Of a DNA stretch of 64,000 bases, positions 1 through 64,000 are shown piece after piece. This stretch comes from Dietzia aurantiaca. GTDB lineage: Bacteria > Actinomycetota > Actinomycetes > Mycobacteriales > Mycobacteriaceae. A program made the position numbers and the translations under genes. Positions within the stretch are counted from its first letter, which is position 1. The number at the start of each line of letters is the position of its first letter. Below the pieces are notes generated by a model, which made no database searches, was not told where the DNA came from, and saw only the letters and a program-made list of their open reading frames with translations. Location: NCBI RefSeq assembly GCF_021033825.1, contig NZ_JAIFXZ010000004.1, forward strand, positions 106,833 to 170,832, written 5' to 3'.

Positions 1-2
1 AC

Positions 3-1388
3 ACCGTCGAGGTCGACGAACCACTGCTCGAGGTCTCCACCGACAAGGTCGACACCGAGATCCCCTCCCCCGTCGCCGGCACCGTTCAGAAGATCGTCGC
101 CGACGAGGACGAGACCGTCGACGTCGGCGCCACCCTCGCCGTCATCGGCGAGGGCGCCGCCGGTAAGGCCGAGCCGGAGGACGAGGGCACACCCGAGCCC
201 GCGGAGGAGGCCCGCCCGGCGCAGGCCCCCAAGCAGGCCGAGGGTGACGCCACGGACGCCTCGGGCGCCGAGAAGCAGGCCGACAAGGCCGGCGACACCC
301 CCGAGCAGGAGAAGAAGGCGGCCGCCAAGGCGGAGGCCAAGACCGACGGCGGGGACGCCGGACGGCGCGAGAAGTCGGCTCCGCAGGCATCCTCCGACTC
401 GGGTGTGCCGAAGCGGGCCGAGCCGGCGGCTGCCGCCAAGTCCGGGTCGTCCCCGTACGTGACCCCGCTGGTGCGCAAGCTCGCGCAGGAGAACGGCGTG
501 GACCTGGACACGGTCAAGGGCACCGGCATCGGTGGTCGTATCCGTAAGCAGGACGTCCTCGCAGCGGCGCGGGGCGGCGCGGACGAGAGCACCCCGGAGA
601 CCCCCGCCAAGGCGGCGCCCACCACCGGTGGCCCGTCGTCCGCGGGAGTCCGGCCGGAGCTCGCCGAACTCCGCGGCACCACCAAGAAGGCCAACCGGAT
701 CCGCAAGGTCACCGCCCGGATCACCCGAGAGTCGCTGCAGTCGAGCGCGCAGCTCACGCAGGTCTTCGAGGTCGACATGACGCGCGTTGCGCAGCTTCGT
801 TCCCAGGTCAAGGAGCAGTTCGCCGACAAGCACGGCGTCAAGCTCACCTACCTGCCGTTCTACGCCAAGGCCGTGGTCGAGGCTCTCGTCTCGCATCCGA
901 ACGTCAATGCGTCCTACGACGAGGACTCCAACGAGATCACCTACCACGAGTCGGTGAACCTCGGCATCGCCGTGGACACCGAGGCGGGACTGCTCTCGCC
1001 GGTCATCAAGAACGCCCAGGACATGGATATCCCGACCCTGTCCAAGGCGATCATCGACCTCGCGGAGCGGGCACGGGCCGCCAAGCTCACTCCCGACGAT
1101 CTCTCGGGTGGCACGTTCACCATTACCAACATCGGCAGCGAGGGTGCCCTGTTCGACACCCCGATCCTGGTTCCGCCGCAGGCGGCGATGCTGGGCACCG
1201 GCGCGATCGTGCGCCGCCCGGTGGTGGATGCGGACGACGACGGCGAGTCGATCGCCATCCGGTCGATGGGCTACACCCCGCTGACCTACGATCACCGCCT
1301 GATCGACGGTGCTGACGCCGGCCGCTTCCTCACCACGGTCAAGGACCGTCTCGAGAAGGCCGAGTTCGAGAGCGACCTCGCGCTGTAA
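3..1388 (+). CDS. sucB: 2-oxoacid dehydrogenase E2, dihydrolipoamide acyltransferase (5' end outside window)
   Basis: Transfers the acyl group from the E1-bound intermediate to CoA through a swinging lipoyl arm, in the cytosolic 2-oxoacid dehydrogenase complexes. The visible part opens inside a lipoyl domain with the lipoyl-lysine motif STDKVDTE (about nt 36-60), followed by a long Ala/Pro/Glu linker, a peripheral E3-binding domain ([19 protein letters not shown], about nt 450-510) and the acyltransferase domain, which ends with the catalytic motif [14 protein letters not shown] near nt 1285-1325. In mycobacteria the equivalent gene (DlaT/SucB) serves both pyruvate and 2-oxoglutarate dehydrogenase. 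The downstream lipB and lipA genes make its lipoyl cofactor, and aceE (29818) encodes an E1 partner. The family is clear; acetyl- versus succinyl-transferase cannot be settled from the sequence. Confidence 0.93.
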
Positions 1389-1403
1389 CCGGTAGCTCCT
1401 GAC

Positions 1404-1437
1404 GACGGGCGCCCTCCTTTTCGGGAGGGCGCCCGTT
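1404..1437 (+). terminator. Rho-independent-type terminator after sucB
   Basis: A 13-bp perfect stem (1405-1417 with 1424-1436) around a TTTTCG loop lies 16 nt after the sucB stop. It ends the E2 transcript before lipB. Only a short T-rich tail follows, which is normal in high-GC actinobacteria. Confidence 0.8.
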
Positions 1438-1519
1438 CTCCTGTCTCACGTGGGTATCGGCAGGGGCTTTTCGAGCCGGCCGCCTTCGCCCGTCGACGTC
1501 GGCGCCTACGCTGCAGGAC

Positions 1520-2197
1520 ATGCCCTTCAACGGTCAATCCCTCCGCCGCGATCCGACCCCTCCGGAGATCCGCCGACTCGGCACGGTCGAGTACTCGCCC
1601 ACCTGGGAGCTCCAGCGCACCCTCGCCGAGGAACGCGCGGACGGGCTCCGCGGTGACACGGTGCTGCTGTTGGAGCATCCCGCGACCTACACCGCGGGCA
1701 AGCGCACCGAGCCCTCGGACCGGCCGATGGACGGCACCCCGGTGGTGGACGTGGACCGTGGTGGTCGCATCACCTGGCACGGCCCGGGCCAGTTAGTGGG
1801 CTACCCGATCATCGCGCTGTCCGACCCGATCGATGTTATGGAGTACGTCCGGCGGGTCGAGCAGGCGCTCATCACCACCTGCTCCCGCCTCGGGGTGGAG
1901 GTCAGCCGGGTCGAGGGCCGCTCGGGGGTGTGGTGTGCCGCCTCCGACGGGCGCCCCGAGCGCAAGATCGCGGCGATCGGGATCCGCGTCCAGCGCGGGG
2001 TGACGATGCACGGGTTCTCGCTCAACTGCGACTGTGACCTCGGTGCGTTCTCGCGGATCGTCCCGTGTGGCATCGTCGACGCGGGCGTCACCTCGTTGAC
2101 CGAGGAGCTCGGCCGCACCGTCACCGTGTCAGACGTGCTGGAGCAGGCCACCTCCGACTTGGTGGAGGCCCTGGACGGCCGGCTGCCCGTCGTGTGA
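1520..2197 (+). CDS. lipB: Lipoyl(octanoyl) transferase LipB
   Basis: Moves octanoate from acyl-carrier protein to lipoyl domains, the first step of endogenous lipoate synthesis in the cytosol. The 225-residue protein carries the family signature [18 protein letters not shown] (about residues 78-95), the lysine in the RKIAAIGIR stretch and the catalytic cysteine in [12 protein letters not shown], giving the Cys/Lys pair used for acyl transfer. Length fits the family. It lies 12-21 nt upstream of lipA in the same direction, so the two steps are probably co-transcribed, and immediately follows the gene for a lipoylated E2 protein. Confidence 0.95.
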
Positions 2198-2218
2198 TTC
2201 GAGCGTAGGGTGGCTGGC

Positions 2219-3235
2219 GTGACTGTGACTCCCGAGGGCCGCAAGCTTCTGCGTATCGAGGCCCGTAACGCCGAGACCCCGATCGAACGTAAGCCTTCCT
2301 GGATTCGGACCCGCGCCACCATGGGGCCCGAGTACAAGGAACTCAAGGGTCTGGTCCGGACCGGCGGCCTGCACACGGTGTGCGAGGAGGCCGGATGTCC
2401 CAACATCTACGAGTGTTGGGAGGACCGGGAGGCCACGTTCCTCATCGGCGGCGAGCAATGCACGCGTCGCTGTGACTTCTGCCAGATCGACACGGGCAAG
2501 CCCAGCGCCCTGGACCGCGACGAGCCCCGCCGTGTGGCGGAGTCGGTCCGTGAGATGGGTCTGCGCTATTCGACGATCACCGGTGTCGCCCGGGATGACC
2601 TGCCCGATGGCGGTGCGTGGCTGTACGCGGAGACCGTCCGCAAGATCCACGAGTTCAATCCCAATACGGGCGTAGAGAACCTGATCCCCGACTTCAACGG
2701 GAACCCGGACCAGTTGGCCGAGGTGTTCGAGTCGCGCCCCGAGGTGTTGGCGCACAATCTGGAGACCGTGCCCCGGATCTTCAAGCGCATCCGGCCGGCG
2801 TTCCGGTTCGACCGGTCGCTCGAGGTCATCCGCGCCGCCCGCGACTTCGGGCTCGTCACCAAGTCCAATCTCATCCTGGGCATGGGAGAGACCACCGAGG
2901 AGATCGTGGACGCGATGCGCGATCTGCACTCCGCCGGGTGCGACATCCTCACGATCACGCAGTACCTGCGCCCCAGCCCGCTCCACCACCCGATCGACCG
3001 CTGGGTCAAGCCCGAGGAGTTCGTGGACCTGTCCGAGCAGGCCCGTGAGATCGGTTTCGCCGGTGTCATGGCCGGGCCGCTGGTCCGCTCGTCGTACCGC
3101 GCCGGCCGCCTATACGTCCAGGCGCTCGAGCACCGTGGCGAAGAGGTCCCGGAGCATCTCGAGCAGCTGAAGACCGGCGGCGCCGCGTCCCAGGAGGCCT
3201 CGAGCGTCTTGGAGCGCGAGCAGGCTCGCGTCTGA
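2219..3235 (+). CDS. lipA: Lipoyl synthase LipA
   Basis: Radical-SAM enzyme that inserts two sulfur atoms into octanoyl-lipoyl domains to complete lipoate. The SAM-cluster motif CTRRCDFC is at about residues 81-88. The auxiliary, sulfur-donating cluster uses [12 protein letters not shown] (about residues 54-65) plus the C-terminal RSSYRAG serine. I chose GTG 2219 because an AGGGTGG Shine-Dalgarno sits 5 nt upstream and the resulting N-terminus ([20 protein letters not shown]) matches the mycobacterial one. An in-frame GTG at 2210 would add three residues but has no ribosome-binding site. It follows lipB closely, so an operon is likely. Confidence 0.96.
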
Positions 3236-3311
3236 CCGCTCGCCCCCGGACTCCCCCGGAGCGCTCACCGCGGTTCTCGAACCGTGGTGTTCGCCACGTA
3301 TCCTGATGGGC

Positions 3312-4067
3312 ATGGCGAAGAGCGAGCTCAGCAAGGCGGACAAGAAGGAGGCCCGGGCCGCTCGGCGGCAGGCGGGCAAGGCACAGCGCGGCCAGATGTG
3401 GGAGGCGCTGAAGATCCAGTCCAAGCAGGACAAGCTCCTGTGGCCGCTGATGATCGGCGCGGTGGTCCTCTCCGCCCTGGTGTTCTTCTTCCTCGGCAAG
3501 ATCTGGGGCGGCGAGTGGTGGATGCTCCCGCTGGGCGTCCTGGTCGGCGTCATGCTCGCCATGACGATCTTCTCCCGCCGAATCCAGAACACCGTGTACG
3601 GCAAGGCCGAGGGCCAGCCCGGGGCAGCGGCGTGGGCCCTGGACCAGCTCCGCTCGGGCTGGCGCGTCAACCAGGCGGTCGCGGCGACCACGAACTTCGA
3701 CGCGGTCCACCGCGTCGTCGGCCGCTGCGGCATCGTGCTCGTCGGCGAGGGACAGCCCCACCGCCTCAAGCCGCTCATGATGCAGGAGAAGAAGAAGGTC
3801 GCCCGCGTGGTGGGCGACACCCCGATCTACGAGCTGATCGTGGGCGACGAGGAGGGCACGACCCCCGAGCAGGTGCCGCTGCGCAAGCTCAACCGTCGGC
3901 TCACCCGGTACCCGATGAACATCAGCCGGCAGAAGGTCGATGCGCTCGACACCAGGCTTCGCGCACTGAGCACCAAGACCGGCGTGCAGAACCAGATGCC
4001 GAAGGGCCCGGTCCCCCAGGGCGCCAAGGTCCGCAACATCCAGCGCAGCGCACGCCGGAGGGGGTGA
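3312..4067 (+). CDS. DUF4191 membrane protein (Rv2219-type)
   Basis: Conserved actinobacterial membrane protein with no established activity. It starts with a highly charged Lys/Arg/Ala segment (about residues 1-45), followed by two adjacent hydrophobic helices (WPLMIGAVVLSALVFFFLG and WMLPLGVLVGVMLAMTIF, about residues 48-90). A soluble C-terminal domain of roughly 150 residues ends in a basic tail (RSARRRG). The position directly after lipA and before an RDD protein and glnA1 is the same as in mycobacteria. ATG 3312 is preferred over ATG 3306 because the MAKS start is the usual one; neither has a strong Shine-Dalgarno. Confidence 0.85.
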   Translation: MAKSELSKADKKEARAARRQAGKAQRGQMWEALKIQSKQDKLLWPLMIGAVVLSALVFFFLGKIWGGEWWMLPLGVLVGVMLAMTIFSRRIQNTVYGKAEGQPGAAAWALDQLRSGWRVNQAVAATTNFDAVHRVVGRCGIVLVGEGQPHRLKPLMMQEKKKVARVVGDTPIYELIVGDEEGTTPEQVPLRKLNRRLTRYPMNISRQKVDALDTRLRALSTKTGVQNQMPKGPVPQGAKVRNIQRSARRRG

Positions 4068-4129
4068 GCCGCCCGACGGCCGAGCGGCCGTGGCCCGGGA
4101 TGACACAAGGTTCCGGTGCGCGCACGACA

Positions 4130-4175
4130 AGAGCGTTCCGACCCTCTCGCCTCAGCGGGATAGTCGGAACGCTCT
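4130..4175. terminator. Bidirectional terminator hairpin between convergent genes
   Basis: A 13-bp perfect inverted repeat (4130-4142 with 4163-4175, 20-nt loop) sits between the convergent DUF4191 and RDD genes and probably ends both transcripts. Confidence 0.7.
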
Positions 4176-4261
4176 GGTCATTTCCGGGGCCGGGCGGTGC
4201 CGGGCCGGGCCGGTGACCGCGACCGGGTCCTCGGCGCTGAGTGAGTCGGCGAGACGGCGTA

Positions 4262-4750
4262 TCAGCGGGTGCGGATCAGTGCGGTGCCCGTGGCGCGGTC
4301 GTGCATCCCCCGACCGTCCTCGTCCTGAACCAGCGGCGGGATCAGGAAGAAGATGAAGACGACGCGGACCAGCGACCGCACGAATCCGACCCGCTCGTCG
4401 GCGTCGATCCTGGCGGTGCCGATCCCGAGCATCGCCTGCCCCGGCGACTGGGCGAACAGCCAGACGCAGACCACGCCGATCACGCCCCAGACCGCCGGGA
4501 CCGCCCAGCTGGTGACCGCGGCGGCCGTCTCTCCGCCCAGGGCCCCCGGCCCGGCGAACGCCACGACGATCCCGACCAGCGCGTAGGCGAGGAACCAGTC
4601 CACGATGAGTGCACCGAAACGGGCGCCCAGCGAGGCCATGGACCCCTCTCCGGCGGAGGGCATTCCCAGACGCTCGCCCTTGTACTTCTGTCCGGGTCCG
4701 CCCCCGGACGAGGTCGGGCCGGACAGCCATGAACCCGCTACTTCACGCAT
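4262..4750 (-). CDS. RDD-family membrane protein
   Basis: Small integral membrane protein of the RDD family, function unknown. The start MREVAGSWLSGP is typical of the mycobacterial neighbour of glnA1. After a Gly/Pro-rich leader come the RDD helices: the first contains RFGALIVDWFLAYALVGIVVAF (about residues 40-62), the second AVPAVWGVIGVVCVWLFA, then the conserved SPGQAMLGIGTARID loop and a last helix VVFIFFLIPPLV. It is divergent from glnA1, with about 220 bp of shared upstream DNA containing the GlnR-type operator. The C-terminal HDRATGT motif is characteristic of the family. Start at ATG 4750. Confidence 0.85.
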   Translation of the reverse strand: MREVAGSWLSGPTSSGGGPGQKYKGERLGMPSAGEGSMASLGARFGALIVDWFLAYALVGIVVAFAGPGALGGETAAAVTSWAVPAVWGVIGVVCVWLFAQSPGQAMLGIGTARIDADERVGFVRSLVRVVFIFFLIPPLVQDEDGRGMHDRATGTALIRTR

Positions 4751-4853
4751 GTCCCCAGGGTAGCCGGGAAAACCGCCGATCCCCATGTCGGTGGCCTCCA
4801 CCCGCACCGGACTAAGCTGGCACGAGTGGGAAGGACTCCACCCGGCCCGTCGT

Positions 4854-4891
4854 GTAACACTCGCGAAACATTCGCTTGACTGCCGGGCAAC
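4854..4891 (+). promoter_or_regulatory. GlnR-type operator upstream of glnA1
   Basis: Four half-sites are spaced exactly six bases apart: GTAAC (4854-4858), GAAAC (4865-4869), TTGAC (4876-4880) and GCAAC (4887-4891). This fits the actinobacterial GlnR a-site/b-site layout (gTnAc-n6-GaAAc repeated); the first box is perfect and each half of the second deviates at one base. It lies 80 bp upstream of glnA1, where GlnR activates or represses nitrogen genes in Streptomyces and Mycobacterium. GlnR itself is not in the window. Confidence 0.85.
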
Positions 4892-4971
4892 ACCACGCCC
4901 ATATCGTGAGGTCACCGCTCGACGGGAAGACACCGGTCGCCCGTCGCACTGAAGAGACGAGGAGCGACACC

Positions 4972-6408
4972 GTGGCATTCTCCACGCCGGACGAGGTCAT
5001 CAAGTTCATCAAGGATGAGAACGTCGAGTACGTCGACATCCGGTTCACCGACATGCCGGGTGCCGAGCAGCACTTCTCGATCGCTGCCGCCGCCTTCGAC
5101 GAGGACATGATCGAAGAAGGCCTCGCGTTCGACGGCTCCTCGATCCGCGGGTTCCAGTCGATCCACGAGTCGGACATGATGCTCCTGCCGGATGTCACCA
5201 CGGCGCGCCTGGACCCGTTCCGCAAGGCCAAGACGCTCAACATCAGCTGCTTCGTGCACGACCCGTTCACCCGCGAGGCCTACAGCCGCGACCCGCGTAA
5301 CGTCGCGCGCAAGGCGGAGGAGTACCTGCTCTCCACCGGCATCGCCGACACCTGCTTCTTCGGTGCGGAGGCCGAGTTCTTCGTCTTTGATTCGGTTCGC
5401 TACGGCTCGGGCACCAACCACGGCTTCTACGAGGTCGACTCGATTGCCGGCCACTGGAACACCGGCGCCCCGTCCGAGGCTGACGGCTCCCCCAACCTCG
5501 GTTACAAGGTGCGGGCCAAGGGTGGTTACTTCCCCGTCGCCCCGTACGACCACTTCGTGGACCTGCGCGACGAGATGTCGACCAACCTCACGAACGCCGG
5601 CTTCGAGCTCGAGCGACTCCACCACGAGGTGGGCACCGGCGGCCAGCAGGAGATCAACTACAAGTTCAACACCCTGCTGCACGCGGCGGACGACGTCCAG
5701 TTGTTCAAGTACATCGTCAAGAACACCGCCTGGCAGAACGGCAAGTCGGCCACGTTCATGCCGAAGCCCCTCTTCGGTGACAACGGGTCGGGCATGCACG
5801 CCCACCAGTCACTGTGGAAGGACGGCAAGCCGCTGTTCCACGACGAGTCGGGCTACGCGGGACTGTCGGACATGGCACGCCACTACATCGGCGGCATCCT
5901 GCACCACGCGCCCTCGCTGCTGGCGTTCACCAATCCGACGATCAACTCCTATCACCGGCTCGTCCCGGGCTACGAGGCCCCTATCAACCTGGTGTACTCG
6001 CAGCGCAACCGCTCGGCGTGTGTCCGCATCCCGATCACGGGCAACAACCCCAAGGCCAAGCGCATCGAGTTCCGCTGCCCCGATTCATCGGGTAACCCGT
6101 ACTTCGCGTTCGCCGCGATGATGATGGCCGGGATCGACGGTGTGAAGAACAAGATCGAACCCCTGGACCCGGTCGACAAGGACCTCTACGAGCTCCCGCC
6201 GGAGGAGGCCGCCGACATCCCCCAGGCGCCCACCTCGCTGCCGGCCGTGATCGATCGCCTCGAGCAGGACCACGAGTACCTGACCGAGGGCGGCGTGTTC
6301 ACCGAGGACCTCATCGAGAACTGGATCTCCTACAAGCGGGAGCACGAGATCGCGCCGATCAACCTGCGACCCCATCCGCACGAGTTCGAGCTCTACTACG
6401 ACTGCTGA
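4972..6408 (+). CDS. glnA1: Glutamine synthetase type I (GSI-beta), adenylylation-regulated
   Basis: Makes glutamine from glutamate, ammonia and ATP in the cytosol; main ammonium-assimilating enzyme. The protein has 478 residues, the same length as M. tuberculosis GlnA1. Visible family landmarks are the beta-grasp segment with [12 protein letters not shown], the active-site loop ([12 protein letters not shown]), the ATP region [19 protein letters not shown] and the glutamate-binding NRSACVRIP stretch. The adenylylation motif [16 protein letters not shown] places the modifiable tyrosine at residue 406, so the enzyme should be a target of GlnE (9029-12112). Start is GTG 4972 with an AGGAG box 8 nt upstream; a longer in-frame reading from 4876 would run through the operator. 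Probably under GlnR control. Confidence 0.97.
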
Positions 6409-6413
6409 GCCCG

Positions 6414-6435
6414 GACCCCGCTGCACGGCGGGGTC
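6414..6435 (+). terminator. Short hairpin after glnA1
   Basis: A 7-bp stem (6414-6420 with 6429-6435) just past the glnA1 stop. It is weak alone and probably works together with the large palindrome at 6461-6498. Confidence 0.45.
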
Positions 6436-6460
6436 GCCGGATGACCGCAGGACCTGAATA

Positions 6461-6498
6461 CCGTAAACGCCCCGGCCGATCGGCCGGGGCGTTTACGG
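6461..6498. terminator. 38-bp perfect palindrome, terminator-like
   Basis: Bases 6461-6479 are the exact reverse complement of 6480-6498, with no spacer. The arm begins CCGTAAACGCCCCGGCCGA. In RNA it forms a very stable hairpin that would end glnA1 transcription; in supercoiled DNA it could extrude as a cruciform. No long T tract follows. Confidence 0.75.
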
Positions 6499-6549
6499 TT
6501 GGACCCAGTGGGACACGCCGACGTCGTGAGAAGCGCCGGAAGGAGCCGG

Positions 6550-6966
6550 GTGGAGATGGATGCCGACGAGATCGACTTCCGGAGCTCCTCCCCGCGGGCG
6601 CGGCCGCTGAAGGTCGTCGCCGCCGCCCTCGACCCGGATCACGACCCGCGGATCGACAGGGACGACCAGGGGTATCCCGTGCTCCTCAAACTGTCCCGGG
6701 TCCTCGACCCCGAGGAGGCGCGTCTCATCCTCGACCGCAATCCGTTCCTCCACGCGGCCGCCGGCTCACGCAAGCTCATCGCCATGGACACCACCGTGGA
6801 GACCGTACGCGAGCAGAAGGACCGCCTGCAGCTACTGCTGGCGGAGGTCGAGGCGGATGCCCTGGCCGAACAGGCGCGCCAACGCCTCGAAGAACATCGG
6901 GCGGCCGAACTGCGGCTGGCCGAGCTACGCCGACGAAACGACGTGCTCGGCGAGATCGACTGGTAG
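6550..6966 (+). CDS. Hypothetical protein with C-terminal coiled coil
   Basis: Not recognised. It encodes 138 residues with a consistent start: AGGAG at 6541-6545 lies 4 nt before GTG 6550; ATG 6556 is an alternative. The N-terminal half is acidic and contains PVLLKLSRVLDPEEARLILDRN. From about residue 80 to the end the sequence is almost purely helical, charged and heptad-like (QKDRLQLLLAEVEADALAEQ onward), predicting a coiled coil. No signal peptide or membrane segment is present. It stands alone between glnA1 and a convergent lipoprotein gene. Confidence 0.65.
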   Translation: MEMDADEIDFRSSSPRARPLKVVAAALDPDHDPRIDRDDQGYPVLLKLSRVLDPEEARLILDRNPFLHAAAGSRKLIAMDTTVETVREQKDRLQLLLAEVEADALAEQARQRLEEHRAAELRLAELRRRNDVLGEIDW

Positions 6967-7024
6967 CAGCCTCGGCAGTCCCAGCCGGACAGAAGGCCCG
7001 GCGGGGTCAGCCCGCCTGGCGACC

Positions 7025-7594
7025 TCAGCCCAACTTCGGGAAATTCTGCGGGCAGTACGTCATGACCGCCGTGCCGAGGAAGTAGCCCTGCCCGTCCGGG
7101 TCCAGCCGGGCGTGCTCGCCCAGCCATCCCGACACCTCGTCCATCTGTTGCCCACCGTCGAATCGACCGCACGCCTCGTGCGCGGTCGCCACCGGGTCCA
7201 TGCCCTCCGGCAGCGCGATACCGCGCCCGTCCAGGAGCGCCACGAAGTCCCCGGCGCCAGGGGCGGGCGGTGGGGCGCCACCGGACGCCGGCGCGGGCTC
7301 ACCCTCCGGGGCCGGCTCGGGTGCAGGGGGCGGGTCGGGTTCGCCGGGAAGCGGCGAGTGTGACGTGGACGGGGGCGGGGACACCGGCCCGGTCGGCTTC
7401 TCCGGACGCTCGTCGGCGAACGGGGTGGTGGTGGCGGCCGTGGTGGCCGAGTCCTGGGCAATGACCTCGGGAGCCTCGCCGTCGACCGTCGCCCCGCCGC
7501 AGCCTGCCAGAGCGGCGGCGAGCGCGACCGTGGCCGCACCGGAGGCGACGAGACGCGATCGGGAACTCAACGGGCGTGAACTCATGGTGCGCAT
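7025..7594 (-). CDS. Secreted lipoprotein with DUF732 domain
   Basis: An exported, lipid-anchored protein of unknown role. It has an N-terminal signal with lipobox LAGC (cysteine at about residue 32), a Pro/Ala/Glu-rich disordered linker (about residues 40-110), and a compact C-terminal domain (GDFVALLDGRGIALPEGMD to VMTYCPQNFP) with two cysteines that probably pair. That pattern matches DUF732, a small domain common in mycobacterial secreted proteins. ATG 7594 and ATG 7585 are both possible starts and neither shows a clear ribosome-binding site. It follows the endonuclease/phosphatase-fold gene on the same strand after an 18-bp gap. Confidence 0.8.
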   Translation of the reverse strand: MRTMSSRPLSSRSRLVASGAATVALAAALAGCGGATVDGEAPEVIAQDSATTAATTTPFADERPEKPTGPVSPPPSTSHSPLPGEPDPPPAPEPAPEGEPAPASGGAPPPAPGAGDFVALLDGRGIALPEGMDPVATAHEACGRFDGGQQMDEVSGWLGEHARLDPDGQGYFLGTAVMTYCPQNFPKLG

Positions 7595-7612
7595 GCTAGG
7601 GCACCGGGTCCG

Positions 7613-8584
7613 CTACGCGGGTAGACGCACCGTCGCCGTGACGCCACGATGATCGGTCCGGTCCACGCGGACGGTGCTGGTCTCCCCCACCGAGACCGCG
7701 CCCCGGGCGAGGATGTGGTCGATCCCGATGAGCGGAGGGAAACGACGGTCGGCCGGCCACGTGGGCACCCACCCGTCCCCGCCCGCCGACACCGAATCCG
7801 CGTAACCGAGTCCGCGCAGTTCGCGGAACCTGACGTGATCCCAGGTGGCATTGAAGTCCCCGCCCACCACGACCGGCGCCGGACCGGGCAGCCCGCCGAG
7901 ATACGACCGCAGCCTGTCCGCCTCCTCGACGGCACGCGGGCCGTCGAAGACCGGCGCCACCGGGTGCGCAGCCACCACCGTGACCGGACCCGAGGGGCCT
8001 GCCATCTCGGTCCGCAGAACGCCCAGGCTGAAGCCGGGGATCCGCTCCGGGGAAGAGAGCGGATAGCGCGACCACACCGCCACGCCCTCGGTGCCCGGCG
8101 CGGTCGCCGCCGACTCATGCGGGAGCAGGCTCGTCAGGCCGGCGGTGCGCAGCGCATCCGCCGACTCCGGGGTGGCCTCCACGGTCAGCAACACGTCCAC
8201 CCCGCCGGTGCGGACAGCGCGCACCACGTCGTGCGGGGCAGCTCTGCCGAACTCGAGGTTCTGCACCATCACCTTCAGGGGCACCCCGCCAGCGGGGTCG
8301 TCGTCGTAAACCGGCGACGACGCCACGAGCGGACCGTACTGGACCACCCCGGCGCCGACGAGCGCCAGGGCCAGGATGGTCAGCGCCAGGGAGCGGGCAC
8401 GCAGCGCCGCGACCAGCGCGACCAGGCAGAAGAGCCAGGCCGCGAACGCGAACGTGGCCAACACCAGGACCGTGGGGTTCGCGGATCGGGACAGGTGGAG
8501 GGCGACCCCCGAGGCGGCGACCAGCGCCGCGAGCACGGACACGGCCCGCGCCACCGGCCGGCGCCCCACGGGAGGTGGCGTCAC
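7613..8584 (-). CDS. Membrane-anchored endonuclease/exonuclease/phosphatase-fold protein
   Basis: Predicted metal-dependent phosphoesterase of the EEP superfamily tethered to the membrane. Three or so N-terminal hydrophobic helices (about residues 15-85) precede the catalytic domain, which faces the cell exterior if the usual topology holds. Catalytic-fold motifs: VMVQNLEFG, the LLTVEATPES glutamate, VVAAHPVAP, the metal-binding GGDFNATWDH, and C-terminal IDHIL and TDHRGV histidines. DNase, phospholipase or phosphatase activity cannot be told apart from the sequence. Start GTG 8584 overlaps the stop of the upstream gene as GTGA, indicating translational coupling. Confidence 0.85.
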   Translation of the reverse strand: MTPPPVGRRPVARAVSVLAALVAASGVALHLSRSANPTVLVLATFAFAAWLFCLVALVAALRARSLALTILALALVGAGVVQYGPLVASSPVYDDDPAGGVPLKVMVQNLEFGRAAPHDVVRAVRTGGVDVLLTVEATPESADALRTAGLTSLLPHESAATAPGTEGVAVWSRYPLSSPERIPGFSLGVLRTEMAGPSGPVTVVAAHPVAPVFDGPRAVEEADRLRSYLGGLPGPAPVVVGGDFNATWDHVRFRELRGLGYADSVSAGGDGWVPTWPADRRFPPLIGIDHILARGAVSVGETSTVRVDRTDHRGVTATVRLPA

Positions 8585-8946
8585 CGAAGGAACTTGCGCA
8601 GATCCCCCAGCGCGGCGATCACGCGGTCGAGGTCGTCACCGTTGCGGACCATCGAGCGGACCGTCTCGGCGACCGAGGCGACGGTCGGCGAGGACGGAGC
8701 CCCGGACGCGGCGCCCGGCTCGGCGGTGGGCTCCACGAGCGCGCGGGAGGCGGCGCGGGCTGCCCCGGGGCGACGACGATCCGGGCCCAGCTCGATCTCG
8801 AACCGGTCGCCCTTGTCGTCGGACCCGAGGCAGCGGACGCGCTCGTCGGCGGGCACTCCCGCGGCGCGGACGGCGTCGACGAACTCGTACAGCTCGCCGT
8901 AGGTGACCCCGTCGAGGGTGAGGGTGAGGTTCATCGTGACTGGCAT
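8581..8946 (-). CDS. Hypothetical protein coupled to the EEP-fold gene
   Basis: Not recognised. It encodes 121 residues (start ATG 8946; ATG 8934 is also possible). The N-terminal part, LDGVTYGELYEFVDAVRAAG, looks like a small alpha/beta domain ending in DRFEIELGPD. A low-complexity Ala/Pro/Ser stretch follows (about residues 58-88) and then a helical tail. The 4-bp overlap with the following membrane phosphoesterase gene argues that it is translated and functionally linked. Confidence 0.6.
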   Translation of the reverse strand: MPVTMNLTLTLDGVTYGELYEFVDAVRAAGVPADERVRCLGSDDKGDRFEIELGPDRRRPGAARAASRALVEPTAEPGAASGAPSSPTVASVAETVRSMVRNGDDLDRVIAALGDLRKFLR

Positions 8947-9028
8947 GGGCCCAGGTTATCGCCGTTGGTGCCAACGGCGCATCGGTGAAGACCCCGGGGT
9001 CGACCCTGATCTCACGCGGCGCGGCTCG

Positions 9029-12000
9029 TCAGACCTCGCCCCAGAACACGTGCTCGACGGCCTTGCGACCGTGGCGGGTCACCCGCAGGTACTCGTTGAG
9101 GAACTCGGCGCCGTCCGAGGATCCCGTGCAGATCGAGGCCACGGCGGACAGGATCTTGCCCTGGCCCGGCAGCTGATCGACGGCCTTACCGCGCGCCAGC
9201 ACGAGCGCGTTGCGGGTGTGGCCGGCCATGAGCCACGACTGCACCAGCGCATCGCGCTCGCCCTCGCTGAGCAACTCCGCGGAGGCCGCGGCGTCGAGCG
9301 CCTCGAGGGTCGATGTCGTGTGCAGTCCTGGCACGCGCGCGGCGTGCTGCATGGTGAGCAGCTGGGCGCACCACTCGACGTCCGCGAGCCCGCCGCGGCC
9401 GAGCTTGGTGTGCGTGGCCGGGTCGGCGCCGCGCGGCAACCGCTCGGCGTCGATGCGGGCCTTCATGCGGCGGATCTCCTGCACCACCTTGGGCGGGACC
9501 CCGTCCTGCGGGTACCGGTGGTCGTCGATCATGTGGAGGAAATCCAGCCCCAGGTCGGGGTCACCGGCCACGAACGACGCGCGCAGCAGCGCCTGCAGCT
9601 CCCACGTCTCCGCCCAGGTGGAGTAGTAGGCGCCGTAGGAGGCCAGGGTCCGCACGAGGGGGCCGCTGCGCCCCTCGGGACGGAGGTCGGTGTCCAGATC
9701 GAGGGGAGGATCCGACGACGGCGACGACAGCAGCCTGCCCACGCGTTCGGCCACCTGGGTGGCCCACTTCAGGGCGTCCTCCTCGGCCACTGCATCGGCC
9801 GGGTCGCACACGATCATCACGTCCGCGTCCGAGCCGTAGGACAACTCGTTCCCGCCGAGGCGGCCGAGACCGATGTAGGCCAGCCGGGCCGGCTGTCCGC
9901 CGCTGCCGGGCAGCATGTCCCGGATCACCGCGGCGAGTGCTGCCTCGAGTACCGCCTTCCACACCGCGGTGAGGCGTCGGCCGACATCGGGCACGGAGAT
10001 CATCCGCAGCACGTCCGCCGCCCCGATGCGCGCCAGCTCGGCGCGGCGCAGGGAACGGGCGGCCCCGATGACCCGCTCCGGGGTGCGGTGGCGGGCAGCG
10101 GAGGCGGTGAGCGCCGAGGCGATGTCGGAGACCTTCGAAGCCACAAGCGCCGGCCCCTCCGCGCCGTCGGTGAGGTCGGGGATCACCTCGGGGTTGCGCA
10201 TGAGCAGCTCCGCCACGAACGGGGAGGTGCCCAGAACCTGGACCAGGCGGCGGGCGACGATGCTGTCGTCCCGCAGCGTGCGCAGGAACCAGGTGATGTC
10301 CTCGTTCTCCTCGCACAGTCGGCGGTAGGCCAGCAGACCAGCGTCGGGATCCGGGGTGTCGGCCAGCCATTCCATGAAGGTCGGCAGTAGCAGTGCCTGA
10401 ATGCGGCCGCGCCGGTTGTTCTGCCCGGCCAGCGCGCGCAGGTGCCCGAGGGCGTTGCGGGGCGCGCCGAAACCCAGCGCACCGAGCTGGCGCTCCATCG
10501 CCTGGGGGCTGAGCGAGAGCGCCTCGGCGTCGTACGAGGCGATCGAGTCAAGCAGCGGGCGGTAGAACAGCTTCGAGTGCAGGCGCCGCACCCGGCGGCG
10601 GACATCACGCAGGCGCTTGCGCAGCACCTGCGCCGCGTCACTGGGCCCGTCGGGCCGGATTCCCGAGGCGCGGGCGAGCCAGCGGTAACCCTCGTCGTCG
10701 CCGTCCTCGGGCAGCAGGTGGGTGCGCTTGTACCGCTCGAGCTGGAGCCGGTGCTCGAGGAGCCGGAGGAACTCATAGGCGGCAACGAGGTCGGAGCCGT
10801 CCTCGCGCGCGATGTATCCCCCGGCGCGCAGAGCGCCCAGCGCCTCGACGGTGCTGGTGACGCGCAGCTCCTCGTCGGTGCGCCCGTGCACCATCTGCAG
10901 CAGCTGGACCGCGAACTCCACGTCGCGCAGTCCGCCCCGGCCGAGCTTGAGCTCGCGGTCCCGCAGGGCCTCGGGCACGTTCTCCTCGACCCGACGACGC
11001 ATCGCCTGGACGTCGTGGACGAAGTCCTCCCGCTCGGCGGCGGTCCACACCATCGGATAGACGGTGTCGTGGTACTCGGTGGCCAGGGCGAGGTCGCCGG
11101 TCATCGGCCGGGCCTTGAGCAGCGCCTGGAACTCCCACGTCTTGGCCCAACGCCTGTAGTACCTGGCGTGCGAGTCCAGCGTGCGGACCAGTTCGCCGGC
11201 CTTGCCCTCCGGGCGCAGCGCGGCGTCGACCTCGAAGAAGGCCATCGAACCGATGCGCATCATCTCCCCCGCGACCCTCGTGGTCTTGGCATCGGCGGGC
11301 TCGGCCACGAAGATCACGTCGACGTCCGAGATGTAGTTGAGCTCGCGAGCTCCCCCCTTGCCCATCGCCACCACGGCCAGCCTCGTGGGCATCGGTGAAT
11401 CCGGGTACACGGTCGTCACGGCCACCGAGAGCGCGGCGGAGAGGGCGGCATCGGCGAGATCGGACAGCCGGGACCCGACCTCGCCGAACGGCAGGGCCGG
11501 CTCATGGTCCTCGACCGTCGAGGCGAGGTCGTGGGCCGCCAGCAACGCCACATGGTCGCGGTAGACGGACCGCAGCACGTTCACCGCGGCGCCACCGATG
11601 ATCCCGGCCCGGTACGTGCCGACGCTGCGCAGATCCCCGGACTGCGTCGGTTCAGGAGAGTCCCCGACCGGGGCCTCGGGGACGGCCTCGACCGCCGCGA
11701 GCAGGTCGGACAGAACGTCTTCGCGGGCGGGCAGCGGCGACCGCATCAGGGTCCACCGGGTCGGCTCGGCGACGATGTGGTCCCCCAGCTGGCTCGAAGA
11801 GCCCAGAAGTCCGAGCAACCGCGCCCGCACACGCGGATCGGAGCGCAGCGTCGAGTCGAGTGCTGCCACACCGCTGTCGACGGACAGAGTGGCGCCACTG
11901 CGTGAATGCGACTCGGCCGCCAACGACTCGCGGAGGCGGACCAGGGTCGCCAACGCCAGATCAGGGTCCGGGGCCCGTGACAGCGCCCGGAGGACGGGGA

Positions 12001-12112
12001 CCGCGTCGTCGTCGTTCCATCCCAGGTACTCGAGGCGCTCCGCCGCCCGGTCATCCAGGAGTCCCAACCGCCCGGGGCTGGGGGTCCGGGGGCGGGCGGA
12101 ATGCGGACTCAC
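9029..12112 (-). CDS. glnE: Bifunctional glutamine synthetase adenylyltransferase/deadenylylase
   Basis: Adenylylates glutamine synthetase (here GlnA1 Y406) when nitrogen is plentiful and removes the AMP on limitation. The 1027-residue protein contains two nucleotidyltransferase domains separated by helical regions. The N-terminal one has GGARELNYISDVDVIFV with GRGGLRDVEFAVQLLQ. The C-terminal one has GLGRLGGNELSYGSDADVMIV with GRGGLADVEWCAQLLT. Each has the paired Asp metal ligands (DVD and DAD). Start GTG 12112 has a GAGGTG box 6 nt upstream; a longer reading would run into glnA2. It starts 28 bp after the glnA2 stop, so glnA2-glnE form one leftward operon, as in mycobacteria. Confidence 0.96.
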   Translation of the reverse strand: MSPHSARPRTPSPGRLGLLDDRAAERLEYLGWNDDDAVPVLRALSRAPDPDLALATLVRLRESLAAESHSRSGATLSVDSGVAALDSTLRSDPRVRARLLGLLGSSSQLGDHIVAEPTRWTLMRSPLPAREDVLSDLLAAVEAVPEAPVGDSPEPTQSGDLRSVGTYRAGIIGGAAVNVLRSVYRDHVALLAAHDLASTVEDHEPALPFGEVGSRLSDLADAALSAALSVAVTTVYPDSPMPTRLAVVAMGKGGARELNYISDVDVIFVAEPADAKTTRVAGEMMRIGSMAFFEVDAALRPEGKAGELVRTLDSHARYYRRWAKTWEFQALLKARPMTGDLALATEYHDTVYPMVWTAAEREDFVHDVQAMRRRVEENVPEALRDRELKLGRGGLRDVEFAVQLLQMVHGRTDEELRVTSTVEALGALRAGGYIAREDGSDLVAAYEFLRLLEHRLQLERYKRTHLLPEDGDDEGYRWLARASGIRPDGPSDAAQVLRKRLRDVRRRVRRLHSKLFYRPLLDSIASYDAEALSLSPQAMERQLGALGFGAPRNALGHLRALAGQNNRRGRIQALLLPTFMEWLADTPDPDAGLLAYRRLCEENEDITWFLRTLRDDSIVARRLVQVLGTSPFVAELLMRNPEVIPDLTDGAEGPALVASKVSDIASALTASAARHRTPERVIGAARSLRRAELARIGAADVLRMISVPDVGRRLTAVWKAVLEAALAAVIRDMLPGSGGQPARLAYIGLGRLGGNELSYGSDADVMIVCDPADAVAEEDALKWATQVAERVGRLLSSPSSDPPLDLDTDLRPEGRSGPLVRTLASYGAYYSTWAETWELQALLRASFVAGDPDLGLDFLHMIDDHRYPQDGVPPKVVQEIRRMKARIDAERLPRGADPATHTKLGRGGLADVEWCAQLLTMQHAARVPGLHTTSTLEALDAAASAELLSEGERDALVQSWLMAGHTRNALVLARGKAVDQLPGQGKILSAVASICTGSSDGAEFLNEYLRVTRHGRKAVEHVFWGEV

Positions 12113-12140
12113 GCCGACACCTCGGTCGCCCGACCGCCGG

Positions 12141-13481
12141 TCACAGCGCGAGGTAGTTGCGGAGCTCGTACGGGGTGACGTCGCTGCGGTACTCGCGCCA
12201 CTCGCGACGCTTGTTGCGCAGGAAGAACTCGAAGACGTGCTCGCCGAGCGCCTCGGCGACGAGCTCCGACTCCTCCATCGCGTCCAGCGCCTGCTCGAGG
12301 CTGCCCGGCAGATCGGTGTAGCCCATCGCACGCCGCTCGCGGCGGCTCATGGTCCACACGTCGTCCTCGGACTCCGGCGGCAGCTCGTACCCCTCCTGCA
12401 CGCCCTTGATACCGGCGGCGAACATCACCGCGAACGCCAGGTACGGGTTGCAGGCCGAGTCCGGGCTGCGGACCTCGATCCGGCGCGAGGACGCCTTGTT
12501 GGGCGTGTACATAGGCACGCGCACCAGCGCCGACCGGTTCGCCCGACCCCACGTGGCCGCCGTGGGGGCCTCGCCGCCGCCGATGAGCCGCTTGTAGGAG
12601 TTGACCCACTGGTTGGTCACCGCCGAGAACTCCGGGGCGTGGCGCAGGATACCGGCGACGAACGACTTGGCCGTGGCCGACAACTGGTACTCGTCGTCCT
12701 GCTCGTGGAAGGCGTTCGCGTCGCCCTCGAACAGGCTCATGTGGGTGTGCATCGCCGAGCCCGGGTGGTCGCGCAACGGCTTGGGCATGAACGAGGCCCA
12801 CACGCCGTTGTTCATCGCGACCTCCTTCACGATGTACCGGAAGGTCATGATGTTGTCCGCCATGCTCAGCGCATCGGCGTAGCGCAGGTCGATCTCCTGC
12901 TGACCCGGCGCGCCCTCGTGGTGGGAGAACTCCACGGAGATGCCCATGGCCTCGAGCGCCTCGATCGCGTGGCGGCGGAAATGCGGCGCGGTGTCGTGGA
13001 CCGCCTGGTCGAAGTAGCCGCCGTTGTCGGTCGGCACCGGCTCCGCACCGTCGGTGTCCAGGCTGCGGAACAGGAAGAACTCGATCTCCGGGTGCACGTA
13101 ACAGGAGAAGCCGAGGTCGGCCGCCTTGTTGAGCTGGCGGCGGAGCACGTGGCGGGGGTCAGCCCAGCTCGGGCTGCCGTCCGGGTTGAAGATGTCGCAG
13201 AAGATGCGGGCCGAGTGCTGGCCGCCGTCGGCGTGGGCCCACGGCAGCACCTGGAACGTCGACGGGTCCGGCTTGGCGACGGTGTCCGCCTCGGAGACCC
13301 GCGAGAAGCCCTCGATGGCGGACCCGTCGAACCCGATGCCCTCCCCGAACGCGCCCTCCAGCTCGGCCGGGGCGACGGCCACGGACTTGAGAGTCCCCAG
13401 CACATCGGTGAACCAGAGCCGGACGAACCGGATATCGCGTTCCTCTAGGGTCCTGAGAACGTACTCCTGCTGGCGGTTCAT
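12141..13481 (-). CDS. glnA2: Glutamine synthetase type I (GSI-alpha, GlnA2-like)
   Basis: Second glutamine synthetase-family enzyme. It has 446 residues, the length of mycobacterial GlnA2. Family motifs include GIGFDGSAIEGFSRV, the active-site HPEIEFFLF, the ATP segment SFMPKPLRDHPGSAMHTH, the glutamate-binding ANRSALVRVP and the C-terminal RNYLAL. The DKxLY adenylylation motif of GlnA1 is absent (the equivalent region reads GYELPPESEDDVWTM), so GlnE, encoded just downstream, should not modify it. GlnA2-type enzymes are usually minor and some act on other amines; the substrate cannot be confirmed here. Start ATG 13481, with panB divergent. Confidence 0.94.
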   Translation of the reverse strand: MNRQQEYVLRTLEERDIRFVRLWFTDVLGTLKSVAVAPAELEGAFGEGIGFDGSAIEGFSRVSEADTVAKPDPSTFQVLPWAHADGGQHSARIFCDIFNPDGSPSWADPRHVLRRQLNKAADLGFSCYVHPEIEFFLFRSLDTDGAEPVPTDNGGYFDQAVHDTAPHFRRHAIEALEAMGISVEFSHHEGAPGQQEIDLRYADALSMADNIMTFRYIVKEVAMNNGVWASFMPKPLRDHPGSAMHTHMSLFEGDANAFHEQDDEYQLSATAKSFVAGILRHAPEFSAVTNQWVNSYKRLIGGGEAPTAATWGRANRSALVRVPMYTPNKASSRRIEVRSPDSACNPYLAFAVMFAAGIKGVQEGYELPPESEDDVWTMSRRERRAMGYTDLPGSLEQALDAMEESELVAEALGEHVFEFFLRNKRREWREYRSDVTPYELRNYLAL

Positions 13482-13699
13482 GCCGTCCAACCTAGTGCCT
13501 GCCGCATTACGTCCGTGTGACATCCCGCCCTGCGCCGCCGAGCCGTCGCCCACGACACGCGGCGCGCCGTGCCGGTCCGGGCCGTGGCAGACTCGTCCGC
13601 GACGCCGCGCGGCCCCGGCCGCGCACGTCACCGCCCCCTATCCGCCCGGGGACCGGCGTACGACCGGCCTCGAGGTCACCCAAGGAAGGCCATACCGCC

Positions 13700-14563
13700 A
13701 TGAGCGACAACCCCGACACCCCCGTCTACGGATCCGGCGCCGCGTCGGACACCGAGCAGCAGGGTCTGACCCGGGTCACCCGCATCCACCACCTCGCCGA
13801 GCTCAAGGCCGCCGGCGAGCCCTGGCCGATGCTCACCGCGTACGACTTCGTCTCGGCCCGTCTCTTCCAGGAGGCCGGGATCCCGGTCCTGCTGGTCGGC
13901 GACTCCGCCGCCAATGTCGTCTACGGCTACGACACCACCGTCCCCGTCACCGAGGACGAGATGATCCCGCTGGTGCGGGCCGTGACCCGCGGCGCCCCCA
14001 GGGCGCTGGTCGTGGCCGACCTGGTCTTCGGCTCCTACGAGGGCTCACCCGAAATGGCGGTCGCCGCCGCCACGCGCATGATGAAGGAGGGCGGTGCGCA
14101 GGCGGTCAAGCTCGAGGGCGGCGTGCGCATGGCCCCGCAGATCCGGGCGATCGTCGACGCCGGTATCCCCGTGATGGCCCACATCGGCTTCACGCCGCAG
14201 TCCGTCAACGGGCTCGGCGGCTTCCGCGTCCAGGGCCGGGGTGACGCCGCCGACGAGCTCCGGGCCGACGCACGCGCGGTTCAGGAGGCCGGGGCGTTCT
14301 CCGTGGTGATGGAGATGGTGCCGGCCGACATCGCCAAGGAGGTCTCCGATGAGCTGGAGATCGCCACCGTCGGCATCGGTGCCGGCAACGGGTGCGACGC
14401 CCAGGTGCTGGTCTGGCAGGACATGGCCGGTCACGGGACCGGGCGCACCGCGAAGTTCGTCAAGCAGTACGCACAGCTGGCGGACAGCCTGCGCGACGCC
14501 GCCCGCGAGTACGGCACCGAGGTGCGCTCGCGCGCGTTCCCCGGCCCGGAGCACTCCTTCTGA
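13700..14563 (+). CDS. panB: 3-methyl-2-oxobutanoate hydroxymethyltransferase PanB
   Basis: First committed step of pantothenate (CoA) synthesis: transfers a hydroxymethyl group from methylene-tetrahydrofolate to ketoisovalerate to give ketopantoate. 287 residues. Visible motifs are [18 protein letters not shown], the metal-binding [44 protein letters not shown], the [18 protein letters not shown] loop and the [19 protein letters not shown] segment. ATG 13700 follows an AAGGAAGG box. An Ala/Asp leader of about 20 residues precedes the conserved core. The stop overlaps the ATG of the next gene (TGATG), so the two are translationally coupled. Confidence 0.95.
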
Positions 14564-15591
14564 TGACGGCCGACGGGGCCGCCACGCGCGACGGGGGAAC
14601 CCTGCGCCGCGCGCCGTATCCGGAGATCGAACCCCACGAGTCCGGGACGCTCGAGGTGGGCGACGGACAGCGGCTGTACTGGGAGTGCTCCGGCACCCCG
14701 GACGGCACGCCGGTGGTGTTCGTTCACGGCGGTCCCGGCGGCGGCACCACCCCCGCCCACCGGCGGATGTTCGACCCGTCCGTCTACCGGATCATCCTCG
14801 TGGACCAGCGTGGCTGCGGCCGCAGCACCCCGCATGTCGCCGACGGCGCCGACCTCGCGGTCAACACGACCTGGCACCTGGTGGGCGACCTCGAGCGCCT
14901 CCGCGAGCATCTCGGGGTCGGGCAGTGGATGCTCTTCGGCGGGTCGTGGGGGTCGACGCTCGCGCTGGCCTACGCCCAGGAGCACCCCGACAGGGTCCGC
15001 GGTCTGGTGCTGCGCGGGATCTTCCTGTGCCGACCGTCGGAGATCGACTGGTTCTACCGTGGCGGTGCGGCGCACCTGTTCCCTGACGTGTGGGAGGGCT
15101 ACCTGGCGCCTCTGATCGCCGCCGATGGCGTCGACGCCGTCCACCGGCCCGGGTACGACCACGTGGCGGCCTACCACCGGCTCATGCACTGCGGCGACCC
15201 CGCGACCGAGCTCGAGGCGGCCCGCGCGTGGACCACGTGGGAGACATCCACGTCGGCGCTGCTGCCCCGCACCCCTGCCGGCGACGGCGTCGGGACCGGT
15301 GATCAGGATCGGTTCGCCCTGGCGTTCGCCCGGATCGAGAACCACTACTTCGTCCATGACGCCTTCCTCGACGGCGCCGCGATCCTGGACCGGATGGACC
15401 GGATCGCCCACCTGCCGGCGGTGATCGTGCACGGCCGCTACGACGTGGTGTGCCCGGTCGCGAACGCGTGGGAACTACACGCGGCCTGGCCGGGCTCCGA
15501 GCTGCACATCGTGCCCGACGCCGGACACGCCATGGCCGAGCCCGGCATCACGCATCAGCTGCTCGAGGCCACGGACGCCTTCCGCCCCTGA
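14563..15591 (+). CDS. pip: Prolyl aminopeptidase (proline iminopeptidase), alpha/beta hydrolase
   Basis: Cytosolic serine peptidase releasing N-terminal proline from peptides. 342 residues, normal for the monomeric family. It has the oxyanion-hole motif VFVHGGPGGGTTP (about residues 48-60), the DQRGCGRSTPH stretch, the nucleophile elbow FGGSWGSTLALAYA, and late Asp and His residues (HGRYDVVCPV and DAGHAMAEP) completing the triad. A lid with the ENHYF motif typical of proline iminopeptidases lies between. It begins one base inside the panB stop. There is no obvious metabolic link to panB beyond co-transcription. Confidence 0.92.
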   Translation: MTADGAATRDGGTLRRAPYPEIEPHESGTLEVGDGQRLYWECSGTPDGTPVVFVHGGPGGGTTPAHRRMFDPSVYRIILVDQRGCGRSTPHVADGADLAVNTTWHLVGDLERLREHLGVGQWMLFGGSWGSTLALAYAQEHPDRVRGLVLRGIFLCRPSEIDWFYRGGAAHLFPDVWEGYLAPLIAADGVDAVHRPGYDHVAAYHRLMHCGDPATELEAARAWTTWETSTSALLPRTPAGDGVGTGDQDRFALAFARIENHYFVHDAFLDGAAILDRMDRIAHLPAVIVHGRYDVVCPVANAWELHAAWPGSELHIVPDAGHAMAEPGITHQLLEATDAFRP

Positions 15592-15612
15592 ACCCGGCGG
15601 GCCGGTCAGCCG

Positions 15613-16500
15613 TCAGAGCACACCGAACCGGCGGGACATGGCCACCGTGCCCCGCTGGTACGCGGACGGGAACAACCGGACCAGGGCGTCGATGAGGTGC
15701 GCGTCCGGACCCACGAGGATCCGGGCCCGCCGCCGCTCGACGCCGTCGAGGATCACCCTCGCGGCCGTCGAGGCCTCGGTGCGGGCGAACTTCTCGTCGA
15801 AGATCGAGGCGAAGCCCGCGCTGTCGAGCCCCTCGGCGGCGCCGGCGTTGCGGGCCACCGCGGTCTTGATCCCGCCGGGATGGACGCAGCTGACGTCGAC
15901 GGGATGCCCGTCGGCGAGCATCTCCATCCGCAATGACTCCGTGAACTGCTGTACTGCCGCCTTGGCGGCGTTGTAGGCGTTCTGGGTGGGCACGGACAGG
16001 ATCGCGAAGATGCTGGAGACGTTGGCCAGGTGACCGTCGCCGGAGGCGACGAGGTGGGGCAGGAACTCCTTTGTGCCGTGGACGACGCCCCAGTAGTCCA
16101 CGTCCATGACGCGGGCGATGTCCTTGTACCCGGATTGGCTGACCCGCCCGGTGAACGCGATGCCGGCGTTGTTGATCACCAGGTTCACCACACCGAAATG
16201 CTCGACGACCTGCCCCGCGTACTCGGCGACCATGGCCTGCTCGGTCACGTCGAGGCGCTGGGAGTGCACGTCGGTGGCACCGTCGGTGCGGACCATCGCG
16301 ACGGTCTCTGCCAGGCCGTCGACGTCGATGTCGCTCAGCGCCAACCGCGCGCCGCGGCGGGCGGCCTCGCGTGCGAGCTCGCGGCCGATCCCTGATCCGG
16401 CCCCGGTGACGACGACGACCTTGCCGTCCATCCGCCAGCGGGATCGGCGGCCAGTCAGCCCGCCTATCGTCTCGGTCATCCTGGCGATCATGCCGCTCAT
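15613..16500 (-). CDS. SDR-family short-chain dehydrogenase/reductase
   Basis: NAD(P)-dependent oxidoreductase with a Rossmann fold. The cofactor motif TGAGSGIG (about residues 32-39) follows a 25-residue basic leader. NNAG, the catalytic Ser in VSSIF and the YNAAK active-site pair are all present, then the HPGGIKT loop. 295 residues. The start ATG 16500 overlaps the stop of the upstream monooxygenase gene (ATGA). Such SDR/monooxygenase pairs often act in ketone, alcohol or steroid breakdown, for example oxidising an alcohol to the ketone that the monooxygenase then attacks. The substrate is unknown. Confidence 0.88.
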   Translation of the reverse strand: MSGMIARMTETIGGLTGRRSRWRMDGKVVVVTGAGSGIGRELAREAARRGARLALSDIDVDGLAETVAMVRTDGATDVHSQRLDVTEQAMVAEYAGQVVEHFGVVNLVINNAGIAFTGRVSQSGYKDIARVMDVDYWGVVHGTKEFLPHLVASGDGHLANVSSIFAILSVPTQNAYNAAKAAVQQFTESLRMEMLADGHPVDVSCVHPGGIKTAVARNAGAAEGLDSAGFASIFDEKFARTEASTAARVILDGVERRRARILVGPDAHLIDALVRLFPSAYQRGTVAMSRRFGVL

Positions 16501-18002
16501 GCCCGGGCCTCCTGTCGGGTGTGCTGCGCCGCCGCGCCGGCAGGAGTGCGGCGGTACGCGCTGAGATCGAACTCGCGCGTCTCATTACGGAAGGAGAAGG
16601 TGAAATCGGGCCACACGGCGGGGGCGTTGCCCTTGTCGTCGAGGTACCAGCTCCGACAGCCGGTCGTCCACACGGTGTCGCCCGTCGAGGTCCGGAGTTC
16701 GCTGTTGTAGGCGTCCTGGACCACCTCGCGGACGTCGACGGTCTGCAGGTTCCGCTCCCGCATCGTGCGCAGCGCGTCCGCGAGGTAGTTCAGCTGGGAC
16801 TCGATCATGTAGATCATCGACGAGTGCCCCAGGCCCGTCGCCGGGCCCACCAGGACGAACAGGTTGGGATAGCCGGACACTGTCGTGCCCTTGTACGCCT
16901 CCATCCCGTCTGCGGCCCACTTGTCGGCGAGAGTCCGGCCATCGGTGCCACGGACCCGTTCGAAGAACGGCGAGTCGGTGACGTGGAAGCCGGTGGCCAC
17001 CACCAGCACGTCCGCGGGGTGCTCGACACCGTCGGCGGTGGTGATGCCGCTGCTGGTCACCCGCGTGATGGGCGAGGTCACCAGATCGACGTTGTCTCTG
17101 GTGAGCGTCGGGTACCAGGTGTTGGACAGCAGGATCCGCTTGCAGCCGATCTCGAAGCGCGGCGTGACCTTCTCGCGCAGGCTCCGGTCCCGCACCTGCA
17201 TCGCGAGGTGCGCACGTCCGATCGCCCGGATCGGCGCCAGCGCCGCGCGGCTGCGGGTCAGGCCGACGACCTGGAACTCGCGGCTGACGTACTGCAGGGT
17301 CCGCATGACGCGCTGCAGGCCGGGGATCCTCCGGTACGCCTTCCTCTCGATCTGCGGATACGTCCGGTCCATCCGCGGCAGGACCCACGGCGCGGTGCGC
17401 TGATAGACGTCCAGATGCGACACGGTGGGGGCGATGGACGGCACCACCTGGATCGCCGAGGCCCCGGTACCGATGACCGCGACCCGCTTACCCGCCAGCG
17501 GCACCGAGTGGTCCCAGCGGGCGGTGTGGAAGACCTGTCCGGCGAAATCGCCGATGCCCTCGATCTCCGGCCGCTTGGGCTCGCACAGTGCGCCGACCCC
17601 CAGCACCACCACGCGGGCGTCGTAGGTGCCCTCGCTGGATTCGACGGTCCACCGGCCGCGGGCCTCGTCGAAGTCGACGGCGGTCACCTCCACGCCGAAG
17701 TGGATCTTGTCGCGGACACCGGCCTCGTGGGTGACCCGACGGATGTAGTCGTATATCTCCCCCTGTGGCGAGAACGCCCGCGACCAGTCCGGATTGAGGG
17801 CGAAGGAGTACGAGTACAGGTGCGACGGGACATCACATGCCGCACCGGGATAACTGTTGTCGCGCCACGTGCCGCCGACGTCCGTTCCCCGTTCGAGGAC
17901 GACGAGATCGTCGAATCCGTCCTGCGTGAGCCGGATGGCTGCGCCGAGCCCTGAGAACCCGGCGCCCACCACGAGCACATCGACGGTCCTGACCTGTTCC
18001 AC
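16497..18002 (-). CDS. Flavin-dependent Baeyer-Villiger-type monooxygenase
   Basis: Uses FAD and NADPH to insert oxygen next to a carbonyl. The 501-residue protein has the FAD site VLVVGAGFSGLGAAI (about residues 7-21) and the Baeyer-Villiger fingerprint FAGQVFHTARWD, with every fixed position matched. A second Rossmann motif VIGTGASAIQ and the later VVATGFHVTDSPFF region are also present. GTG 18002 is preferred because a GGGGGG run lies 4 nt upstream; ATG 18023 lacks a Shine-Dalgarno. It is the first gene of a two-gene operon with the SDR at 15613-16500. A palindromic operator candidate lies about 100 bp upstream. Substrate unknown. Confidence 0.88.
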   Translation of the reverse strand: MEQVRTVDVLVVGAGFSGLGAAIRLTQDGFDDLVVLERGTDVGGTWRDNSYPGAACDVPSHLYSYSFALNPDWSRAFSPQGEIYDYIRRVTHEAGVRDKIHFGVEVTAVDFDEARGRWTVESSEGTYDARVVVLGVGALCEPKRPEIEGIGDFAGQVFHTARWDHSVPLAGKRVAVIGTGASAIQVVPSIAPTVSHLDVYQRTAPWVLPRMDRTYPQIERKAYRRIPGLQRVMRTLQYVSREFQVVGLTRSRAALAPIRAIGRAHLAMQVRDRSLREKVTPRFEIGCKRILLSNTWYPTLTRDNVDLVTSPITRVTSSGITTADGVEHPADVLVVATGFHVTDSPFFERVRGTDGRTLADKWAADGMEAYKGTTVSGYPNLFVLVGPATGLGHSSMIYMIESQLNYLADALRTMRERNLQTVDVREVVQDAYNSELRTSTGDTVWTTGCRSWYLDDKGNAPAVWPDFTFSFRNETREFDLSAYRRTPAGAAAQHTRQEARA

Positions 18003-18103
18003 TTGACCCCCCAGAGACGACATCAGACTGCAGACCCCGGCCGACCGCCTGCACACTGTTCAGCATGTGACCAGTGCCACGCGAGCCCGGGGCCACGTCA
18101 GAC

Positions 18104-18119
18104 CTTACTCCCAAGTAAG
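18104..18119. promoter_or_regulatory. Palindromic operator candidate between monooxygenase and CYTH/CHAD genes
   Basis: CTTACT-CCCA-AGTAAG is a perfect 6+6 bp palindrome in the 173-bp divergent region. Size and AT-rich arms resemble TetR-family operators, which often control monooxygenase/SDR operons. No regulator gene is adjacent. Confidence 0.5.
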
Positions 18120-18175
18120 TCCGTGCAGGGGTGAAGGGACCTGCGGCGTTAACCCGGTGCTGGTACAACCAGATC

Positions 18176-19807
18176 ATGGCGATCAGCGAGACCGTTGAGG
18201 TGGAGAGCAAGTTCGAGGTCGGGGCGGACGATCCGGCCCCCTCGGCCGAGGCCTTCGCGCCCCTGGCCACGGACGATCCGGTGGAGCATCAACTGTCGGC
18301 CACCTACTACGACACGGCAGACCTGTCACTGACCCGCCACAAGGTGACGCTGCGACGCCGCACCGGTGGCGACGACGCGGGCTGGCATCTCAAGCTGCCC
18401 GGCCGCGATGGCCGGCTCGAGCTGCAGGCCCCGCTCCGGGACGAGGTCCCGACCGAGTTCGTCGACGCCGTCGCCGGGCTCGTGCGCCGACGGGAACTGT
18501 CGCCCATCGCCCGGATCGACAACCAGCGCCGGGTCACCCTCCTGCGCGATGCCGACGGGACGGCGGTCGTGGAGTTCTGTGACGATCGGGTGACCACCGA
18601 GTCGTTCGTGGCCGGTGGCTCCGCATCCGGATGGCGGGAGTGGGAGGCCGAACTCGTCGATCCGACCCTGCCCCACTCCGGGGACGCCCTGGCCGCGGTC
18701 GCCGCGGCATGCATTTCCGCGGGGGCGCAGGCTTCGTCGTCGTCGTCGAAACTCGCCCGCGCCGTGGGCCCGGTCCCCGAGGCGTGGGACCGCGGCGTCT
18801 CCCCCGTCCGCGACGCGCTCGGCGAGGACCTCCGGCAACTCCTCGACCACGACCCGGCCGCGCGGCGCGTAACCATGACCGGCGTGCACCAGATGCGCGT
18901 CGCCGTGCGCGGGCTGCGCAGCACCATAGGCTCGTACGCCACCGAACTCGAAGCCGAGACCGCCGGAAGCGATGTGGACCTGGCCGCGCTGCTCGAGGAG
19001 CTCAAGGTGCTCGCCGCCGTGCTGGGCAAGGTGCGCGACATCCAGGTGGTCGACCAACGGCTCGGGACGATCGCCGCCGAATACCCGGAGGACGTCGTGA
19101 CCCTACAGACGCGTCAGCGGCTCCGGTCCGAGTTCGACGCCGAGGAGAAACGGGCGGGCGAGCGCGTCACCGCGGCGCTGCTCTCCGACAGGTACCTGGA
19201 CCTGCTCGACACCCTCCACGAACTCATGCGCGTGGCCGGCACCGAACCCGTCCCCGGACAGCCCGGCGAGGAGCGCTTCCCGGCCGAGGCGGGCAAAAGG
19301 CAGCGGCGCGAGGCCGAGGAGATGGTCCTGCGCGGTGTCGACCGGCAGTTCGCGAAGTTCTCGAAAACCCGCACCCGGACCGAGCGCGACCTGGCCTCGC
19401 TCGACCTCAGTCTGGCGCAGCGTGAGGAACTGACCCACGTGGTGCGCAAGCGCGCCAAGGCGTTACGGCGCAACGTCGGCTCGCTACCAGACAGGGACGG
19501 ATTGAACGTGGCGCCCCTGCGGACCGCGTGCCAGCGGCTTCATACCGTACTGGGCGAGGTCCAGGACAGCGTGACCGCCCGCCGGTGGATCCGTCGCATC
19601 GCGCGGAGGGCCGAGGCGGCCGGCGAGTCGACCTTCGGGTTCGGCGTGCTCTTCGAGCACGAGCGCGGATTCTCCGAGCGCACTCTCGCCGGGTTCGAGA
19701 ACGACGCGGCCACGGTCACCGCCGCCTACCGCGAACTGTCCGAATCGCGGCGTGCGGTGCGGCGCAAGAAGAGCAAGGGCGGCAAGAGGTCGCGGAAGAA
19801 GGACTGA
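18176..19807 (+). CDS. CYTH and CHAD domain protein (polyphosphate/triphosphate-related)
   Basis: A fusion of a CYTH triphosphate-tunnel domain and a CHAD helical domain. The N-terminus carries the ExExK signature (VEVESKF, about residues 7-13), with further tunnel-lining residues in KVTLRRRTGG, WHLKLPG and EWEAELVD. From about residue 220 the CHAD domain follows, rich in conserved His and Arg (GVHQMRVAVRGLRST, KVRDIQV, RKRAKALRRNVG, LGEVQDSV). CYTH enzymes hydrolyse inorganic triphosphate or related compounds and CHAD domains bind polyphosphate, so a role in polyphosphate metabolism is likely but unproven. The extreme C-terminus is a Lys/Arg tail. ATG 18176, 543 residues; mycobacteria have the same gene near panB. 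Confidence 0.9.
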   Translation: MAISETVEVESKFEVGADDPAPSAEAFAPLATDDPVEHQLSATYYDTADLSLTRHKVTLRRRTGGDDAGWHLKLPGRDGRLELQAPLRDEVPTEFVDAVAGLVRRRELSPIARIDNQRRVTLLRDADGTAVVEFCDDRVTTESFVAGGSASGWREWEAELVDPTLPHSGDALAAVAAACISAGAQASSSSSKLARAVGPVPEAWDRGVSPVRDALGEDLRQLLDHDPAARRVTMTGVHQMRVAVRGLRSTIGSYATELEAETAGSDVDLAALLEELKVLAAVLGKVRDIQVVDQRLGTIAAEYPEDVVTLQTRQRLRSEFDAEEKRAGERVTAALLSDRYLDLLDTLHELMRVAGTEPVPGQPGEERFPAEAGKRQRREAEEMVLRGVDRQFAKFSKTRTRTERDLASLDLSLAQREELTHVVRKRAKALRRNVGSLPDRDGLNVAPLRTACQRLHTVLGEVQDSVTARRWIRRIARRAEAAGESTFGFGVLFEHERGFSERTLAGFENDAATVTAAYRELSESRRAVRRKKSKGGKRSRKKD

Positions 19808-19817
19808 GCCGGGCCCG

Positions 19818-19991
19818 TCAGTCGTCCTCGTCCTGCGCGTCCCACGCCTCGTTGCGGGCCTTGGCCTTGGCCAACGCGGCTTCGGCCTCACCGCGACTGG
19901 CGTACGGGCCCATCCTGTTCTCCCAGCCGCTGGTCTTTCCCTGTACGGCCTCGCCCGAGGCGAGGTCGTAGTACCACTGCTCGTCGGCCAC
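19818..19991 (-). CDS. Small conserved SPOR-like protein
   Basis: 57-residue protein, start GTG 19991 with a GAAGGAG box 7 nt upstream. The sequence DEQWYYDLASGEAVQGKTSG followed by NRMGPYASRGEAEAALAKA resembles the half-SPOR-like small proteins found throughout actinobacteria. The WYYDL and RMGPY blocks are the conserved part, and the tail is acidic (DAQDEDD). Function unknown. It is convergent with the CYTH/CHAD gene, with only a 10-bp gap. Confidence 0.75.
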   Translation of the reverse strand: MADEQWYYDLASGEAVQGKTSGWENRMGPYASRGEAEAALAKAKARNEAWDAQDEDD

Positions 19992-20346
19992 GGCCGGTCT
20001 CCTTCGCTCGGTCCCACGGTGTGACCCCACCCTATCGAGCCGCCCGGTTCGCCGCTGGGAACCCGACGTCAGCGCGGTGGGCGAACGCAAAGCCCGACGC
20101 CCATTTCCTTACTCGTGCACGTTTCCCACCATTCGGGAGACAAGCACTTTTCTCTCACTATTCTTTTCACGACGCCTCTGACGTGCGGTTTCGGCGACGG
20201 ACAACCCGACCGGACAGCTGGAAAATGCGGGATGCGGTTGAGGTCGTTATATCCCTGCGGTTACGTGGCCCTCAGCTGCGAAATGTGAGCAGCAACACCA
20301 TCTCGCGGTCGTCAGATCGGCGGCCGAAAAAGCAGAAGGGGGACGC
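19992..20346 (+). other. Intergenic region upstream of secreted protein
   Basis: 355 bp without a credible gene. It is clearly less GC-rich than its surroundings, with pyrimidine-rich stretches around 20125-20175, and probably holds the promoter of the secreted protein at 20347. I could not fix -35/-10 boxes, nor an RNA gene. Confidence 0.5.
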
Positions 20347-21156
20347 ATGAAGAACGTCATCCGATCCGTCGGAGTAGCCTCTGTCGCCGTCGCATTCGGT
20401 GCCGGGGCGGCACTTTCCGCACCGCTCGCAGGAGCCCAGTCTTCGCTTCCGGGCGGCTCACTCGGTGGCTCTCTCGGTGACGCCTGTGGCACGGAGGTCG
20501 TGACCCCGGAGACGCTCGAGGCTTCCGGGTGGTTCACCCCGACCGATGAGGTCCCCGCGACCATCCAGGCGGTCGACGACGCGCCCGAATCGGTCGGCGA
20601 GGCCGCGCTGACCCTGCCGACCAGCGCAGCGCAGGGCTCGTCACTGTACAAGAACGCCGAACGAGCGCAGCTCGACGATCTCCTCCGGGACGGAGAGAAC
20701 CTGACCCCGCTGAGCTATGAGTACACCTCGAGTGGGCAGGCCCCGGCGCTACAGATCCGACTCAACGGCGCGAACCTGGCCGATTCAGAGGATGGCTCGG
20801 CGGGCAGCGACATCGGGTTCGCGACAATCGTGTGGAGCCCGCCCACCGCCGACGGCTGGAGCAACGCTGTTCCCGGTGACAGTGATCAGTTCTTCGTGAC
20901 CCGGGCACTGGAAGGCGAGGGCGGCCAGGACGTCCCCCGCGGCACGATGATGACGCTCGATCAGATCATCGACCTCAACCCTGACGCGGTGGTCACCGAG
21001 TACGGAGTGCAGAAGACCCGCGACAATACGGCTGATGACGTGGCGATCGACAACTTCACGCTCGGTTGCGAGACCACGAACTTCGAGCTCGAGGCCGAGG
21101 ACACCGGCAGCCTCGGCGATGCGTTCGGCAGCCTCGAGGACATGCTGCCCTCGTAA
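20347..21156 (+). CDS. Secreted protein of unknown function
   Basis: 269 residues with a clear Sec signal peptide: basic start MKNVIRS, hydrophobic core ASVAVAFGAGAALSAPLAG and a likely cleavage after AGA-Q (about residue 30). No lipobox. The mature protein starts with a Gly/Ser/Leu stretch, contains two cysteines (DACGTEV and LGCETT) that could form a disulfide, and is acidic with a beta-rich middle (ALQIRLNGANLADSEDGSAG). The LGDAFGSLEDMLPS ending resembles the SLGGSLGD repeat near the N-terminus. Good ribosome-binding site (GAAGGGGGA). I do not recognise a family. Confidence 0.75.
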   Translation: MKNVIRSVGVASVAVAFGAGAALSAPLAGAQSSLPGGSLGGSLGDACGTEVVTPETLEASGWFTPTDEVPATIQAVDDAPESVGEAALTLPTSAAQGSSLYKNAERAQLDDLLRDGENLTPLSYEYTSSGQAPALQIRLNGANLADSEDGSAGSDIGFATIVWSPPTADGWSNAVPGDSDQFFVTRALEGEGGQDVPRGTMMTLDQIIDLNPDAVVTEYGVQKTRDNTADDVAIDNFTLGCETTNFELEAEDTGSLGDAFGSLEDMLPS

Positions 21157-21190
21157 CGCGCACAGCATCGTCAACTCGTCGATGACCGCA

Positions 21191-21220
21191 GTGGGCGGAG
21201 TCCATCCGGACTCCGCCCAC
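21191..21220. terminator. Shared terminator of secreted protein gene and rnpB
   Basis: A 13-bp perfect stem with ATCC loop (21191-21203 with 21208-21220) lies between the rightward secreted-protein gene and the leftward RNase P RNA, about 10 bp past the RNA's mature 3' end. Confidence 0.75.
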
Positions 21221-21229
21221 CATGTGTTG

Positions 21230-21655
<426 letters not shown>

Positions 21656-21690
21656 CGCCAAAGAGTCTAAACTCTCGCGGCTCTGGACCT

Positions 21691-22338
21691 TCAGTCGAGA
21701 TGCGAGGTGTCGTTGACCAGATGGACCGAGGTCGGCCCGTCAGAGTAGAAGCGCACGTCCGAGACGGACGCCAGGTCCAGATGCAGCCGGAACAGTAGAT
21801 CGTCACCGGCGTTCAGCCCCGCCCGGATCGCGAGCTTGATGGGCGTGACGTGGCTGACCACCGCGACGATCCCACCGGGGCGCTCGTCGACGATCCGGCG
21901 CAGCCCCCGCTCGACACGTTCGCGGACAACAGCGAAGCTCTCCCCACCCGGGGGCGCGACGGTGGTGTCGCCGAGCCACTGCGAGTGCACGTCGGGGTCC
22001 TGTTCGGCGGCCTCGCGGAAGGTCAGCCCCTCCCAGGCCCCGAAATCGGTCTCGATCAGGTCGTCGTCGACGACCAGCGGGGCCCCTGCCGCCTCCGCCG
22101 TGCGCTCGGCCGTTGCCAGGCACCGGCGCAGCGGCGAGGACACCACGGCCGCCAGGTGCGGCTGCGCCGCCAGGCGTGCAGCGGTGCGTTCGGATTGGGC
22201 GACACCGAGCTCGGTGAGTTCCGGGTCGCCCTGACCGGAGTAGCGTCGGTCCACGGACAGCGGCGTCTGTCCGTGCCGCGCGAGCAGGATGCGGGTGGGC
22301 CTGCCGACGGCCCCGGTCCAGCCCGGGCCGCCGCTCAC
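21691..22338 (-). CDS. Histidine phosphatase (phosphoglycerate mutase-like), lacking the RNase HI domain
   Basis: Phosphatase of the RHG superfamily, possibly acting on alpha-ribazole phosphate (CobC-like) or sugar phosphates. The phosphohistidine motif LARHGQTPLS is at about residue 17. SSPLRRCLATAERT, the ETDFGAWEGLTF acid region and the late catalytic histidine VVSHVTPIK complete the active site. In mycobacteria the orthologue (Rv2228c) is a fusion with an N-terminal RNase HI domain. Here GTG 22338 overlaps the upstream stop (GTGA), leaving 215 residues and no room for that domain. It is the last gene of the Nif3/Zn-ribbon/phosphatase operon. Confidence 0.88.
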   Translation of the reverse strand: MSGGPGWTGAVGRPTRILLARHGQTPLSVDRRYSGQGDPELTELGVAQSERTAARLAAQPHLAAVVSSPLRRCLATAERTAEAAGAPLVVDDDLIETDFGAWEGLTFREAAEQDPDVHSQWLGDTTVAPPGGESFAVVRERVERGLRRIVDERPGGIVAVVSHVTPIKLAIRAGLNAGDDLLFRLHLDLASVSDVRFYSDGPTSVHLVNDTSHLD

Positions 22339-23066
22339 GAGTTCGCGGTGCGGACCACGATCACGCCGCACTCGGGACAGTTCAGGACCTCGTCGGCCTC
22401 GGCGGAGCGGAAAGCCGAGATCGTGCTGCGGTCCAGGTCCATGGCACACGCCGAGCAGCGGTTGCCGTTGAGGATCGCGGCGCCCACGCCTGCGGAATCC
22501 GCACTACGGCTGTAAACCTCCAGCAGGTCGGCGGGCACGTCCTCGGCCTCGCGCGCCCGCTCCGCGATCGTCGCGGTGACGGAGTCCTCGAGCTCGGCCA
22601 GTGCGGTATCGCGGACGGTGATGGCCATGCCGATCTGCGCATCCAGGTCGGTGACCACCGCGCCGGAATGCCGTACATCGGCCTCGACCGCCTCATGGCG
22701 TTCGCCGAGCTCGGCCAGCTCGTCCCGGAGAGTCGCCTCGCGGCGGGCCAGCGACCGGAGCTCGTACTCGAGTTCCGTGCTCTGTCGTTCGGAGATGCCA
22801 CCGGCCGCAAGCAGCTTCGAGTCATTGGCGCGGCGCTTACGGACAGCCTCGAGGTCCGAGCGCAGCTTGGCGATCGCCCGGTCGAGATCCTCGACGTGGA
22901 TTCCGGCGCGCGCCGCCGACTCCACTCCCGCCCGCCGCTGCGCCTGTAGATCATCGAGCGCCGCCTGCTCCGGCAGTGCATCGCGCCGGTGCGTGAGCCC
23001 GGCCAGTCGCAGGTCGAGGTCGGCGAGGTCGACGAGTCGACGCTGGAGGTGGGGATCGGCCTTCAT
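22335..23066 (-). CDS. Coiled-coil C4 zinc-ribbon protein (Rv2229c-type)
   Basis: 243 residues. Most of the protein is a long antiparallel-type coiled coil (about residues 1-185, rich in Leu/Glu/Arg heptads). At the C-terminus a zinc ribbon uses CSAC and CPEC. This is the conserved family that neighbours Nif3 in many bacteria; a nucleic-acid or protein-docking role has been suggested but not established. ATG 23066. The gene lies 11 bp after nif3 and overlaps the phosphatase gene by 4 bp, so all three are one leftward operon. Confidence 0.88.
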   Translation of the reverse strand: MKADPHLQRRLVDLADLDLRLAGLTHRRDALPEQAALDDLQAQRRAGVESAARAGIHVEDLDRAIAKLRSDLEAVRKRRANDSKLLAAGGISERQSTELEYELRSLARREATLRDELAELGERHEAVEADVRHSGAVVTDLDAQIGMAITVRDTALAELEDSVTATIAERAREAEDVPADLLEVYSRSADSAGVGAAILNGNRCSACAMDLDRSTISAFRSAEADEVLNCPECGVIVVRTANS

Positions 23067-23077
23067 GGGGTCCAAGA

Positions 23078-24268
23078 CTACCGCCGCCCGCCTCCGTCTC
23101 CCCCCGCGGAGACCGTCCACGGGTCGGTGCGTCGGTCACACACCGTCGCCGCGACCCCGACCCGCTCCTCGAGCAGCGCTGCGGCCTGGGCGCACCACGG
23201 GAACTCGAGCGCCCAGTGGGCGGCGTCGACGAGCATCGGCCCGCCCTCGCGGAGGTGCTCGTCGACCACGTGGTGCCGCAGGTCGCCGGTCAGATACACG
23301 TCCGCACCGACCGACCGGGCCAGACCCAGCAGCGAGTCACCGGACCCGCCGCACAGTGCCACGCGGTGGATCCGTGCCTCCGGGTCGCCGGCCGCGCGGA
23401 CCCCCCACGAGGTGGACGGCAGCCTGTCCGCCACCAGCCGGGTGAACTCCGCCAGCGTCATGGGCGCGTCCAACTCGCACACCCGACCGAGGCCGGCGTC
23501 CTCTGCGCCCGGTGCGGGTCCGGCATGGTTGACCAACACGTCCACGGCAGGAACCTCGTACGGGTGGCCGTCGATGACAGCCCGTCGCACCACCGACCGC
23601 AGCTCCGGCGGGGCGACGAACTCCACCCGGAGCTCGGCCACCTCCTCGGCCTCGCCCACCGCGCCGATCGTGGGATCGGTGCCGTCGCCGGGTCGGAACC
23701 GCCCGGTGCCGGCAACCGAGAAGGAACACTCCGTGTAGCCGCTCATCCGCCCCGCCCCGGCGGCGAACACCGACTGCATCAGCGTGTCGACGTCGTTCTC
23801 GGGCACCGTCACGACCCACCGGTCGACCGTTCCGTCACCGCTCGGTGCCAGCGGCCGGCCGGGGGTCAGCCCCAGCACCTCGGCGAGCGCGTCGTTGACA
23901 CCGGGCCGGGCGGAGTCGGCGTTGGTGTGCGCCGAGAACAGGGCGCACCCGCCGGCGATGAGCCGGTGCAGCAGCCGCCCCTTGGGGGTATCGGCGGCGA
24001 CCGAGTGCACACCCTTCATCAGCGGCGGGTGATGGACCAGCAGCAGGTCGGCGTCTTCGGCGAGCGCGTGGTCGACGACCTCGTCCGTGGCGTCCACGGC
24101 CACCACGACCCGCCGCACCGGCGCCGAGCGATCCCCCGCCACCAACCCGACCCGGTCCCACGACTCGGCGAGTCGGGGCGGGTAGGCCGCCTCGAGAACC
24201 GCGATGACCTCGCCGAGGGTCGGGGCCCCGGGGGTCGCCGGCTCGGTTGCTGCAGATCCGGTGGTCAC
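23078..24268 (-). CDS. Nif3-like dinuclear metal-centre protein
   Basis: Member of the Nif3/DUF34 family, a conserved metal-binding protein often annotated as GTP cyclohydrolase 1 type 2; the true activity is uncertain. Dimetal ligands are visible in LLLVHHPPLM (about residues 65-75), the FSAHTNADSARPG loop and the C-terminal DAAHWALEF histidine. An inserted middle domain (about residues 130-235) is typical of the longer bacterial form. 396 residues. I start at GTG 24268, which has an AGGGGA box 6-7 nt upstream; longer readings run through non-coding-looking sequence. Confidence 0.9.
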   Translation of the reverse strand: MTTGSAATEPATPGAPTLGEVIAVLEAAYPPRLAESWDRVGLVAGDRSAPVRRVVVAVDATDEVVDHALAEDADLLLVHHPPLMKGVHSVAADTPKGRLLHRLIAGGCALFSAHTNADSARPGVNDALAEVLGLTPGRPLAPSGDGTVDRWVVTVPENDVDTLMQSVFAAGAGRMSGYTECSFSVAGTGRFRPGDGTDPTIGAVGEAEEVAELRVEFVAPPELRSVVRRAVIDGHPYEVPAVDVLVNHAGPAPGAEDAGLGRVCELDAPMTLAEFTRLVADRLPSTSWGVRAAGDPEARIHRVALCGGSGDSLLGLARSVGADVYLTGDLRHHVVDEHLREGGPMLVDAAHWALEFPWCAQAAALLEERVGVAATVCDRRTDPWTVSAGGDGGGRR

Positions 24269-24494
24269 TGTGATTCCCCTGTCCGTCCCGCGTCCGCCGC
24301 ACGCGGACGACACCGCCCACCATCGTGCCCCGCCGCCCCCGCGATTGTCCGCGGCACCGGTGAAGGATGAGGGGGTGGGGGCGATGTTGTCGTCGTCATC
24401 GCTTCTCCCCGCCCCCCGGGGCCACTCACCCACCCCGCCCCCTCGCCCCCTGCCGGCCCGGCCCCGCGCCGGCGATCTCTGGGAGGATGGCGGC

Positions 24495-25163
24495 ATGTCC
24501 GACCGACCGATCCTGCTCGTCGACCTCGACGGCACCATCACCGACTCCCTCGACGGCATCTCCCGTTCCCTCCAGCACGCCCTCGACGCCGTGGGCGGCC
24601 GCTGGGACTCCTCGCGCGACATCCGCTCCATCGCCGGGCCGCCCATGACGGAGACCCTCGCCTCACTCGGTCTGGCCGGCTCCGACCTGGACCGCGCGCT
24701 GGCCGCCTACCGCGAGCGCTACGACGAGGTGGGATGGCAGGAGAACGCCGTGTTCACCGGCATGGACACCCTCCTGAACCGACTCGCCGTGGACGGTTAC
24801 CGGATGGCCGTGGCGACCAGCAAGGACCAGGACGCCGCGCGGCGGATCCTCGCCCACTTTGACCTGGCCGCGCCGTTCGAGTTCATCGGCGGCGCCGACC
24901 CGTCCGTGGGCAGGCTGGCCAAGGCCGACGTGATCGCCCATTCCCTCGAGGCGCTCGGGGTCGCGGCCGTGCCCGCAGCCGACGGCGGGACCCGGGGCAC
25001 GCTGATGATCGGCGACCGGGAGCACGACGTCGAGGGCGCGGCCCTGTACGGCATCGACACCGCGCTGGTGCGGTGGGGCTACGGGCGGCCTGAGGAGTGG
25101 AACGACGCGCGGTGGTCCGTGGTCGACACGGCCGACCTGGAGGCGATCATCCGTGAGCAGTGA
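24495..25163 (+). CDS. HAD-superfamily phosphatase (phosphoglycolate phosphatase-like)
   Basis: Magnesium-dependent phosphohydrolase. Motif I is DLDGTITDSLDG (about residues 10-21, nucleophile Asp). Motif II is VATSKDQD. The lysine is in RLAKADVIAH, and motif III/IV is MIGDREHDVEGA. The helical cap between motifs I and II is the type found in Gph-like and 5'-nucleotidase-like enzymes. 222 residues; GGGAGG box before ATG 24495. The end overlaps the following phosphatase gene by 11 bp. Substrate not determinable. Confidence 0.9.
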   Translation: MSDRPILLVDLDGTITDSLDGISRSLQHALDAVGGRWDSSRDIRSIAGPPMTETLASLGLAGSDLDRALAAYRERYDEVGWQENAVFTGMDTLLNRLAVDGYRMAVATSKDQDAARRILAHFDLAAPFEFIGGADPSVGRLAKADVIAHSLEALGVAAVPAADGGTRGTLMIGDREHDVEGAALYGIDTALVRWGYGRPEEWNDARWSVVDTADLEAIIREQ

Positions 25164-25626
25164 TCACGTGCGCGTGGTGTTCGTGTGCACCGGCAACATC
25201 TGCCGGTCCCCCATGGCCGAGTCCATGGCGCGGCAGGCGTTCGCCGACGCCGGGATCGGCGACCAGGTGGTTGTGTCGAGTGTCGGGACCGGCGGGTGGC
25301 ATGTCGGTGACGGCATGGACCCGCGGGCGGCGGCCGAGCTCGAGGCGCACGGGTTCGACAGCGTGCATGCCGCGGCCCAGCTCTCCGGCGCGGATCACGA
25401 CGCCGACCTGGTGGTGGCCCTCGACAGCGGCCACCGCGACCACCTGCTCGCCGAGGACGTGGCCGCCGACCGGGTCCGTCTGCTGCGCTCGTACGAGCCG
25501 GGCGCCGACGGCCCCGACGTCGCCGACCCCTACTACGGCGACCACAGCGGTTTCACCCGCACCCGCCTCCAGATCGCGGCCGCGCTGCCCGGCCTCGTCA
25601 GTGAGGTGCGTGGCCTGCTCGGGTAG
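25153..25626 (+). CDS. Low-molecular-weight protein tyrosine phosphatase
   Basis: 157 residues. The P-loop VCTGNICRS has nucleophile Cys12 and Arg18; the general-acid Asp is in VADPYYGDHSGF (about residue 125). This matches the PtpA-type family, which in M. tuberculosis occupies the same neighbourhood before the SURF1 gene. PtpA there is secreted and acts on host proteins; no secretion signal is visible here, and a housekeeping signalling role is equally possible. GTG 25153 lies within the end of the HAD gene, so the pair is translationally coupled. Confidence 0.93.
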   Translation: MSSDHVRVVFVCTGNICRSPMAESMARQAFADAGIGDQVVVSSVGTGGWHVGDGMDPRAAAELEAHGFDSVHAAAQLSGADHDADLVVALDSGHRDHLLAEDVAADRVRLLRSYEPGADGPDVADPYYGDHSGFTRTRLQIAAALPGLVSEVRGLLG

Positions 25627-25656
25627 CCCCGCCGGTCCGACGGATACCCTGGAGGC

Positions 25657-26664
25657 ATGCGGAATCTGCGGCGTTTCCTGACCCCCGGCTGGGTTCTGGG
25701 TGTGTTGGCCGTGATCTTGTTCGCCTGGGCGTGCTTCGCGATCCTCGCCCCGTGGCAGCTCGGCAAGAGCGGCGACCTCGACGCGCGCAACGCGCGGCTC
25801 GCCGAGTCCGTGGAGGCGGCACCGGCGCCGTTGGCCGAGGTGGTCTCGGGCCCTGGGGACTACGCCGAGCGCGAGTGGCGTCTGGTCACCGTCGCCGGGC
25901 GGTGGCAACCGGAGGCCGAGGCGCTGCTGCGGCTGCGCTCGGTCGACGGCGAGCCCGTCTACCAGGTCCTCACCGCATTCGCCGCCGATGACGGCCGGGA
26001 GTTCCTGGTCAACCGCGGCTACATCCCGGTCGGCGAGAACAACACCGTGCCGGAGTACGAGGCCGCCCCCGGCGGGAACGTGGAGATCACCGCCCGGCTG
26101 CGCGCCGCGGAGGACGGGCAGGCCGAACCGGTCACCGTGGACGGGCTCCCCGCGGTCCGGATCGTCGACCCCGTGATCCTCGGTGAGACCCTCGGCCAGC
26201 CGGTGGAGACCGCCGGCTACCTGCAGTTGTCCGGCGGCCAGCCCGGCGCGCTCAACCCGGCGCCGATCCCGTCTATCGAGGCCGGCCCCTACCTCTCGTA
26301 CGGCCTGCAGTGGCTCGCCTTCGGCATCCTCGCGCCGGCGGCGCTCGGCTACTTCGCGTGGTCCGAGCTCAAGGCCCGGCGTCGCGACGCCGAGGAGACC
26401 GCGGTGTCCGACGTCGCGGCGCGAGACGCCGGCGATGGCGAACCCCGCGATGATTCCGACGACGACGACACAGTCACCGGCGACACCCCCACCCGCGCGG
26501 GTGCCCGGTCCGACACCCCCGGCTCCGGCGCTGACGAGGCCGGCGCCGATCCGGCCACCGACGCGGCGGTGGCCCGCGAGCGGGCGATGCGGGCCCGCTA
26601 CGGCCAGCGCGACGACTCGGAGAAGCGCCGGGCGCACCGACGCGCGGACCGCCTACGCTCCTGA
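25657..26664 (+). CDS. SURF1-family protein, cytochrome oxidase biogenesis
   Basis: Membrane protein implicated in heme a/cytochrome c oxidase assembly. Topology is the family standard: an N-terminal helix (VLGVLAVILFAWACFAILAPWQL, about residues 13-35), a large extracytoplasmic domain containing REWRLVTVAGRW and FLVNRGYIPV, and a second helix near residues 208-232 (LQWLAFGILAPAALGYFAW). Beyond that is a 100-residue cytoplasmic tail, acidic then strongly basic and low in complexity, which goes beyond the usual family length. 335 residues. It follows the phosphatase gene by 30 bp. Confidence 0.9.
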   Translation: MRNLRRFLTPGWVLGVLAVILFAWACFAILAPWQLGKSGDLDARNARLAESVEAAPAPLAEVVSGPGDYAEREWRLVTVAGRWQPEAEALLRLRSVDGEPVYQVLTAFAADDGREFLVNRGYIPVGENNTVPEYEAAPGGNVEITARLRAAEDGQAEPVTVDGLPAVRIVDPVILGETLGQPVETAGYLQLSGGQPGALNPAPIPSIEAGPYLSYGLQWLAFGILAPAALGYFAWSELKARRRDAEETAVSDVAARDAGDGEPRDDSDDDDTVTGDTPTRAGARSDTPGSGADEAGADPATDAAVARERAMRARYGQRDDSEKRRAHRRADRLRS

Positions 26665-26728
26665 TATCCGACCGCGCGATTCCCCTGAACGCCCCCGCCG
26701 TCGACGTCCATGCGGTGAGATCCCTGAT

Positions 26729-27907
26729 ATGACTCGACTGTGGCGCGCCCTGGGTGCCGCGACCTCGCTCGGCATCTCCCTGGCCGTACTGACGTCGTGC
26801 ACCGCCGCCGACCGTGCCGTCACGACCGCGGATCAGTGCTCGGACTCCTCGGCCACCCCTACCCCGGACCGGCACGAGCCCGGGCAGGCGATCCTGATGG
26901 CACCCGCCGTGCGCAGCTCACTTCCCGTCGGACCCGTTCGGGGCTGGGAGCAGGTCGTCTCCGTCGCCGACGGGCGCACCACCCTGGCGGCCGTGCACAC
27001 GGACGGCACGGTCTCGGTCGTCGGCGTCGACCACCAGGGATCGCTCGCCGGCACCGGCGGCGGCGCCGGCGCCGGCGAGACCGTCGCCCCGCGGGTCGTG
27101 CCCGGGATCTCCGACGCGGTCTCGGTGGCCGCCGTGGGTTCGAGTTTCCTCGTCACGCACGGCGACGGCACGGTCACGGGATGGGGCGACCCCCTGATCG
27201 CCGACGGCGGACAACGCGATGACGAACTCGACGGCATGGCGCCCACCCGGGTCGGCGAGGTCGAGGACATCGTCCACATCGCCGACGGCAGTCTCAACGT
27301 CCTCGCGCTGCGCGCCGACGGCCGCGTCACCGGGTGGGGCACCAATCTGGTCCGGAGTCTGGGGGAACCGAACGGAACCCGCGTCCGCGACATCAAGGAC
27401 GTCTCCGGAGCGGTCAGCATCGCCAACCCCGGGGACGTCGCCGTGATCGCCAACGGCGACGGCGAGGTGTGCGCGTGGGGCAACAACCAGAACGGTCTGC
27501 TCGGCGTGGAGCCGCGAGGCGGTGAAACCGCGAGGCCGGTGCGGGTGGGCGACCTCGAGGGTGTGTCACACGTGGCCGGTGGCATCAACTACGCGCTGGC
27601 CCTGGATTCGCAAGGCCGGGTCTGGGCCTGGGGGCGCACCGTGTCAGGTGTCCTCGGCGACGGGAGCACAGAGAACACCGCGATAGCCACCCCGCGCGAG
27701 GTCCCCGGTCTGCCCCCGCTCACGCGGATATTCGCCTCTGACTCCGCCTCGTACGGGATCGACGATGACGGCGGGCTGTGGGCGTGGGGAGGCAGCCGCC
27801 GGGTGGGACCGTACGAGAACACCGATCGTCTTCCCTACCTCCTCCCGCTTCCCGGGCCGGCCCAGGAGGTCTCGGGCAACGTCGTGCTGCTCGGGCCGTC
27901 GTCCTGA
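26729..27907 (+). CDS. Lipoprotein with RCC1-type beta-propeller repeats
   Basis: A cell-envelope lipoprotein: signal peptide with lipobox LTSC (cysteine at about residue 24), followed by repeats of about 50 residues with the RCC1 pattern (ADGRVTGWGTN, GDGEVCAWGNNQNGLLG, SQGRVWAWGRTVSGVLGDGS, DDGGLWAWGGSRRVG). Around six or seven blades can be counted, enough for one propeller. Eukaryotic RCC1 is a GTPase exchange factor, but bacterial secreted versions are generally unexplained scaffolds. ATG 26729, 392 residues. It follows SURF1 by 64 bp; a functional link is not evident. Confidence 0.85.
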   Translation: MTRLWRALGAATSLGISLAVLTSCTAADRAVTTADQCSDSSATPTPDRHEPGQAILMAPAVRSSLPVGPVRGWEQVVSVADGRTTLAAVHTDGTVSVVGVDHQGSLAGTGGGAGAGETVAPRVVPGISDAVSVAAVGSSFLVTHGDGTVTGWGDPLIADGGQRDDELDGMAPTRVGEVEDIVHIADGSLNVLALRADGRVTGWGTNLVRSLGEPNGTRVRDIKDVSGAVSIANPGDVAVIANGDGEVCAWGNNQNGLLGVEPRGGETARPVRVGDLEGVSHVAGGINYALALDSQGRVWAWGRTVSGVLGDGSTENTAIATPREVPGLPPLTRIFASDSASYGIDDDGGLWAWGGSRRVGPYENTDRLPYLLPLPGPAQEVSGNVVLLGPSS

Positions 27908-27943
27908 CCAGGGTCTAGATCGCGATCACCGCATGATCGCCGC

Positions 27944-28816
27944 TCAGGCGAGCCGGAAGTCGCCACCCTCGTCGACGGCGAGGCCCCGGGCGACCAGGTC
28001 CTCGAGGTGCTTGGCGCACACCTCCCGCTCCATGTGGTCGGCGAATAACGGCCGGGGGCCGGGCCGGTAGAGAACACCCTCGCCCACCATCTCGTCGGCC
28101 CGCGACCTCCCCGCCCCGAGCAACTCGACTACCCGGGCTTCACGGACATCCATCATCGACGCGTATTTCGCGAGCGCGTCCCGGTACTCGGCTCCGTCGG
28201 AGAACGGACCCTTGTGGTGGAACGTCGCGTAGCACCGGGCCTCGACCTGCGCACAGACCTCCACGGTGCGACGCATGTCGTCCAGGCTCGCACTTCGATC
28301 GCTGTAGAGGGGGCCGAACGCGGACAGGTCGACGTCCGCGAGGAAGAGCACCCCGTCGGGCTCGATGAGAAAGCCACAGTGCCCCGCCGTGTGGCCCGGC
28401 AAGGGGATCACCGTCGCCGTCACCCCACCACCGAGGTCGAAGACCTCGTCATCGGTGTAGGTCGAGACGTCAGGGATCGGGGCCCAGTCGAAGGCATCCC
28501 GCATCTCCGCCTCCCAGGCACCCCGGGCGAACCCCATCTCGTCGACGAACGCCTCCCAGTCCCTGACGGGGCCTGCGTCCTTCTCGTGGACCACGACCGG
28601 GCCCGCGCGGCGACCGGCGCCCACGACATGATCCTCGTGGAAGTGGCTGAGCAGCAGCAGGTCGGCCGCGGTGGGGTCCAAATGGGTGGCCGAGTCGAGC
28701 AGGACAACACTCTCGCCCGCCCGGATCTGCAGCGGGTTACCGTCGGGGTAACGACCCCCCTGCGGTCCGACGAGCTGGTCGACATTCGGTCCCAGTGGGC
28801 GTCGCCGGGCGTTCAT
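27944..28816 (-). CDS. Metallo-beta-lactamase-fold hydrolase
   Basis: 290 residues. The dinuclear zinc motif LSHFHEDHVVG (HxHxDH, about residues 57-67), the PGHTAGHCGFL histidine and the FLADVDLS aspartate are all present, and a late FHHKGPF histidine could serve as ligand. The C-terminal 90 residues form a helical extension with a winged-helix look. The family includes hydroxyacylglutathione hydrolases and many unassigned hydrolases; substrate unknown. It is convergent with the RCC1 gene. Confidence 0.87.
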   Translation of the reverse strand: MNARRRPLGPNVDQLVGPQGGRYPDGNPLQIRAGESVVLLDSATHLDPTAADLLLLSHFHEDHVVGAGRRAGPVVVHEKDAGPVRDWEAFVDEMGFARGAWEAEMRDAFDWAPIPDVSTYTDDEVFDLGGGVTATVIPLPGHTAGHCGFLIEPDGVLFLADVDLSAFGPLYSDRSASLDDMRRTVEVCAQVEARCYATFHHKGPFSDGAEYRDALAKYASMMDVREARVVELLGAGRSRADEMVGEGVLYRPGPRPLFADHMEREVCAKHLEDLVARGLAVDEGGDFRLA

Positions 28817-28862
28817 GGGCGCTACCTCCGCTCACGAGGGGACACACGGAGTGCACTTTCCG

Positions 28863-28938
28863 TGGTGCGCGCGGAGGGAATCGAACCCCCGACCGCTGGT
28901 GTGTAAAACCAGAGCTCTAACCGCTGAGCTACGCGCGC
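28863..28938 (-). tRNA. tRNA-Val (anticodon TAC)
   Basis: Minus-strand cloverleaf: acceptor GCGCGCG pairing with CGCGCGC, D-arm with AGCTCAGCGG, anticodon arm CTGGT-TTTACAC-ACCAG giving TAC, T-arm with GGTTCGATT. CCA is encoded (28863-28865). Confidence 0.95.
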
Positions 28939-29008
28939 GTGATCCGGTGCGACGCGCGCACCGGTGCAGGTGAGACTAACGCACTCGCCTCGCGGACCGA
29001 CTTTCGCC

Positions 29009-29032
29009 CCGCCCCCGGTTCGCCGGGGGCGG
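29009..29032 (-). terminator. Hairpin with TTCG loop after the DUF3052 gene
   Basis: A 10-bp GC-rich stem (29009-29018 with 29023-29032) closed by a TTCG tetraloop, 48 bp past the DUF3052 stop on the minus strand. Confidence 0.65.
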
Positions 29033-29079
29033 CGCTCACATTTGGCCCGGGCGAGAACGCGTTACCTACCCGGGAAGCA

Positions 29080-29514
29080 CTACTTCCGGGGAGCGCTGTT
29101 CTTCCGGAGGGTGAGTCGACTACCCGCCCAGTCGCCAAGGGCGGCCGTCCGGGTCTGCAGCATCCCCGCGGTCTGCGCCGATTCCGCGATGACAGCCGGC
29201 TCGACATGCCCGCCCAGCCCCGTCTTGGGGGTGAGGACCCACACGGATCCGTCGTCCGTCAGAGGAGTCACCGCATCCATCAGCCGATCGACGAGGTCGC
29301 CGTCACCGTCGCGCCACCAGAGCAGCACAGCGTCGACCACCTCATCGGTGTCTTCCTCCAGCAACTCTGATCCGACGGCGTCCTCGACAGCCTCGCTGAT
29401 CGACTCGTCACAATCGGAATCCCATCCGACCTCCTGAACGAGCATGCCCTCCGCCAGTTCGAGCTGACCAGAAACCTGGTCCGCTTCGCCCTGCTGGTTC
29501 GCCGCGGCGACCAC
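29080..29514 (-). CDS. DUF3052 protein (Rv2239c-type)
   Basis: Small acidic cytosolic protein (144 residues) conserved in actinobacteria next to aceE. Recognisable blocks are LVQEVGWDSDCDESISEAVE, DEVVDAVLLWWRDGDGDLVD and DDGSVWVLTPKTGLGGHVEP. No catalytic motif is visible and function is unknown. GTG 29514 has a GGGAGGA box 7 nt upstream. It is divergent from aceE, with a 303-bp shared upstream region. Confidence 0.88.
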   Translation of the reverse strand: MVAAANQQGEADQVSGQLELAEGMLVQEVGWDSDCDESISEAVEDAVGSELLEEDTDEVVDAVLLWWRDGDGDLVDRLMDAVTPLTDDGSVWVLTPKTGLGGHVEPAVIAESAQTAGMLQTRTAALGDWAGSRLTLRKNSAPRK

Positions 29515-29817
29515 CGTGGTGTTCCTCCCTCTAATCCGGGTTGATGTTTCGGTTCTTCGCTGACTAGGAACAGTACCCGCGCACGGGCGCAGGCGAAACG
29601 ACTACCGCCGATTTAACGGGTCCGGCACCGCCCACGTGTCGCCCGTCACGCTTTGGGGCACAATCGGGATCGTGGCCCGACTAACGGTCCATACCGGGCC
29701 CGCCGCCCTCCCGCCCACACCCGCGGCACACGCGGCGGCCCGGAAGCTGCACCACGACATGGGTGATGGCCCCACCTGGCCATCACGGTTTGAATCGCAG
29801 AAGTGAGGACGAGACAT
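29515..29817 (+). promoter_or_regulatory. Divergent DUF3052/aceE upstream region with leader hairpin
   Basis: 303 bp without a gene. The aceE-proximal part contains a 9-bp perfect hairpin (29763-29771 with 29778-29786, loop CCACCT) ending 31 bp before the aceE start, probably in the mRNA leader. No -35/-10 pair was convincing. Confidence 0.5.
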
Positions 29818-32613
29818 ATGACGCCCAGAGCAGGCTCCAAGGACGGTTCCGCACCCACCAATGTGCCGGTCCTCCGCGAGGGGGTCGCCTCGTACCTCAA
29901 CGACTCCGACCCGGAGGAGACCCAGGAGTGGATGGACTCGCTCGACGGTCTCCTGGCCGAGGCCGGCCCCGAGCGTGCCCGCTACCTGATGCTCCGTCTG
30001 CTCGAGCGCGCGTCGAAGCAGCGTGTGCCGCTTCCCGCGCTCACCTCGACCGACTATGTCAACACGATCCCCACCAGTCTCGAACCGAACTTCCCCGGTG
30101 ACGAGTCGGTGGAGCGCACCTACCGCCGCTGGATCCGCTGGAACGCCGCGATCATGGTGCACCGCGCCCAGCGCCCGGGCATCGGGGTCGGCGGCCACAT
30201 CTCGACCTACGCCGGCGCCGCCCCGCTGTACGAGGTGGGTTACAACCATTTCTTCCGCGGCAAGGACCACCCCGGTGGCGGCGACCACATCTACTTCCAG
30301 GGCCACGCCTCTCCCGGCATGTACGCACGCGCCTACCTCGAGGGCCGGCTGCGTGAGCACGACCTGGACGGGTTCCGACAGGAGAAGAGCCACCCCGGAC
30401 GGTCGCTCCCCTCGTACCCGCACCCCCGCTGCCTCCCCGAGTTCTGGGAGTTCCCCACGGTCTCGATGGGACTGGGTCCGCTCAACGCGATCTTCCAGGC
30501 GCGGTTCAACCGGTACCTGCACAACCGCGGGATCGCGGATACCTCTGAGCAGCACGTCTGGGCGTTCCTCGGCGACGGCGAGATGGACGAGGTCGAGTCG
30601 CGGGGCGCCCTCCAGGTCGCGGCGAACGACGGCCTGGACAACCTCACGTTCGTGATCAACTGCAACCTCCAGCGTCTCGACGGACCGGTGCGCGGAAACG
30701 GCCAGATCCTCCAGGAGCTGGAGTCGTACTTCAGCGGTGCGGGCTGGAACGTCATCAAGGTCGTCTGGGGCCGCGAGTGGGACAAGTTGTTCGAGAAGGA
30801 CACCGAGGGTGCCCTGGTATCCCTGATGAACTCTGTCTCGGACGGCGACTACCAGACGTTCCGCGCCAATGACGGCGCCTGGATCCGCGAGCACTTCTTC
30901 GGCCGGGACCCCCGCACCGCGAAGCTCGTCGAGGACATGACCGACGACGAGATCTGGGATCTCCGCCGCGGCGGCCACGACTACCGCAAGATCCACGCCG
31001 CGTACAAGGCCGCCCTGGGGCACACCGGACAGCCGACGGTGATCCTCGCGCACACCATCAAGGGTTTCGGCCTCGGCCAGAACTTCGAGGGCCGCAACGC
31101 GACCCACCAGATGAAGAAACTGACTCTGGACGACCTGAAGCTGTTCCGCGACACCCAGCGGATCCCCATCACCGATGAGGAACTCGAGGCGGATCCGACG
31201 CAGCCCCCGTACTACAACCCGGGCCCGAACTCTCCGGAGATCCGCTACATGCTCGAGCGGCGGTCAGCGCTCGGCGGCCACGTCCCGGAGCGGAGGCAGA
31301 CGTTCACCCCGCTGTCCGTCCCGGGTATCGACTCGCTGCCCTCGCTCCGCAAGGGCTCGGGCAAGCAGTCCGTGGCCACCACGATGGCGCTGGTGCGCAC
31401 GGTCAAGGAACTCATGCGCGACGAGGACCTGAAGGACCGCTTCGTGCCGATCATCCCCGACGAGGCCCGGACCTTCGGGATGGACTCCTGGTTCCCGACG
31501 CTGAAGATCTACAACCCGCACGGGCAGAACTACACCTCGGTCGACCACGACCTCATGCTGAGCTACAAGGAGGCCAAGGACGGCCAGATCATGCATGAGG
31601 GGATCAGCGAGGCCGGCTCGGTGGCGGAGTTCACCGCCGCCGGCACCGCGTACGCCACCCACGGCGAGCCGATGATCCCGCTGTACATCTTCTATTCGAT
31701 GTTCGGCTTCCAGCGCACCGGCGACGGCATCTGGGCCGCGTCCGACCAGCTGGCCCGAGGTTTCCTGTTGGGCGCCACCGCCGGCCGCACGACGCTCACC
31801 GGCGAGGGTCTGCAGCACATGGACGGCCACTCCCCGCTCCTGGCCGCCACCAATCCGGGGATCATCTCGTACGACCCGGCGTGGGGTTACGAGGTCGCGC
31901 ACATCATCCGCGCCGGCATCGAGCGGATGTACGGCCCAGGGGCCTCGCATGAGACCGAGACCGACGGGATCGACCGCAACGTCTCGTACTACATCACGCT
32001 GTACAACGAGCCCGTCCCCCAGCCGGCCGAGCCCGAGGACCTCGACGCCGACGCGCTGCTCCGCGGCCTCTACCGGTTCCGCGAGGCCGAGAGCGGGACC
32101 CACAAGGCCTCGATCCTCGCCTCGGGTGTGGCCATGTACGCGGCCGTCGAGGCGCAGAAGATCCTCGCCGAGACGTGGGACGTCGCAGCGGACCTGTGGT
32201 CGGCGACGTCCTGGAACGAGCTCGCCCGGGACGGCTTCGAGTGCGAGCGGCACGAGCTGCGTCACCCCGATCAGCAGCCGCGCGTCCCGTTCGTGACGGC
32301 CGCGCTGGCCGACGCAAAGGGCCCGAAGGTCGCGGTGAGCGACTTCCAGAAGGCCGTGCCGGACCAGATCCGCGCCTGGGTGCCCGGCGACTTCACCGTG
32401 CTGGGCTGCGACGGTTTCGGCTTCTCCGACACCCGGCCCGCCGCCCGTCGGTTCTTCAACACCGACACCGAGTCGATCATCGTGGCCGTGCTCGCGGGCC
32501 TGGTCCGCGAGGGCAGTATCGAGAAGCGCACCCTGCTGGAGGCGGCCCGCCAGTACCAGATCGACGACGTGATGGCGGCTCCGGAGCCGACGACGGACCC
32601 CGGAGTGGCGTGA
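29818..32613 (+). CDS. aceE: Pyruvate dehydrogenase E1 component, homodimeric
   Basis: Thiamine-diphosphate enzyme that decarboxylates pyruvate and acetylates the E2 lipoyl domain. 931 residues, usual for the homodimeric AceE type. ThDP binding shows in [20 protein letters not shown], with the [22 protein letters not shown] segment following; the [21 protein letters not shown] and [22 protein letters not shown] regions are also canonical. ATG 29818 follows GAGGA. The stop overlaps the start of the regulator gene (GTGA). E2 would be the lipoylated protein encoded at the left edge. Confidence 0.97.
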
Positions 32614-33863
32614 CCGATACGGCCGACCCCGAGCCCGGGGCACAGGAGAAGCAGTCGATCCGGCGGCGGTCCGCCACGCCGCCGGATCAACGGCCTGTGT
32701 CGGACGCGCTCCTCAAGCGCATCACCCGGTACTCGGGGACGTTGTCGACCGAGGCCGTCCGCGCCCTCGAGGTGGAACTGCCGTTCTTCGCTGAACTGTC
32801 GGCTGATCAACGTGCCGAGATCCAACTCATCATCCAGAGTGCGGTGCGGGACTTCGTGACCTGGATGCGCAACCCGCAGGCGCAACATACGGACACCATC
32901 GCGGGGTTCAAGCTGCTTCCCAAGGGACTCGGGCAGGGACTGACCCTGCAGCAGACCGTGCAGCTGGTCCGTTCCACCCTCGAGTACTTCGAGCTGGTGA
33001 TGCCCCGGATCACCCACAACGAGCGGCAACGCGGACTCATGATCGCCGCCGTCCTCAAGTTCGGTCGCGAACTGGGATTCACCGCGGCCTCCGTGTACGC
33101 GGCCGCGGCTGAGAACCGCGGCGCGTGGGACACACGCATGGAGGCGATGATCGTCGACGCGGTCGTCCGTGGTGACCGCTACGCCGATCTCACCTCGGGG
33201 GCCTCCGCCCTCAACTGGGATCCGACCACGGCCGCCACTGTGATTATCGGTTCCCCCCGTGACGACCTCGGCCTGGCCTCGGTCACCGCGGTGCATCGGG
33301 CGGCCGTCGCATCCGGCCGCCACGCCCTGGCGGTGGTGCAGGGGGCGCGGCTCGTCGTCATCCTCTCCGGAGAGATCGAGTCGACCGTGACCATCCCCCC
33401 GGCGGTTCTCGACGCCTTCTCCCCCGAGGCCCCCGTCGTCCACGGGCACACGGTGGGATCACTCGTGGAGGCGCCGGACAGCGCAGCCGAAGCACTGTCC
33501 GGTGCAGCGGCCGTGAGCGGATGGCCGGGTGCGCCCCGGCCCGTGGCCGCGATGGACCTCCTCCCCGAGCGTGTCCTCGGCGGAGATCGCAGCGCGGCCG
33601 CCATGCTCGTCGAGCGCGTCGTCGCACCGCTCCGCGGCGCGGATTCCTCGGTCGAGGACACCCTGCGGGCCTATCTCGACTCCGGCGGACACGTCGAGAA
33701 GTGCGCCCGGGAGTTGTATGTCCATCCCAATACCGTGCGCTACCGCTTGAAAAGAGTGAGCCAGATCACTGCCTTCGACCCCCTTAACGCCAGAGATGCT
33801 TTTGTCCTCCGAATCGCCTTGGTTCTGGGGAAGTTCGACGAGCGCGGATCTCAGGAGGGCTAA
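32610..33863 (+). CDS. mabR: PucR-type transcriptional regulator, MabR orthologue
   Basis: DNA-binding regulator of 417 residues. The C-terminal HTH is of the PucR/CdaR type ([22 protein letters not shown], about residues 368-390); upstream lies a GGDEF-like degenerate middle region. The order aceE-regulator-fabD is the same as M. tuberculosis Rv2241-Rv2242-fabD, where Rv2242 is MabR, which controls the mycolic/FAS-II genes. A TTTTGT-N9-ACAAAA palindrome, the MabR-type site, lies between this gene and fabD. GTG 32610 overlaps the aceE stop, so pyruvate oxidation and the fatty-acid regulator are translated together. The long basic leader ([10 protein letters not shown]) is less conserved. Confidence 0.9.
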
Positions 33864-33931
33864 ATAATCACTCTCGTCCCAATGTGTAACGAAACGGACT
33901 CTCCGACAGATGGGCTGGCAGCCAACTCGCG

Positions 33932-33952
33932 TTTTGTGGGAACTCCACAAAA
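33932..33952. promoter_or_regulatory. MabR-type operator upstream of fabD
   Basis: TTTTGT-N9-ACAAAA, in fact an 8-bp inverted repeat TTTTGTGG/CCACAAAA with a 5-base spacer. It lies in the 155-bp AT-rich gap between mabR and fabD, 66 bp before the fabD start. The reported mycobacterial MabR site, as I remember it, has this layout. Confidence 0.8.
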
Positions 33953-34018
33953 TCTCGTTTCCGTTTCTGGCTTGCAGAACATCAGTGGAACCGACCCCGG
34001 ACGTGTTGTCTGATACCC

Positions 34019-34945
34019 GTGCTTTGCCTTACTGCCCCCGGACAAGGGTCCCAGAAGGCCGGGATGCTCGCGCCCTGGCTTGAGCTACCCGGCGCCCAAA
34101 GCCGTATCGATGAGTGGACCGCCGCCAGCGGACTCGACCTCGAGCGGCTGGGAACCACTGCGACCCTTCAGGACATCACCGACACCGCGGTGACCCAGCC
34201 ACTGGTCGTGGCCTCCGCGCTGCTCGGCGCGGCCGAGCTCCGTCGTCGCGGTCAGATCCCCGCCGACACCATCGTGGCGGGACACTCGATCGGCGAGGTC
34301 GCGGCGCTCGCGATCGCCGGGGTCATCTCCGAGTCCGACGCCCTGCGGCTCGCCGCCGTTCGGGGCCATGCCATGTCCCGGGCGTGCGCTGATCGCCCCA
34401 CCGGGATGATCGCCGTGCTCGGCGGCGTCGAGGCCGACGTGCTGCTCGCGCTCGAGAACGCCGGTCTGACGCCCGCCAACCGCAACGGGGCGGGCCAGAT
34501 CGTCGCCGCCGGGCCACTGGAGGCGTGCGACGCCCTGGAACAGAACCCGCCCAGCCGTGCGCGGCTGCGTCGACTCGAGGTCGCCGGCGCGTTCCACACC
34601 CGGTTCATGGCCTCAGCCGTCGACCGGGTCGGCGAGCTCGCCGCCTCGATCCGGGTGAACGATCCCGAGCTGACCTTGCTGTCGAACGCGGACGGCATGG
34701 CCGTCACCTCCGGCCGTGAGGCGCTCGATCGCGTGATCTCGCAGATCACCAGCCCCGTCCGCTGGGACCTGTGCACCCAGACGATGCTCAAGCGCGGCGT
34801 CGACACCTTCGTCGAGCTCCCGCCGTCCGGTGCGCTCGTCGGGCTCGCCAAGCGGATGATGCGCGATGTCCCCCGCTACGGGCTCAACACCCCCGAGGAT
34901 CTCGGGCAGACACTCGACTCGGTTCCCGCGCTCAGCGGCACCTAG
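34019..34945 (+). CDS. fabD: Malonyl-CoA:ACP transacylase
   Basis: Loads malonyl units on acyl-carrier protein for fatty-acid elongation. 308 residues. Motifs: APGQGSQKAGML (residues 6-17), nucleophile Ser90 in VAGHSIGEVAAL, the PANRNGAGQIVAAG loop and the catalytic histidine in GAFHTRFM. GTG 34019 gives the usual N-terminus (MLCLTAPGQGSQ) but has no Shine-Dalgarno, so initiation may be weak or leaderless. It is the first gene after the MabR-type operator. The acp gene follows after 102 bp. Confidence 0.94.
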   Translation: MLCLTAPGQGSQKAGMLAPWLELPGAQSRIDEWTAASGLDLERLGTTATLQDITDTAVTQPLVVASALLGAAELRRRGQIPADTIVAGHSIGEVAALAIAGVISESDALRLAAVRGHAMSRACADRPTGMIAVLGGVEADVLLALENAGLTPANRNGAGQIVAAGPLEACDALEQNPPSRARLRRLEVAGAFHTRFMASAVDRVGELAASIRVNDPELTLLSNADGMAVTSGREALDRVISQITSPVRWDLCTQTMLKRGVDTFVELPPSGALVGLAKRMMRDVPRYGLNTPEDLGQTLDSVPALSGT

Positions 34946-35047
34946 ACCACACCCATCCACCCGCGATCTCCGGCGCCCGCCGGAGATCGCCTACTGTCGT
35001 TCGTCATGCCCGCCGGGCACGGCGTAACCCAACCGAAAGGACACCAC

Positions 35048-35299
35048 ATGGCACGCACCGAGGCCGAGATCGTCTCAGGACTGGCGGAGATCGTCGAGGA
35101 GGTCACCGGAATCGAGCCCTCCGAGGTGACCCCGGAGAAGTCCTTCGTCGATGATCTCGACATCGATTCGCTCTCCATGGTGGAGATCGCCGTGCAGACC
35201 GAGGATCGCTACGGGGTCGAGATCCCCGACGAGGACCTCGCGAAGTTGCGTACCGTGCAGGATGCGGTCGATTACATCAAGAAGATCGACCAGGCCTGA
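35048..35299 (+). CDS. acpP: Acyl carrier protein
   Basis: 83-residue ACP. The phosphopantetheine site is Ser41 in DDLDIDSLSMVEIAVQTED, nearly identical to mycobacterial AcpM over this region. AcpM has a C-terminal extension of about 30 residues used in meromycolate synthesis; here the protein stops right after the core (DYIKKIDQA). ATG 35048 has an AAAGGA box 6 nt upstream. In mycobacteria kasA and kasB follow; here the next gene is accD6. Confidence 0.93.
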   Translation: MARTEAEIVSGLAEIVEEVTGIEPSEVTPEKSFVDDLDIDSLSMVEIAVQTEDRYGVEIPDEDLAKLRTVQDAVDYIKKIDQA

Positions 35300-35447
35300 T
35301 ATCCCGCCTCGCATGACCGGCGGGGACGCGATCAAGGGCCGAAAGGTGCGGTCGGTGCACCACGTCGAGCCCGCGTCCCCTCCCGTCACCGCGGGGCACT
35401 CCATATCAACGACAACCCGCCAACGCGGGAGACCGGGTACGAGAACC

Positions 35448-35471
35448 GGATCGGGACGGGGGTCCCGATCC
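35448..35471 (+). terminator. Hairpin between acpP and accD6
   Basis: A perfect 10-bp stem (35448-35457 with 35462-35471) around a GGGG loop in the 258-bp gap. It could end the fabD-acpP transcript or attenuate accD6. A weaker 6-bp hairpin sits right after the acpP stop (35303-35324). Confidence 0.55.
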
Positions 35472-35557
35472 CGGCGCTCACCCACCAGCCAGTCCGGGGG
35501 TCCGTTAACGGCGCACTCTCCCTCACCGGGACGTGCGCCAGGGAAAGGACTGCACTC

Positions 35558-36994
35558 ATGACCATCACCAGCACTGTGGACCAGAACACCGAGATCGATC
35601 CGCGCGACCCCGTCGTCCGACTCGAGAACCTCTTCGATCCCGCCTCCCTGGAGTTCATCACGGAGCCCGACGCCTCGGGTGCGCTCGCCGCACGCGGGCG
35701 CATCGACGGCATCGCCACCGTCGCGTACGCCACTGACGCGACCGTCATGGGCGGCGCCATGGGTCTCGACGGCTGCCGCCATATCGTCAAGGCGATCGAC
35801 GTCGCCATCGACGAGGAGCTACCCGTCATCGGCGTGTGGCATTCGGGCGGTGCCCGTCTCGCCGAGGGCGTCGAGGCGCTGCACGCCGTCGGCACCGTAT
35901 TCGAGGCGATGGTCCGCGCATCGGGCCGCGTGCCGCAGATCTCCGTCGTGCTCGGCCCCGCCGCCGGCGGTGCCGCCTACGGCCCCGCGCTGACGGACGT
36001 CGTGATCATGGCCCCGGAGGGCAAGGTCTTCGTGACCGGACCCGCCGTGGTCCGCGACGTCACCGGCGAGCAGGTCGACATGGAGGGCCTGGGCGGCCAG
36101 GACGTGCACCACCGCAAGTCAGGTGTGTGCCACATCGCCGCGGATGACGAGCGCGACGCCCTACACCGGGCCCGCCGCCTCGTGAACCTGCTGTCGGCGC
36201 AGGGCGAATTCGACCAGCGCGCTCTCGAGTCCGACCACACGGATCTCGCCGGGCTGCTTCCCGAGTCGCCCAAGCGCGCCTACGACGTGCGACCGCTGGT
36301 CCACGGCATCCTCGACTCCTCCGAGCTCGACGGCAACACGACGTTCGAGGAACTCCAGGCCAAGTGGGCCCCCAGCATCGTGGTGGGCTTCGGCCGGATC
36401 GCCGGCCGCTCGGTCGGCGTGATCGCCAACAACCCGCTCCGGCTGGGCGGCTGCCTGAACTCCGAGTCGGCCGAGAAGGCCTCCCGGTTCGTCCGCCTCT
36501 GCAACGCCTTCGGCGTCCCCCTCGTCGTGATCGTGGACGTGCCCGGATACCTGCCGGGCGTCTCACAGGAGTGGGAGGGCGTGGTCCGCCGCGGCGCCAA
36601 GCTGCTCCACGCGTTCGCCGAGGCCTCTGTCGCCCGGGTCACCCTGGTCACCCGCAAGATCTACGGCGGTGCCTACATCGCGATGAACTCCCGCGCTCTC
36701 GGCGCTTCGGCCGTGTTCGCCTGGCCGGACGCCGAGGTGGCCGTGATGGGAGCCAAGGCCGCCGTGGGGATCCTGCACAAGCGCACCCTGGCCGCCGCAC
36801 CCGAGGAGGAGCGCGAGGAGCTCCACGAGCGTCTGGCGGAGGAGCACGCGGCGATCGCGGGCGGTGTGGGCCGTGCCATGTCGATCGGCGTGGTGGACGA
36901 GGTCATCGAGCCCACCGACACCCGTCGTCGTCTCGCCGAGGCACTGGGCTCCGCGTCGCACGCCCGCGGCCAGCACAAGAACATCCCGCTGTGA
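35558..36994 (+). CDS. accD6: Acyl-CoA carboxylase beta (carboxyltransferase) subunit
   Basis: Transfers carboxyl groups from biotin to acetyl- or propionyl-CoA, making malonyl- or methylmalonyl-CoA for fatty-acid synthesis. 478 residues. Both crotonase-like halves show the oxyanion and CoA-binding patterns: VIGVWHSGGARLAEGVEALH and VLGPAAGGAAYGPALTDVVI in the N-half, VVIVDVPGYLPGVSQEWEGV and RKIYGGAYIAMNSRALGA in the C-half. Position after fabD-acpP matches accD6 of mycobacteria. AAAGGA box before ATG 35558. The biotinylated alpha subunit is elsewhere. Confidence 0.93.
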   Translation: MTITSTVDQNTEIDPRDPVVRLENLFDPASLEFITEPDASGALAARGRIDGIATVAYATDATVMGGAMGLDGCRHIVKAIDVAIDEELPVIGVWHSGGARLAEGVEALHAVGTVFEAMVRASGRVPQISVVLGPAAGGAAYGPALTDVVIMAPEGKVFVTGPAVVRDVTGEQVDMEGLGGQDVHHRKSGVCHIAADDERDALHRARRLVNLLSAQGEFDQRALESDHTDLAGLLPESPKRAYDVRPLVHGILDSSELDGNTTFEELQAKWAPSIVVGFGRIAGRSVGVIANNPLRLGGCLNSESAEKASRFVRLCNAFGVPLVVIVDVPGYLPGVSQEWEGVVRRGAKLLHAFAEASVARVTLVTRKIYGGAYIAMNSRALGASAVFAWPDAEVAVMGAKAAVGILHKRTLAAAPEEEREELHERLAEEHAAIAGGVGRAMSIGVVDEVIEPTDTRRRLAEALGSASHARGQHKNIPL

Positions 36995-37024
36995 TCTGAC
37001 CTGCCCTCAGGCCGGTCCCCGGAA

Positions 37025-37070
37025 CACGAGAACGCCCGCTCCCCGATCGTCGGAAGCGGGCGTTCTCGTG
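37025..37070. terminator. Bidirectional terminator between accD6 and the DUF3145 gene
   Basis: 16-bp perfect arms (37025-37040 with 37055-37070) with a 14-nt loop, between convergent genes. Confidence 0.8.
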
Positions 37071-37092
37071 GTGGATGCGGGAGCGTACGACG

Positions 37093-37602
37093 TCAGCCGA
37101 CGCGCGAGAGCCAGGTGACCTCGGCGGCGGCGGGATGGCCGCGCAGAGGCTCCAGCGCACGATCCCAGGCGGAGCCCAGCTCGGTCTCGACCGCGGCATA
37201 GAACGCCGTGGGACCGGCAGCCATGAGGTGCCGGAGCCTGTTCTCTCCGAGCACGACGTCGCCACTCGCGCCCGTCTGCCCGCGCCACATGCCCAACTCG
37301 GGCGTGTGCGAGAAGCGTTCGCCGTCGACGAGGTCGCTCGGGTCCTCGGTGACCTCGAAGGCCAACATCGACCACTTTGCCAACGCGTCAGCGAGGCGCG
37401 CGCCGGTGCCGACCGGGCCGATCCAGTCCACGATGGCCTTGCGGGCACCGGGCTGGGCCGGCTGGTCTTCCCAGCGCATGGCCGACGACGCGTCGAGAAT
37501 GCTCGCGAGAGCCCACTCGACGTGAGGACACAACGCGGTGGGCGCGGCATGGATGAACACCACGCCGGTCGTCGTATCCGCGAAATGGTTAAGGTCAGAC
37601 AT
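37093..37602 (-). CDS. DUF3145 protein
   Basis: 169-residue cytosolic protein of the DUF3145 family, widespread in actinobacteria and without known function. Conserved parts visible: GVVFIHAAPTALCPHVEWAL at the N-terminus, IGPVGTGARLADALAKWSML in the middle and GSAWDRALEPLRGHP near the end. ATG 37602 with GGGAG 7 nt upstream; GTG 37605 is a near alternative. It stands alone behind a 247-bp AT-richer upstream gap (37603-37849), in which I see no gene. Confidence 0.85.
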   Translation of the reverse strand: MSDLNHFADTTTGVVFIHAAPTALCPHVEWALASILDASSAMRWEDQPAQPGARKAIVDWIGPVGTGARLADALAKWSMLAFEVTEDPSDLVDGERFSHTPELGMWRGQTGASGDVVLGENRLRHLMAAGPTAFYAAVETELGSAWDRALEPLRGHPAAAEVTWLSRVG

Positions 37603-37849
37603 CACTTCACTCCCGACTCACTGAGGGACGTCTTCCCCAACGACCTCATGAAATCGTGTGAATGATGTTGCGTGTGTTGTTGTTGTTCACCACAGTGCCC
37701 CAAGTGATCGACTTACACCAGTGACACTTCTGGATTCTCAGCAAAGTTACAGCACCGTGATTCCGGTGATCCGACCACGCCGCGGTGTGTCGCGAACTCT
37801 CCACGAGAAACCGTGCGACTCTCGCGAGTCGCGTCAGATGCCCCGCGCT

Positions 37850-38713
37850 TCAGCCCCGGAGCGCGTCCGTCTGACTCGCCCGCGCAGTGGCGGCGTCCAC
37901 AACGCGATCGGAGAACTCGGGCCACAGCGGCTTGGCCCAGTCCCCGAAGTCCCGGTCGGTGAGCACGACCAGCGCCGTGTCGATCTCCGGCTGGACCCAC
38001 AGCAGCGTCCCGGACTGACCGAAGTGTCCGAACGTCGCCGGCGAGTTGTGCTGCCCGGTCCAGTGCGGATGCTTGGCTCCGCGCAGCTCGAAGCCCAGCC
38101 CCCATTCGCACGGCTTGTGCATTCCGTACCCGGGCACGAGTCCGTCGAGTCCGCGGAACTGCTCACTCACCGCCTCCTCGAAGGTCGCGGCCGCGAGCAG
38201 CCGGGGCGCGACGAGCTCACGCGCGAACGCCACGAGATCGGCCAGACTGCCCGACGCGCCGTGCCCGGCCGAGCCCTCGAGGACCGTGGAGGCCATGCCG
38301 AGCGGCTGACACACGGCCTCATCCAGGTACTCGGGAAAAGCGATGCCCGTGGCCTCCGCGATGTGGTCGGCGAGCACCTCGAAACCCGCGGAGGAATAGA
38401 TGCGTCGCTCCCCCGGCGCAGTGCGGACCTTGTCGCGGTCGGCGAAGTCCAGGCCCGAGGCGTGGGCGAGCAGGTGCCGCACGGTCGAGCCCTCCGGTCC
38501 GGCCGGATCGTCGAGGGAGATGGCCTCTTCCTCGACCGCGAGGAGCGCCGCGAGGGCCACGATCGGTTTGGTCACCGACGCCAGCCGGTACACGCGGGAC
38601 CGGTCGCCGTGGGTCGTCACCGCACCGTCGGCGCCGACGACCGCCGCCGAGACGTTGTCCACCGGCCAGTCCTCGACGGTGGCGAGCGCCTTCTCGAGCA
38701 GGTCCTGCGACAT
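37850..38713 (-). CDS. Beta-lactamase/PBP-fold serine hydrolase
   Basis: 287-residue class C-like serine hydrolase. The catalytic SxxK is in LASVTKPIVALA (about residues 45-56), the YSS element in RIYSSAGFEVLA replaces YxN, and the C-terminal KTG equivalent is GHFGQSGTLLW. No signal peptide is visible, so it appears cytosolic, which points to an esterase or amidase rather than a drug-degrading beta-lactamase. ATG 38713. It follows the ABC permease gene on the same strand after a 47-bp gap and may share its transcript. Confidence 0.87.
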   Translation of the reverse strand: MSQDLLEKALATVEDWPVDNVSAAVVGADGAVTTHGDRSRVYRLASVTKPIVALAALLAVEEEAISLDDPAGPEGSTVRHLLAHASGLDFADRDKVRTAPGERRIYSSAGFEVLADHIAEATGIAFPEYLDEAVCQPLGMASTVLEGSAGHGASGSLADLVAFARELVAPRLLAAATFEEAVSEQFRGLDGLVPGYGMHKPCEWGLGFELRGAKHPHWTGQHNSPATFGHFGQSGTLLWVQPEIDTALVVLTDRDFGDWAKPLWPEFSDRVVDAATARASQTDALRG

Positions 38714-38760
38714 CGGTTCCTCCGTGGTGCGTGTGTGGTTCGGTCCTGCCCGCCAGTCTG

Positions 38761-40341
38761 TCAGGTCCGGGGCACGTCCCGACGCCGGAAGCCCACGAGT
38801 CCCGCGGTCACGAGCACCGCCGTCACCGCGAGCAGCACCACGACCCCCGCCGTGTCGACTGGGCCGGTGGGCGGGGCGCCCACCGCCCCGAACGGGGAGA
38901 ACCGCATCTGGGCGTCGGTGAGTCGGAGCGTGGGTCCCATGAAGGTGACGACGACGGCGACGACGAACACCACCCACGCCAGGGTCTGAAGTCGCGGCGC
39001 CAGCCCGAACAGCCCCACGGACAGTGCCGCGAACGCCAGCACGGCCGGCAGCTGCCACAGCCCGGCGCCGACGATCGAGCCGAACGTGCCGGGGTCGTCG
39101 AGCGCGACCGCGGTGGTCACCGCGAAGGCGAGCGAGCCGGCCGCGACCACCACGGTCGCGCCCACGGCCGCCACCACCGCGTGTCCGGCCAGCCAGGACA
39201 GGCGCGTACGCTCGCCGGCCAGTTCCACCTCGAGTCGCGCGGAGGTCTCCTCGCCGCGAAGTCCTCCGAGCGTCTGCAGCACGAACCCGCCCCCGAGGAA
39301 ACCGGTGAACGCGACGAGCATCCGGACAACCGAGTCCACCACCGCGCCCGAGCCTCCGAGAAAGACGGCGAGATCCGGATTGGTTTCGATCGCCTCGACC
39401 ACCACGGTCATCAGGCTGCCGTACAGCCCCATCAGTGCCACCACGCCGATCGTCCAGCCGACCAGCGCGCCGAGGTGCTGGTGCACCGCCGTGCCAGTGC
39501 GGGACGCGCGCCACAGGCTGGCGTAGTCGGGGCCCGAACCGGTCGGGATCATTCCCTCGCCGATGTCCCTCCGACCGGCGAGCCACACCGCGAGCGCCCC
39601 GAGCGCGCCGGCCACCGCGACGGACAGCAGCAGCGGCCCCACGGAGGGGTCGCCGAAGGGCCGGACGAGGGTGTGCCAGCCGAGAGGGGAGGCCCAGCTG
39701 AGCGCGGTGCCCCGGGTGTCGCCGATCCCGCGCGTGACCAGCGTGAGCCCGGCGATGGCCAAGCCCACCGCCCAGACGGTCCGACTGTGGGCGAACACCT
39801 GGGCCAGGACGGCGGTACCGGCGGCGTAGACCCATCCTGTGGCCGCGATGGAGGCGACGTAGAGCACCGCGCCGGCGCGGTCGATGTCGAGCGCGAAGGT
39901 GGCCGCCCACAGTGCCAGACCGAGGAGGAGAAAGTTCCCGACGACGACGACGAGGGCGGCAGTGACCGGGGCGAGTCTGGCCACCCTGGCCGACAGCATC
40001 AGCTCGGAGCGTCCGGACTCCTCTTCCCTTCTCGTCACGCCGACGGTGAGGGCGATCGCCATGATCGGGATGCCGAACGAGACGAGCGACGCGAACTCGT
40101 TCATGACGATCCCCCCGAGGGTGTCGAGTCCGGCCACGCGGCCGGTGAGCATCACCATCGTGTCGCCGAGCGAGGCGGAGTACGTGGCGAGCTTGGCCGG
40201 GGTGTCATACAGCGAGGCGATCGACACGCCGGTGGCCAGGAACAGGACGGCCAGCCCGATCACCCACGCGGCTGCGGGCCGCCAGCCCGTGCGCAGCGCG
40301 ATCCGGGCGAGCAGACCCGTACCGGTCAGCGGCGAGATCAC
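38761..40341 (-). CDS. ABC transporter permease, polyketide-exporter type
   Basis: 526-residue membrane protein with about twelve hydrophobic helices in two similar halves; the second begins near residue 285 with [20 protein letters not shown]. This is the fused permease of the polyketide-antibiotic export family, partner of the ATPase encoded just upstream. Cytoplasmic loops contain [20 protein letters not shown] and [20 protein letters not shown], a repeated element seen once per half and probably the coupling site to the ATPase. GTG 40341 overlaps the ATPase stop (GTGA). Exported compound unknown. Confidence 0.88.
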
Positions 40342-41267
40342 GCCCGCGTCCCCGAATAGGCGTCCAGGAAGAGGTCGTCGAGGCTCGGTGGGGTCGCGGT
40401 GAGGGTGTGGATCCCGGCGTCGTGCAGAACCCCTGTCACCTCTCCGAGCAGAGCGGCCGGCACGTGGCAGCGGGCCTCGAACCGGCCGTCGACCTCTGTG
40501 ACCCGCAACCCGTCCACGCCACCGTCCACGCCGTCGCCGATCCTGTCGAGCCCGTCGGGCCGCGTGTCGGTGATCGCGTGCACCTCGGTGGTGGTGTGCC
40601 GTCGGAGTTCCGCGAGTGTCCCCGAGCTGACCGTGCGGCCGTTGCGGATGATGCTGACGCGGTCGGCGAGGGCCTCGACCTCACCCATGATGTGGCTCGA
40701 CAGCAAGACTGTGGTGCCGCGGTCGACCGCGTCCCGCACGCACTCCTGGAACACCTGCTCCATGAGCGGATCCAGCCCGGAGGTCGGCTCGTCCAGGACG
40801 AGGAGCTCCGGATCAGAGGCGAGCGCGGCGATCAGGGAGACCTTCTGCCGGTTACCCTTGGAGTAATCGCGGGTGCGCTTGGTCGGGTCCAGTCGGAACC
40901 GCTCGATCAGCCCGTCGCGACGCCCCGGCTCGAGGCCGCCCAGCGCCCTGCCGAGCAGGTCGATGCTCTGCCCTCCGGTCAGCCGCGGCCAGAGCGTGAC
41001 GTCGCCCGGGACGTAGGCCAGGCGGCGGTGGAGGTCGACCGCGTCGCGCCACGGGTCCCCGCCGAACAGGGCGACTTGTCCGGAGTCCGCACGCATGAGC
41101 CCGAGCACGATCCGGATGGTGGTGGACTTCCCCGACCCGTTGGGACTGAGGAATCCGTGGACCTCGCCGCGGCTCACATCCAGGTCGAGCCCGTCGAGCG
41201 CACGAGCCTTGCCGAACGACTTGACCAGGCCCTCGATCCGGATGACGTCGTCGGTTCCTGGACGCAT
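40338..41267 (-). CDS. ABC transporter ATP-binding protein
   Basis: 309-residue ATPase that powers the permease at 38761-40341. Walker A is SPNGSGKST, where the usual first Gly is Ser. Walker B is [14 protein letters not shown] and the H-loop is [11 protein letters not shown]. The signature segment is YSKGNRQK in place of LSGGQ, typical of the polyketide-exporter subfamily. The last 80 residues form the variable C-terminal domain common in these pairs. ATG 41267. Upstream is a 74-bp divergent region shared with an esterase gene; it contains the direct repeat CGGTTAC at 41283 and 41325. Confidence 0.92.
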
Positions 41268-41341
41268 GACCAGCCCCTTCGTCGGTTACCGTCGTCCGGC
41301 CGTTGGATACCCACCACAGGCGGACGGTTACACGCCACAAT

Positions 41342-42442
41342 ATGGCAATGAACTCTCCGATGTCCGGCCACCGGGCCTTCGTTCCGACGCTCGCAGACCG
41401 GCTCGTGAAGGCGGCCATGACAACGGCGGGGCGCCTCCCGGGTGGGCTGATCCGGGCGATCGCGGGTTCGCCGCGTCAGGTCGACGGCCAGACCCTGGAT
41501 CCGCATTTCCAGGCCGGCCTCCGGGTGATCTCCCTGATGGCCGGGGGCGAGTACGAGGATCTCGCACTCGAGGAGGCGCGGGAGACGGTCGAACGCTCGG
41601 CGTTCACCGCTTCCGGCGACCGGATCGACCTCGTCGTCGTCAAGGACATCATCCTCCCGCTCGCCGGTGACGATCCCGCACGCGCCGACCTGCCCGCCCG
41701 CCTCTACGCGCCCGTGGACACCGACGAGCCGCAGCCGATGCTGATCTACTTCCACGGTGGCGGCTGGACGCTCGGGAGCGTCGACTCGCACGACGCCACG
41801 TGCCGCTACCTCGCCCGGGAGGGCGGACTGAAGGTCCTCAGCGTGGACTACCGGCTCGCTCCCGAGTTCCAGTTCCCGACGGCTGTAGAGGACACGCTCG
41901 CGGCGTTCCGGTACGTCCGCGACAACGCCGCGGAGCTCGGTGTGGACGCCACCCGCATCGCGGTGGGCGGTGACAGCGCCGGCGGCAACCTCGCGGCGGT
42001 CGTGTGTCAGCAGACCCGCGACGCCGGCGAGACGATGCCCGCCTTCCAGTTGTTGTTCGTCCCCGCCACCGACATGTCCACCCGGACCGCGTCGTACGAG
42101 ACGTTCCGTGAGGGCTTTTACCTGACGAAGGCGACCATGGACTGGTACGAGAAGACCTACATCCGGTCCGAGGACGACCGCACCGACCCTCGTGCCTCCC
42201 CGCTGCTGGCGAAGGACTTCTCGGGGCTGCCCCCGGCGCACGTGGCCACCGGCGGTTTCGATCCGTTGCGCGATGAGGGCGAGGCGTATGCCCGCAGGAT
42301 GTCCGACGCCGGCGTCGCGGTGTCGCTGCGGCGGCACGCCTCGCTGGTGCACCCGTTCGTCAACGGCGTGGGCGCCAGCCCGGTCGCCCGTGAAGCACTG
42401 GCCCAGGCGGTCGGCGCGCTGCGAATGGGGCTGGCCTACTGA
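41342..42442 (+). CDS. Alpha/beta hydrolase, hormone-sensitive-lipase family esterase
   Basis: 366 residues. The HSL oxyanion motif is IYFHGGGWTLGS, the nucleophile GGDSAGGNLAAVV, and the triad is completed by Asp in TGGFDPLRDEG and His in ASLVHPF. It is probably cytosolic, since no signal peptide precedes the start. Likely substrates are short-chain or medium-chain esters. ATG 41342 and ATG 41348 are both plausible and neither has a Shine-Dalgarno, so the mRNA may be leaderless. Confidence 0.88.
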   Translation: MAMNSPMSGHRAFVPTLADRLVKAAMTTAGRLPGGLIRAIAGSPRQVDGQTLDPHFQAGLRVISLMAGGEYEDLALEEARETVERSAFTASGDRIDLVVVKDIILPLAGDDPARADLPARLYAPVDTDEPQPMLIYFHGGGWTLGSVDSHDATCRYLAREGGLKVLSVDYRLAPEFQFPTAVEDTLAAFRYVRDNAAELGVDATRIAVGGDSAGGNLAAVVCQQTRDAGETMPAFQLLFVPATDMSTRTASYETFREGFYLTKATMDWYEKTYIRSEDDRTDPRASPLLAKDFSGLPPAHVATGGFDPLRDEGEAYARRMSDAGVAVSLRRHASLVHPFVNGVGASPVAREALAQAVGALRMGLAY

Positions 42443-42485
42443 ACGAGGCGACGCCCGCTCGACGTCCGCCGGCGGTGCCCTGAGG

Positions 42486-42559
42486 TGGGGCCAGCGGGGC
42501 TCGAACCCGCGACCAGCGGATTATGAGTCCGCGGCTCTAACCAACTGAGCTATAGCCCC
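42486..42559 (-). tRNA. tRNA with anticodon CAT (probably elongator Met)
   Basis: Minus-strand cloverleaf: acceptor GGGGCTA pairing with TGGCCCC, D-arm AGCTCAGTTGG, anticodon arm GCGGA-CTCATAA-TCCGC, T-arm GCGGG-TTCGAGC-CCCGC. Discriminator A; CCA not encoded (the genome reads CCT). Initiator tRNA is unlikely because the first acceptor pair is G-C. A lysidine-modified tRNA-Ile2 also has CAT and cannot be fully excluded. Confidence 0.9.
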
Positions 42560-42613
42560 CGATACGCGCGGCGAGGATCTGCCCGACGCGCGCCGGGCAA
42601 TCCTAGCAAGCCG

Positions 42614-44002
42614 CTACCGCGCCTCCTCCGGCCACCAGACCTGCCGTACCGCGGAGAGTCCGTCCTCGACCACGGACTGCGGGGTGTCCCAGGACATGAC
42701 CGCGCGTCGGGTCGCCTCATAGTCGGCGAACCCGGGATCGCCACTGGTGACGAAGCCGACCCACGACTGGTGCATGGCCGTCACCAGCGCGCCCGGGGCC
42801 GGGGCGCCCAGATAGCGTTCGACGTTCTCCGCCTCGGGCGAACCCCAGAAGAACGGCAGGTCCGCGCAGTGCCGCGGACCGTTGCCGTCCGCCCAGCAGA
42901 AGTCGTACACCCACGTGGGATCGCCGGCCGCGAGTCGTGTCTCGGCGGCGCGGGCGACCGTGGAGTGGATGGCGGCCGCATCGATCACCGCGCCGACGCT
43001 GCGCCGCAGCGACCGCCCGTTGGACTGGCGGGCCAGCGCCCGCAGCCCCGCCCTCGGGATCTGCTGGGACAGCGCGATAAGGGCGGCGCCCGGCACCAAC
43101 GCGGGCCCGGGCAGCCTGTCGGCGATCGCCTCGAACTCGGTGGCGGTGGAGCCGATCATCAACGGCACCTCGCTCGCCCGCCCTCCGGCGACCGCCTCCA
43201 ACGGCGGGACCGGCAACAGTTCGCCGCCGACCACCGGCCGGAACGGCAGCGTGAACTGATTCTCCTTGCGCATCCGGCGATGGAACTCATCGACCGCTCC
43301 CCTGCCTCCGGCTGCCAACGACGCCGCGGTGACCCCTTCGGGTGCAGCCGTGGACGGTGCCCGGAGGACCGCCGGTGACGCCGCGATAGCACGCTGGAAC
43401 AGTCCGGCTGCAGCCGGGGATCCGAGCAGACACAACACCGCACCCCCGCCGGCGGACTGCCCGGCGACAGTGACGAGGTGGGGATCCCCGCCAAACGCGG
43501 AGATCTCGCTCCGGACCCACTCGAGGGCGGCGATCCAGTCGAGCATGCCCCGGTTGTCCGGCGCATCGGGGAACGAGGTGAACCCCTCGACTCCGAGGCG
43601 ATATCCGACCGACACCACGACGACGCCGTGGCGCGCGAATGCCGCCCCGTCGAACCACGGCTGGTTCGAGGAACCCGACTCCCAGCCGCCGCCGTGGATC
43701 CACACCATCACCGGATGGCCCGCCCCCTCGGCGGGGGTCCAGACGTCGACGTGCAGCACGTCCGTGCCTGCGACTATCGGTTCAGGGATCGCCGGATCCG
43801 GGTCGAACCGCAGCCGCTGTGCGGTCGCGGCCGGCCGGGTCGCATCGCGCGTGTCCTGCCACGCCGAACGCGGAACCGGCGCGGCGAATCGCCGTTCGCC
43901 GACGGGGTCCTCCGCGTAGGGGATACCGAGGAAGCGGGAGACCCCGTCCCGCACGGTCCCTCGTACGCGACCGGTGGACAGCGAGATGTCGACATCTGTC
44001 AT
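42614..44002 (-). CDS. Type-B carboxylesterase
   Basis: 462-residue esterase of the acetylcholinesterase-like family. It has the oxyanion motif VMVWIHGGGWESGSS, the nucleophile elbow VTVAGQSAGGGAVLCLL, an acid in STATEFEAIA and a late histidine in MHQSWVGFVTSGDP. The N-terminus (STGRVRGTVRDGVSRFLGIP) is the canonical start of the fold and leaves no room for a signal peptide. ATG 44002; an in-frame GTG at 44008 would add two residues. Physiological substrate unknown. Confidence 0.9.
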   Translation of the reverse strand: MTDVDISLSTGRVRGTVRDGVSRFLGIPYAEDPVGERRFAAPVPRSAWQDTRDATRPAATAQRLRFDPDPAIPEPIVAGTDVLHVDVWTPAEGAGHPVMVWIHGGGWESGSSNQPWFDGAAFARHGVVVVSVGYRLGVEGFTSFPDAPDNRGMLDWIAALEWVRSEISAFGGDPHLVTVAGQSAGGGAVLCLLGSPAAAGLFQRAIAASPAVLRAPSTAAPEGVTAASLAAGGRGAVDEFHRRMRKENQFTLPFRPVVGGELLPVPPLEAVAGGRASEVPLMIGSTATEFEAIADRLPGPALVPGAALIALSQQIPRAGLRALARQSNGRSLRRSVGAVIDAAAIHSTVARAAETRLAAGDPTWVYDFCWADGNGPRHCADLPFFWGSPEAENVERYLGAPAPGALVTAMHQSWVGFVTSGDPGFADYEATRRAVMSWDTPQSVVEDGLSAVRQVWWPEEAR

Positions 44003-44074
44003 GGTCACAGCGTAGCCAGCGACCGGGCCGTCCCCCGTGCCTGAACCTGCGGCCCGCGGGCCACGTGCGCGCCG

Positions 44075-45061
44075 TTACAGGTCGTCGGCGCGCAGCTGCT
44101 CGGGGGTCTTGGGCGAGAGCAGGCCCGGGGCGATGTCGAACACGGTGACCGCGCCCACCTGGCCACCTCGGTGGAGCCGGTACACCGCCCGCGAGTAGGC
44201 CACCAGGACGCTGGCGGTGAACTCCGGGTTGCTGCCGAGGGTGAGCCGGTACTCGACGCCCTGGGGGTTGCCCTGCCCTGTCACCCCGGAGCGGAGGACG
44301 AACCCGCCGTGCGGCATGGCGCCGTGGTCGCGGGCGAGCTCGTCGGCGGTGATGAAGGTGACCGACGTGTCGTAGTCAGCGAAGTAGTTCGGCATCGTCA
44401 CGATCGCCTCGCGGACCGCGGCGGCGTCCGCGCCGTCCTCGAGCACCACGAAGCACTCGCGAACGTGCTTGTCACGGGTGGCGAGCTCCGGACGCTCACC
44501 GGCCCGGACCGAGGCGATCGCGGTCTCGCTGGGCAGGGTGTACTGCACACCGCCGACGACCCCCGGTACGCGCCGGACGGCGTCCGAGTGGCCCTGACTC
44601 AGGCCGCGGCCCCAGAACGTGTACGTGTCGCCCTCGGGCAACAGGGCCTCGCCGAGGATGCGGTTGATCGAGAGCATCCCGGGATCCCACCCGGCGGAGA
44701 TCAACGCCGTGGTCCCGGCCGCGCGGGCGGACGCGTCCACCGCGGCGAAATGCTCGGGGATCCGGGCGTGCGTGTCGAAGCTGTCCACGATGTTGAACCG
44801 CGCCGCCAGCTCGGGTGACTGCACCGGCAGATCGTCCTTGGATCCTCCGCACAGGATGAGCACATCGATCTGCGCGGCTTCGGTCGCCAGCGCGTCGTAC
44901 GCGAACACGGGGGTCTCCGGGCTCAGCGTCGCCACGTCCTCCGGCGCACGGCGCGTGAACACACCCACGAGCGTCATGTCGGGATTCTGTGCGAGCGCGG
45001 ACTCCACACCGCGGCCGAGGTTGCCGTAGCCGGCGATGCCGATCCGAATCTGCGTGGTCAT
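44075..45061 (-). CDS. ddh: meso-Diaminopimelate D-dehydrogenase
   Basis: NADPH-dependent enzyme that makes meso-diaminopimelate from tetrahydrodipicolinate in one step, feeding lysine and peptidoglycan synthesis. 328 residues. It has the Rossmann motif GIAGYGNLGRGVE, the ILCGGSKDDLP and VDSFDTHARIP segments and the substrate-binding block ALISAGWDPGMLSINRI. The DAP-dehydrogenase pattern FWGRGLSQGHSDAVRRVPGV is diagnostic. Known from Corynebacterium and a scattering of other bacteria; mycobacteria rely on the succinylase route instead. ATG 45061. Confidence 0.95.
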   Translation of the reverse strand: MTTQIRIGIAGYGNLGRGVESALAQNPDMTLVGVFTRRAPEDVATLSPETPVFAYDALATEAAQIDVLILCGGSKDDLPVQSPELAARFNIVDSFDTHARIPEHFAAVDASARAAGTTALISAGWDPGMLSINRILGEALLPEGDTYTFWGRGLSQGHSDAVRRVPGVVGGVQYTLPSETAIASVRAGERPELATRDKHVRECFVVLEDGADAAAVREAIVTMPNYFADYDTSVTFITADELARDHGAMPHGGFVLRSGVTGQGNPQGVEYRLTLGSNPEFTASVLVAYSRAVYRLHRGGQVGAVTVFDIAPGLLSPKTPEQLRADDL

Positions 45062-45261
45062 GCGCTGTCCATCCTCCGTCGTTCGAGCCGATACTCAGCG
45101 TAGCGAACGCAAAGTGCGAGGCCGCCGCCGGTCAGAGGCATGATCTTCGCCCGCGAACCGGCATTCACCGCGGTCCTCCACGGGCGGGTGCTAACACCGA
45201 TAGGTTCTCTGTCATCGGGCCGCGGAGCCGACGGCGGTCCTCCACGCAAGAAGGAGCCGAC

Positions 45262-45947
45262 ATGGATCCCACGACACCCTCCGACGATCGCGATCGACTC
45301 CGGGAACAGTCCGGGTACAGCCCACGTCGCCGGGGTCACCACATCGGACGCCGGCAGCCCGCGGCATCGCGCTCGGCCTCGCCGCCGCCCTCGCGCTCAC
45401 CGCCTGCGCCGACGACGCAGATCAGAACGGTGCGCACGCCCCGACGGTCCAGCCCGCGGAGACGGTCACCGTGACCGAGTCCGCCGAAGCCGGCTCCGAA
45501 TCGAGCGCCGCATCCACGTCGACCAGCGAGCCGGCGCCGGAGCCCACGCCTACCGAGTGCTCCCCGTCCTCGGTCCCGGTCGCCACCGACGCGGCCGGCA
45601 TCGCGCCGCCGCTGCCAGGGGCGTCGTGGAGCGTCTGGCAGACCGATAACCTCTGCGGCCCTCTCGGCTACGCGGAGCTGGCGACGACCGGCGGAACCGG
45701 CTCCTCCCCGACTCAACTGCTCCTCTACAACGAGGGTGAGTTCCTCGGCACGGGGATCCGGTGCAACGCCCTGGGCCAGGTGACCGGGTCGACGGAGGAC
45801 TCGGTATCGGTGCAGTACCGCTGGCCCGTGGGCAACGACAGCAACGCGAACATGAGTGGACGGGCTGATGTGATGTTCCGGTGGAACGGATCATCTGTGG
45901 ACATGATCGGAAGTCTGCCGCTGGAGAAATTTGGCGCCGGCTGCTGA
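45262..45947 (+). pseudogene. Lipoprotein gene (LppP/LprE-like) interrupted by a frameshift
   Basis: The only good start is ATG 45262 behind AAGGAG, but that frame degenerates into Arg/Pro/Ser-rich sequence and stops at 45474. The following frame contains an uninterrupted signal peptide with lipobox (GIALGLAAALALTAC, from 45363) and a mature domain running to 45947 (GPLGYAELATTGG, GEFLGTGIRC, MIGSLPLEKFGAGC). No start codon precedes the lipobox in that frame. Adding one G to the G run at 45332-45335 would join both parts into a normal lipoprotein of about 228 residues. Either a real inactivating deletion or a sequencing error in a G-run. The family call rests on the short GYAEL/LGTG pattern. 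Confidence 0.75.
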
Positions 45948-45981
45948 CCGCGGGGGTGCGCAGACATGTCCGGAAATGCGA

Positions 45982-46008
45982 AAAACCCGCTGATCAACAG
46001 CGGGTTTT
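45982..46008. terminator. Terminator at the left border of the element
   Basis: 11-bp perfect stem (45982-45992 with 45998-46008), loop ATCAA, with T runs on both strands. It ends the lipoprotein gene and, before insertion, would have been the terminator of tRNA-Asn. Confidence 0.85.
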
Positions 46009-46013
46009 CTGCA

Positions 46014-46048
46014 GCTCCCCCAATTGGACTCGAACCAATAACCCTTCG
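46014..46048 (-). repeat. attL, 3' half-copy of tRNA-Asn
   Basis: 35 bp identical to 53090-53124. Starts GCTCCCCCAATTGGACTCG and covers discriminator, acceptor 3' strand, T-arm, variable loop and the edge of the anticodon stem. The 5' half of the tRNA is absent here. Confidence 0.95.
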
Positions 46049-46340
46049 TTACAACGTCATTCGTGGTCGAGGTTCCCATTCTGTACTTTTCTACACGTTT
46101 ACCAGCGCGAACACTCCCTCGGTCATTCGGTGGCATTGCGCCGGATTGTGGCGGATACGGCCCAAAAGGGCGGATAAACGCCCGATCCGGCAGATTGGAA
46201 CCGGCCACCTCGCGCGCGGCGTTTCGACAAAGCACAACACCCCCCACACCGCGATGGTGTGAGGGGTGCTGCCGTGCCAGCAGCGAGAGGGACACGGCAT
46301 CCCGTCGCGCCCGAGAAGTACGACGAGGGGTTCTTTGGGC
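46049..46340. other. Left end of the element: attachment arm region, no gene
   Basis: 292 bp without a credible gene. It holds two copies of a GGCGGATA motif (46150-46157 and 46169-46176, the second reading GGCGGATAAA) that recurs next to the right end, and the operon terminator at 46238-46268. Confidence 0.6.
46238..46268 (-). terminator. Terminator of the element's leftward operon
   Basis: 13-bp stem with one mismatch (46238-46250 with 46256-46268), loop GCGAT, about 70 bp past the last leftward gene. Confidence 0.7.
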
Positions 46341-47009
46341 CTATGCGGCGAGGTCGGCCACGGCGGGGACCACGCCCGTGATACTCATGGCGGCGTGGGA
46401 CCACTCACCGGGCGGCGGCGTGTGCGGATCATCGAGCAGACCACGCATGTAGGAGAGCTTCTCCCGCGCGATAGATAGGGCGGCACCTGCGGCCCCGGCA
46501 GTCTTCGCGGCTGCCGCGTAGTCGGGGTTGCGGTCCCGGAGCGCGGTCTCAACGATCTGTGCCCCGGCGTTGGCACGGTCTCCGCCGATTGCCTCGTGAT
46601 GGTCGTTGATGTGCTCCAGCAGGAACGGCAACTCGGCGTCGTCGGCGGTGGCGATCAGGTCCAGCAGCGGCCCGGTGCCTCCCGCGTTGAGGGCGGCCTC
46701 AATCCGCTTCATGCGCCGATTCATGCGCATCTCCTGGGCGAGCGCCGCATCCCCGGTGGGCAGGGTCGTCATCGTGGCGCGGGCGGCGTCGGCCTTGGCC
46801 TGTGCGCCTTCGAGGGCGGAAGTGATGCCGGTGGCGATCTGGTCGAACTGCTCGTTCCACTTACGGTCCTTGCCCCAGTTCCGGTGCCTGTTGACGCGGC
46901 CCTCCGGGGTTAGATCGCCGTCGGTGGTGACCATGTGGGCGGTGGCGCGGATGTCGGCCTCCAGCCGGGTCATGTCGGCCTCAAGCGTGGTGATGGTCTT
47001 CTTGGTCAT
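46341..47009 (-). CDS. Element protein of unknown function, largely helical
   Basis: 222 residues, not recognised. The first 30 residues and residues 60-120 look like coiled coil (TTLEADMTRLEADIRATAHM; EMRMNRRMKRIEAALNAGG). The remainder is Ala-rich helix, with HINDHHEAIGG in the middle. No signal peptide, membrane helix or Cys cluster. ATG 47009 overlaps the stop of the HTH gene upstream (ATGA), so the two are made together. In phage satellites the gene beside the small terminase often affects packaging or capsid size; that is only a guess from position. Confidence 0.7.
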   Translation of the reverse strand: MTKKTITTLEADMTRLEADIRATAHMVTTDGDLTPEGRVNRHRNWGKDRKWNEQFDQIATGITSALEGAQAKADAARATMTTLPTGDAALAQEMRMNRRMKRIEAALNAGGTGPLLDLIATADDAELPFLLEHINDHHEAIGGDRANAGAQIVETALRDRNPDYAAAAKTAGAAGAALSIAREKLSYMRGLLDDPHTPPPGEWSHAAMSITGVVPAVADLAA

Positions 47010-47494
47010 GCTGCGTCTCCTATGTCGTCGGTGGTGGTCTGGCCTTGGTCGTCTAATCCCGCTTTGAGTGCGGCGTGCCAGTTGTTGAACCCGGCACGCA
47101 TCGTGTCGAGCAGGGATTCTGGGCTGTTCTCGTCGGCGTCGAGACGGTCCGCGAGAGTCGAAAGTTTGTCCGCGCTGGTGCCCGCGGCATTAACAAGAGC
47201 GCGGATCACGTTGTGGTCGATCTCGTCCGCGTCGAGGGCTTGAAGTAGTCGCTCCGCCGCCCGATCCGCGATGTCGGAGAAGTCCTCCGCAAGCTCTGCA
47301 CGGCGGTCGATCATGCGTGCCCTGGTTGCCGCTGCGGTGCCCGCACGAGACCAGTCGACCCCGGCATCCCGCGCCAACTTGTCGACCTGACGACGAGAGA
47401 CACCGAGTTCGCGGGCGCACGCATTTCTCCCGTACCCCTGTTCGGACAGCTCTCGCACACGCGCGGGCGCGGGTCCGGCACGCCGCCCGCTCAT
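47006..47494 (-). CDS. HTH protein, possible small terminase subunit
   Basis: 162 residues. The N-terminal 45 residues form a helix-turn-helix (RVRELSEQGYGRNACARELG and VSRRQVDKLARDAG). The rest is helical, with a coiled-coil-like centre (AELAEDFSDIADRAAERLLQ) and an acidic tail. This layout, an N-terminal HTH followed by an oligomerising helical part, is that of small terminase subunits and of some resolvase-like HTH proteins. No catalytic serine recombinase domain is present. ATG 47494 overlaps the previous stop; it is the penultimate gene of the leftward operon. Confidence 0.7.
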   Translation of the reverse strand: MSGRRAGPAPARVRELSEQGYGRNACARELGVSRRQVDKLARDAGVDWSRAGTAAATRARMIDRRAELAEDFSDIADRAAERLLQALDADEIDHNVIRALVNAAGTSADKLSTLADRLDADENSPESLLDTMRAGFNNWHAALKAGLDDQGQTTTDDIGDAA

Positions 47495-47700
47495 TCGTCC
47501 TCCAGGTCGGCGATGTCGTCGGGGATGTCGGTGAGTTCGACGATGCGTTCCCGGACGGCTTCGAGGGTTCCCTCGGTGAAGGCGAGTTCGATGATGTCGT
47601 CCATCTTGTCCACCACGTCGGGGCAGAGTTTGATGGCGTCGACGATCTGGCGGATCGACTTGGCCCATGTGACGGGATCGGGGGTTGGGTGGTCGGTCAT
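47491..47700 (-). CDS. Small acidic element protein
   Basis: 69 residues, not recognised: starts MTDHPTPDPVTWAKSIRQIV and ends in an Asp/Glu-rich stretch (TDIPDDIADLEDE). Probably all helical. Overlaps both neighbours by 4 bp, the strongest argument that it is translated. Confidence 0.65.
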   Translation of the reverse strand: MTDHPTPDPVTWAKSIRQIVDAIKLCPDVVDKMDDIIELAFTEGTLEAVRERIVELTDIPDDIADLEDE

Positions 47701-47921
47701 GCGGCTGTCTCCTGCGTTTGGGCGTTGGGCGGGAACTTCCATCGCGGATCGATGGATGTGACGGCGGCGAACAGGAGCAGTCTCAGCTCGTCCTCGGGCA
47801 GTGCCCGGATGAGTCGTGCGGCACGTTGTGAGCGGGCGTCCACGAGTGCGTCGAGGGCGTCTTGCACGCGGCTGGACCGGGCGTTCAGCAGGGTCAGCTT
47901 TGGGGGTTTCTTCTGTGTCAT
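47697..47921 (-). CDS. Small element protein
   Basis: 74 residues, not recognised. Basic N-terminus (MTQKKPPKLTLLNARSSRVQ), then helical LRALPEDELRLLLFAAVTSI and a Pro/Gln tail. ATG 47921. Overlaps both neighbours by 4 bp. Confidence 0.65.
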   Translation of the reverse strand: MTQKKPPKLTLLNARSSRVQDALDALVDARSQRAARLIRALPEDELRLLLFAAVTSIDPRWKFPPNAQTQETAA

Positions 47922-48118
47922 GAGCCCTCCATCGGTGAGGGTTGCGCGGGTCGTCGTCCGACTTGGTAGAGGTTCCATATGTGCTTGTCGTGCCGTGCGA
48001 GGTGGACTACTCGGTCACCTCTGCGGACGTTGCATCTTTCGCCGGCCTGGGCGTGGCAGGTGGGGCACGAGAACGGCAGGGTGTCGGCGATGATCTGGGC
48101 GTCGTACGCGGTGGTCAT
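47918..48118 (-). CDS. Small zinc-finger-like element protein
   Basis: 66 residues. A probable zinc site is formed by CPTCHAQAGERCNVRRGD, followed by HLARHDKH. Small proteins with this CxxC-x(7)-C pattern are common in actinobacterial phages and may bind nucleic acid or a protein partner. ATG 48118 overlaps the replicase stop, so it is translationally coupled to the replicase. Confidence 0.7.
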   Translation of the reverse strand: MTTAYDAQIIADTLPFSCPTCHAQAGERCNVRRGDRVVHLARHDKHIWNLYQVGRRPAQPSPMEGS

Positions 48119-50088
48119 GCTGCGGCCTCCTGGGCGGTGGCGAGTTGGTACTTGGTTCCGTCGAGGGTGGCGATGCCTTCGGTGACGAACTGGTCGAGGA
48201 TGTCGTTCACCTGGTCGCGGTAGCGGGGGGACACAGACTGCGTGAGGACTCGGGCGTCCATGCCGTACGTGGCGGACAAGGCTCCGAGAACATCCCGTCG
48301 GGCGTCGTCGCGGGGTGCGGGGGCCGAAGATTCCGGCAAAGATGCCAAAGGTGCCTTCACACGTGTATGGGCATCTTTGGAATCTTTGGGCACCTTTGCC
48401 TCTTCGGGCACGGCCCCGTCGGTCGGCGCGTTGTCGATGGTCCACACCCAACCGACGCCGGTGCCGCCGGCCTTCTCGGTCTTGACGCCCATCTTTCGGC
48501 GGGCCTTCTTGACGGTGTTGTCGTCCAGTCCCGCGTCGCGGGTGGCCTTGAGGACTTCCTTGGCTGGGGCCGATCCCCCGTTCCTCTCCAGGTAGTCGAG
48601 GATGATCTTCTCGATCTCGGTGCGCTCGTCGCCGTCGATGGCGTCGCCTGCGAGGAAGTCTCGGGCGTCAGCCTTTACTTCTCCCAACCACTTGACCTTG
48701 CCGACTTCGGTGGGGCCGTCCTCGGTGTCGATGGTCTGGGACACGATGCGGGCGGCTTCGGAGCGGACACAGGTGGCGAGGTTGCCCTTGGTGTTCGTGA
48801 TGACCAACTGGTCTTGGTCCTCGTCCAGGGCGACGGACAAGACAGACCGGGCGACCTGAGACCAAGCGATTGAACCGAGGATCAACTTGCCGGAGTCCGC
48901 GCCGTCACGCTTGCCGAAGTGGACCAGCCCGAGGACGACCATCTTCTGTCGTGCCGCCATCTGTGCGAGAGGTTCGAGGAACTGCCGGACTTGCCGATCG
49001 TCCTTGCCGGACAGTTCTGACGACATGGAGCTCGTGGCCGCGTCCAGGACCATGAAGGTGACCCCGTACTGTGCGACGACCTGTTCCAGGGCAGCGTTAT
49101 CTAGGGGCAGGGTGATCGTGCCACTGTCGCTGGTCTCGGTTTCCACGTCCACGAAGATGACCTTCGACATGTCCGCGCCCGCTGCCTTGAGCCTAGGAGC
49201 GACGGTGTGTTCCCGACTGTCCTCGGTGTGGACGTACAGGACGTAGTTTCCCTTGATGGTCTCTTCTGCCGTCCACGCGACGGCGATGGTGGACTTGCCG
49301 AGTCCTTCTCGTCCTGCAAGGAGGGTGAGGGCGGATCGGGGAATCCAGTCAGGGATGAGCCATTCAATCTTGCGGGTCTTGACGTCATGCCCGAAGGTGA
49401 TCTTGAGGCGTCGCCCGGTGGACTTGGTCTCGATCTTTTGGAACTCGGTGATGGCGTGCCCTGCCGCGATGTGGTCGGCGGCATCCTTTCCGGTCTTGGC
49501 TGCCACGACGGTGATGCTGGCCGCGATGTTCTCCAGCTCGGCGGCAACCTGGGCGGCGTGCTTGTGTCCGGGCTGGTCGTCGTCGGCGACGATGGTGACG
49601 TGACGGTCCTGGAGCGGGGACCAGTCGCGCTTGTGGGCGGTGTTGGCTCCACCGGAGGTGACGGCGCACGCGCCGATGGATTCGAGGGCGTGTACGTCCT
49701 TCTCCCCCTCCACCACGAAGACTTGTAGGTCTTTATTCTCGGGCAGGTTTTCGACGCGGTACAGGGCGTTTCCGGCGGTGTTCCCGGCCTGCCTGAACCG
49801 CTTGTTCGGAGTCCGGTGGACCTTGCGCCCGTCGGCGTACTCATAGGTCACGCCCTGGGGGTTGTCGAACAGGTCGGCGGTGGTGAGATTGACGGACCCG
49901 AGGACATCCTCGGTGGCCTCGCCTGCGTGGCAGTGCATAAGTGCTTGGCCGTCGATCTGAGTGATGCTGACGGACTTGTCGGCTGGCGAGTGGCCGGGGG
50001 CTTGTGCGGACGCAGTGTTGGCACTGGTGTCTGTCCAGTTCAGTCCTGCCGCGTGCCAGGCGTCGCGTAGTCGGTCGATGGCGGTCAT
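48115..50088 (-). CDS. Replicase: TOPRIM and RecA-fold (AAA_25) primase-helicase
   Basis: 657 residues. The N-terminal part (about 1-95) precedes a TOPRIM domain with VVEGEKDVHALESIG and ADDDQPG, as in phage primases. A RecA-like ATPase follows: Walker A LAGREGLGKST (about residues 260-270), Walker B TFMVLDAATSS, and the VLGLVHFGKRDGADSGK loop. Winged-helix segments close the protein (ILDYLERNGGSAPAKEVLKA, and DQVNDILDQFVTEGIATLDG near the end). This is the phage-type replication initiator found in satellites and small plasmids, and would allow the element to replicate after excision. SD CAGGAG lies 6 nt before ATG 50088. The Cys zinc finger of true primases is not evident. Confidence 0.88.
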   Translation of the reverse strand: MTAIDRLRDAWHAAGLNWTDTSANTASAQAPGHSPADKSVSITQIDGQALMHCHAGEATEDVLGSVNLTTADLFDNPQGVTYEYADGRKVHRTPNKRFRQAGNTAGNALYRVENLPENKDLQVFVVEGEKDVHALESIGACAVTSGGANTAHKRDWSPLQDRHVTIVADDDQPGHKHAAQVAAELENIAASITVVAAKTGKDAADHIAAGHAITEFQKIETKSTGRRLKITFGHDVKTRKIEWLIPDWIPRSALTLLAGREGLGKSTIAVAWTAEETIKGNYVLYVHTEDSREHTVAPRLKAAGADMSKVIFVDVETETSDSGTITLPLDNAALEQVVAQYGVTFMVLDAATSSMSSELSGKDDRQVRQFLEPLAQMAARQKMVVLGLVHFGKRDGADSGKLILGSIAWSQVARSVLSVALDEDQDQLVITNTKGNLATCVRSEAARIVSQTIDTEDGPTEVGKVKWLGEVKADARDFLAGDAIDGDERTEIEKIILDYLERNGGSAPAKEVLKATRDAGLDDNTVKKARRKMGVKTEKAGGTGVGWVWTIDNAPTDGAVPEEAKVPKDSKDAHTRVKAPLASLPESSAPAPRDDARRDVLGALSATYGMDARVLTQSVSPRYRDQVNDILDQFVTEGIATLDGTKYQLATAQEAAA

Positions 50089-50143
50089 GTGGTCTCCTGA
50101 AACCCCGTGGCGAGTGCTAAACTGGCCACATTCGGTTGGTTTT

Positions 50144-50183
50144 AACGGACCCCTGGCTTGGCGGCGTGGGGGTCCGTTTTTTT
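50144..50183 (+). terminator. Strong plus-strand terminator with no plus-strand gene upstream
   Basis: 10-bp perfect stem (50144-50153 with 50169-50178), 15-nt loop and seven consecutive T (50177-50183) on the plus strand. All genes nearby are on the minus strand, so it may end an antisense RNA from the replicase leader. On the minus strand the hairpin is followed by TTAAAACC only. Confidence 0.75.
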
Positions 50184-50224
50184 GTGTTCATCGGGGCGGA
50201 CGCGGTGGGCGTCCTCGGGAGTGT

Positions 50225-50431
50225 TCAGGCGGCTGGGCGGATGTCGCCGATCAGCGCGTCTAGTTCGTCAAGATCGACCCACGTGATGCGGGCGTCTCTC
50301 GGGCTGCGGTAGCGGGTGAGGCTGCCGTCGCGCAGGCGGGCGAACAGCCAGTGTCGGGACTTCTGCGCGTAGGCTGCCGCCTCTACAGCAGAGGCGAACC
50401 GGGATGGCCCCGGCTGTGTCGTGGTCGTCAT
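50225..50431 (-). CDS. Small HTH (excisionase/AlpA-like) element protein
   Basis: 68 residues. AVEAAAYAQKSRHWLFARLRDG followed by ARITWVDLDELDALIGDI is a MerR/excisionase-like winged HTH. ATG 50431. It is a second DNA-binding protein besides the one at 50958-51152, sitting 137 bp upstream of the replicase gene and possibly acting on its promoter or origin. Confidence 0.72.
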   Translation of the reverse strand: MTTTTQPGPSRFASAVEAAAYAQKSRHWLFARLRDGSLTRYRSPRDARITWVDLDELDALIGDIRPAA

Positions 50432-50477
50432 GCAGGTGATGATCCCGCGACGGTCAGGGTCCGAGTCGCACACGAAA

Positions 50478-50678
50478 TTACGGTTCCGCGATGGTCTCGG
50501 CGATGGCGTCGAGGAACCGTTCCCGATCCCGTTCTGTCACGTGACTTCGGATCACCGCCACCCCCGTATCGAGTAAGTCGCGGTACTCCAGTTCAACCAG
50601 CCGGCGAGCCACCCCGACGGGTAGACCGTGCCGGTGGTGGACCTCCAGGGCGATGTCCTCCGTCGACTGCCACGTCAT
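50478..50678 (-). CDS. Small element protein
   Basis: 66 residues, start ATG 50678 overlapping the previous stop by one base. It reads MTWQSTEDIALEVHHRHGLP, then VGVARRLVELEYRDLLDTGV, and ends helical. No known family recognised. Confidence 0.6.
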   Translation of the reverse strand: MTWQSTEDIALEVHHRHGLPVGVARRLVELEYRDLLDTGVAVIRSHVTERDRERFLDAIAETIAEP

Positions 50679-50863
50679 CACGGCTCGCAAAGCAGTTCGC
50701 CTTGGAGGCATTCGCGCTCCAGTCGGGCTTTCCCGTACTTGAACGCCGCGTCGAGGAACTCCCACGCTTTCAGGTCGCCTTCGACGTACTCGCGCATGTC
50801 GTCGTGAAGATGCATCGCCGCGACGGACTCATCCCGGTACGCCTTGTTCAACTCGCGGTTCAT
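50678..50863 (-). CDS. Small element protein
   Basis: 61 residues, ATG 50863. Starts MNRELNKAYRDESVAAMHLH; acidic middle (DDMREYVEGDLKAWEFLDAA) and two cysteines near the C-terminus. Not recognised. Overlaps both neighbours, supporting translation. Confidence 0.6.
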   Translation of the reverse strand: MNRELNKAYRDESVAAMHLHDDMREYVEGDLKAWEFLDAAFKYGKARLERECLQGELLCEP

Positions 50864-50961
50864 GCCGCGCCTCCTTCACTCGTGGTTCCGGCCCCGAAGA
50901 ACACTTCGAGGAACTCTTCAGCGACCATGCCGGACTGCTGGATCAGGTCTGCTCCGGTCAC
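50860..50961 (-). CDS. Very small element ORF (33 residues)
   Basis: Reads VTGADLIQQSGMVAEEFLEV and continues FFGAGTTSEGGAA. GTG 50961 overlaps the previous stop (GTGA) and its own stop overlaps the next ATG, which is the only reason to call it. Could be a coupling relay rather than a functional peptide. Confidence 0.45.
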   Translation of the reverse strand: MTGADLIQQSGMVAEEFLEVFFGAGTTSEGGAA

Positions 50962-51152
50962 GCCGCGTCTCCCGTCTTGACGGTGTTGGCGTCCAGCCAG
51001 GCGTCGATGTCCTCGGCCCGGTACCGGATGAGCCGGCCCACCTTCACGTAGCTCGGCCCGATCCCCTTGTGCCGCCACTCTGCGAGGCGCTGGACGGTGA
51101 CGCCGAAGTCCTCGGCGACGGTCGGCGGGTCAAGTAGCCCCTTGCGATTCAT
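50958..51152 (-). CDS. Excisionase-type HTH protein
   Basis: 64 residues. LDPPTVAEDFGVTVQRLAEW and VGRLIRYRAEDIDAWLDAN are the two halves of a MerR/Xis-like winged HTH, as in recombination directionality factors. It is divergent from the repressor gene, with 98 bp between starts, so it is the first gene of the lytic-type leftward operon. Probably directs excision with the integrase and may also regulate. Confidence 0.82.
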   Translation of the reverse strand: MNRKGLLDPPTVAEDFGVTVQRLAEWRHKGIGPSYVKVGRLIRYRAEDIDAWLDANTVKTGDAA

Positions 51153-51182
51153 TGGACCTCCGTAGTTCGAGATATGCCCGTA

Positions 51183-51201
51183 TTGGACTGACTGAGTCCA
51201 A
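51183..51201. promoter_or_regulatory. Operator candidate in the repressor/excisionase switch
   Basis: TTGGACT-GACTG-AGTCCAA, a perfect 7+7 bp palindrome. A degenerate second copy (GTGGTC...GTCCAA, 51212-51230) lies closer to the repressor start. Both are in the 98-bp divergent promoter region. Confidence 0.75.
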
Positions 51202-51250
51202 CTGTATTACGGTGGTCAGTAGTTGTCCAACGTCTGCGAGAATTGGCCCC

Positions 51251-51832
51251 ATGAGTGACGGGGACACCGCGCGGGAATGGGCGACATCGATTTCCAACCG
51301 GATCGGAGAAGCCGTGAGACTACGAAGGCGGGAACTTGAACTCAGCGCACAAGATGTCGCTGATCGAACTGTGGAACTCGGGTACCCGATTACCCGCGCC
51401 ACCATCTCCAAGGTTGAGAACGGGAACCGGGGCGGGAAGATCGAGGTAGCAGAACTTCTCGTTCTGGCCCAGGCTCTCGAAACCTCCCCTACTGGACTTC
51501 TATGGCACGACATGCCGGATGGCGACGCCTGGTTTTTGCCAACCATTCGAGACACGGCAGGCCACGCCTACACGTGGTGGTCCGGCGGCGGCAAGCCCTA
51601 CGACAAGGACGGCAAGACGGTAGGCAATCGCCGGAGGTCAAGGGGTCACCTGAGGATGAGAACCCTCAATGAGTTGATGGACACCCGCGCCCTGCTAGAT
51701 GTTGCACAAGAACAGCGCACCGAACACCCCGAACGATTCGGGTACTTACTCACTCGCGTTGCCGAACTAGAGGAACGCGCCGCAGATGAAGGCTGGACGG
51801 TCAAGGGCTACGGGGAGCACGACGATGGCTAG
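51251..51832 (+). CDS. XRE-family repressor of the element
   Basis: 193 residues. The N-terminal HTH (RIGEAVRLRRRELELSAQDV, then RATISKVENGNRGGKIEVAE, about residues 18-75) is a Cro/C1-type domain. The remainder is not a RecA-cleavable LexA-like peptidase (no Ser-Lys dyad recognisable), so induction would not follow the classic SOS route; an antirepressor is more likely. It is co-transcribed with the integrase: its stop overlaps the integrase ATG by 8 bp. Faces the excisionase gene across the operator at 51183-51201. Confidence 0.85.
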   Translation: MSDGDTAREWATSISNRIGEAVRLRRRELELSAQDVADRTVELGYPITRATISKVENGNRGGKIEVAELLVLAQALETSPTGLLWHDMPDGDAWFLPTIRDTAGHAYTWWSGGGKPYDKDGKTVGNRRRSRGHLRMRTLNELMDTRALLDVAQEQRTEHPERFGYLLTRVAELEERAADEGWTVKGYGEHDDG

Positions 51833-53009
51833 GGCACGGCTGGAGGTGGGCGAGGTCCGCACCATCCGATACGAACGCATCGACCACAGGACTGTTCGCG
51901 CTCACAGTCGGGTCCGGGACTCGGGCGGGCGCGTGGTCAAGGTCCAGGCCGACGGCAAGAACAAGGACGAAGCGGAGACACGCCTACGGTCAGCCGCTCA
52001 CCGACGGGCATTCGGGGTAGCAGAAGGCATCGGCCCCTACACCCCGCTGTGGGTCGTCATCGAGGAATACATCACCGGCAAGATCGAGGCTGGAGAGATA
52101 GGGCCGACCACCGCCAACGCCTACCGAGGCGACCTCCAGCGCATCAAGGGCACACCGGATGATCCGAAACTCGGCAGGCTGGAACTCCAGGCCTGCACCC
52201 CGGTCGTCGTCCAAGGGTGGCTGAAACAGGAATCCAAGCGGGTACCGGCTGCCGCTAAGCGGATGAAGTCACTGTTGAACGGGGCGTTCGCTCTCGCCGA
52301 TGAACGTGGTGTTGACCTCCAGCGCCCAGACCCGGTGGGCAAGGTGAAACTGTCGCGGCCTAAACGGCCCACACCCCGCGCGGTGGGACTAGATGACCTC
52401 CAGGCTCTACGGGAGCGTGTACGGGCGTGGCAGGCCGGCGGAACAGGCAAGGGTGGCCGTCCCAGGTGGCAGCACATGTCCGATGCGGTAGATGTCATGC
52501 TCGGAACCGGCTGCCGACCAGGCGAACTGTTGGCGCTGCGTTGGGAGGACGTCGACCTCGCATCCGATAGGCCGACGGTCACGATCTGCGGCACGGTCGT
52601 CCGCACGCCGGAGAAGGGGTTGCACCGGCAGGGCTGGGGCAAGACGTCGAACTCGTACCGCACCATCACTGTCCCAGACTTCACCGTCGCGGCGCTAATG
52701 AACATGAGGGTCAACTCCCCCGGCAATGCGCGCGGCCTGGTGTTCACGTCGGCTACCGGTGGGCTGATCGAACTCAACAACTTCGGCAGGCGGTGGCGCG
52801 AGATTCGCGGCGACGAGTACTCGTGGGTGACTCCGCACTCGTTCCGCCGGACCGTGGCAACCATCATCGACCGCACGGCAGGGTCGGACATCGTGGCCGC
52901 TGTACTCGGCAACACCCCGGCAGTCGCTGAGGCTCACTACATCGAGAAGATGGCGGCGGTCGCGCCGGACATGACCGACACGTTGGACGAACTCGCGCCC
53001 GACCGATAA
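51825..53009 (+). CDS. Tyrosine integrase of the element
   Basis: 394 residues. An N-terminal arm-binding part is followed by a SAM-like core-binding domain (about residues 75-165) and the catalytic domain: Arg in GTGCRPGELLALRWEDVD, Lys in the beta-hairpin region, HSFRRT, and nucleophile Tyr in AEAHYIEKM. The usual second His/Trp (LGH) is Asn here (LGNTPA), a known variation. ATG 51825 overlaps the repressor stop. The gene ends about 80 bp from attR, next to repeats that may be its arm sites. Confidence 0.93.
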   Translation: MARARLEVGEVRTIRYERIDHRTVRAHSRVRDSGGRVVKVQADGKNKDEAETRLRSAAHRRAFGVAEGIGPYTPLWVVIEEYITGKIEAGEIGPTTANAYRGDLQRIKGTPDDPKLGRLELQACTPVVVQGWLKQESKRVPAAAKRMKSLLNGAFALADERGVDLQRPDPVGKVKLSRPKRPTPRAVGLDDLQALRERVRAWQAGGTGKGGRPRWQHMSDAVDVMLGTGCRPGELLALRWEDVDLASDRPTVTICGTVVRTPEKGLHRQGWGKTSNSYRTITVPDFTVAALMNMRVNSPGNARGLVFTSATGGLIELNNFGRRWREIRGDEYSWVTPHSFRRTVATIIDRTAGSDIVAAVLGNTPAVAEAHYIEKMAAVAPDMTDTLDELAPDR

Positions 53010-53030
53010 GGCGGATAAAGGTCGGATAAC
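53003..53030. repeat. Integrase arm-type repeats near the right end
   Basis: CCGATAAG, GGCGGATAAA and GTCGGATAAC stand in a row. The middle one is identical to the left-end copy at 46169-46178. Spacing and position near both att sites suit integrase or excisionase binding. Confidence 0.6.
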
Positions 53031-53040
53031 CCAACAATCA

Positions 53041-53084
53041 AAACACCCTCCCCCTGCGGACTACTTGCAGGTGGGAGGGTGTTT
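53041..53084. terminator. Terminator between integrase and tRNA-Asn
   Basis: 12-bp perfect arms (53041-53052 with 53073-53084). Ends the integrase transcript and, on the minus strand with a TTTT tail, replaces the original terminator of tRNA-Asn. Confidence 0.85.
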
Positions 53085-53089
53085 CTTAT

Positions 53090-53124
53090 GCTCCCCCAAT
53101 TGGACTCGAACCAATAACCCTTCG
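53090..53124 (-). repeat. attR, inside tRNA-Asn
   Basis: 35 bp identical to attL at 46014-46048. This copy keeps the tRNA whole, so insertion does not inactivate it. Confidence 0.95.
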
Positions 53125-53163
53125 ATTAACAGTCGAATGCTCTGCCAATTGAGCTATGGGGGA
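53091..53163 (-). tRNA. tRNA-Asn (anticodon GTT)
   Basis: Acceptor TCCCCCA pairing with TGGGGGA, D-arm AGCTCAATTGG, anticodon arm TTCGA-CTGTTAA-TCGAA, T-arm ATTGG-TTCGAGT-CCAAT, discriminator G. CCA not encoded. Integration site of the element; also located before dnaG in mycobacteria. Confidence 0.95.
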
Positions 53164-53243
53164 TTATCTGAGGCTCCCGGCGCTCGTGCCGGATACCGAG
53201 AACTTACCTTAGTGCGCCCACCGTGACGAACCAAATCGCCAGG

Positions 53244-55244
53244 TCAGGCAATGTCCGGAGTGGCCCCGACAGCCTGCTCCAGCAGGCCACGTCGGTATTC
53301 CTCCAGGGCCACCAGGTCGCCGAACAGCGCGGAGTATCCCTGCGGGTCCTCAGCGGGGCTCATCCGCTGCACCCTGGACTTGAGATCCGCGATCTGCCCG
53401 GACACCCACACCTCCTGCAGCCGCGCCAGCACGCCGGAGATGTACCGGGGCATCGCCTCCTCGGATGCGCGCAGTGTCTCCACCGCCAGCGCGCCGACCA
53501 GACGACTCAGCCCCTCGTCCTTCAGTCCCCCGGAGACCTCGCTGACCCAGTTCGCGCCGCTCTTACCGGCCACACACCCCCCGGCCCCGGCGAGCGCTCC
53601 GGAGATCGCGGAATACGCGGGATGCGTGTAGCACTCCTGCGGCAACGAGTCGAACAACGGGCCCGCCAGACCCGGGTACTGCAGGGCCGCCTTGATCGCC
53701 TCGCGTTGCGGCCAGAGCACCGGATCCGCAGGAGCGGGCAGCGGGACACCGGGCCGGGCCTCGGGTGACCGCTGCGCATCTGCCGCCGTCTCGTCGTCGT
53801 ACTCCCGTTTCCCGCCCCCCGCACGATCCCAGCCGGGCCGGGCGCCCCCACCGGGGCCGGCCGGCGCGCGGCGGCGCCCGCCCGGGCCCGACGGACGGGA
53901 ACGTCCCTTCTTGCGCGACTCCTCGCGGACCCGCCGCACGACCAGCGACGGATCGTCCCACCCCACCCAACCGGCGAGCTGGCGCGCGTACTCGTCCCGC
54001 AGCGACGAATCGCGGATATCGGCCACCACCGGCACCGTGCGGCGCAATGCCTCCACTCGCCCCTCGGCGTGGTCGAGGTCATGCTCCTCGAGCATCGAAC
54101 GGATCGCGAACTCGAACATCGGAACCCGCGAGGAGACCAGGTCACGCACCGCCGCGTCCCCGCGGTTCTGGCGGATGTCGCACGGATCCTGGCCCGGCGG
54201 GGCCACCGCGACGAACGTGCGGCCCGAGAACTGCTGGTCGCCGGCGAACGCGCGCAGCGCCGCCTTCTTGCCGGCCTCGTCACCGTCGAAGGTGTAGACG
54301 ATCTCGCCGCGGAAGTAATTGTCGTCCAGCATCAGCCGTCGCAGCGTCGACAGATGATCCTCGCCGAACGCGGTGCCACACGCGGCCACCGCCGTGGTGA
54401 CCCCGGCCGCGTGCATGGCCATGACATCCGTATAGCCCTCGACCACCACGGCCCGGCGCTGCGAGGCGATGTCACGCTTGGCCAAGTCCAGTCCGAACAG
54501 CACCTGCGACTTCTTGTACAGCATCGTCTCGGGCGTGTTCATGTACTTGCCCAGCTTGTCGTCCTCGAAGAGCTTGCGAGCACCGAAGCCGATCACCTCG
54601 CCTGCCAGGTTCCGGATCGGCCACAGCAGCCGACGATGGAAGCGGTCGATGAGCGTGCCACGCGAGCTGGTCTTGGACAGACCGGCCGCCTCGAGCTCGG
54701 AGGCCTCGAAGCCCTGGCGCATGAGATGCTTGCTCATGGTGTCCCAGCCCGCCGGTGCGTACCCGCACCCGAAATGCTCGGCTTGACCCATGTCGAAGCC
54801 GCGCTCGGTGAGGAAATCCCGCGCGATCTGTGCCTCCGCGTCCTCCCGCAGGCGCTCGGCATAGAACTTCTGGGCCGCCGCGTTGGCCTGCGCGAGCCGG
54901 GAGCGCGTTCCGCGATCACGCTGGACCACCTGCCCGCCGCCCTCGTAGGTGATGCGGTAGCCGATCCTGTCCGCCAGCTGCTCGACGGCCTCGACGAACC
55001 CGATGTGCTCCATCTTCATGAGGAAGGCGAAGACATCCCCGCCCTCGCCGGTGGAGAAGCAGTGGAAGTAGCCGTGCTGCGGGCGTACGTGGAACGACGG
55101 GGTCTTCTCGTCCTTGAACGGCGACAGGCCCTTCATCGAGTCCGCGCCGCCTGGTTTGAGCGCGACGTACTCGCCGACGATCTCCTCGATACGGGTGCGC
55201 TCGCGGATCGCGGCGATGTCCTGCTCCGGAATCCGCCCTGCCAT
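53244..55244 (-). CDS. dnaG: DNA primase DnaG with degenerate zinc-binding site
   Basis: Makes RNA primers for chromosomal replication. 666 residues: N-terminal zinc-binding-type domain (1-100), RNA polymerase core with TOPRIM (VVVEGYTDVMAMHAAG and YTFDGDEAGKKAALRA), a Gly/Arg/Pro linker near residues 455-520, and the DnaB-interacting C-terminal domain. Of the four usual zinc ligands (C-H-C-C) only Cys62 remains; the others are Ser41 (SPFKDEKTPSF), Lys44 and Thr65 (FHCFSTGEGG). Metal binding there is probably lost while the fold and DNA contacts remain. ATG 55244. The ordinary reading of the DNA supports these residues on both sides, so a frameshift is not the cause. Confidence 0.95.
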   Translation of the reverse strand: MAGRIPEQDIAAIRERTRIEEIVGEYVALKPGGADSMKGLSPFKDEKTPSFHVRPQHGYFHCFSTGEGGDVFAFLMKMEHIGFVEAVEQLADRIGYRITYEGGGQVVQRDRGTRSRLAQANAAAQKFYAERLREDAEAQIARDFLTERGFDMGQAEHFGCGYAPAGWDTMSKHLMRQGFEASELEAAGLSKTSSRGTLIDRFHRRLLWPIRNLAGEVIGFGARKLFEDDKLGKYMNTPETMLYKKSQVLFGLDLAKRDIASQRRAVVVEGYTDVMAMHAAGVTTAVAACGTAFGEDHLSTLRRLMLDDNYFRGEIVYTFDGDEAGKKAALRAFAGDQQFSGRTFVAVAPPGQDPCDIRQNRGDAAVRDLVSSRVPMFEFAIRSMLEEHDLDHAEGRVEALRRTVPVVADIRDSSLRDEYARQLAGWVGWDDPSLVVRRVREESRKKGRSRPSGPGGRRRAPAGPGGGARPGWDRAGGGKREYDDETAADAQRSPEARPGVPLPAPADPVLWPQREAIKAALQYPGLAGPLFDSLPQECYTHPAYSAISGALAGAGGCVAGKSGANWVSEVSGGLKDEGLSRLVGALAVETLRASEEAMPRYISGVLARLQEVWVSGQIADLKSRVQRMSPAEDPQGYSALFGDLVALEEYRRGLLEQAVGATPDIA

Positions 55245-55311
55245 GACGCCCAGAGTAGCGGCCCGTGCCGGACCGCGCCTGCCGCCGATGCCGGGCCGAT
55301 ACGCTGGGCCC

Positions 55312-57354
55312 ATGATCGTCACCCTCACCCTCGCGGACGCCACCGGGACGCGCCGGACCCGGTTCACCGCGGCACTGGCGCTGGTCGTCGCATTTCTCGC
55401 GACCTCGATGCTCTGGGCCGCGCCGGGCGCCATGGCCGACCAGCCGTTGCGACTCCAGCAACGGGTCACTGATTCCGCAAACGTCCTGGGTGCCCGTACA
55501 GGAGAGGTCGAGACCCGGATCTCCGAGCTGCAATCGACGGACTCCATCAAGCTCTGGGTGGCCTATGTGGACACCTTCGACGGCATGCGCCCGGAGACAT
55601 GGGCCGAGCAGACCCACCGGCTCTCGCAGTTCGGCACGAGGGACGCGATGCTCGTGGTGGCGGTCGACGAACGCGCTTACTGGTTCAAGTACGGCGCTCT
55701 CGACGCCCGGGCCACCGACCAGATCGCTGCACAGGACATCGAACCGCACCTGGCGGTCCGCGACTGGGCCGACGCCGCGATCGGCGCCGCCGACGGACTG
55801 GAGCGGCAGGGATCCGGGTCCGAGGTCTCCCCCGTGGCGATGCTGATCGGGATCGCCGTGATCATCGCGCTCGTGGTGGGGCTGGTGCTGTTCAGCCGCA
55901 GGCGCCGCGCCGCGAAGACCCGCAAGCAGGTGGAGGACGCCCGCGACATCCCCGGCGACGACACGGCCAGGATGTCCGCCCTGCCCGCGGAGGTGCTCGA
56001 CGCCCGCGCCCGCGCAGGCCTCGTCGACGCGGACCAGGCGGTGGAGGCGTCCGCGACGGCACTGAGGACGGCGGCCGGGGAGTTCGGCGAGCTGCGGACC
56101 CGGCCGTTCCGCTCGGCCCTGGACACCGCCCACGCCGAGGTCAACGCGGCGCACGCGTTGATCCAGCGCCTCGACGACGACATCCCCGAGACCCCTGACC
56201 AGCGCAGGAACATGCTGCTCGAGGTGGCCGCCCGCGCCGAGCGCGCGGAGCGAGAACTCGAGGGACAGGCCACGGCGTTCTCCGACATGCGTGACCTGCT
56301 CATCAACGGGGCCGCCTCGGTCGACGCCCTCACCCGACGGGCGATCAGCCTGCGCGCCCGGATCCCCGAGGCCGAGAAGTCGATGGAGAGTCTGCGCCAG
56401 CAGTTCCCGCCGACGGTCCTGTCCTCGATCACCGACAACCTGTCGTTGGCCGAACAGATGCTCGACGCGGCCGATGCCGACACCGCCCGCGCCCGCGAGG
56501 CGCTGGCCCGCCCGGTGGGCGAGCAGGCCGAGGCAGTGGACGCCATCACCACCGCCGAGGGCGAGCTGACGCAGGCCGAGAAGCTCGTCGACGGCGTGGA
56601 CCACGCGGCCGACGACATCGTCACCGCGCGCCGGGACCTGCCCGCACTGATCGCCGAGGTCGACGAGGAGCTGGCGATCGCCGGCCGTCTGCTGGCCTCC
56701 ACCGATGTCAGCGACGCCACCAGCCGTACCCTTTCCACGGTCGCGACGACAGCACGGGCGGCGGCTGATCAGGCGCGCGCGCAGGGCCAGTCGGACCCGC
56801 TGGGCAACTTCTCCCGGCTCATCGACGTGGACCGGAACCTCGACGAGGCCCTGGCCGCCGCAGGCCACGAGGCCGAGGCCGCCGGTCGCGCCCGCGCCGC
56901 CCGCAAGGCCGCGCTCACCCGCGCCCGGGGCGCCGTCCGCGAGGCCGACGACTTCATCGGTAGCCGCTCGGCCGTGATCGGACAGGCCGCACGCACCCGG
57001 CTCGCCGTGGCCAAGGACGCCCTGGCCACGGCCGAGGCGACCGCGGGCCCGGCCGCATTCCCCGCCGCCGATCGCGCACTGTCACTGGCCCGTGAGGCAC
57101 TCCGTCTGGCGCAGTCCGACGCCTCCCGCCCCCAGTACGGCAGCGGTCCGTACGGCCGCGGCCCTCGAGGGGGCCGGGGCGGATCCAACACCGGCGCGAT
57201 GGTCGGCGGGATGATCGCCGGCGCCCTGATCCAGGGCATGGCGCGCGGCGGCGGATCGAGCTTCGGCCGAAGCCGCGGTGGCTTCGGTGGCGGATTCGGC
57301 GGCGGCGGGTTCGGTGGCGGCGGCGGCTTCGGTGGCGCGGGCGGGCGATTCTGA
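55312..57354 (+). CDS. TPM-domain membrane protein with Gly-rich C-terminus
   Basis: 680 residues. A signal peptide (ALALVVAFLATSMLWAAPGAMA, about residues 22-43) is followed by a TPM phosphatase-like domain (about 50-160, RVTDSANVLGARTGEVETRI and MLVVAVDERAYWFKYG). A membrane helix (VAMLIGIAVIIALVVGLVLF, about 172-191) leads to a very long cytoplasmic helical region with Ala/Glu/Arg heptads (200-600). It ends in a Gly/Phe-rich tail resembling that of YgcG-type proteins. Mycobacteria have an equivalent near dnaG/dgt (Rv2345). First of three genes; the next starts 2 bp after its stop. Confidence 0.88.
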   Translation: MIVTLTLADATGTRRTRFTAALALVVAFLATSMLWAAPGAMADQPLRLQQRVTDSANVLGARTGEVETRISELQSTDSIKLWVAYVDTFDGMRPETWAEQTHRLSQFGTRDAMLVVAVDERAYWFKYGALDARATDQIAAQDIEPHLAVRDWADAAIGAADGLERQGSGSEVSPVAMLIGIAVIIALVVGLVLFSRRRRAAKTRKQVEDARDIPGDDTARMSALPAEVLDARARAGLVDADQAVEASATALRTAAGEFGELRTRPFRSALDTAHAEVNAAHALIQRLDDDIPETPDQRRNMLLEVAARAERAERELEGQATAFSDMRDLLINGAASVDALTRRAISLRARIPEAEKSMESLRQQFPPTVLSSITDNLSLAEQMLDAADADTARAREALARPVGEQAEAVDAITTAEGELTQAEKLVDGVDHAADDIVTARRDLPALIAEVDEELAIAGRLLASTDVSDATSRTLSTVATTARAAADQARAQGQSDPLGNFSRLIDVDRNLDEALAAAGHEAEAAGRARAARKAALTRARGAVREADDFIGSRSAVIGQAARTRLAVAKDALATAEATAGPAAFPAADRALSLAREALRLAQSDASRPQYGSGPYGRGPRGGRGGSNTGAMVGGMIAGALIQGMARGGGSSFGRSRGGFGGGFGGGGFGGGGGFGGAGGRF

Positions 57355-57356
57355 CG

Positions 57357-58694
57357 ATGACGCGCCGACGCATCGCTCTGCTGGCACTTCTGGTCGTGAT
57401 CGTGGTGGTCGCGGCTGCTCTCGTCGTCGTCGGATACATCTACCGACCGATGCTGCGCACCGGCACCGGGTACGCCGCGCACAACGCGTGCGCCGTCACC
57501 TTCCTCACCGGGCGCGCCGACCCGGAGACGGACCTGCCCCCCAACCCGTTGGTGCCGTACCTGCGGACCGATGTCGACGAGGAGGAGGGCACGGCCACCG
57601 TCTCGGTCCTGGGCGTGGCATTCCGGCAGACGGCGTACGTCTCGGAGTACGGATGCGCGCTCGGTGACCGTGTCGCCGGATCGCAGCAGTCCGCACCTCC
57701 CCCGGAGTTCATCGCACGGGGCCCCGAGGGCATCGATCTCCCCGTGGACGAGGAGTCCCGGGCTGACGTCGAGACCGCACTCGACGAGGCCGCAGCGCAG
57801 GAGGGAACGCGGGGTCTCGTCGTGGTCCACGACGGCCGGATCATCGGCGAGCGGTACGCGGACGGGTTCGACGCCGATACCCGGCAGCTCGGCTGGTCCA
57901 TGGGCAAGAGCGTGGCCTCCACTCTCGTCGGACGCGCCCGACTCGAGCACCCGGACGCCGACCTCGACCCGGCCGGGACCGGGCTGCGCCCCGAATGGAC
58001 CGACGAGCGCGCACAGATCTCGCTGAACGACCTGATGCGCATGACCTCGGGCCTGGAATGGGACGAGGAATACGACCTCGGCACCCCCATCACCCACATG
58101 CTCTTCGACGCGCCCGACATGGCCGCGTTCGCCGCCTCACAGCCACTCGCCCACGAACCGGGCACCTACCGCCAGTACTCCTCCGGTACCACCAACCTGA
58201 TCTGCGACCTCCTGCACGAACGCACGGGCATGGGCCCCGGGATGGCCGAGGAACTTCTCTTCCGGCCCCTGGGGATGCGCAGCGCCGTGCTCGAGGCCGA
58301 CGCCTCCGGCCGCTCCGTCTGCAGTTCATACCTGTGGGCCACGCCCAGGGACTTCGCCCGCTTCGGTCAGTTCGCGCTGGACGACGGCGTGGTGAACGGC
58401 GACAGGCTGCTGCCCGAGGGCTGGATGGAGTACTCGACGACCGTCGTCCCAGCCGACGGGGAGCCCGAGCCGTACGGAGCTCAGTGGTGGGTCAACGTCG
58501 CCGGAGACGGGACACCACCGCGGATGGACATGCCGGAGGACGCGTACTGGGCCTCCGGACACGACGGCCAGTACGTGGTGGTGGTCCCCTCGGCCGCCCT
58601 CGTGGTCGTGCGAACAGGGTTCACCCCCGGCGCCACCATGGACTCGCTCGAGGTGGACCACCTCGTCGACGTGCTCGCTCAGGCGGTCGGATAA
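57357..58694 (+). CDS. Membrane-anchored beta-lactamase-family serine hydrolase
   Basis: 445 residues, one N-terminal membrane anchor (IALLALLVVIVVVAAALVVV, about residues 6-25), so the catalytic domain lies outside the membrane. SxxK is SMGKSVAST (about residues 181-189), YxN is replaced by YSSGTTN, and the KTG equivalent is HDGQYVVVV. Class C-like fold, related to 6-aminohexanoate-dimer hydrolases and esterases. Two cysteines at the N-terminal side (HNACAVTF, EYGCALGD) could form a disulfide. Substrate unknown. It sits between the TPM gene and the FUSC gene with 2-bp spacers, so one operon. Confidence 0.88.
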   Translation: MTRRRIALLALLVVIVVVAAALVVVGYIYRPMLRTGTGYAAHNACAVTFLTGRADPETDLPPNPLVPYLRTDVDEEEGTATVSVLGVAFRQTAYVSEYGCALGDRVAGSQQSAPPPEFIARGPEGIDLPVDEESRADVETALDEAAAQEGTRGLVVVHDGRIIGERYADGFDADTRQLGWSMGKSVASTLVGRARLEHPDADLDPAGTGLRPEWTDERAQISLNDLMRMTSGLEWDEEYDLGTPITHMLFDAPDMAAFAASQPLAHEPGTYRQYSSGTTNLICDLLHERTGMGPGMAEELLFRPLGMRSAVLEADASGRSVCSSYLWATPRDFARFGQFALDDGVVNGDRLLPEGWMEYSTTVVPADGEPEPYGAQWWVNVAGDGTPPRMDMPEDAYWASGHDGQYVVVVPSAALVVVRTGFTPGATMDSLEVDHLVDVLAQAVG

Positions 58695-58696
58695 CC

Positions 58697-60892
58697 ATGC
58701 CGGGTGTGATCGCCAGAACTCTGCATGCGCTCGAGGCGCGCGACCCGGCCCGGGAGAGACTGCGCAAGATGATCTCCGTGGTCACGGGAATCCTCGGCAG
58801 CCTCGCGCTGGGCTACGCGGTCGTGCACTTCCTCCACGTCGAGACCGGCATGCTGACCATCTCGGTGTTCCTGTCCATGATGTCCGGGCTCTTCATCAAG
58901 GACTCGACGGCACGGGCCCGGGTGGTGACCACCGCGCTCCTCGTCCCCACGGCCGTGGTCGTACCGCTGGTGGCCGTGTCCCTGTCCTCCCATCGCGTGA
59001 TCCAACTCGCCGTGTTCGTCCTGATCTCCGGCGTCGCCGTATGGGTCAGGCGCTTCGGGCCGCGGGGGACCACGATCGGCACCTTCGGCTTCTTCGCCTG
59101 CTTCTTCACCTTGTTGATGCGGCCCACCCTGGCGGAGCTTCCGGCCTTCTGCCTGATCGCTGCCGGGGCAGCCACGTCGCAGTTGGTGGTGCAGCTGGTC
59201 CTGTGGGGCCGCCGACACCCCGAGCGTGAGCTCGGGGTGCTGCTCGGCGAGCTGCGGGTCGCCTCCGCCTCGGCGGTCGAGGCCGCCGCCTCGCCCGTCC
59301 ACCCCCACGCACTGCGGGCCCGCCTCGCCCGGGTCGACTCGATGTGGCGCGCGATCACGGCGTGGCAGCAGAGTTTCCGCACCGCCAACTACACGGACTG
59401 GGACCACGAGACACTGGCAGTCCACGTGCTCGACGCGTGTGTCAACACCGACGAGGCCTGCCTCGAGTTGGCCGAGGACGGCGACGCGCACCACCGCGAT
59501 TCCGCCGACCGTCGGCACGCCGTCTCCCAGACGCTGGCCGCGCTCGACGACCACGCCTCCCGTGCACGGCTCGCCGACGCCACATCGTGGGCGCAGGACG
59601 TGGTCGGAGACAAGAACCGGGGCGCAGACGCGCCATCCACCTACCGGCTCGCCGAGTGCGTGCTCGCCCACGCGCACCTACGGACCGTGGAACTGCACCG
59701 CCGACCTCCCGCCCGGCTGCTCGCCGGGCAGGCGACGTCGACGGTCACCCCTTCCACGGTGCCGGACCATCCCACGCCGGGGACTCCGCGTGCCGGGTCC
59801 TCTGCCGGTCGCCGCCCCATCCGGTGGACGCCGTGGCGACAGTGGGCTCCCACGAGCCGACTCGCGATCCAGGCCATGACCGCCACCGCGATCGCCTCGG
59901 CGGTCGGTGAGGCGATCTCCGCATCGCGGTGGTACTGGGCGGTCCTCACCGCATTCCTGGTGTTCTTCAGCACCACCACCCGCAGCGGAATTCTCACCCG
60001 CGCCTACCGACGGATCATCGGCACGGTGCTCGGACTGGCCGTGGGCATCGCTGTGACCTACCTGGCCCACGACGTCAAGATCGTTCTCCTGGCGATCTGC
60101 CTGCTGTGCGTCATGGGGATGATCTACTTCGGCCCGCTCAACTACATGTACCTGTCGTTCTTCGTCACGGTCCTGCTGATATCGCTCTACGCCGTCCTCG
60201 GCGTGCTCGACGGCCATCTCATGGAGGTGCGCCTCGAGGAGACCGTCGCGGGAGCCGGAATCGGTGTCCTGTGCGCCTATCTGCTCCTGTCGGCAACGTC
60301 ACGGCCGGCTCTGGTCCAGAAGATCGACGCCTATTTCGACGCCGTCGACGCGCTGATGGCGGAGGCCTCCGACCTCGTGGCCGCGCCCGATCGCGATACC
60401 GCGATGCTCGACCGGGTCCATGCCGTGGAGGCAGCCCAGGCCGATGTCGACCAGACCATCTCGGCGATGTCCACGGCGTTCCTCTTCGCGGGGCGCGACC
60501 GCGTGGATTCGGCCATCAGCCTGATGTACCGCTCGTCACGGTCGTCGGTGCGTTTGGCGCAGATCGTGATGCTCGGCGCCGCTCACCCGGCCACGGCCGA
60601 GGGGCTGGCACGGGAACACGCCGTGGTGCAGGACGCGGTGGCCGTGGCCCGCGACGCAGCCGGCGGGGCTCGTCGCCGGATCGAGCGGCCGACGGAGCCC
60701 GCCGCCGGCCGCGACGAGCCGACCGATCAGTCCGCCGCGCGTCGGTCGTCCAACGGAGGCGATACGACCGTGACCGCGGCCCTGGTCGCACTGGACCGGT
60801 TCACCTGGGTCATGGGGCGACTCTGTGACGTCCTGGCACCGTCCGACCAGCGCGCGCGGGGCCGGGCCCGGACACTGATCCACAATCGTTAA
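58697..60892 (+). CDS. FUSC-family membrane protein (aromatic acid/efflux type)
   Basis: 731 residues with two membrane blocks, about residues 24-150 (five or six helices beginning [20 protein letters not shown]) and about 390-535 ([20 protein letters not shown] onwards), separated and followed by large soluble parts. The second block with the [13 protein letters not shown] motif is the FUSC signature found in fusaric-acid resistance and p-hydroxybenzoate efflux proteins. It may export aromatic or envelope compounds; substrate unknown. ATG 58697 is 2 bp after the previous stop. Its stop overlaps the convergent dgt stop by 3 bp. Confidence 0.88.
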
Positions 60893-62151
60893 CCCCACGC
60901 CGCCTGAATGCCGGCGCTGGCCCGGTCGATCCGTTCGAGTCTGCTCTCGGTGTACAGCGCGATCTGGTCGACGATGACCCGCATCCGTGCGGCGTCGTCC
61001 ACGGCGGCATCCCACAGCGGTCGTAGCACGGGGTCGAGCGCGGCGTGACCGGAATGTGCCAGGTACTCGGCCACCCGATGGATACGGTCGCGTTGGCGGT
61101 CCTGCCGGACCCGGTGGCCCGGGTCGCTCATCACGTAGCGCACGGCCATCGTCTTGAGCATCACCACCTCGGCCTCGACCTCCACCGGTACCTCCAGATC
61201 AGCGCTGTACCGGCCGTGCGGCGCCGCGCCGTGCACCTCGCGGGTGGTGTGGATGGCCGGCATGACGAAGCGCCCCACCAGTTCGCTGGTCAGCGCCTTG
61301 AGCGCCACCATGCCCCGGAAACTCTCGTCGAAGGGCTGGACGACCCGGACCACCTCCAGCGCGCCGAGTCGCTCGGCGGCCTGCTCCAACTGATCGGCGT
61401 CGGGGCCCCGGAATTCCGTTGCCCCCATCTCCGCGAGCGCGGCGACCTCCGAGGCGTCGGACAGCGAGCGCAGATCCAACCGTCCGGCGACGATCGCGTC
61501 CTCGACATCGTGGACCGAGTAGGCCACGTCGTCGGAGAAATCCATGATCTGGGCCTCCAGCGACCGGGTGTCACCGGGTGCCCCTCGCCGGATCCATTCC
61601 AGGATCTCGGCGTCCTCGGCGTAGGCCCCGAACTTGGTGGTGCCCTCGCGGGGCAACCACGGGTACTTGGTCGCCGCGTCCAGCGCCGCGCGGGTGAGGT
61701 TGAGCCCCACCCCCGTGCCGCGGTCGTCGACCACCTTGGGTTCCAGACGCGACAGGATCCGGATGGTCTGGGCGTTGCCCTCGTAACCGCCACAACCGCG
61801 CGCCACCTCGTCCAGGGCCCGCTCGCCGTTGTGCCCGTACGGCGGATGGCCGATGTCGTGGCTCAACCCCGCCAGGTCAGCGAGGTCGGGATCGCAGCCC
61901 AGGCCCGCGGCGATGCTGCGGGAGATCTGCGCTACCTCGAGCGAATGGGTGAGGCGGGTCCGCGGGGTGTCCCCGTCGCCCGGCCCGACGACCTGCGTCT
62001 TGTCCGCCAGCCGCCGCAACGCGGCCGAATGCAGGACACGCGCGCGATCCCGTTCGAAGGGGCTGCGCTCACTGGCCGAGGGCCGGGCTCGGCCAGAGTG
62101 CTCGTCGACACGGCGTTCCGCGTCCGCCCCGCTGTAGGCGTATCCCGTCAT
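60889..62151 (-). CDS. dgt: Deoxyguanosinetriphosphate triphosphohydrolase-like protein
   Basis: HD-domain dNTPase that hydrolyses dGTP (or other dNTPs) to nucleoside and triphosphate. 420 residues. The metal site reads [12 protein letters not shown], then [18 protein letters not shown] (HD pair) and later [16 protein letters not shown]. The start [18 protein letters not shown] and the [20 protein letters not shown] segment are typical of the actinobacterial form, whose gene lies near dnaG also in mycobacteria. Convergent with the FUSC gene, overlapping by 3 bp at the stops. Confidence 0.94.
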
Positions 62152-62161
62152 GCCGTCACTC

Positions 62162-62809
62162 CTAGTCGGGGAAGTCCACGTTGCTCCCGGCGAGCCGCTG
62201 GTACTGATACCAGAGCACCGCCCCGGTCTCCCGGATGATGCTCATGATCTGGTTCTCCCTGGTCCACACCGCGGGACCGTGTCGCGTCGGCGAGGTCCAG
62301 GCGTCGAGACCCACGTCGTGCGCCATCATCCGCGAACGATACGAGTGGGTGGGGTCACTGACCAGGACCACCGATTCGCCGCCCTGGTCCCGGACCGTCT
62401 GGGCGACTGCCTCCAGGCTTCCGACGGTGTTGGTCCCGGTCTCCACGGCGAGGATCGCCTCGGGCGGGACGCCCAGCTGGGTCAGGTAGGAGCGCCCCGA
62501 TCCGGCCTCCGTGTACAGATCACCCGGCTGACTTCCGCCGACCGTGATGATCTGCGGCGCCACCCCCTCGTCGAAGAGCGTGGCCGCGTGCTCCAGCCTC
62601 GCCTGGAAGACAGGCGTGGGGATGCCGTTGTACTGCGCGGCACCCAGCACGACGATCGCATCGGCCGGCGTCCGGTCGTCTATGCGCGCCACATACCAGA
62701 CGCGGAATGCGATGAAACCGGGAATGATCAGGCACGACAGCAGCGCGATGACCACGACCCATCCGAGGGCCCTGGTCATCGCGCTGCGTGGGGACCGGGT
62801 TCTACTCAC
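62162..62809 (-). CDS. YdcF/SanA-like DUF218 membrane protein
   Basis: 215 residues. One N-terminal membrane helix ([20 protein letters not shown], about residues 14-33), then the DUF218 domain: [32 protein letters not shown] and [20 protein letters not shown]. Family members such as SanA affect envelope permeability; biochemical activity is not established. GTG 62809 gives the full helix; ATG 62779 is an alternative. It precedes dgt on the same strand, 10 bp apart. Confidence 0.85.
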
Positions 62810-62834
62810 CCGACCAGTGTGCCAGGAACCTGCA

Positions 62835-64000
62835 TCAGCACCCGATGAGGCGCTGGGCGAGGTAACCCTCCACCTGATCGATCGCGACGCGCTCCTGCGC
62901 CATGGTGTCCCGCTCACGGATGGTCACGGCCTGGTCCTCGAGGGTGTCGAAGTCCACGGTGATACAGAACGGGGTGCCGATCTCGTCATGGCGACGGTAG
63001 CGGCGGCCGATGGCCTGCGCGTCGTCGAAGTCCACATTCCAGTTCTTGCGCAGCTGCGCCGCCAGATCCCGCGCCTTGGGCGACAGGTCGGCGTTACGCG
63101 ACAGCGGTAGCACCGCGGCCTTGAAGGGCGACAGGCGACGGTCGAGCTTGAGAACGGTCCGGGTGTCGACGCCGCCCTTGGCGTTGGGCGCCTCGTCCTC
63201 GGTGTAGGCGTCCACCAGGAACGCCATCAGCGAACGGGTCAGGCCGAAGCTGGGCTCGATGACGTACGGGATGTACTTCTCGCCGGTGGCCTGGTCGAAG
63301 TACTGCAGGTCCTCCCCCGAGTGCTTCTGGTGCTGCGACAGGTCGTAGTCCGTGCGGTTGGCGATGCCCATGAGCTCGCCCCACTCGTTGCCCTGGAAGC
63401 CGAACTTGTACTCGAAGTCGATCGTGCGGGCCGAGTAGTGGGCGCGCTCGTCCTGCGGCACGTCGAAGCGACGCAGGTTGTCCGGGTCGATCCCCAGATC
63501 CACGAACCAGTTCCAGCAGTCCTCGACCCAACGGTCGAACCACTCCGGGGCCTCGTCGGGCTTGGTGAAGAACTCGATCTCCATCTGTTCGAACTCGCGG
63601 GTCCGGAAGATGAAGTTGCCGGGGGTGATCTCGTTACGGAACGCCTTGCCGATCTGGCCGATGCCGAACGGCGGCTTCCGGCGCGCCGTGGTCATGACGT
63701 TCTTATAGTTGACGAAGATGCCCTGGGCGGTCTCCGGACGGAGGTAGTGCAGGCCCTCCTCGTTGTCCACCGGGCCGAGGTAGGTCTTGACCAGGCCGGA
63801 GAAGAGCTGCGGCTCGGTCCACTTGCCCTTGGTGCCGCAGTTCGGACACGCGATCTCGGACATCGGGGCGTCCGCCGGGTCGTCCAGCTTCTTCTTGGCC
63901 GCGTAGGCCTCCTGCAGGTGGTCCTGACGCAGGCGGGTGTGGCAGGACATGCACTCGACCAGCGGGTCGGTGAACGTCTCGACGTGGCCGGAGGCCTCCC
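62835..64000 (-). CDS. glyS: Glycyl-tRNA synthetase, class II homodimer (5' end outside window)
   Basis: Charges tRNA-Gly. The visible 388 codons include a zinc-ribbon-like insert ([15 protein letters not shown] with [11 protein letters not shown]), the class II motif 2 region ([23 protein letters not shown]) and motif 3 ([20 protein letters not shown]). The C-terminal anticodon-binding domain begins [21 protein letters not shown] and ends LAQRLIGC. This is the single-chain (alpha2) type, as in other actinobacteria. The reading frame continues to the window edge without a start. Confidence 0.96.

Follow-up and report, generated by a model that had tools for sequence, protein, structure and literature searches.

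The window analysed here, a stretch of 64 000 nt from Dietzia aurantiaca, contains a 7.1-kb island at positions 46014–53124 which, on reading of the sequence, is bounded by exact 35-bp repeats. The right repeat constitutes the 3′ 35 bases of an intact tRNA-Asn gene (53090–53163, minus strand, identified by ARAGORN) and the left repeat is a copy of them, so that the original prediction of an element of about 7.1 kb delimited by an exact repeat at tRNA-Asn is confirmed. An exact pair of this length is far beyond chance, and no third exact copy was listed when the D. aurantiaca genome was searched with the tRNA region; a repeat at the 3′ end of a tRNA gene is what is normally seen with a tyrosine integrase. 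The G+C content of the element is 64.1 %, compared with 69.3 % for the window. The features of the island are as follows.

46014..46048, no strand: attL, 35-bp repeat, copy of the tRNA-Asn 3′ end (exact repeat)
46341..47009, minus: last gene, 222 aa, overlapping terS by 4 bp and ending the operon
47006..47494, minus: small terminase (TerS) homologue with helix–turn–helix (HTH), 162 aa (phrog_5536, 2e-14; hhalign, 98.3 %; profile tests; synteny)
47491..47700, minus: late-block gene, 69 aa (71 % in the D. aerolata island L082)
47697..47921, minus: late-block gene, 74 aa, family F7 (comparison with relatives)
47918..48118, minus: zinc-finger micro-protein, 66 aa (PF24623, 1e-8)
48115..50088, minus: replicase, Toprim primase-like plus AAA_25 RecA-like helicase, 657 aa (AAA_25, 3e-25; Toprim_2, 8e-6)
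50107..50129, minus: hairpin 2, a dyad just before the replicase start (paired base changes)
50144..50178, minus: hairpin 1 of the replication leader, with a T run after it on the plus strand
50225..50431, minus: early gene, 68 aa (kept in three relatives at 84, 90 and 66 %)
50478..50678, minus: early gene, 66 aa (87 % in the Dietzia sp. NCCP-2495 island L032, 59 % in the D. cercidiphylli island G218)
50678..50863, minus: early gene, 61 aa (48–53 % identity in three relatives)
50860..50961, minus: micro-ORF, 33 aa, GTG start (similar peptide encoded in L032)
50958..51152, minus: excisionase-type HTH_17 gene (xis), 64 aa (PF12728, 5e-9; phrog_66, 4e-9)
51183..51201, no strand: palindrome TTGGACT-n5-AGTCCAA, candidate operator in the divergent rep/xis gap (read from the sequence)
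51251..51832, plus: HTH master-repressor candidate, 193 aa, overlapping int (HTH_31, 1e-5; HTH_3, 1.5e-5)
51825..53009, plus: tyrosine integrase (int), 394 aa (PF00589, 4e-9; phrog_1, 5e-42)
53040..53086, no strand: hairpin of terminator type on the attR side, strong on both strands (−33 kcal/mol for each; z −7.6 and −6.4)
53090..53124, no strand: attR, 35-bp repeat inside the intact tRNA-Asn gene (ARAGORN and repeat)

Control, replication and missing phage genes

The predicted arrangement, with integrase and repressor reading rightward and an excisionase-type gene, micro-genes, a Toprim/RecA replicase and an HTH gene reading leftward, agrees with the domain matches, the HTH_31 match of the repressor (1e-5) lying just under the family cut-off. 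The excisionase-type protein also has a weak match to a small-terminase PHROG (0.028). A leftward promoter-like match at 51229–51201, itself a weak signal (1 found versus 0.9 expected), has its second hexamer touching the palindrome. Downstream, the 33-aa micro-ORF has no PHROG match, and the replicase matches the primase/helicase family phrog_239 at 2e-29, while a pattern scan of viral contigs revealed no replicase relatives. In the leader preceding the replicase, hairpin 1 and its plus-strand T run have, to judge from their sequence, the form of a terminator for a transcript of the opposite strand, and hairpin 1 was not among the terminator-like sites of a terminator scan; in hairpin 2, seven of nine pairs are changed on both sides among the four elements compared.

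The Pfam, PHROGs, PADLOC and NCBIfam scans each covered 10 element proteins, with PHROGs applied to four further small ones. Among the proteins scanned, no match at E 0.01 or better was found to capsid, portal, large-terminase, tail, lysis or conjugation families, as had been anticipated from the reading frames. The PADLOC matches were weak or fell on the Toprim and AAA parts of the replicase, and defence cargo is therefore not claimed. An int/xis/replicase layout at a tRNA gene is also that of actinobacterial AICEs, and the island's match to this layout could suggest a mobilizable element or the remnant of a pSAM2-like AICE, spread by conjugative transfer. Against this, no relaxase or Tra/FtsK-like match was obtained for the element proteins scanned with Pfam, PHROGs and NCBIfam, and a TerS homologue is present, so that we regard a conjugative origin as highly improbable.

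A small terminase homologue without its partners

The HTH gene at 47006–47494 belongs to PHROG 5536, which is annotated as of ‘unknown function’; its match to a small-terminase PHROG is weaker (0.043). The decisive point for reading it as TerS is that phage relatives in phrog_5536 adjoin the large terminase (TerL) gene. Sixty viral-contig loci, near-identical copies among them, were fetched with a prophage TerS, and TerL adjoins the family member in 58, comprising 32 by the cut-off and 26 in which the TerL frame overlaps the TerS frame by at least 100 nt, overlaps that arise because the comparison used open frames instead of start positions; the two exceptions, L205 and L206, have no TerL. A family member also lies directly before TerL in phages Vondra, PSonyx, Aleemily and Cafasso and in four of 20 family loci, all four of which are prophage late regions. 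The island protein matches two prophage members of the family at 2e-50 and 2e-42, and it was via such prophage homologues that the link to phage TerS was obtained, tblastn of the satellite TerS against phage records and a viral-contig pattern scan having returned nothing. With the HTH retained, IS-type HTH proteins also come up with the phage TerS profile, at 1e-6; with the HTH removed, the profile continues to recover the window protein at 1.2e-7, the best score outside the family among 699 targets being no better than 0.25. The hhalign match covers only 84 N-terminal columns, a PDB profile search with phage TerS gave matches in or around the HTH region, and conservation is weak in the C-terminal part, where contact with TerL is expected; identity to the closest relatives of the island TerS is only 37–52 %. 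Synteny and profile tests thus bear out the earlier guess of a terS-like gene, and the sequence evidence identifies 47006–47494 as a TerS homologue that no large terminase, portal, capsid, tail or lysis gene accompanies.

The 222-aa gene at 46341–47009 is a further gene that the original prediction had not named. It gave no significant match in Pfam, PHROGs, NCBIfam, a PDB profile search, phage tblastn or the viral-contig scan. Its profile (A3) was found in six of 301 Mycobacteriaceae genomes, five of them Dietzia and one a weak match, so that among these genomes the gene occurs almost exclusively in Dietzia islands. It is not common to all relatives, a different gene occupying its place in L083 and L126. 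It lies beside terS and is a candidate packaging or helper-interference partner.

A cognate large terminase was sought both in related loci and across the genus. Neither the window nor any of 15 related loci yielded one of this family, and 16 of the 20 family loci were likewise without it. The TerL family accompanying this TerS was absent from all 23 Dietzia genomes, with control genomes positive in four of four cases; no helper was therefore identified. The TerL profile was also silent in L234, L235 and L237, three prophage-like loci of Dietzia, so that the negative result excludes only that TerL family. No PF05065 capsid was found in the D. aurantiaca genome, the only phrog_2 match there is at 1.8e-4, similar in strength to that in most of the genus, and PF20441 gave nothing in the 23 Dietzia genomes, yet has a weak member in L234 (0.005).

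The missing TerL in the 23 Dietzia genomes could also indicate that the island is an integrative replicon needing no helper, its HTH protein being a regulator or plasmid-type DNA-binding protein and not a packaging factor. The element does encode its own replicase, which has relatives in two Streptomyces plasmids (28–30 % identity), and the HTH protein has a weak ParB-like PHROG match (phrog_2159, 0.0026). However, the match of this protein to the TerS family extends past its HTH, TerL adjoins the phage members of its family, and in sister loci the same gene lies near tape-measure and minor capsid genes. On balance, we consider helper independence unlikely.

Related islands in Dietzia and the satellite reading

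When related genomes were searched, as had been proposed, islands with swapped modules were found at tRNA-Asn and tRNA-Arg. A strong match to the island HTH gene is present in seven of 23 Dietzia genomes, in five of which the tRNA site of the island is seen (Asn, Arg or Met), and related islands of 6.6–7.2 kb with their own att repeats occur in other Dietzia species. That of Dietzia sp. NCCP-2495 (7.2 kb, tRNA-Arg) shares a 97 % identical replicase and a 52 % identical integrase; that of D. aerolata (6.6 kb, tRNA-Asn) has a 96 % identical integrase and a different replication gene; and that of D. cercidiphylli (tRNA-Arg) carries a third replication gene (DUF3987, 2e-97). By these comparisons, integrases and replication genes are exchanged between Dietzia islands. 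The dN/dS values of integrase (0.08) and replicase (0.10) show purifying selection on both. The tRNA-Asn site was readable in 20 of 23 Dietzia genomes, two being occupied by this kind of island; it is empty in five genomes, and no longer prophage was found at it in the 20, where the stretches read were about 1.4 kb or less.

These data bear directly on whether the island is a degenerate prophage, stripped of its structural genes and reduced to the early region and terS. The replicase and integrase do have phage relatives, and terS belongs to a phage gene family. Such decay is nevertheless difficult to reconcile with several elements of 6.6–7.2 kb that have att repeats at different tRNA genes and varied module combinations, with purifying selection on int and the replicase, with the lack of anything longer at tRNA-Asn (over short stretches, in the 20 readable genomes), or with a last gene found neither in phage records nor in the viral-contig scan, and we judge it quite improbable. 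The original prediction had allowed for either a satellite or a defective element; the satellite part is supported and the defective part is disfavoured by the recurrence of the islands, the purifying selection and the lack of a longer prophage at the site. Judged by its sequence and relatives, the island looks like a recurrent mobile element and not a prophage remnant.

We propose, with a probability of roughly 0.8, that the island is a minimal TerS-type phage satellite of Dietzia, resembling the phage-inducible chromosomal islands (PICIs) and packaged by a helper phage. The sequence analysis shows its borders, gene content, conservation, module exchange and TerS homology; its excision, helper dependence, packaging and de-repression are inferred, as is a part for the 222-aa gene in packaging or helper interference. 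In the chromosomal state the island would reside in tRNA-Asn, silenced by the HTH repressor encoded beside int. Infection by, or induction of, a helper phage would lift repression and allow expression of the leftward operon (xis, early genes and replicase), whereupon Int and Xis would excise a circle to be multiplied by the Toprim–AAA replicase. Late in the cycle, TerS would recognize a site in the satellite DNA and deliver it to the large terminase of the helper, and the DNA packed in helper-made particles would re-integrate at tRNA-Asn of the next cell.

Comparison with known satellites

In the available text of PMC6092414, PICIs are described as having their own att site, never used by prophages, and integrase; int and the master repressor reading one way with xis and replication genes divergent; a primase-replication gene, sometimes fused; in some cases a distal terS; no structural or lytic genes; and PICI-exclusive genes, phage-dependent induction and interference, and specific packaging in phage-like particles. 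The order given there is that with which the island had been equated at the outset (int, divergent repressor/xis, primase-replicase, terS), and the island has an att site and integrase, the divergent layout, a fused replicase, a distal terS (by homology and synteny) and no recognized structural or lytic genes. At 7.1 kb it falls short of the PICI size of about 15 kb, which the same text calls typical and not obligatory. As far as they are described there, the TerS-encoding PICIs and SaPIs of Gram-positive cocci resemble the island in gene order, att site and distal terS, whereas the island is half their size, has a phrog_5536-type TerS and a last gene without known relative, and comes from a Mycobacteriaceae host.

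Satellites nearer in host or in size differ in other respects. Candidate PICIs of Mycobacterium, which belongs to the same family in the GTDB sense, were selected for a major capsid gene, according to the accessible part of PMC10654092, and some, like the island, combine a helicase-type replication gene with a tyrosine integrase at a tRNA gene; the island has no major capsid gene in Pfam or PHROGs scans. Since these candidates had already been reported, the original statement that few satellites are described in mycolate actinobacteria holds only with a qualifier for capsid-bearing ones. Relatives of the island replicase are nonetheless encoded by capsid-type islands of the same bacterial family (L039, L040, L044 and L045). 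Among the element proteins scanned, neither the major capsid gene that marks capsid-forming PICIs nor the relaxase or Tra translocase that marks AICEs was found. The PICMI of Vibrionaceae, as presented in the portion of PMC10803314 available, are similarly minimal (6.1 kb), with int, an AlpA/HTH_17-type gene and a replication gene, and likewise without capsid remodelling; DUF3987, listed for PICMI, is also the replication gene of the D. cercidiphylli relative. The defining PICMI combination of insertion at fis with int, AlpA and a DUF3987/DUF5906 primase is not that of the island, which lies in tRNA-Asn, has a Toprim plus AAA_25 replicase and encodes a TerS homologue, whereas a DNA motif alone seems to suffice for the packaging of PICMI. 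MulchRoom and MiniFlayer of Streptomyces are also actinobacterial phage satellites, but, in what is available of PMC10690885, they encode portal, capsid and both terminases (large and small) but lack a primase.

Some sister islands encode TerS together with a tape-measure protein (L141, 13.0 kb, and L232, 13.9 kb), and in these two neither a TerL of the accompanying family nor any other structural gene among those scanned was found. With this combination the sisters may conceivably set the tail length of helper particles, which, if true, would contrast with the known capsid-remodelling satellites; no report of a tape-measure protein in satellites was found among the literature titles and abstract openings listed. 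It is conceivable, and we offer it tentatively, that the island is a small member of a hitherto unrecognized lineage of mycolate satellites formed round one TerS family and swapping integrases, replication genes and virion add-ons, with the tape-measure sisters remodelling tails and the two-hairpin leader of the Dietzia islands, possibly an antisense RNA, controlling replication.

These findings point to small terminase as the likely function of phrog_5536, a phage family filed as unknown. They indicate that Mycobacteriaceae harbour TerS-type satellites devoid of capsid genes, a kind that capsid-based selection, as applied to the published candidates in the part of PMC10654092 consulted, would miss. 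For an environmental genus, the island would provide a compact satellite amenable to testing, one that probably spreads inside bacterial-virus particles, a lifestyle little described in this bacterial group.

Borders and gene content of the island

Repeat comparison within the window places two exact 35-bp copies at the flanks of the island, the right copy being the 3' end of a tRNA-Asn gene, and thus bears out the original prediction that an exact repeat of this length bounds the element. The gene content proposed there also holds:

46014-46048 and 53090-53124, the two repeat copies
53090-53163, minus strand, tRNA-Asn
rightward, tyrosine integrase and HTH repressor
51183-51201, palindrome in the repressor/excisionase gap (read from the sequence), a candidate operator
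leftward, excisionase-type gene (HTH_17), then small genes
48115-50088, minus strand, replicase (Toprim and AAA_25, 657 aa)
leftward, zinc-finger micro-protein, then two small genes
47006-47494, minus strand, HTH gene (162 aa)
46341-47009, minus strand, last gene (222 aa)

Capsid, portal, large-terminase, tail, lysis and conjugation families gave no match at E ≤0.01 among the element proteins scanned. The G+C content of the element is 64.1 %, against 69.3 % for the window. Elsewhere in the window, 21228-21653 is an ordinary RNase P RNA (RF00010, 264 bits).

A leader with two hairpins (50144-50178 and 50107-50129, minus strand) separates the replication gene from the 68-aa gene. This leader was compared in four Dietzia islands (the window, L032, L082 and L242) carrying three different replication genes; in an alignment of these four sequences, folded according to the window, pairing is retained in 90.8 % of pair cells and both partners have changed in 9 of 19 pairs, values that 500 shuffles and all slid versions failed to reach. 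Read on the plus strand, hairpin 1 closes with a T run and hairpin 2 contains the motif TAnnnT, an actinobacterial -10 form. The leader would fit a possible short antisense RNA complementary to it, ending at a plus-strand terminator; alternatively, hairpin 2 would fit an operator dyad.

The HTH gene and the small terminase family

In a PHROGs search, the best-supported assignment of the HTH protein spans residues 11-87 (1.9e-14) and is to phrog_5536, a family annotated as of unknown function. A large terminase (TerL) gene lies directly downstream of the family member in 4 of 20 family loci (L131, L133, L134 and L138), the other 16 showing none of that TerL family. The neighbours scanned in L131 comprise a large terminase, an SPP1-type portal, a minor capsid protein and a P22-type coat protein, and the small terminases (TerS) of L131 and L133 match phrog_5536 at 2e-42 and 2e-50, respectively. 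Among deposited phages, the TerS family is gene 1, before the terminase, in Vondra and PSonyx, and gene 2, before the large terminase, in Aleemily and Cafasso. Of 60 viral-contig loci retrieved with the L133 protein, 58 have a TerL frame adjoining TerS (32 by script cut-off and 26 with overlapping open frames; two lack a TerL frame).

Profile-profile comparison of satellite (four) and phage (seven) sequences gave a probability of 98.3 % with E 2e-14, the aligned part being 84 N-terminal columns. The contribution of the HTH itself was controlled for with a profile of 66 phage-side sequences, near-identical ones included, searched against 699 proteins. The whole profile found the window protein at 1.5e-20, followed by unrelated IS-type HTH proteins at 1e-6. 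Once stripped of the HTH, it still found the window protein at 1.2e-7, together with 19 other family members (four of them in the model; weakest 0.026), and no protein outside the family among the 699 scored better than 0.25; one family member, L132, was missed. These comparisons identify the HTH gene as a homologue of small terminases. Since the TerL profile, which recovered its own L131 and L133, matched neither the window nor any of 15 related loci, terS stands alone, without the TerL of its accompanying family, a likeness to TerS-type phage-inducible chromosomal islands (PICIs).

Proposed lifestyle and helper

At the level of sequence, the Dietzia island shows the PICI features tested, its size departing from the typical one. 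Candidate PICIs of Mycobacterium were selected for having an integrase together with a major capsid (PMC10654092), satellites of Streptomyces encode both terminases as well as portal and capsid (PMC10690885), and the paper on the minimal PICMIs has no occurrence of the word 'terminase' (PMC10803314). The titles and abstract openings of the literature searched report neither a Dietzia satellite nor one with a tape-measure protein.

Our working hypothesis is that the element lives in the manner of TerS-type PICIs, its lifestyle being modelled by analogy on SaPI-type PICIs, with features taken from PMC6092414. Divergent promoters would be under repressor control, Int and Xis would excise the element, it would replicate autonomously, and TerS would steer the satellite's DNA into the particles of a helper phage. 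Among 23 Dietzia genomes, the TerL family accompanying phrog_5536 was found in none (controls positive in 4/4), nor was PF20441; phrog_2 matched in 20, mostly with weak scores (five at 4e-9 or better), and the PF05065 capsid in six, the island's own genome not among them. The helper is therefore likely to be a virulent phage, or a phage with another TerL. A region resembling prophage late genes (L237; phrog_2 3.8e-9, layout read by eye) in Dietzia sp. NCCP-2495 (G055), host of the island's closest relative, is a helper candidate.

Distribution, sister islands and modular exchange

The closest relatives of the island belong to the same genus; among them, L032 (contig also L144) is from Dietzia sp. 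NCCP-2495, L082 (L145) from D. aerolata Sj14aT and L125 (L146) from D. cercidiphylli YIM 65002T. Profile searches of 301 Mycobacteriaceae genomes matched the replicase in 78 (many partial or weak), the TerS-type protein (profile A2) in 42 (many weak) and the last gene in six (five Dietzia and one weak). Within Dietzia, A2 matched 8 of 23 genomes, the island's own included, seven of them with E values no higher than 3e-25, G150 with 8e-4. The island's tRNA site was seen in five of these seven:

own genome and G190, tRNA-Asn
G055 and G218, tRNA-Arg
G003, tRNA-Met

The two without are G209 and G234; G209 contains L083, which is the left portion of a related island and includes an att copy, the tRNA lying outside the fetched stretch.

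The search for empty sites proposed with the original prediction found such sites. The tRNA-Asn gene was readable in 20 of the 23 Dietzia genomes (not in G102, G180 and G209): element proteins occupy it in two (own genome and G190), five (G055, G072, G200, G226 and G255) are empty, with the window's left flank close behind the tRNA, and the remaining 13 have no element protein beside it within the ≤1.5 kb fetched. Two otherwise empty sites, L059 (G200) and L069 (G255), carry the element's attR-side terminator (window 53040-53086; 94-97 % over 47-63 bp), which is either left over from an island since lost or the place from which the element acquired its terminator; the other three were read to have unrelated terminators at that position.

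Replicase and TerS queries also yielded att-bearing sister islands in other genera and in Dietzia. TerS-type sisters are L047 (5.8 kb, tRNA-Thr) and L127 (6.8 kb, tRNA-Lys). Capsid-type sisters are L039, L040, L044, L045 and, in D. aerolata, L084, the capsid call resting on a scan for L084 and on clustering with it for the other four. L084 holds a second satellite of that genome (L084:3875-12062, at tRNA-Thr), which encodes primase-like, scaffold-like and HK97-type capsid (PF05065 1.7e-18) proteins; towards its end, the replication gene of this satellite is similar to the C-terminal part of the window replicase. TerS and tape-measure genes are combined in L141 (L141:5474-18522; 13.0 kb, tRNA-Leu) and in the Dietzia island of G003 (L232:4865-18729; 13.9 kb, tRNA-Met, 45-bp repeats), and the tape-measure matches of both are firm (phrog_9228 8e-144; phrog_10780 8e-163). 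L048, L128 and L132 pair TerS with a tape-measure-like gene and are known from gene content, not as att-bounded islands. The tape-measure proteins of L141, L232 and L048 have 1198-1455 aa; no TerL of the phrog_5536-accompanying family was found in these three loci, and no structural family matched at 0.01 among the other proteins scanned (three each of L232 and L141). L132:1267-3096 (minus strand) encodes a fusion of minor capsid protein 2 and ADP-ribosyltransferase domains (PF06152 and PF03496).

The Dietzia islands differ by module. The L032 island (7.2 kb, in tRNA-Arg, repeats of 19 and 16 bp with one base between) is 97 % identical to the window in the replicase, 76 % in the last gene, 52 % in the integrase, 40 % in the repressor and 37 % in TerS. 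The L082 island (6.6 kb, in tRNA-Asn, 39-bp repeats) has a 96 % identical integrase and a different gene (414 aa in the gene call) in place of the replicase, and keeps the late genes (74-aa gene 84 %, 69-aa gene 71 %, TerS 45 %, last gene 35 %). In G218, a left island part adjoining tRNA-Arg (L242) has a DUF3987 replication gene (2e-97), the third kind among these islands, and a 74-aa-family gene, TerS and the last gene lie on a separate contig (L125); we infer that they form one island because the same chromosomal genes flank L125 and the L032 island. The dN/dS ratio is 0.10 for the replicase (window versus L032), 0.08 for the integrase (window versus L082) and 0.12 to 0.57 for other genes; the values against L082 for TerS (0.49) and the last gene (0.55) are little informative, as synonymous distances exceed 1. 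Swapped modules, att repeats of their own and low dN/dS thus speak for exchange between functional elements rather than for decay.
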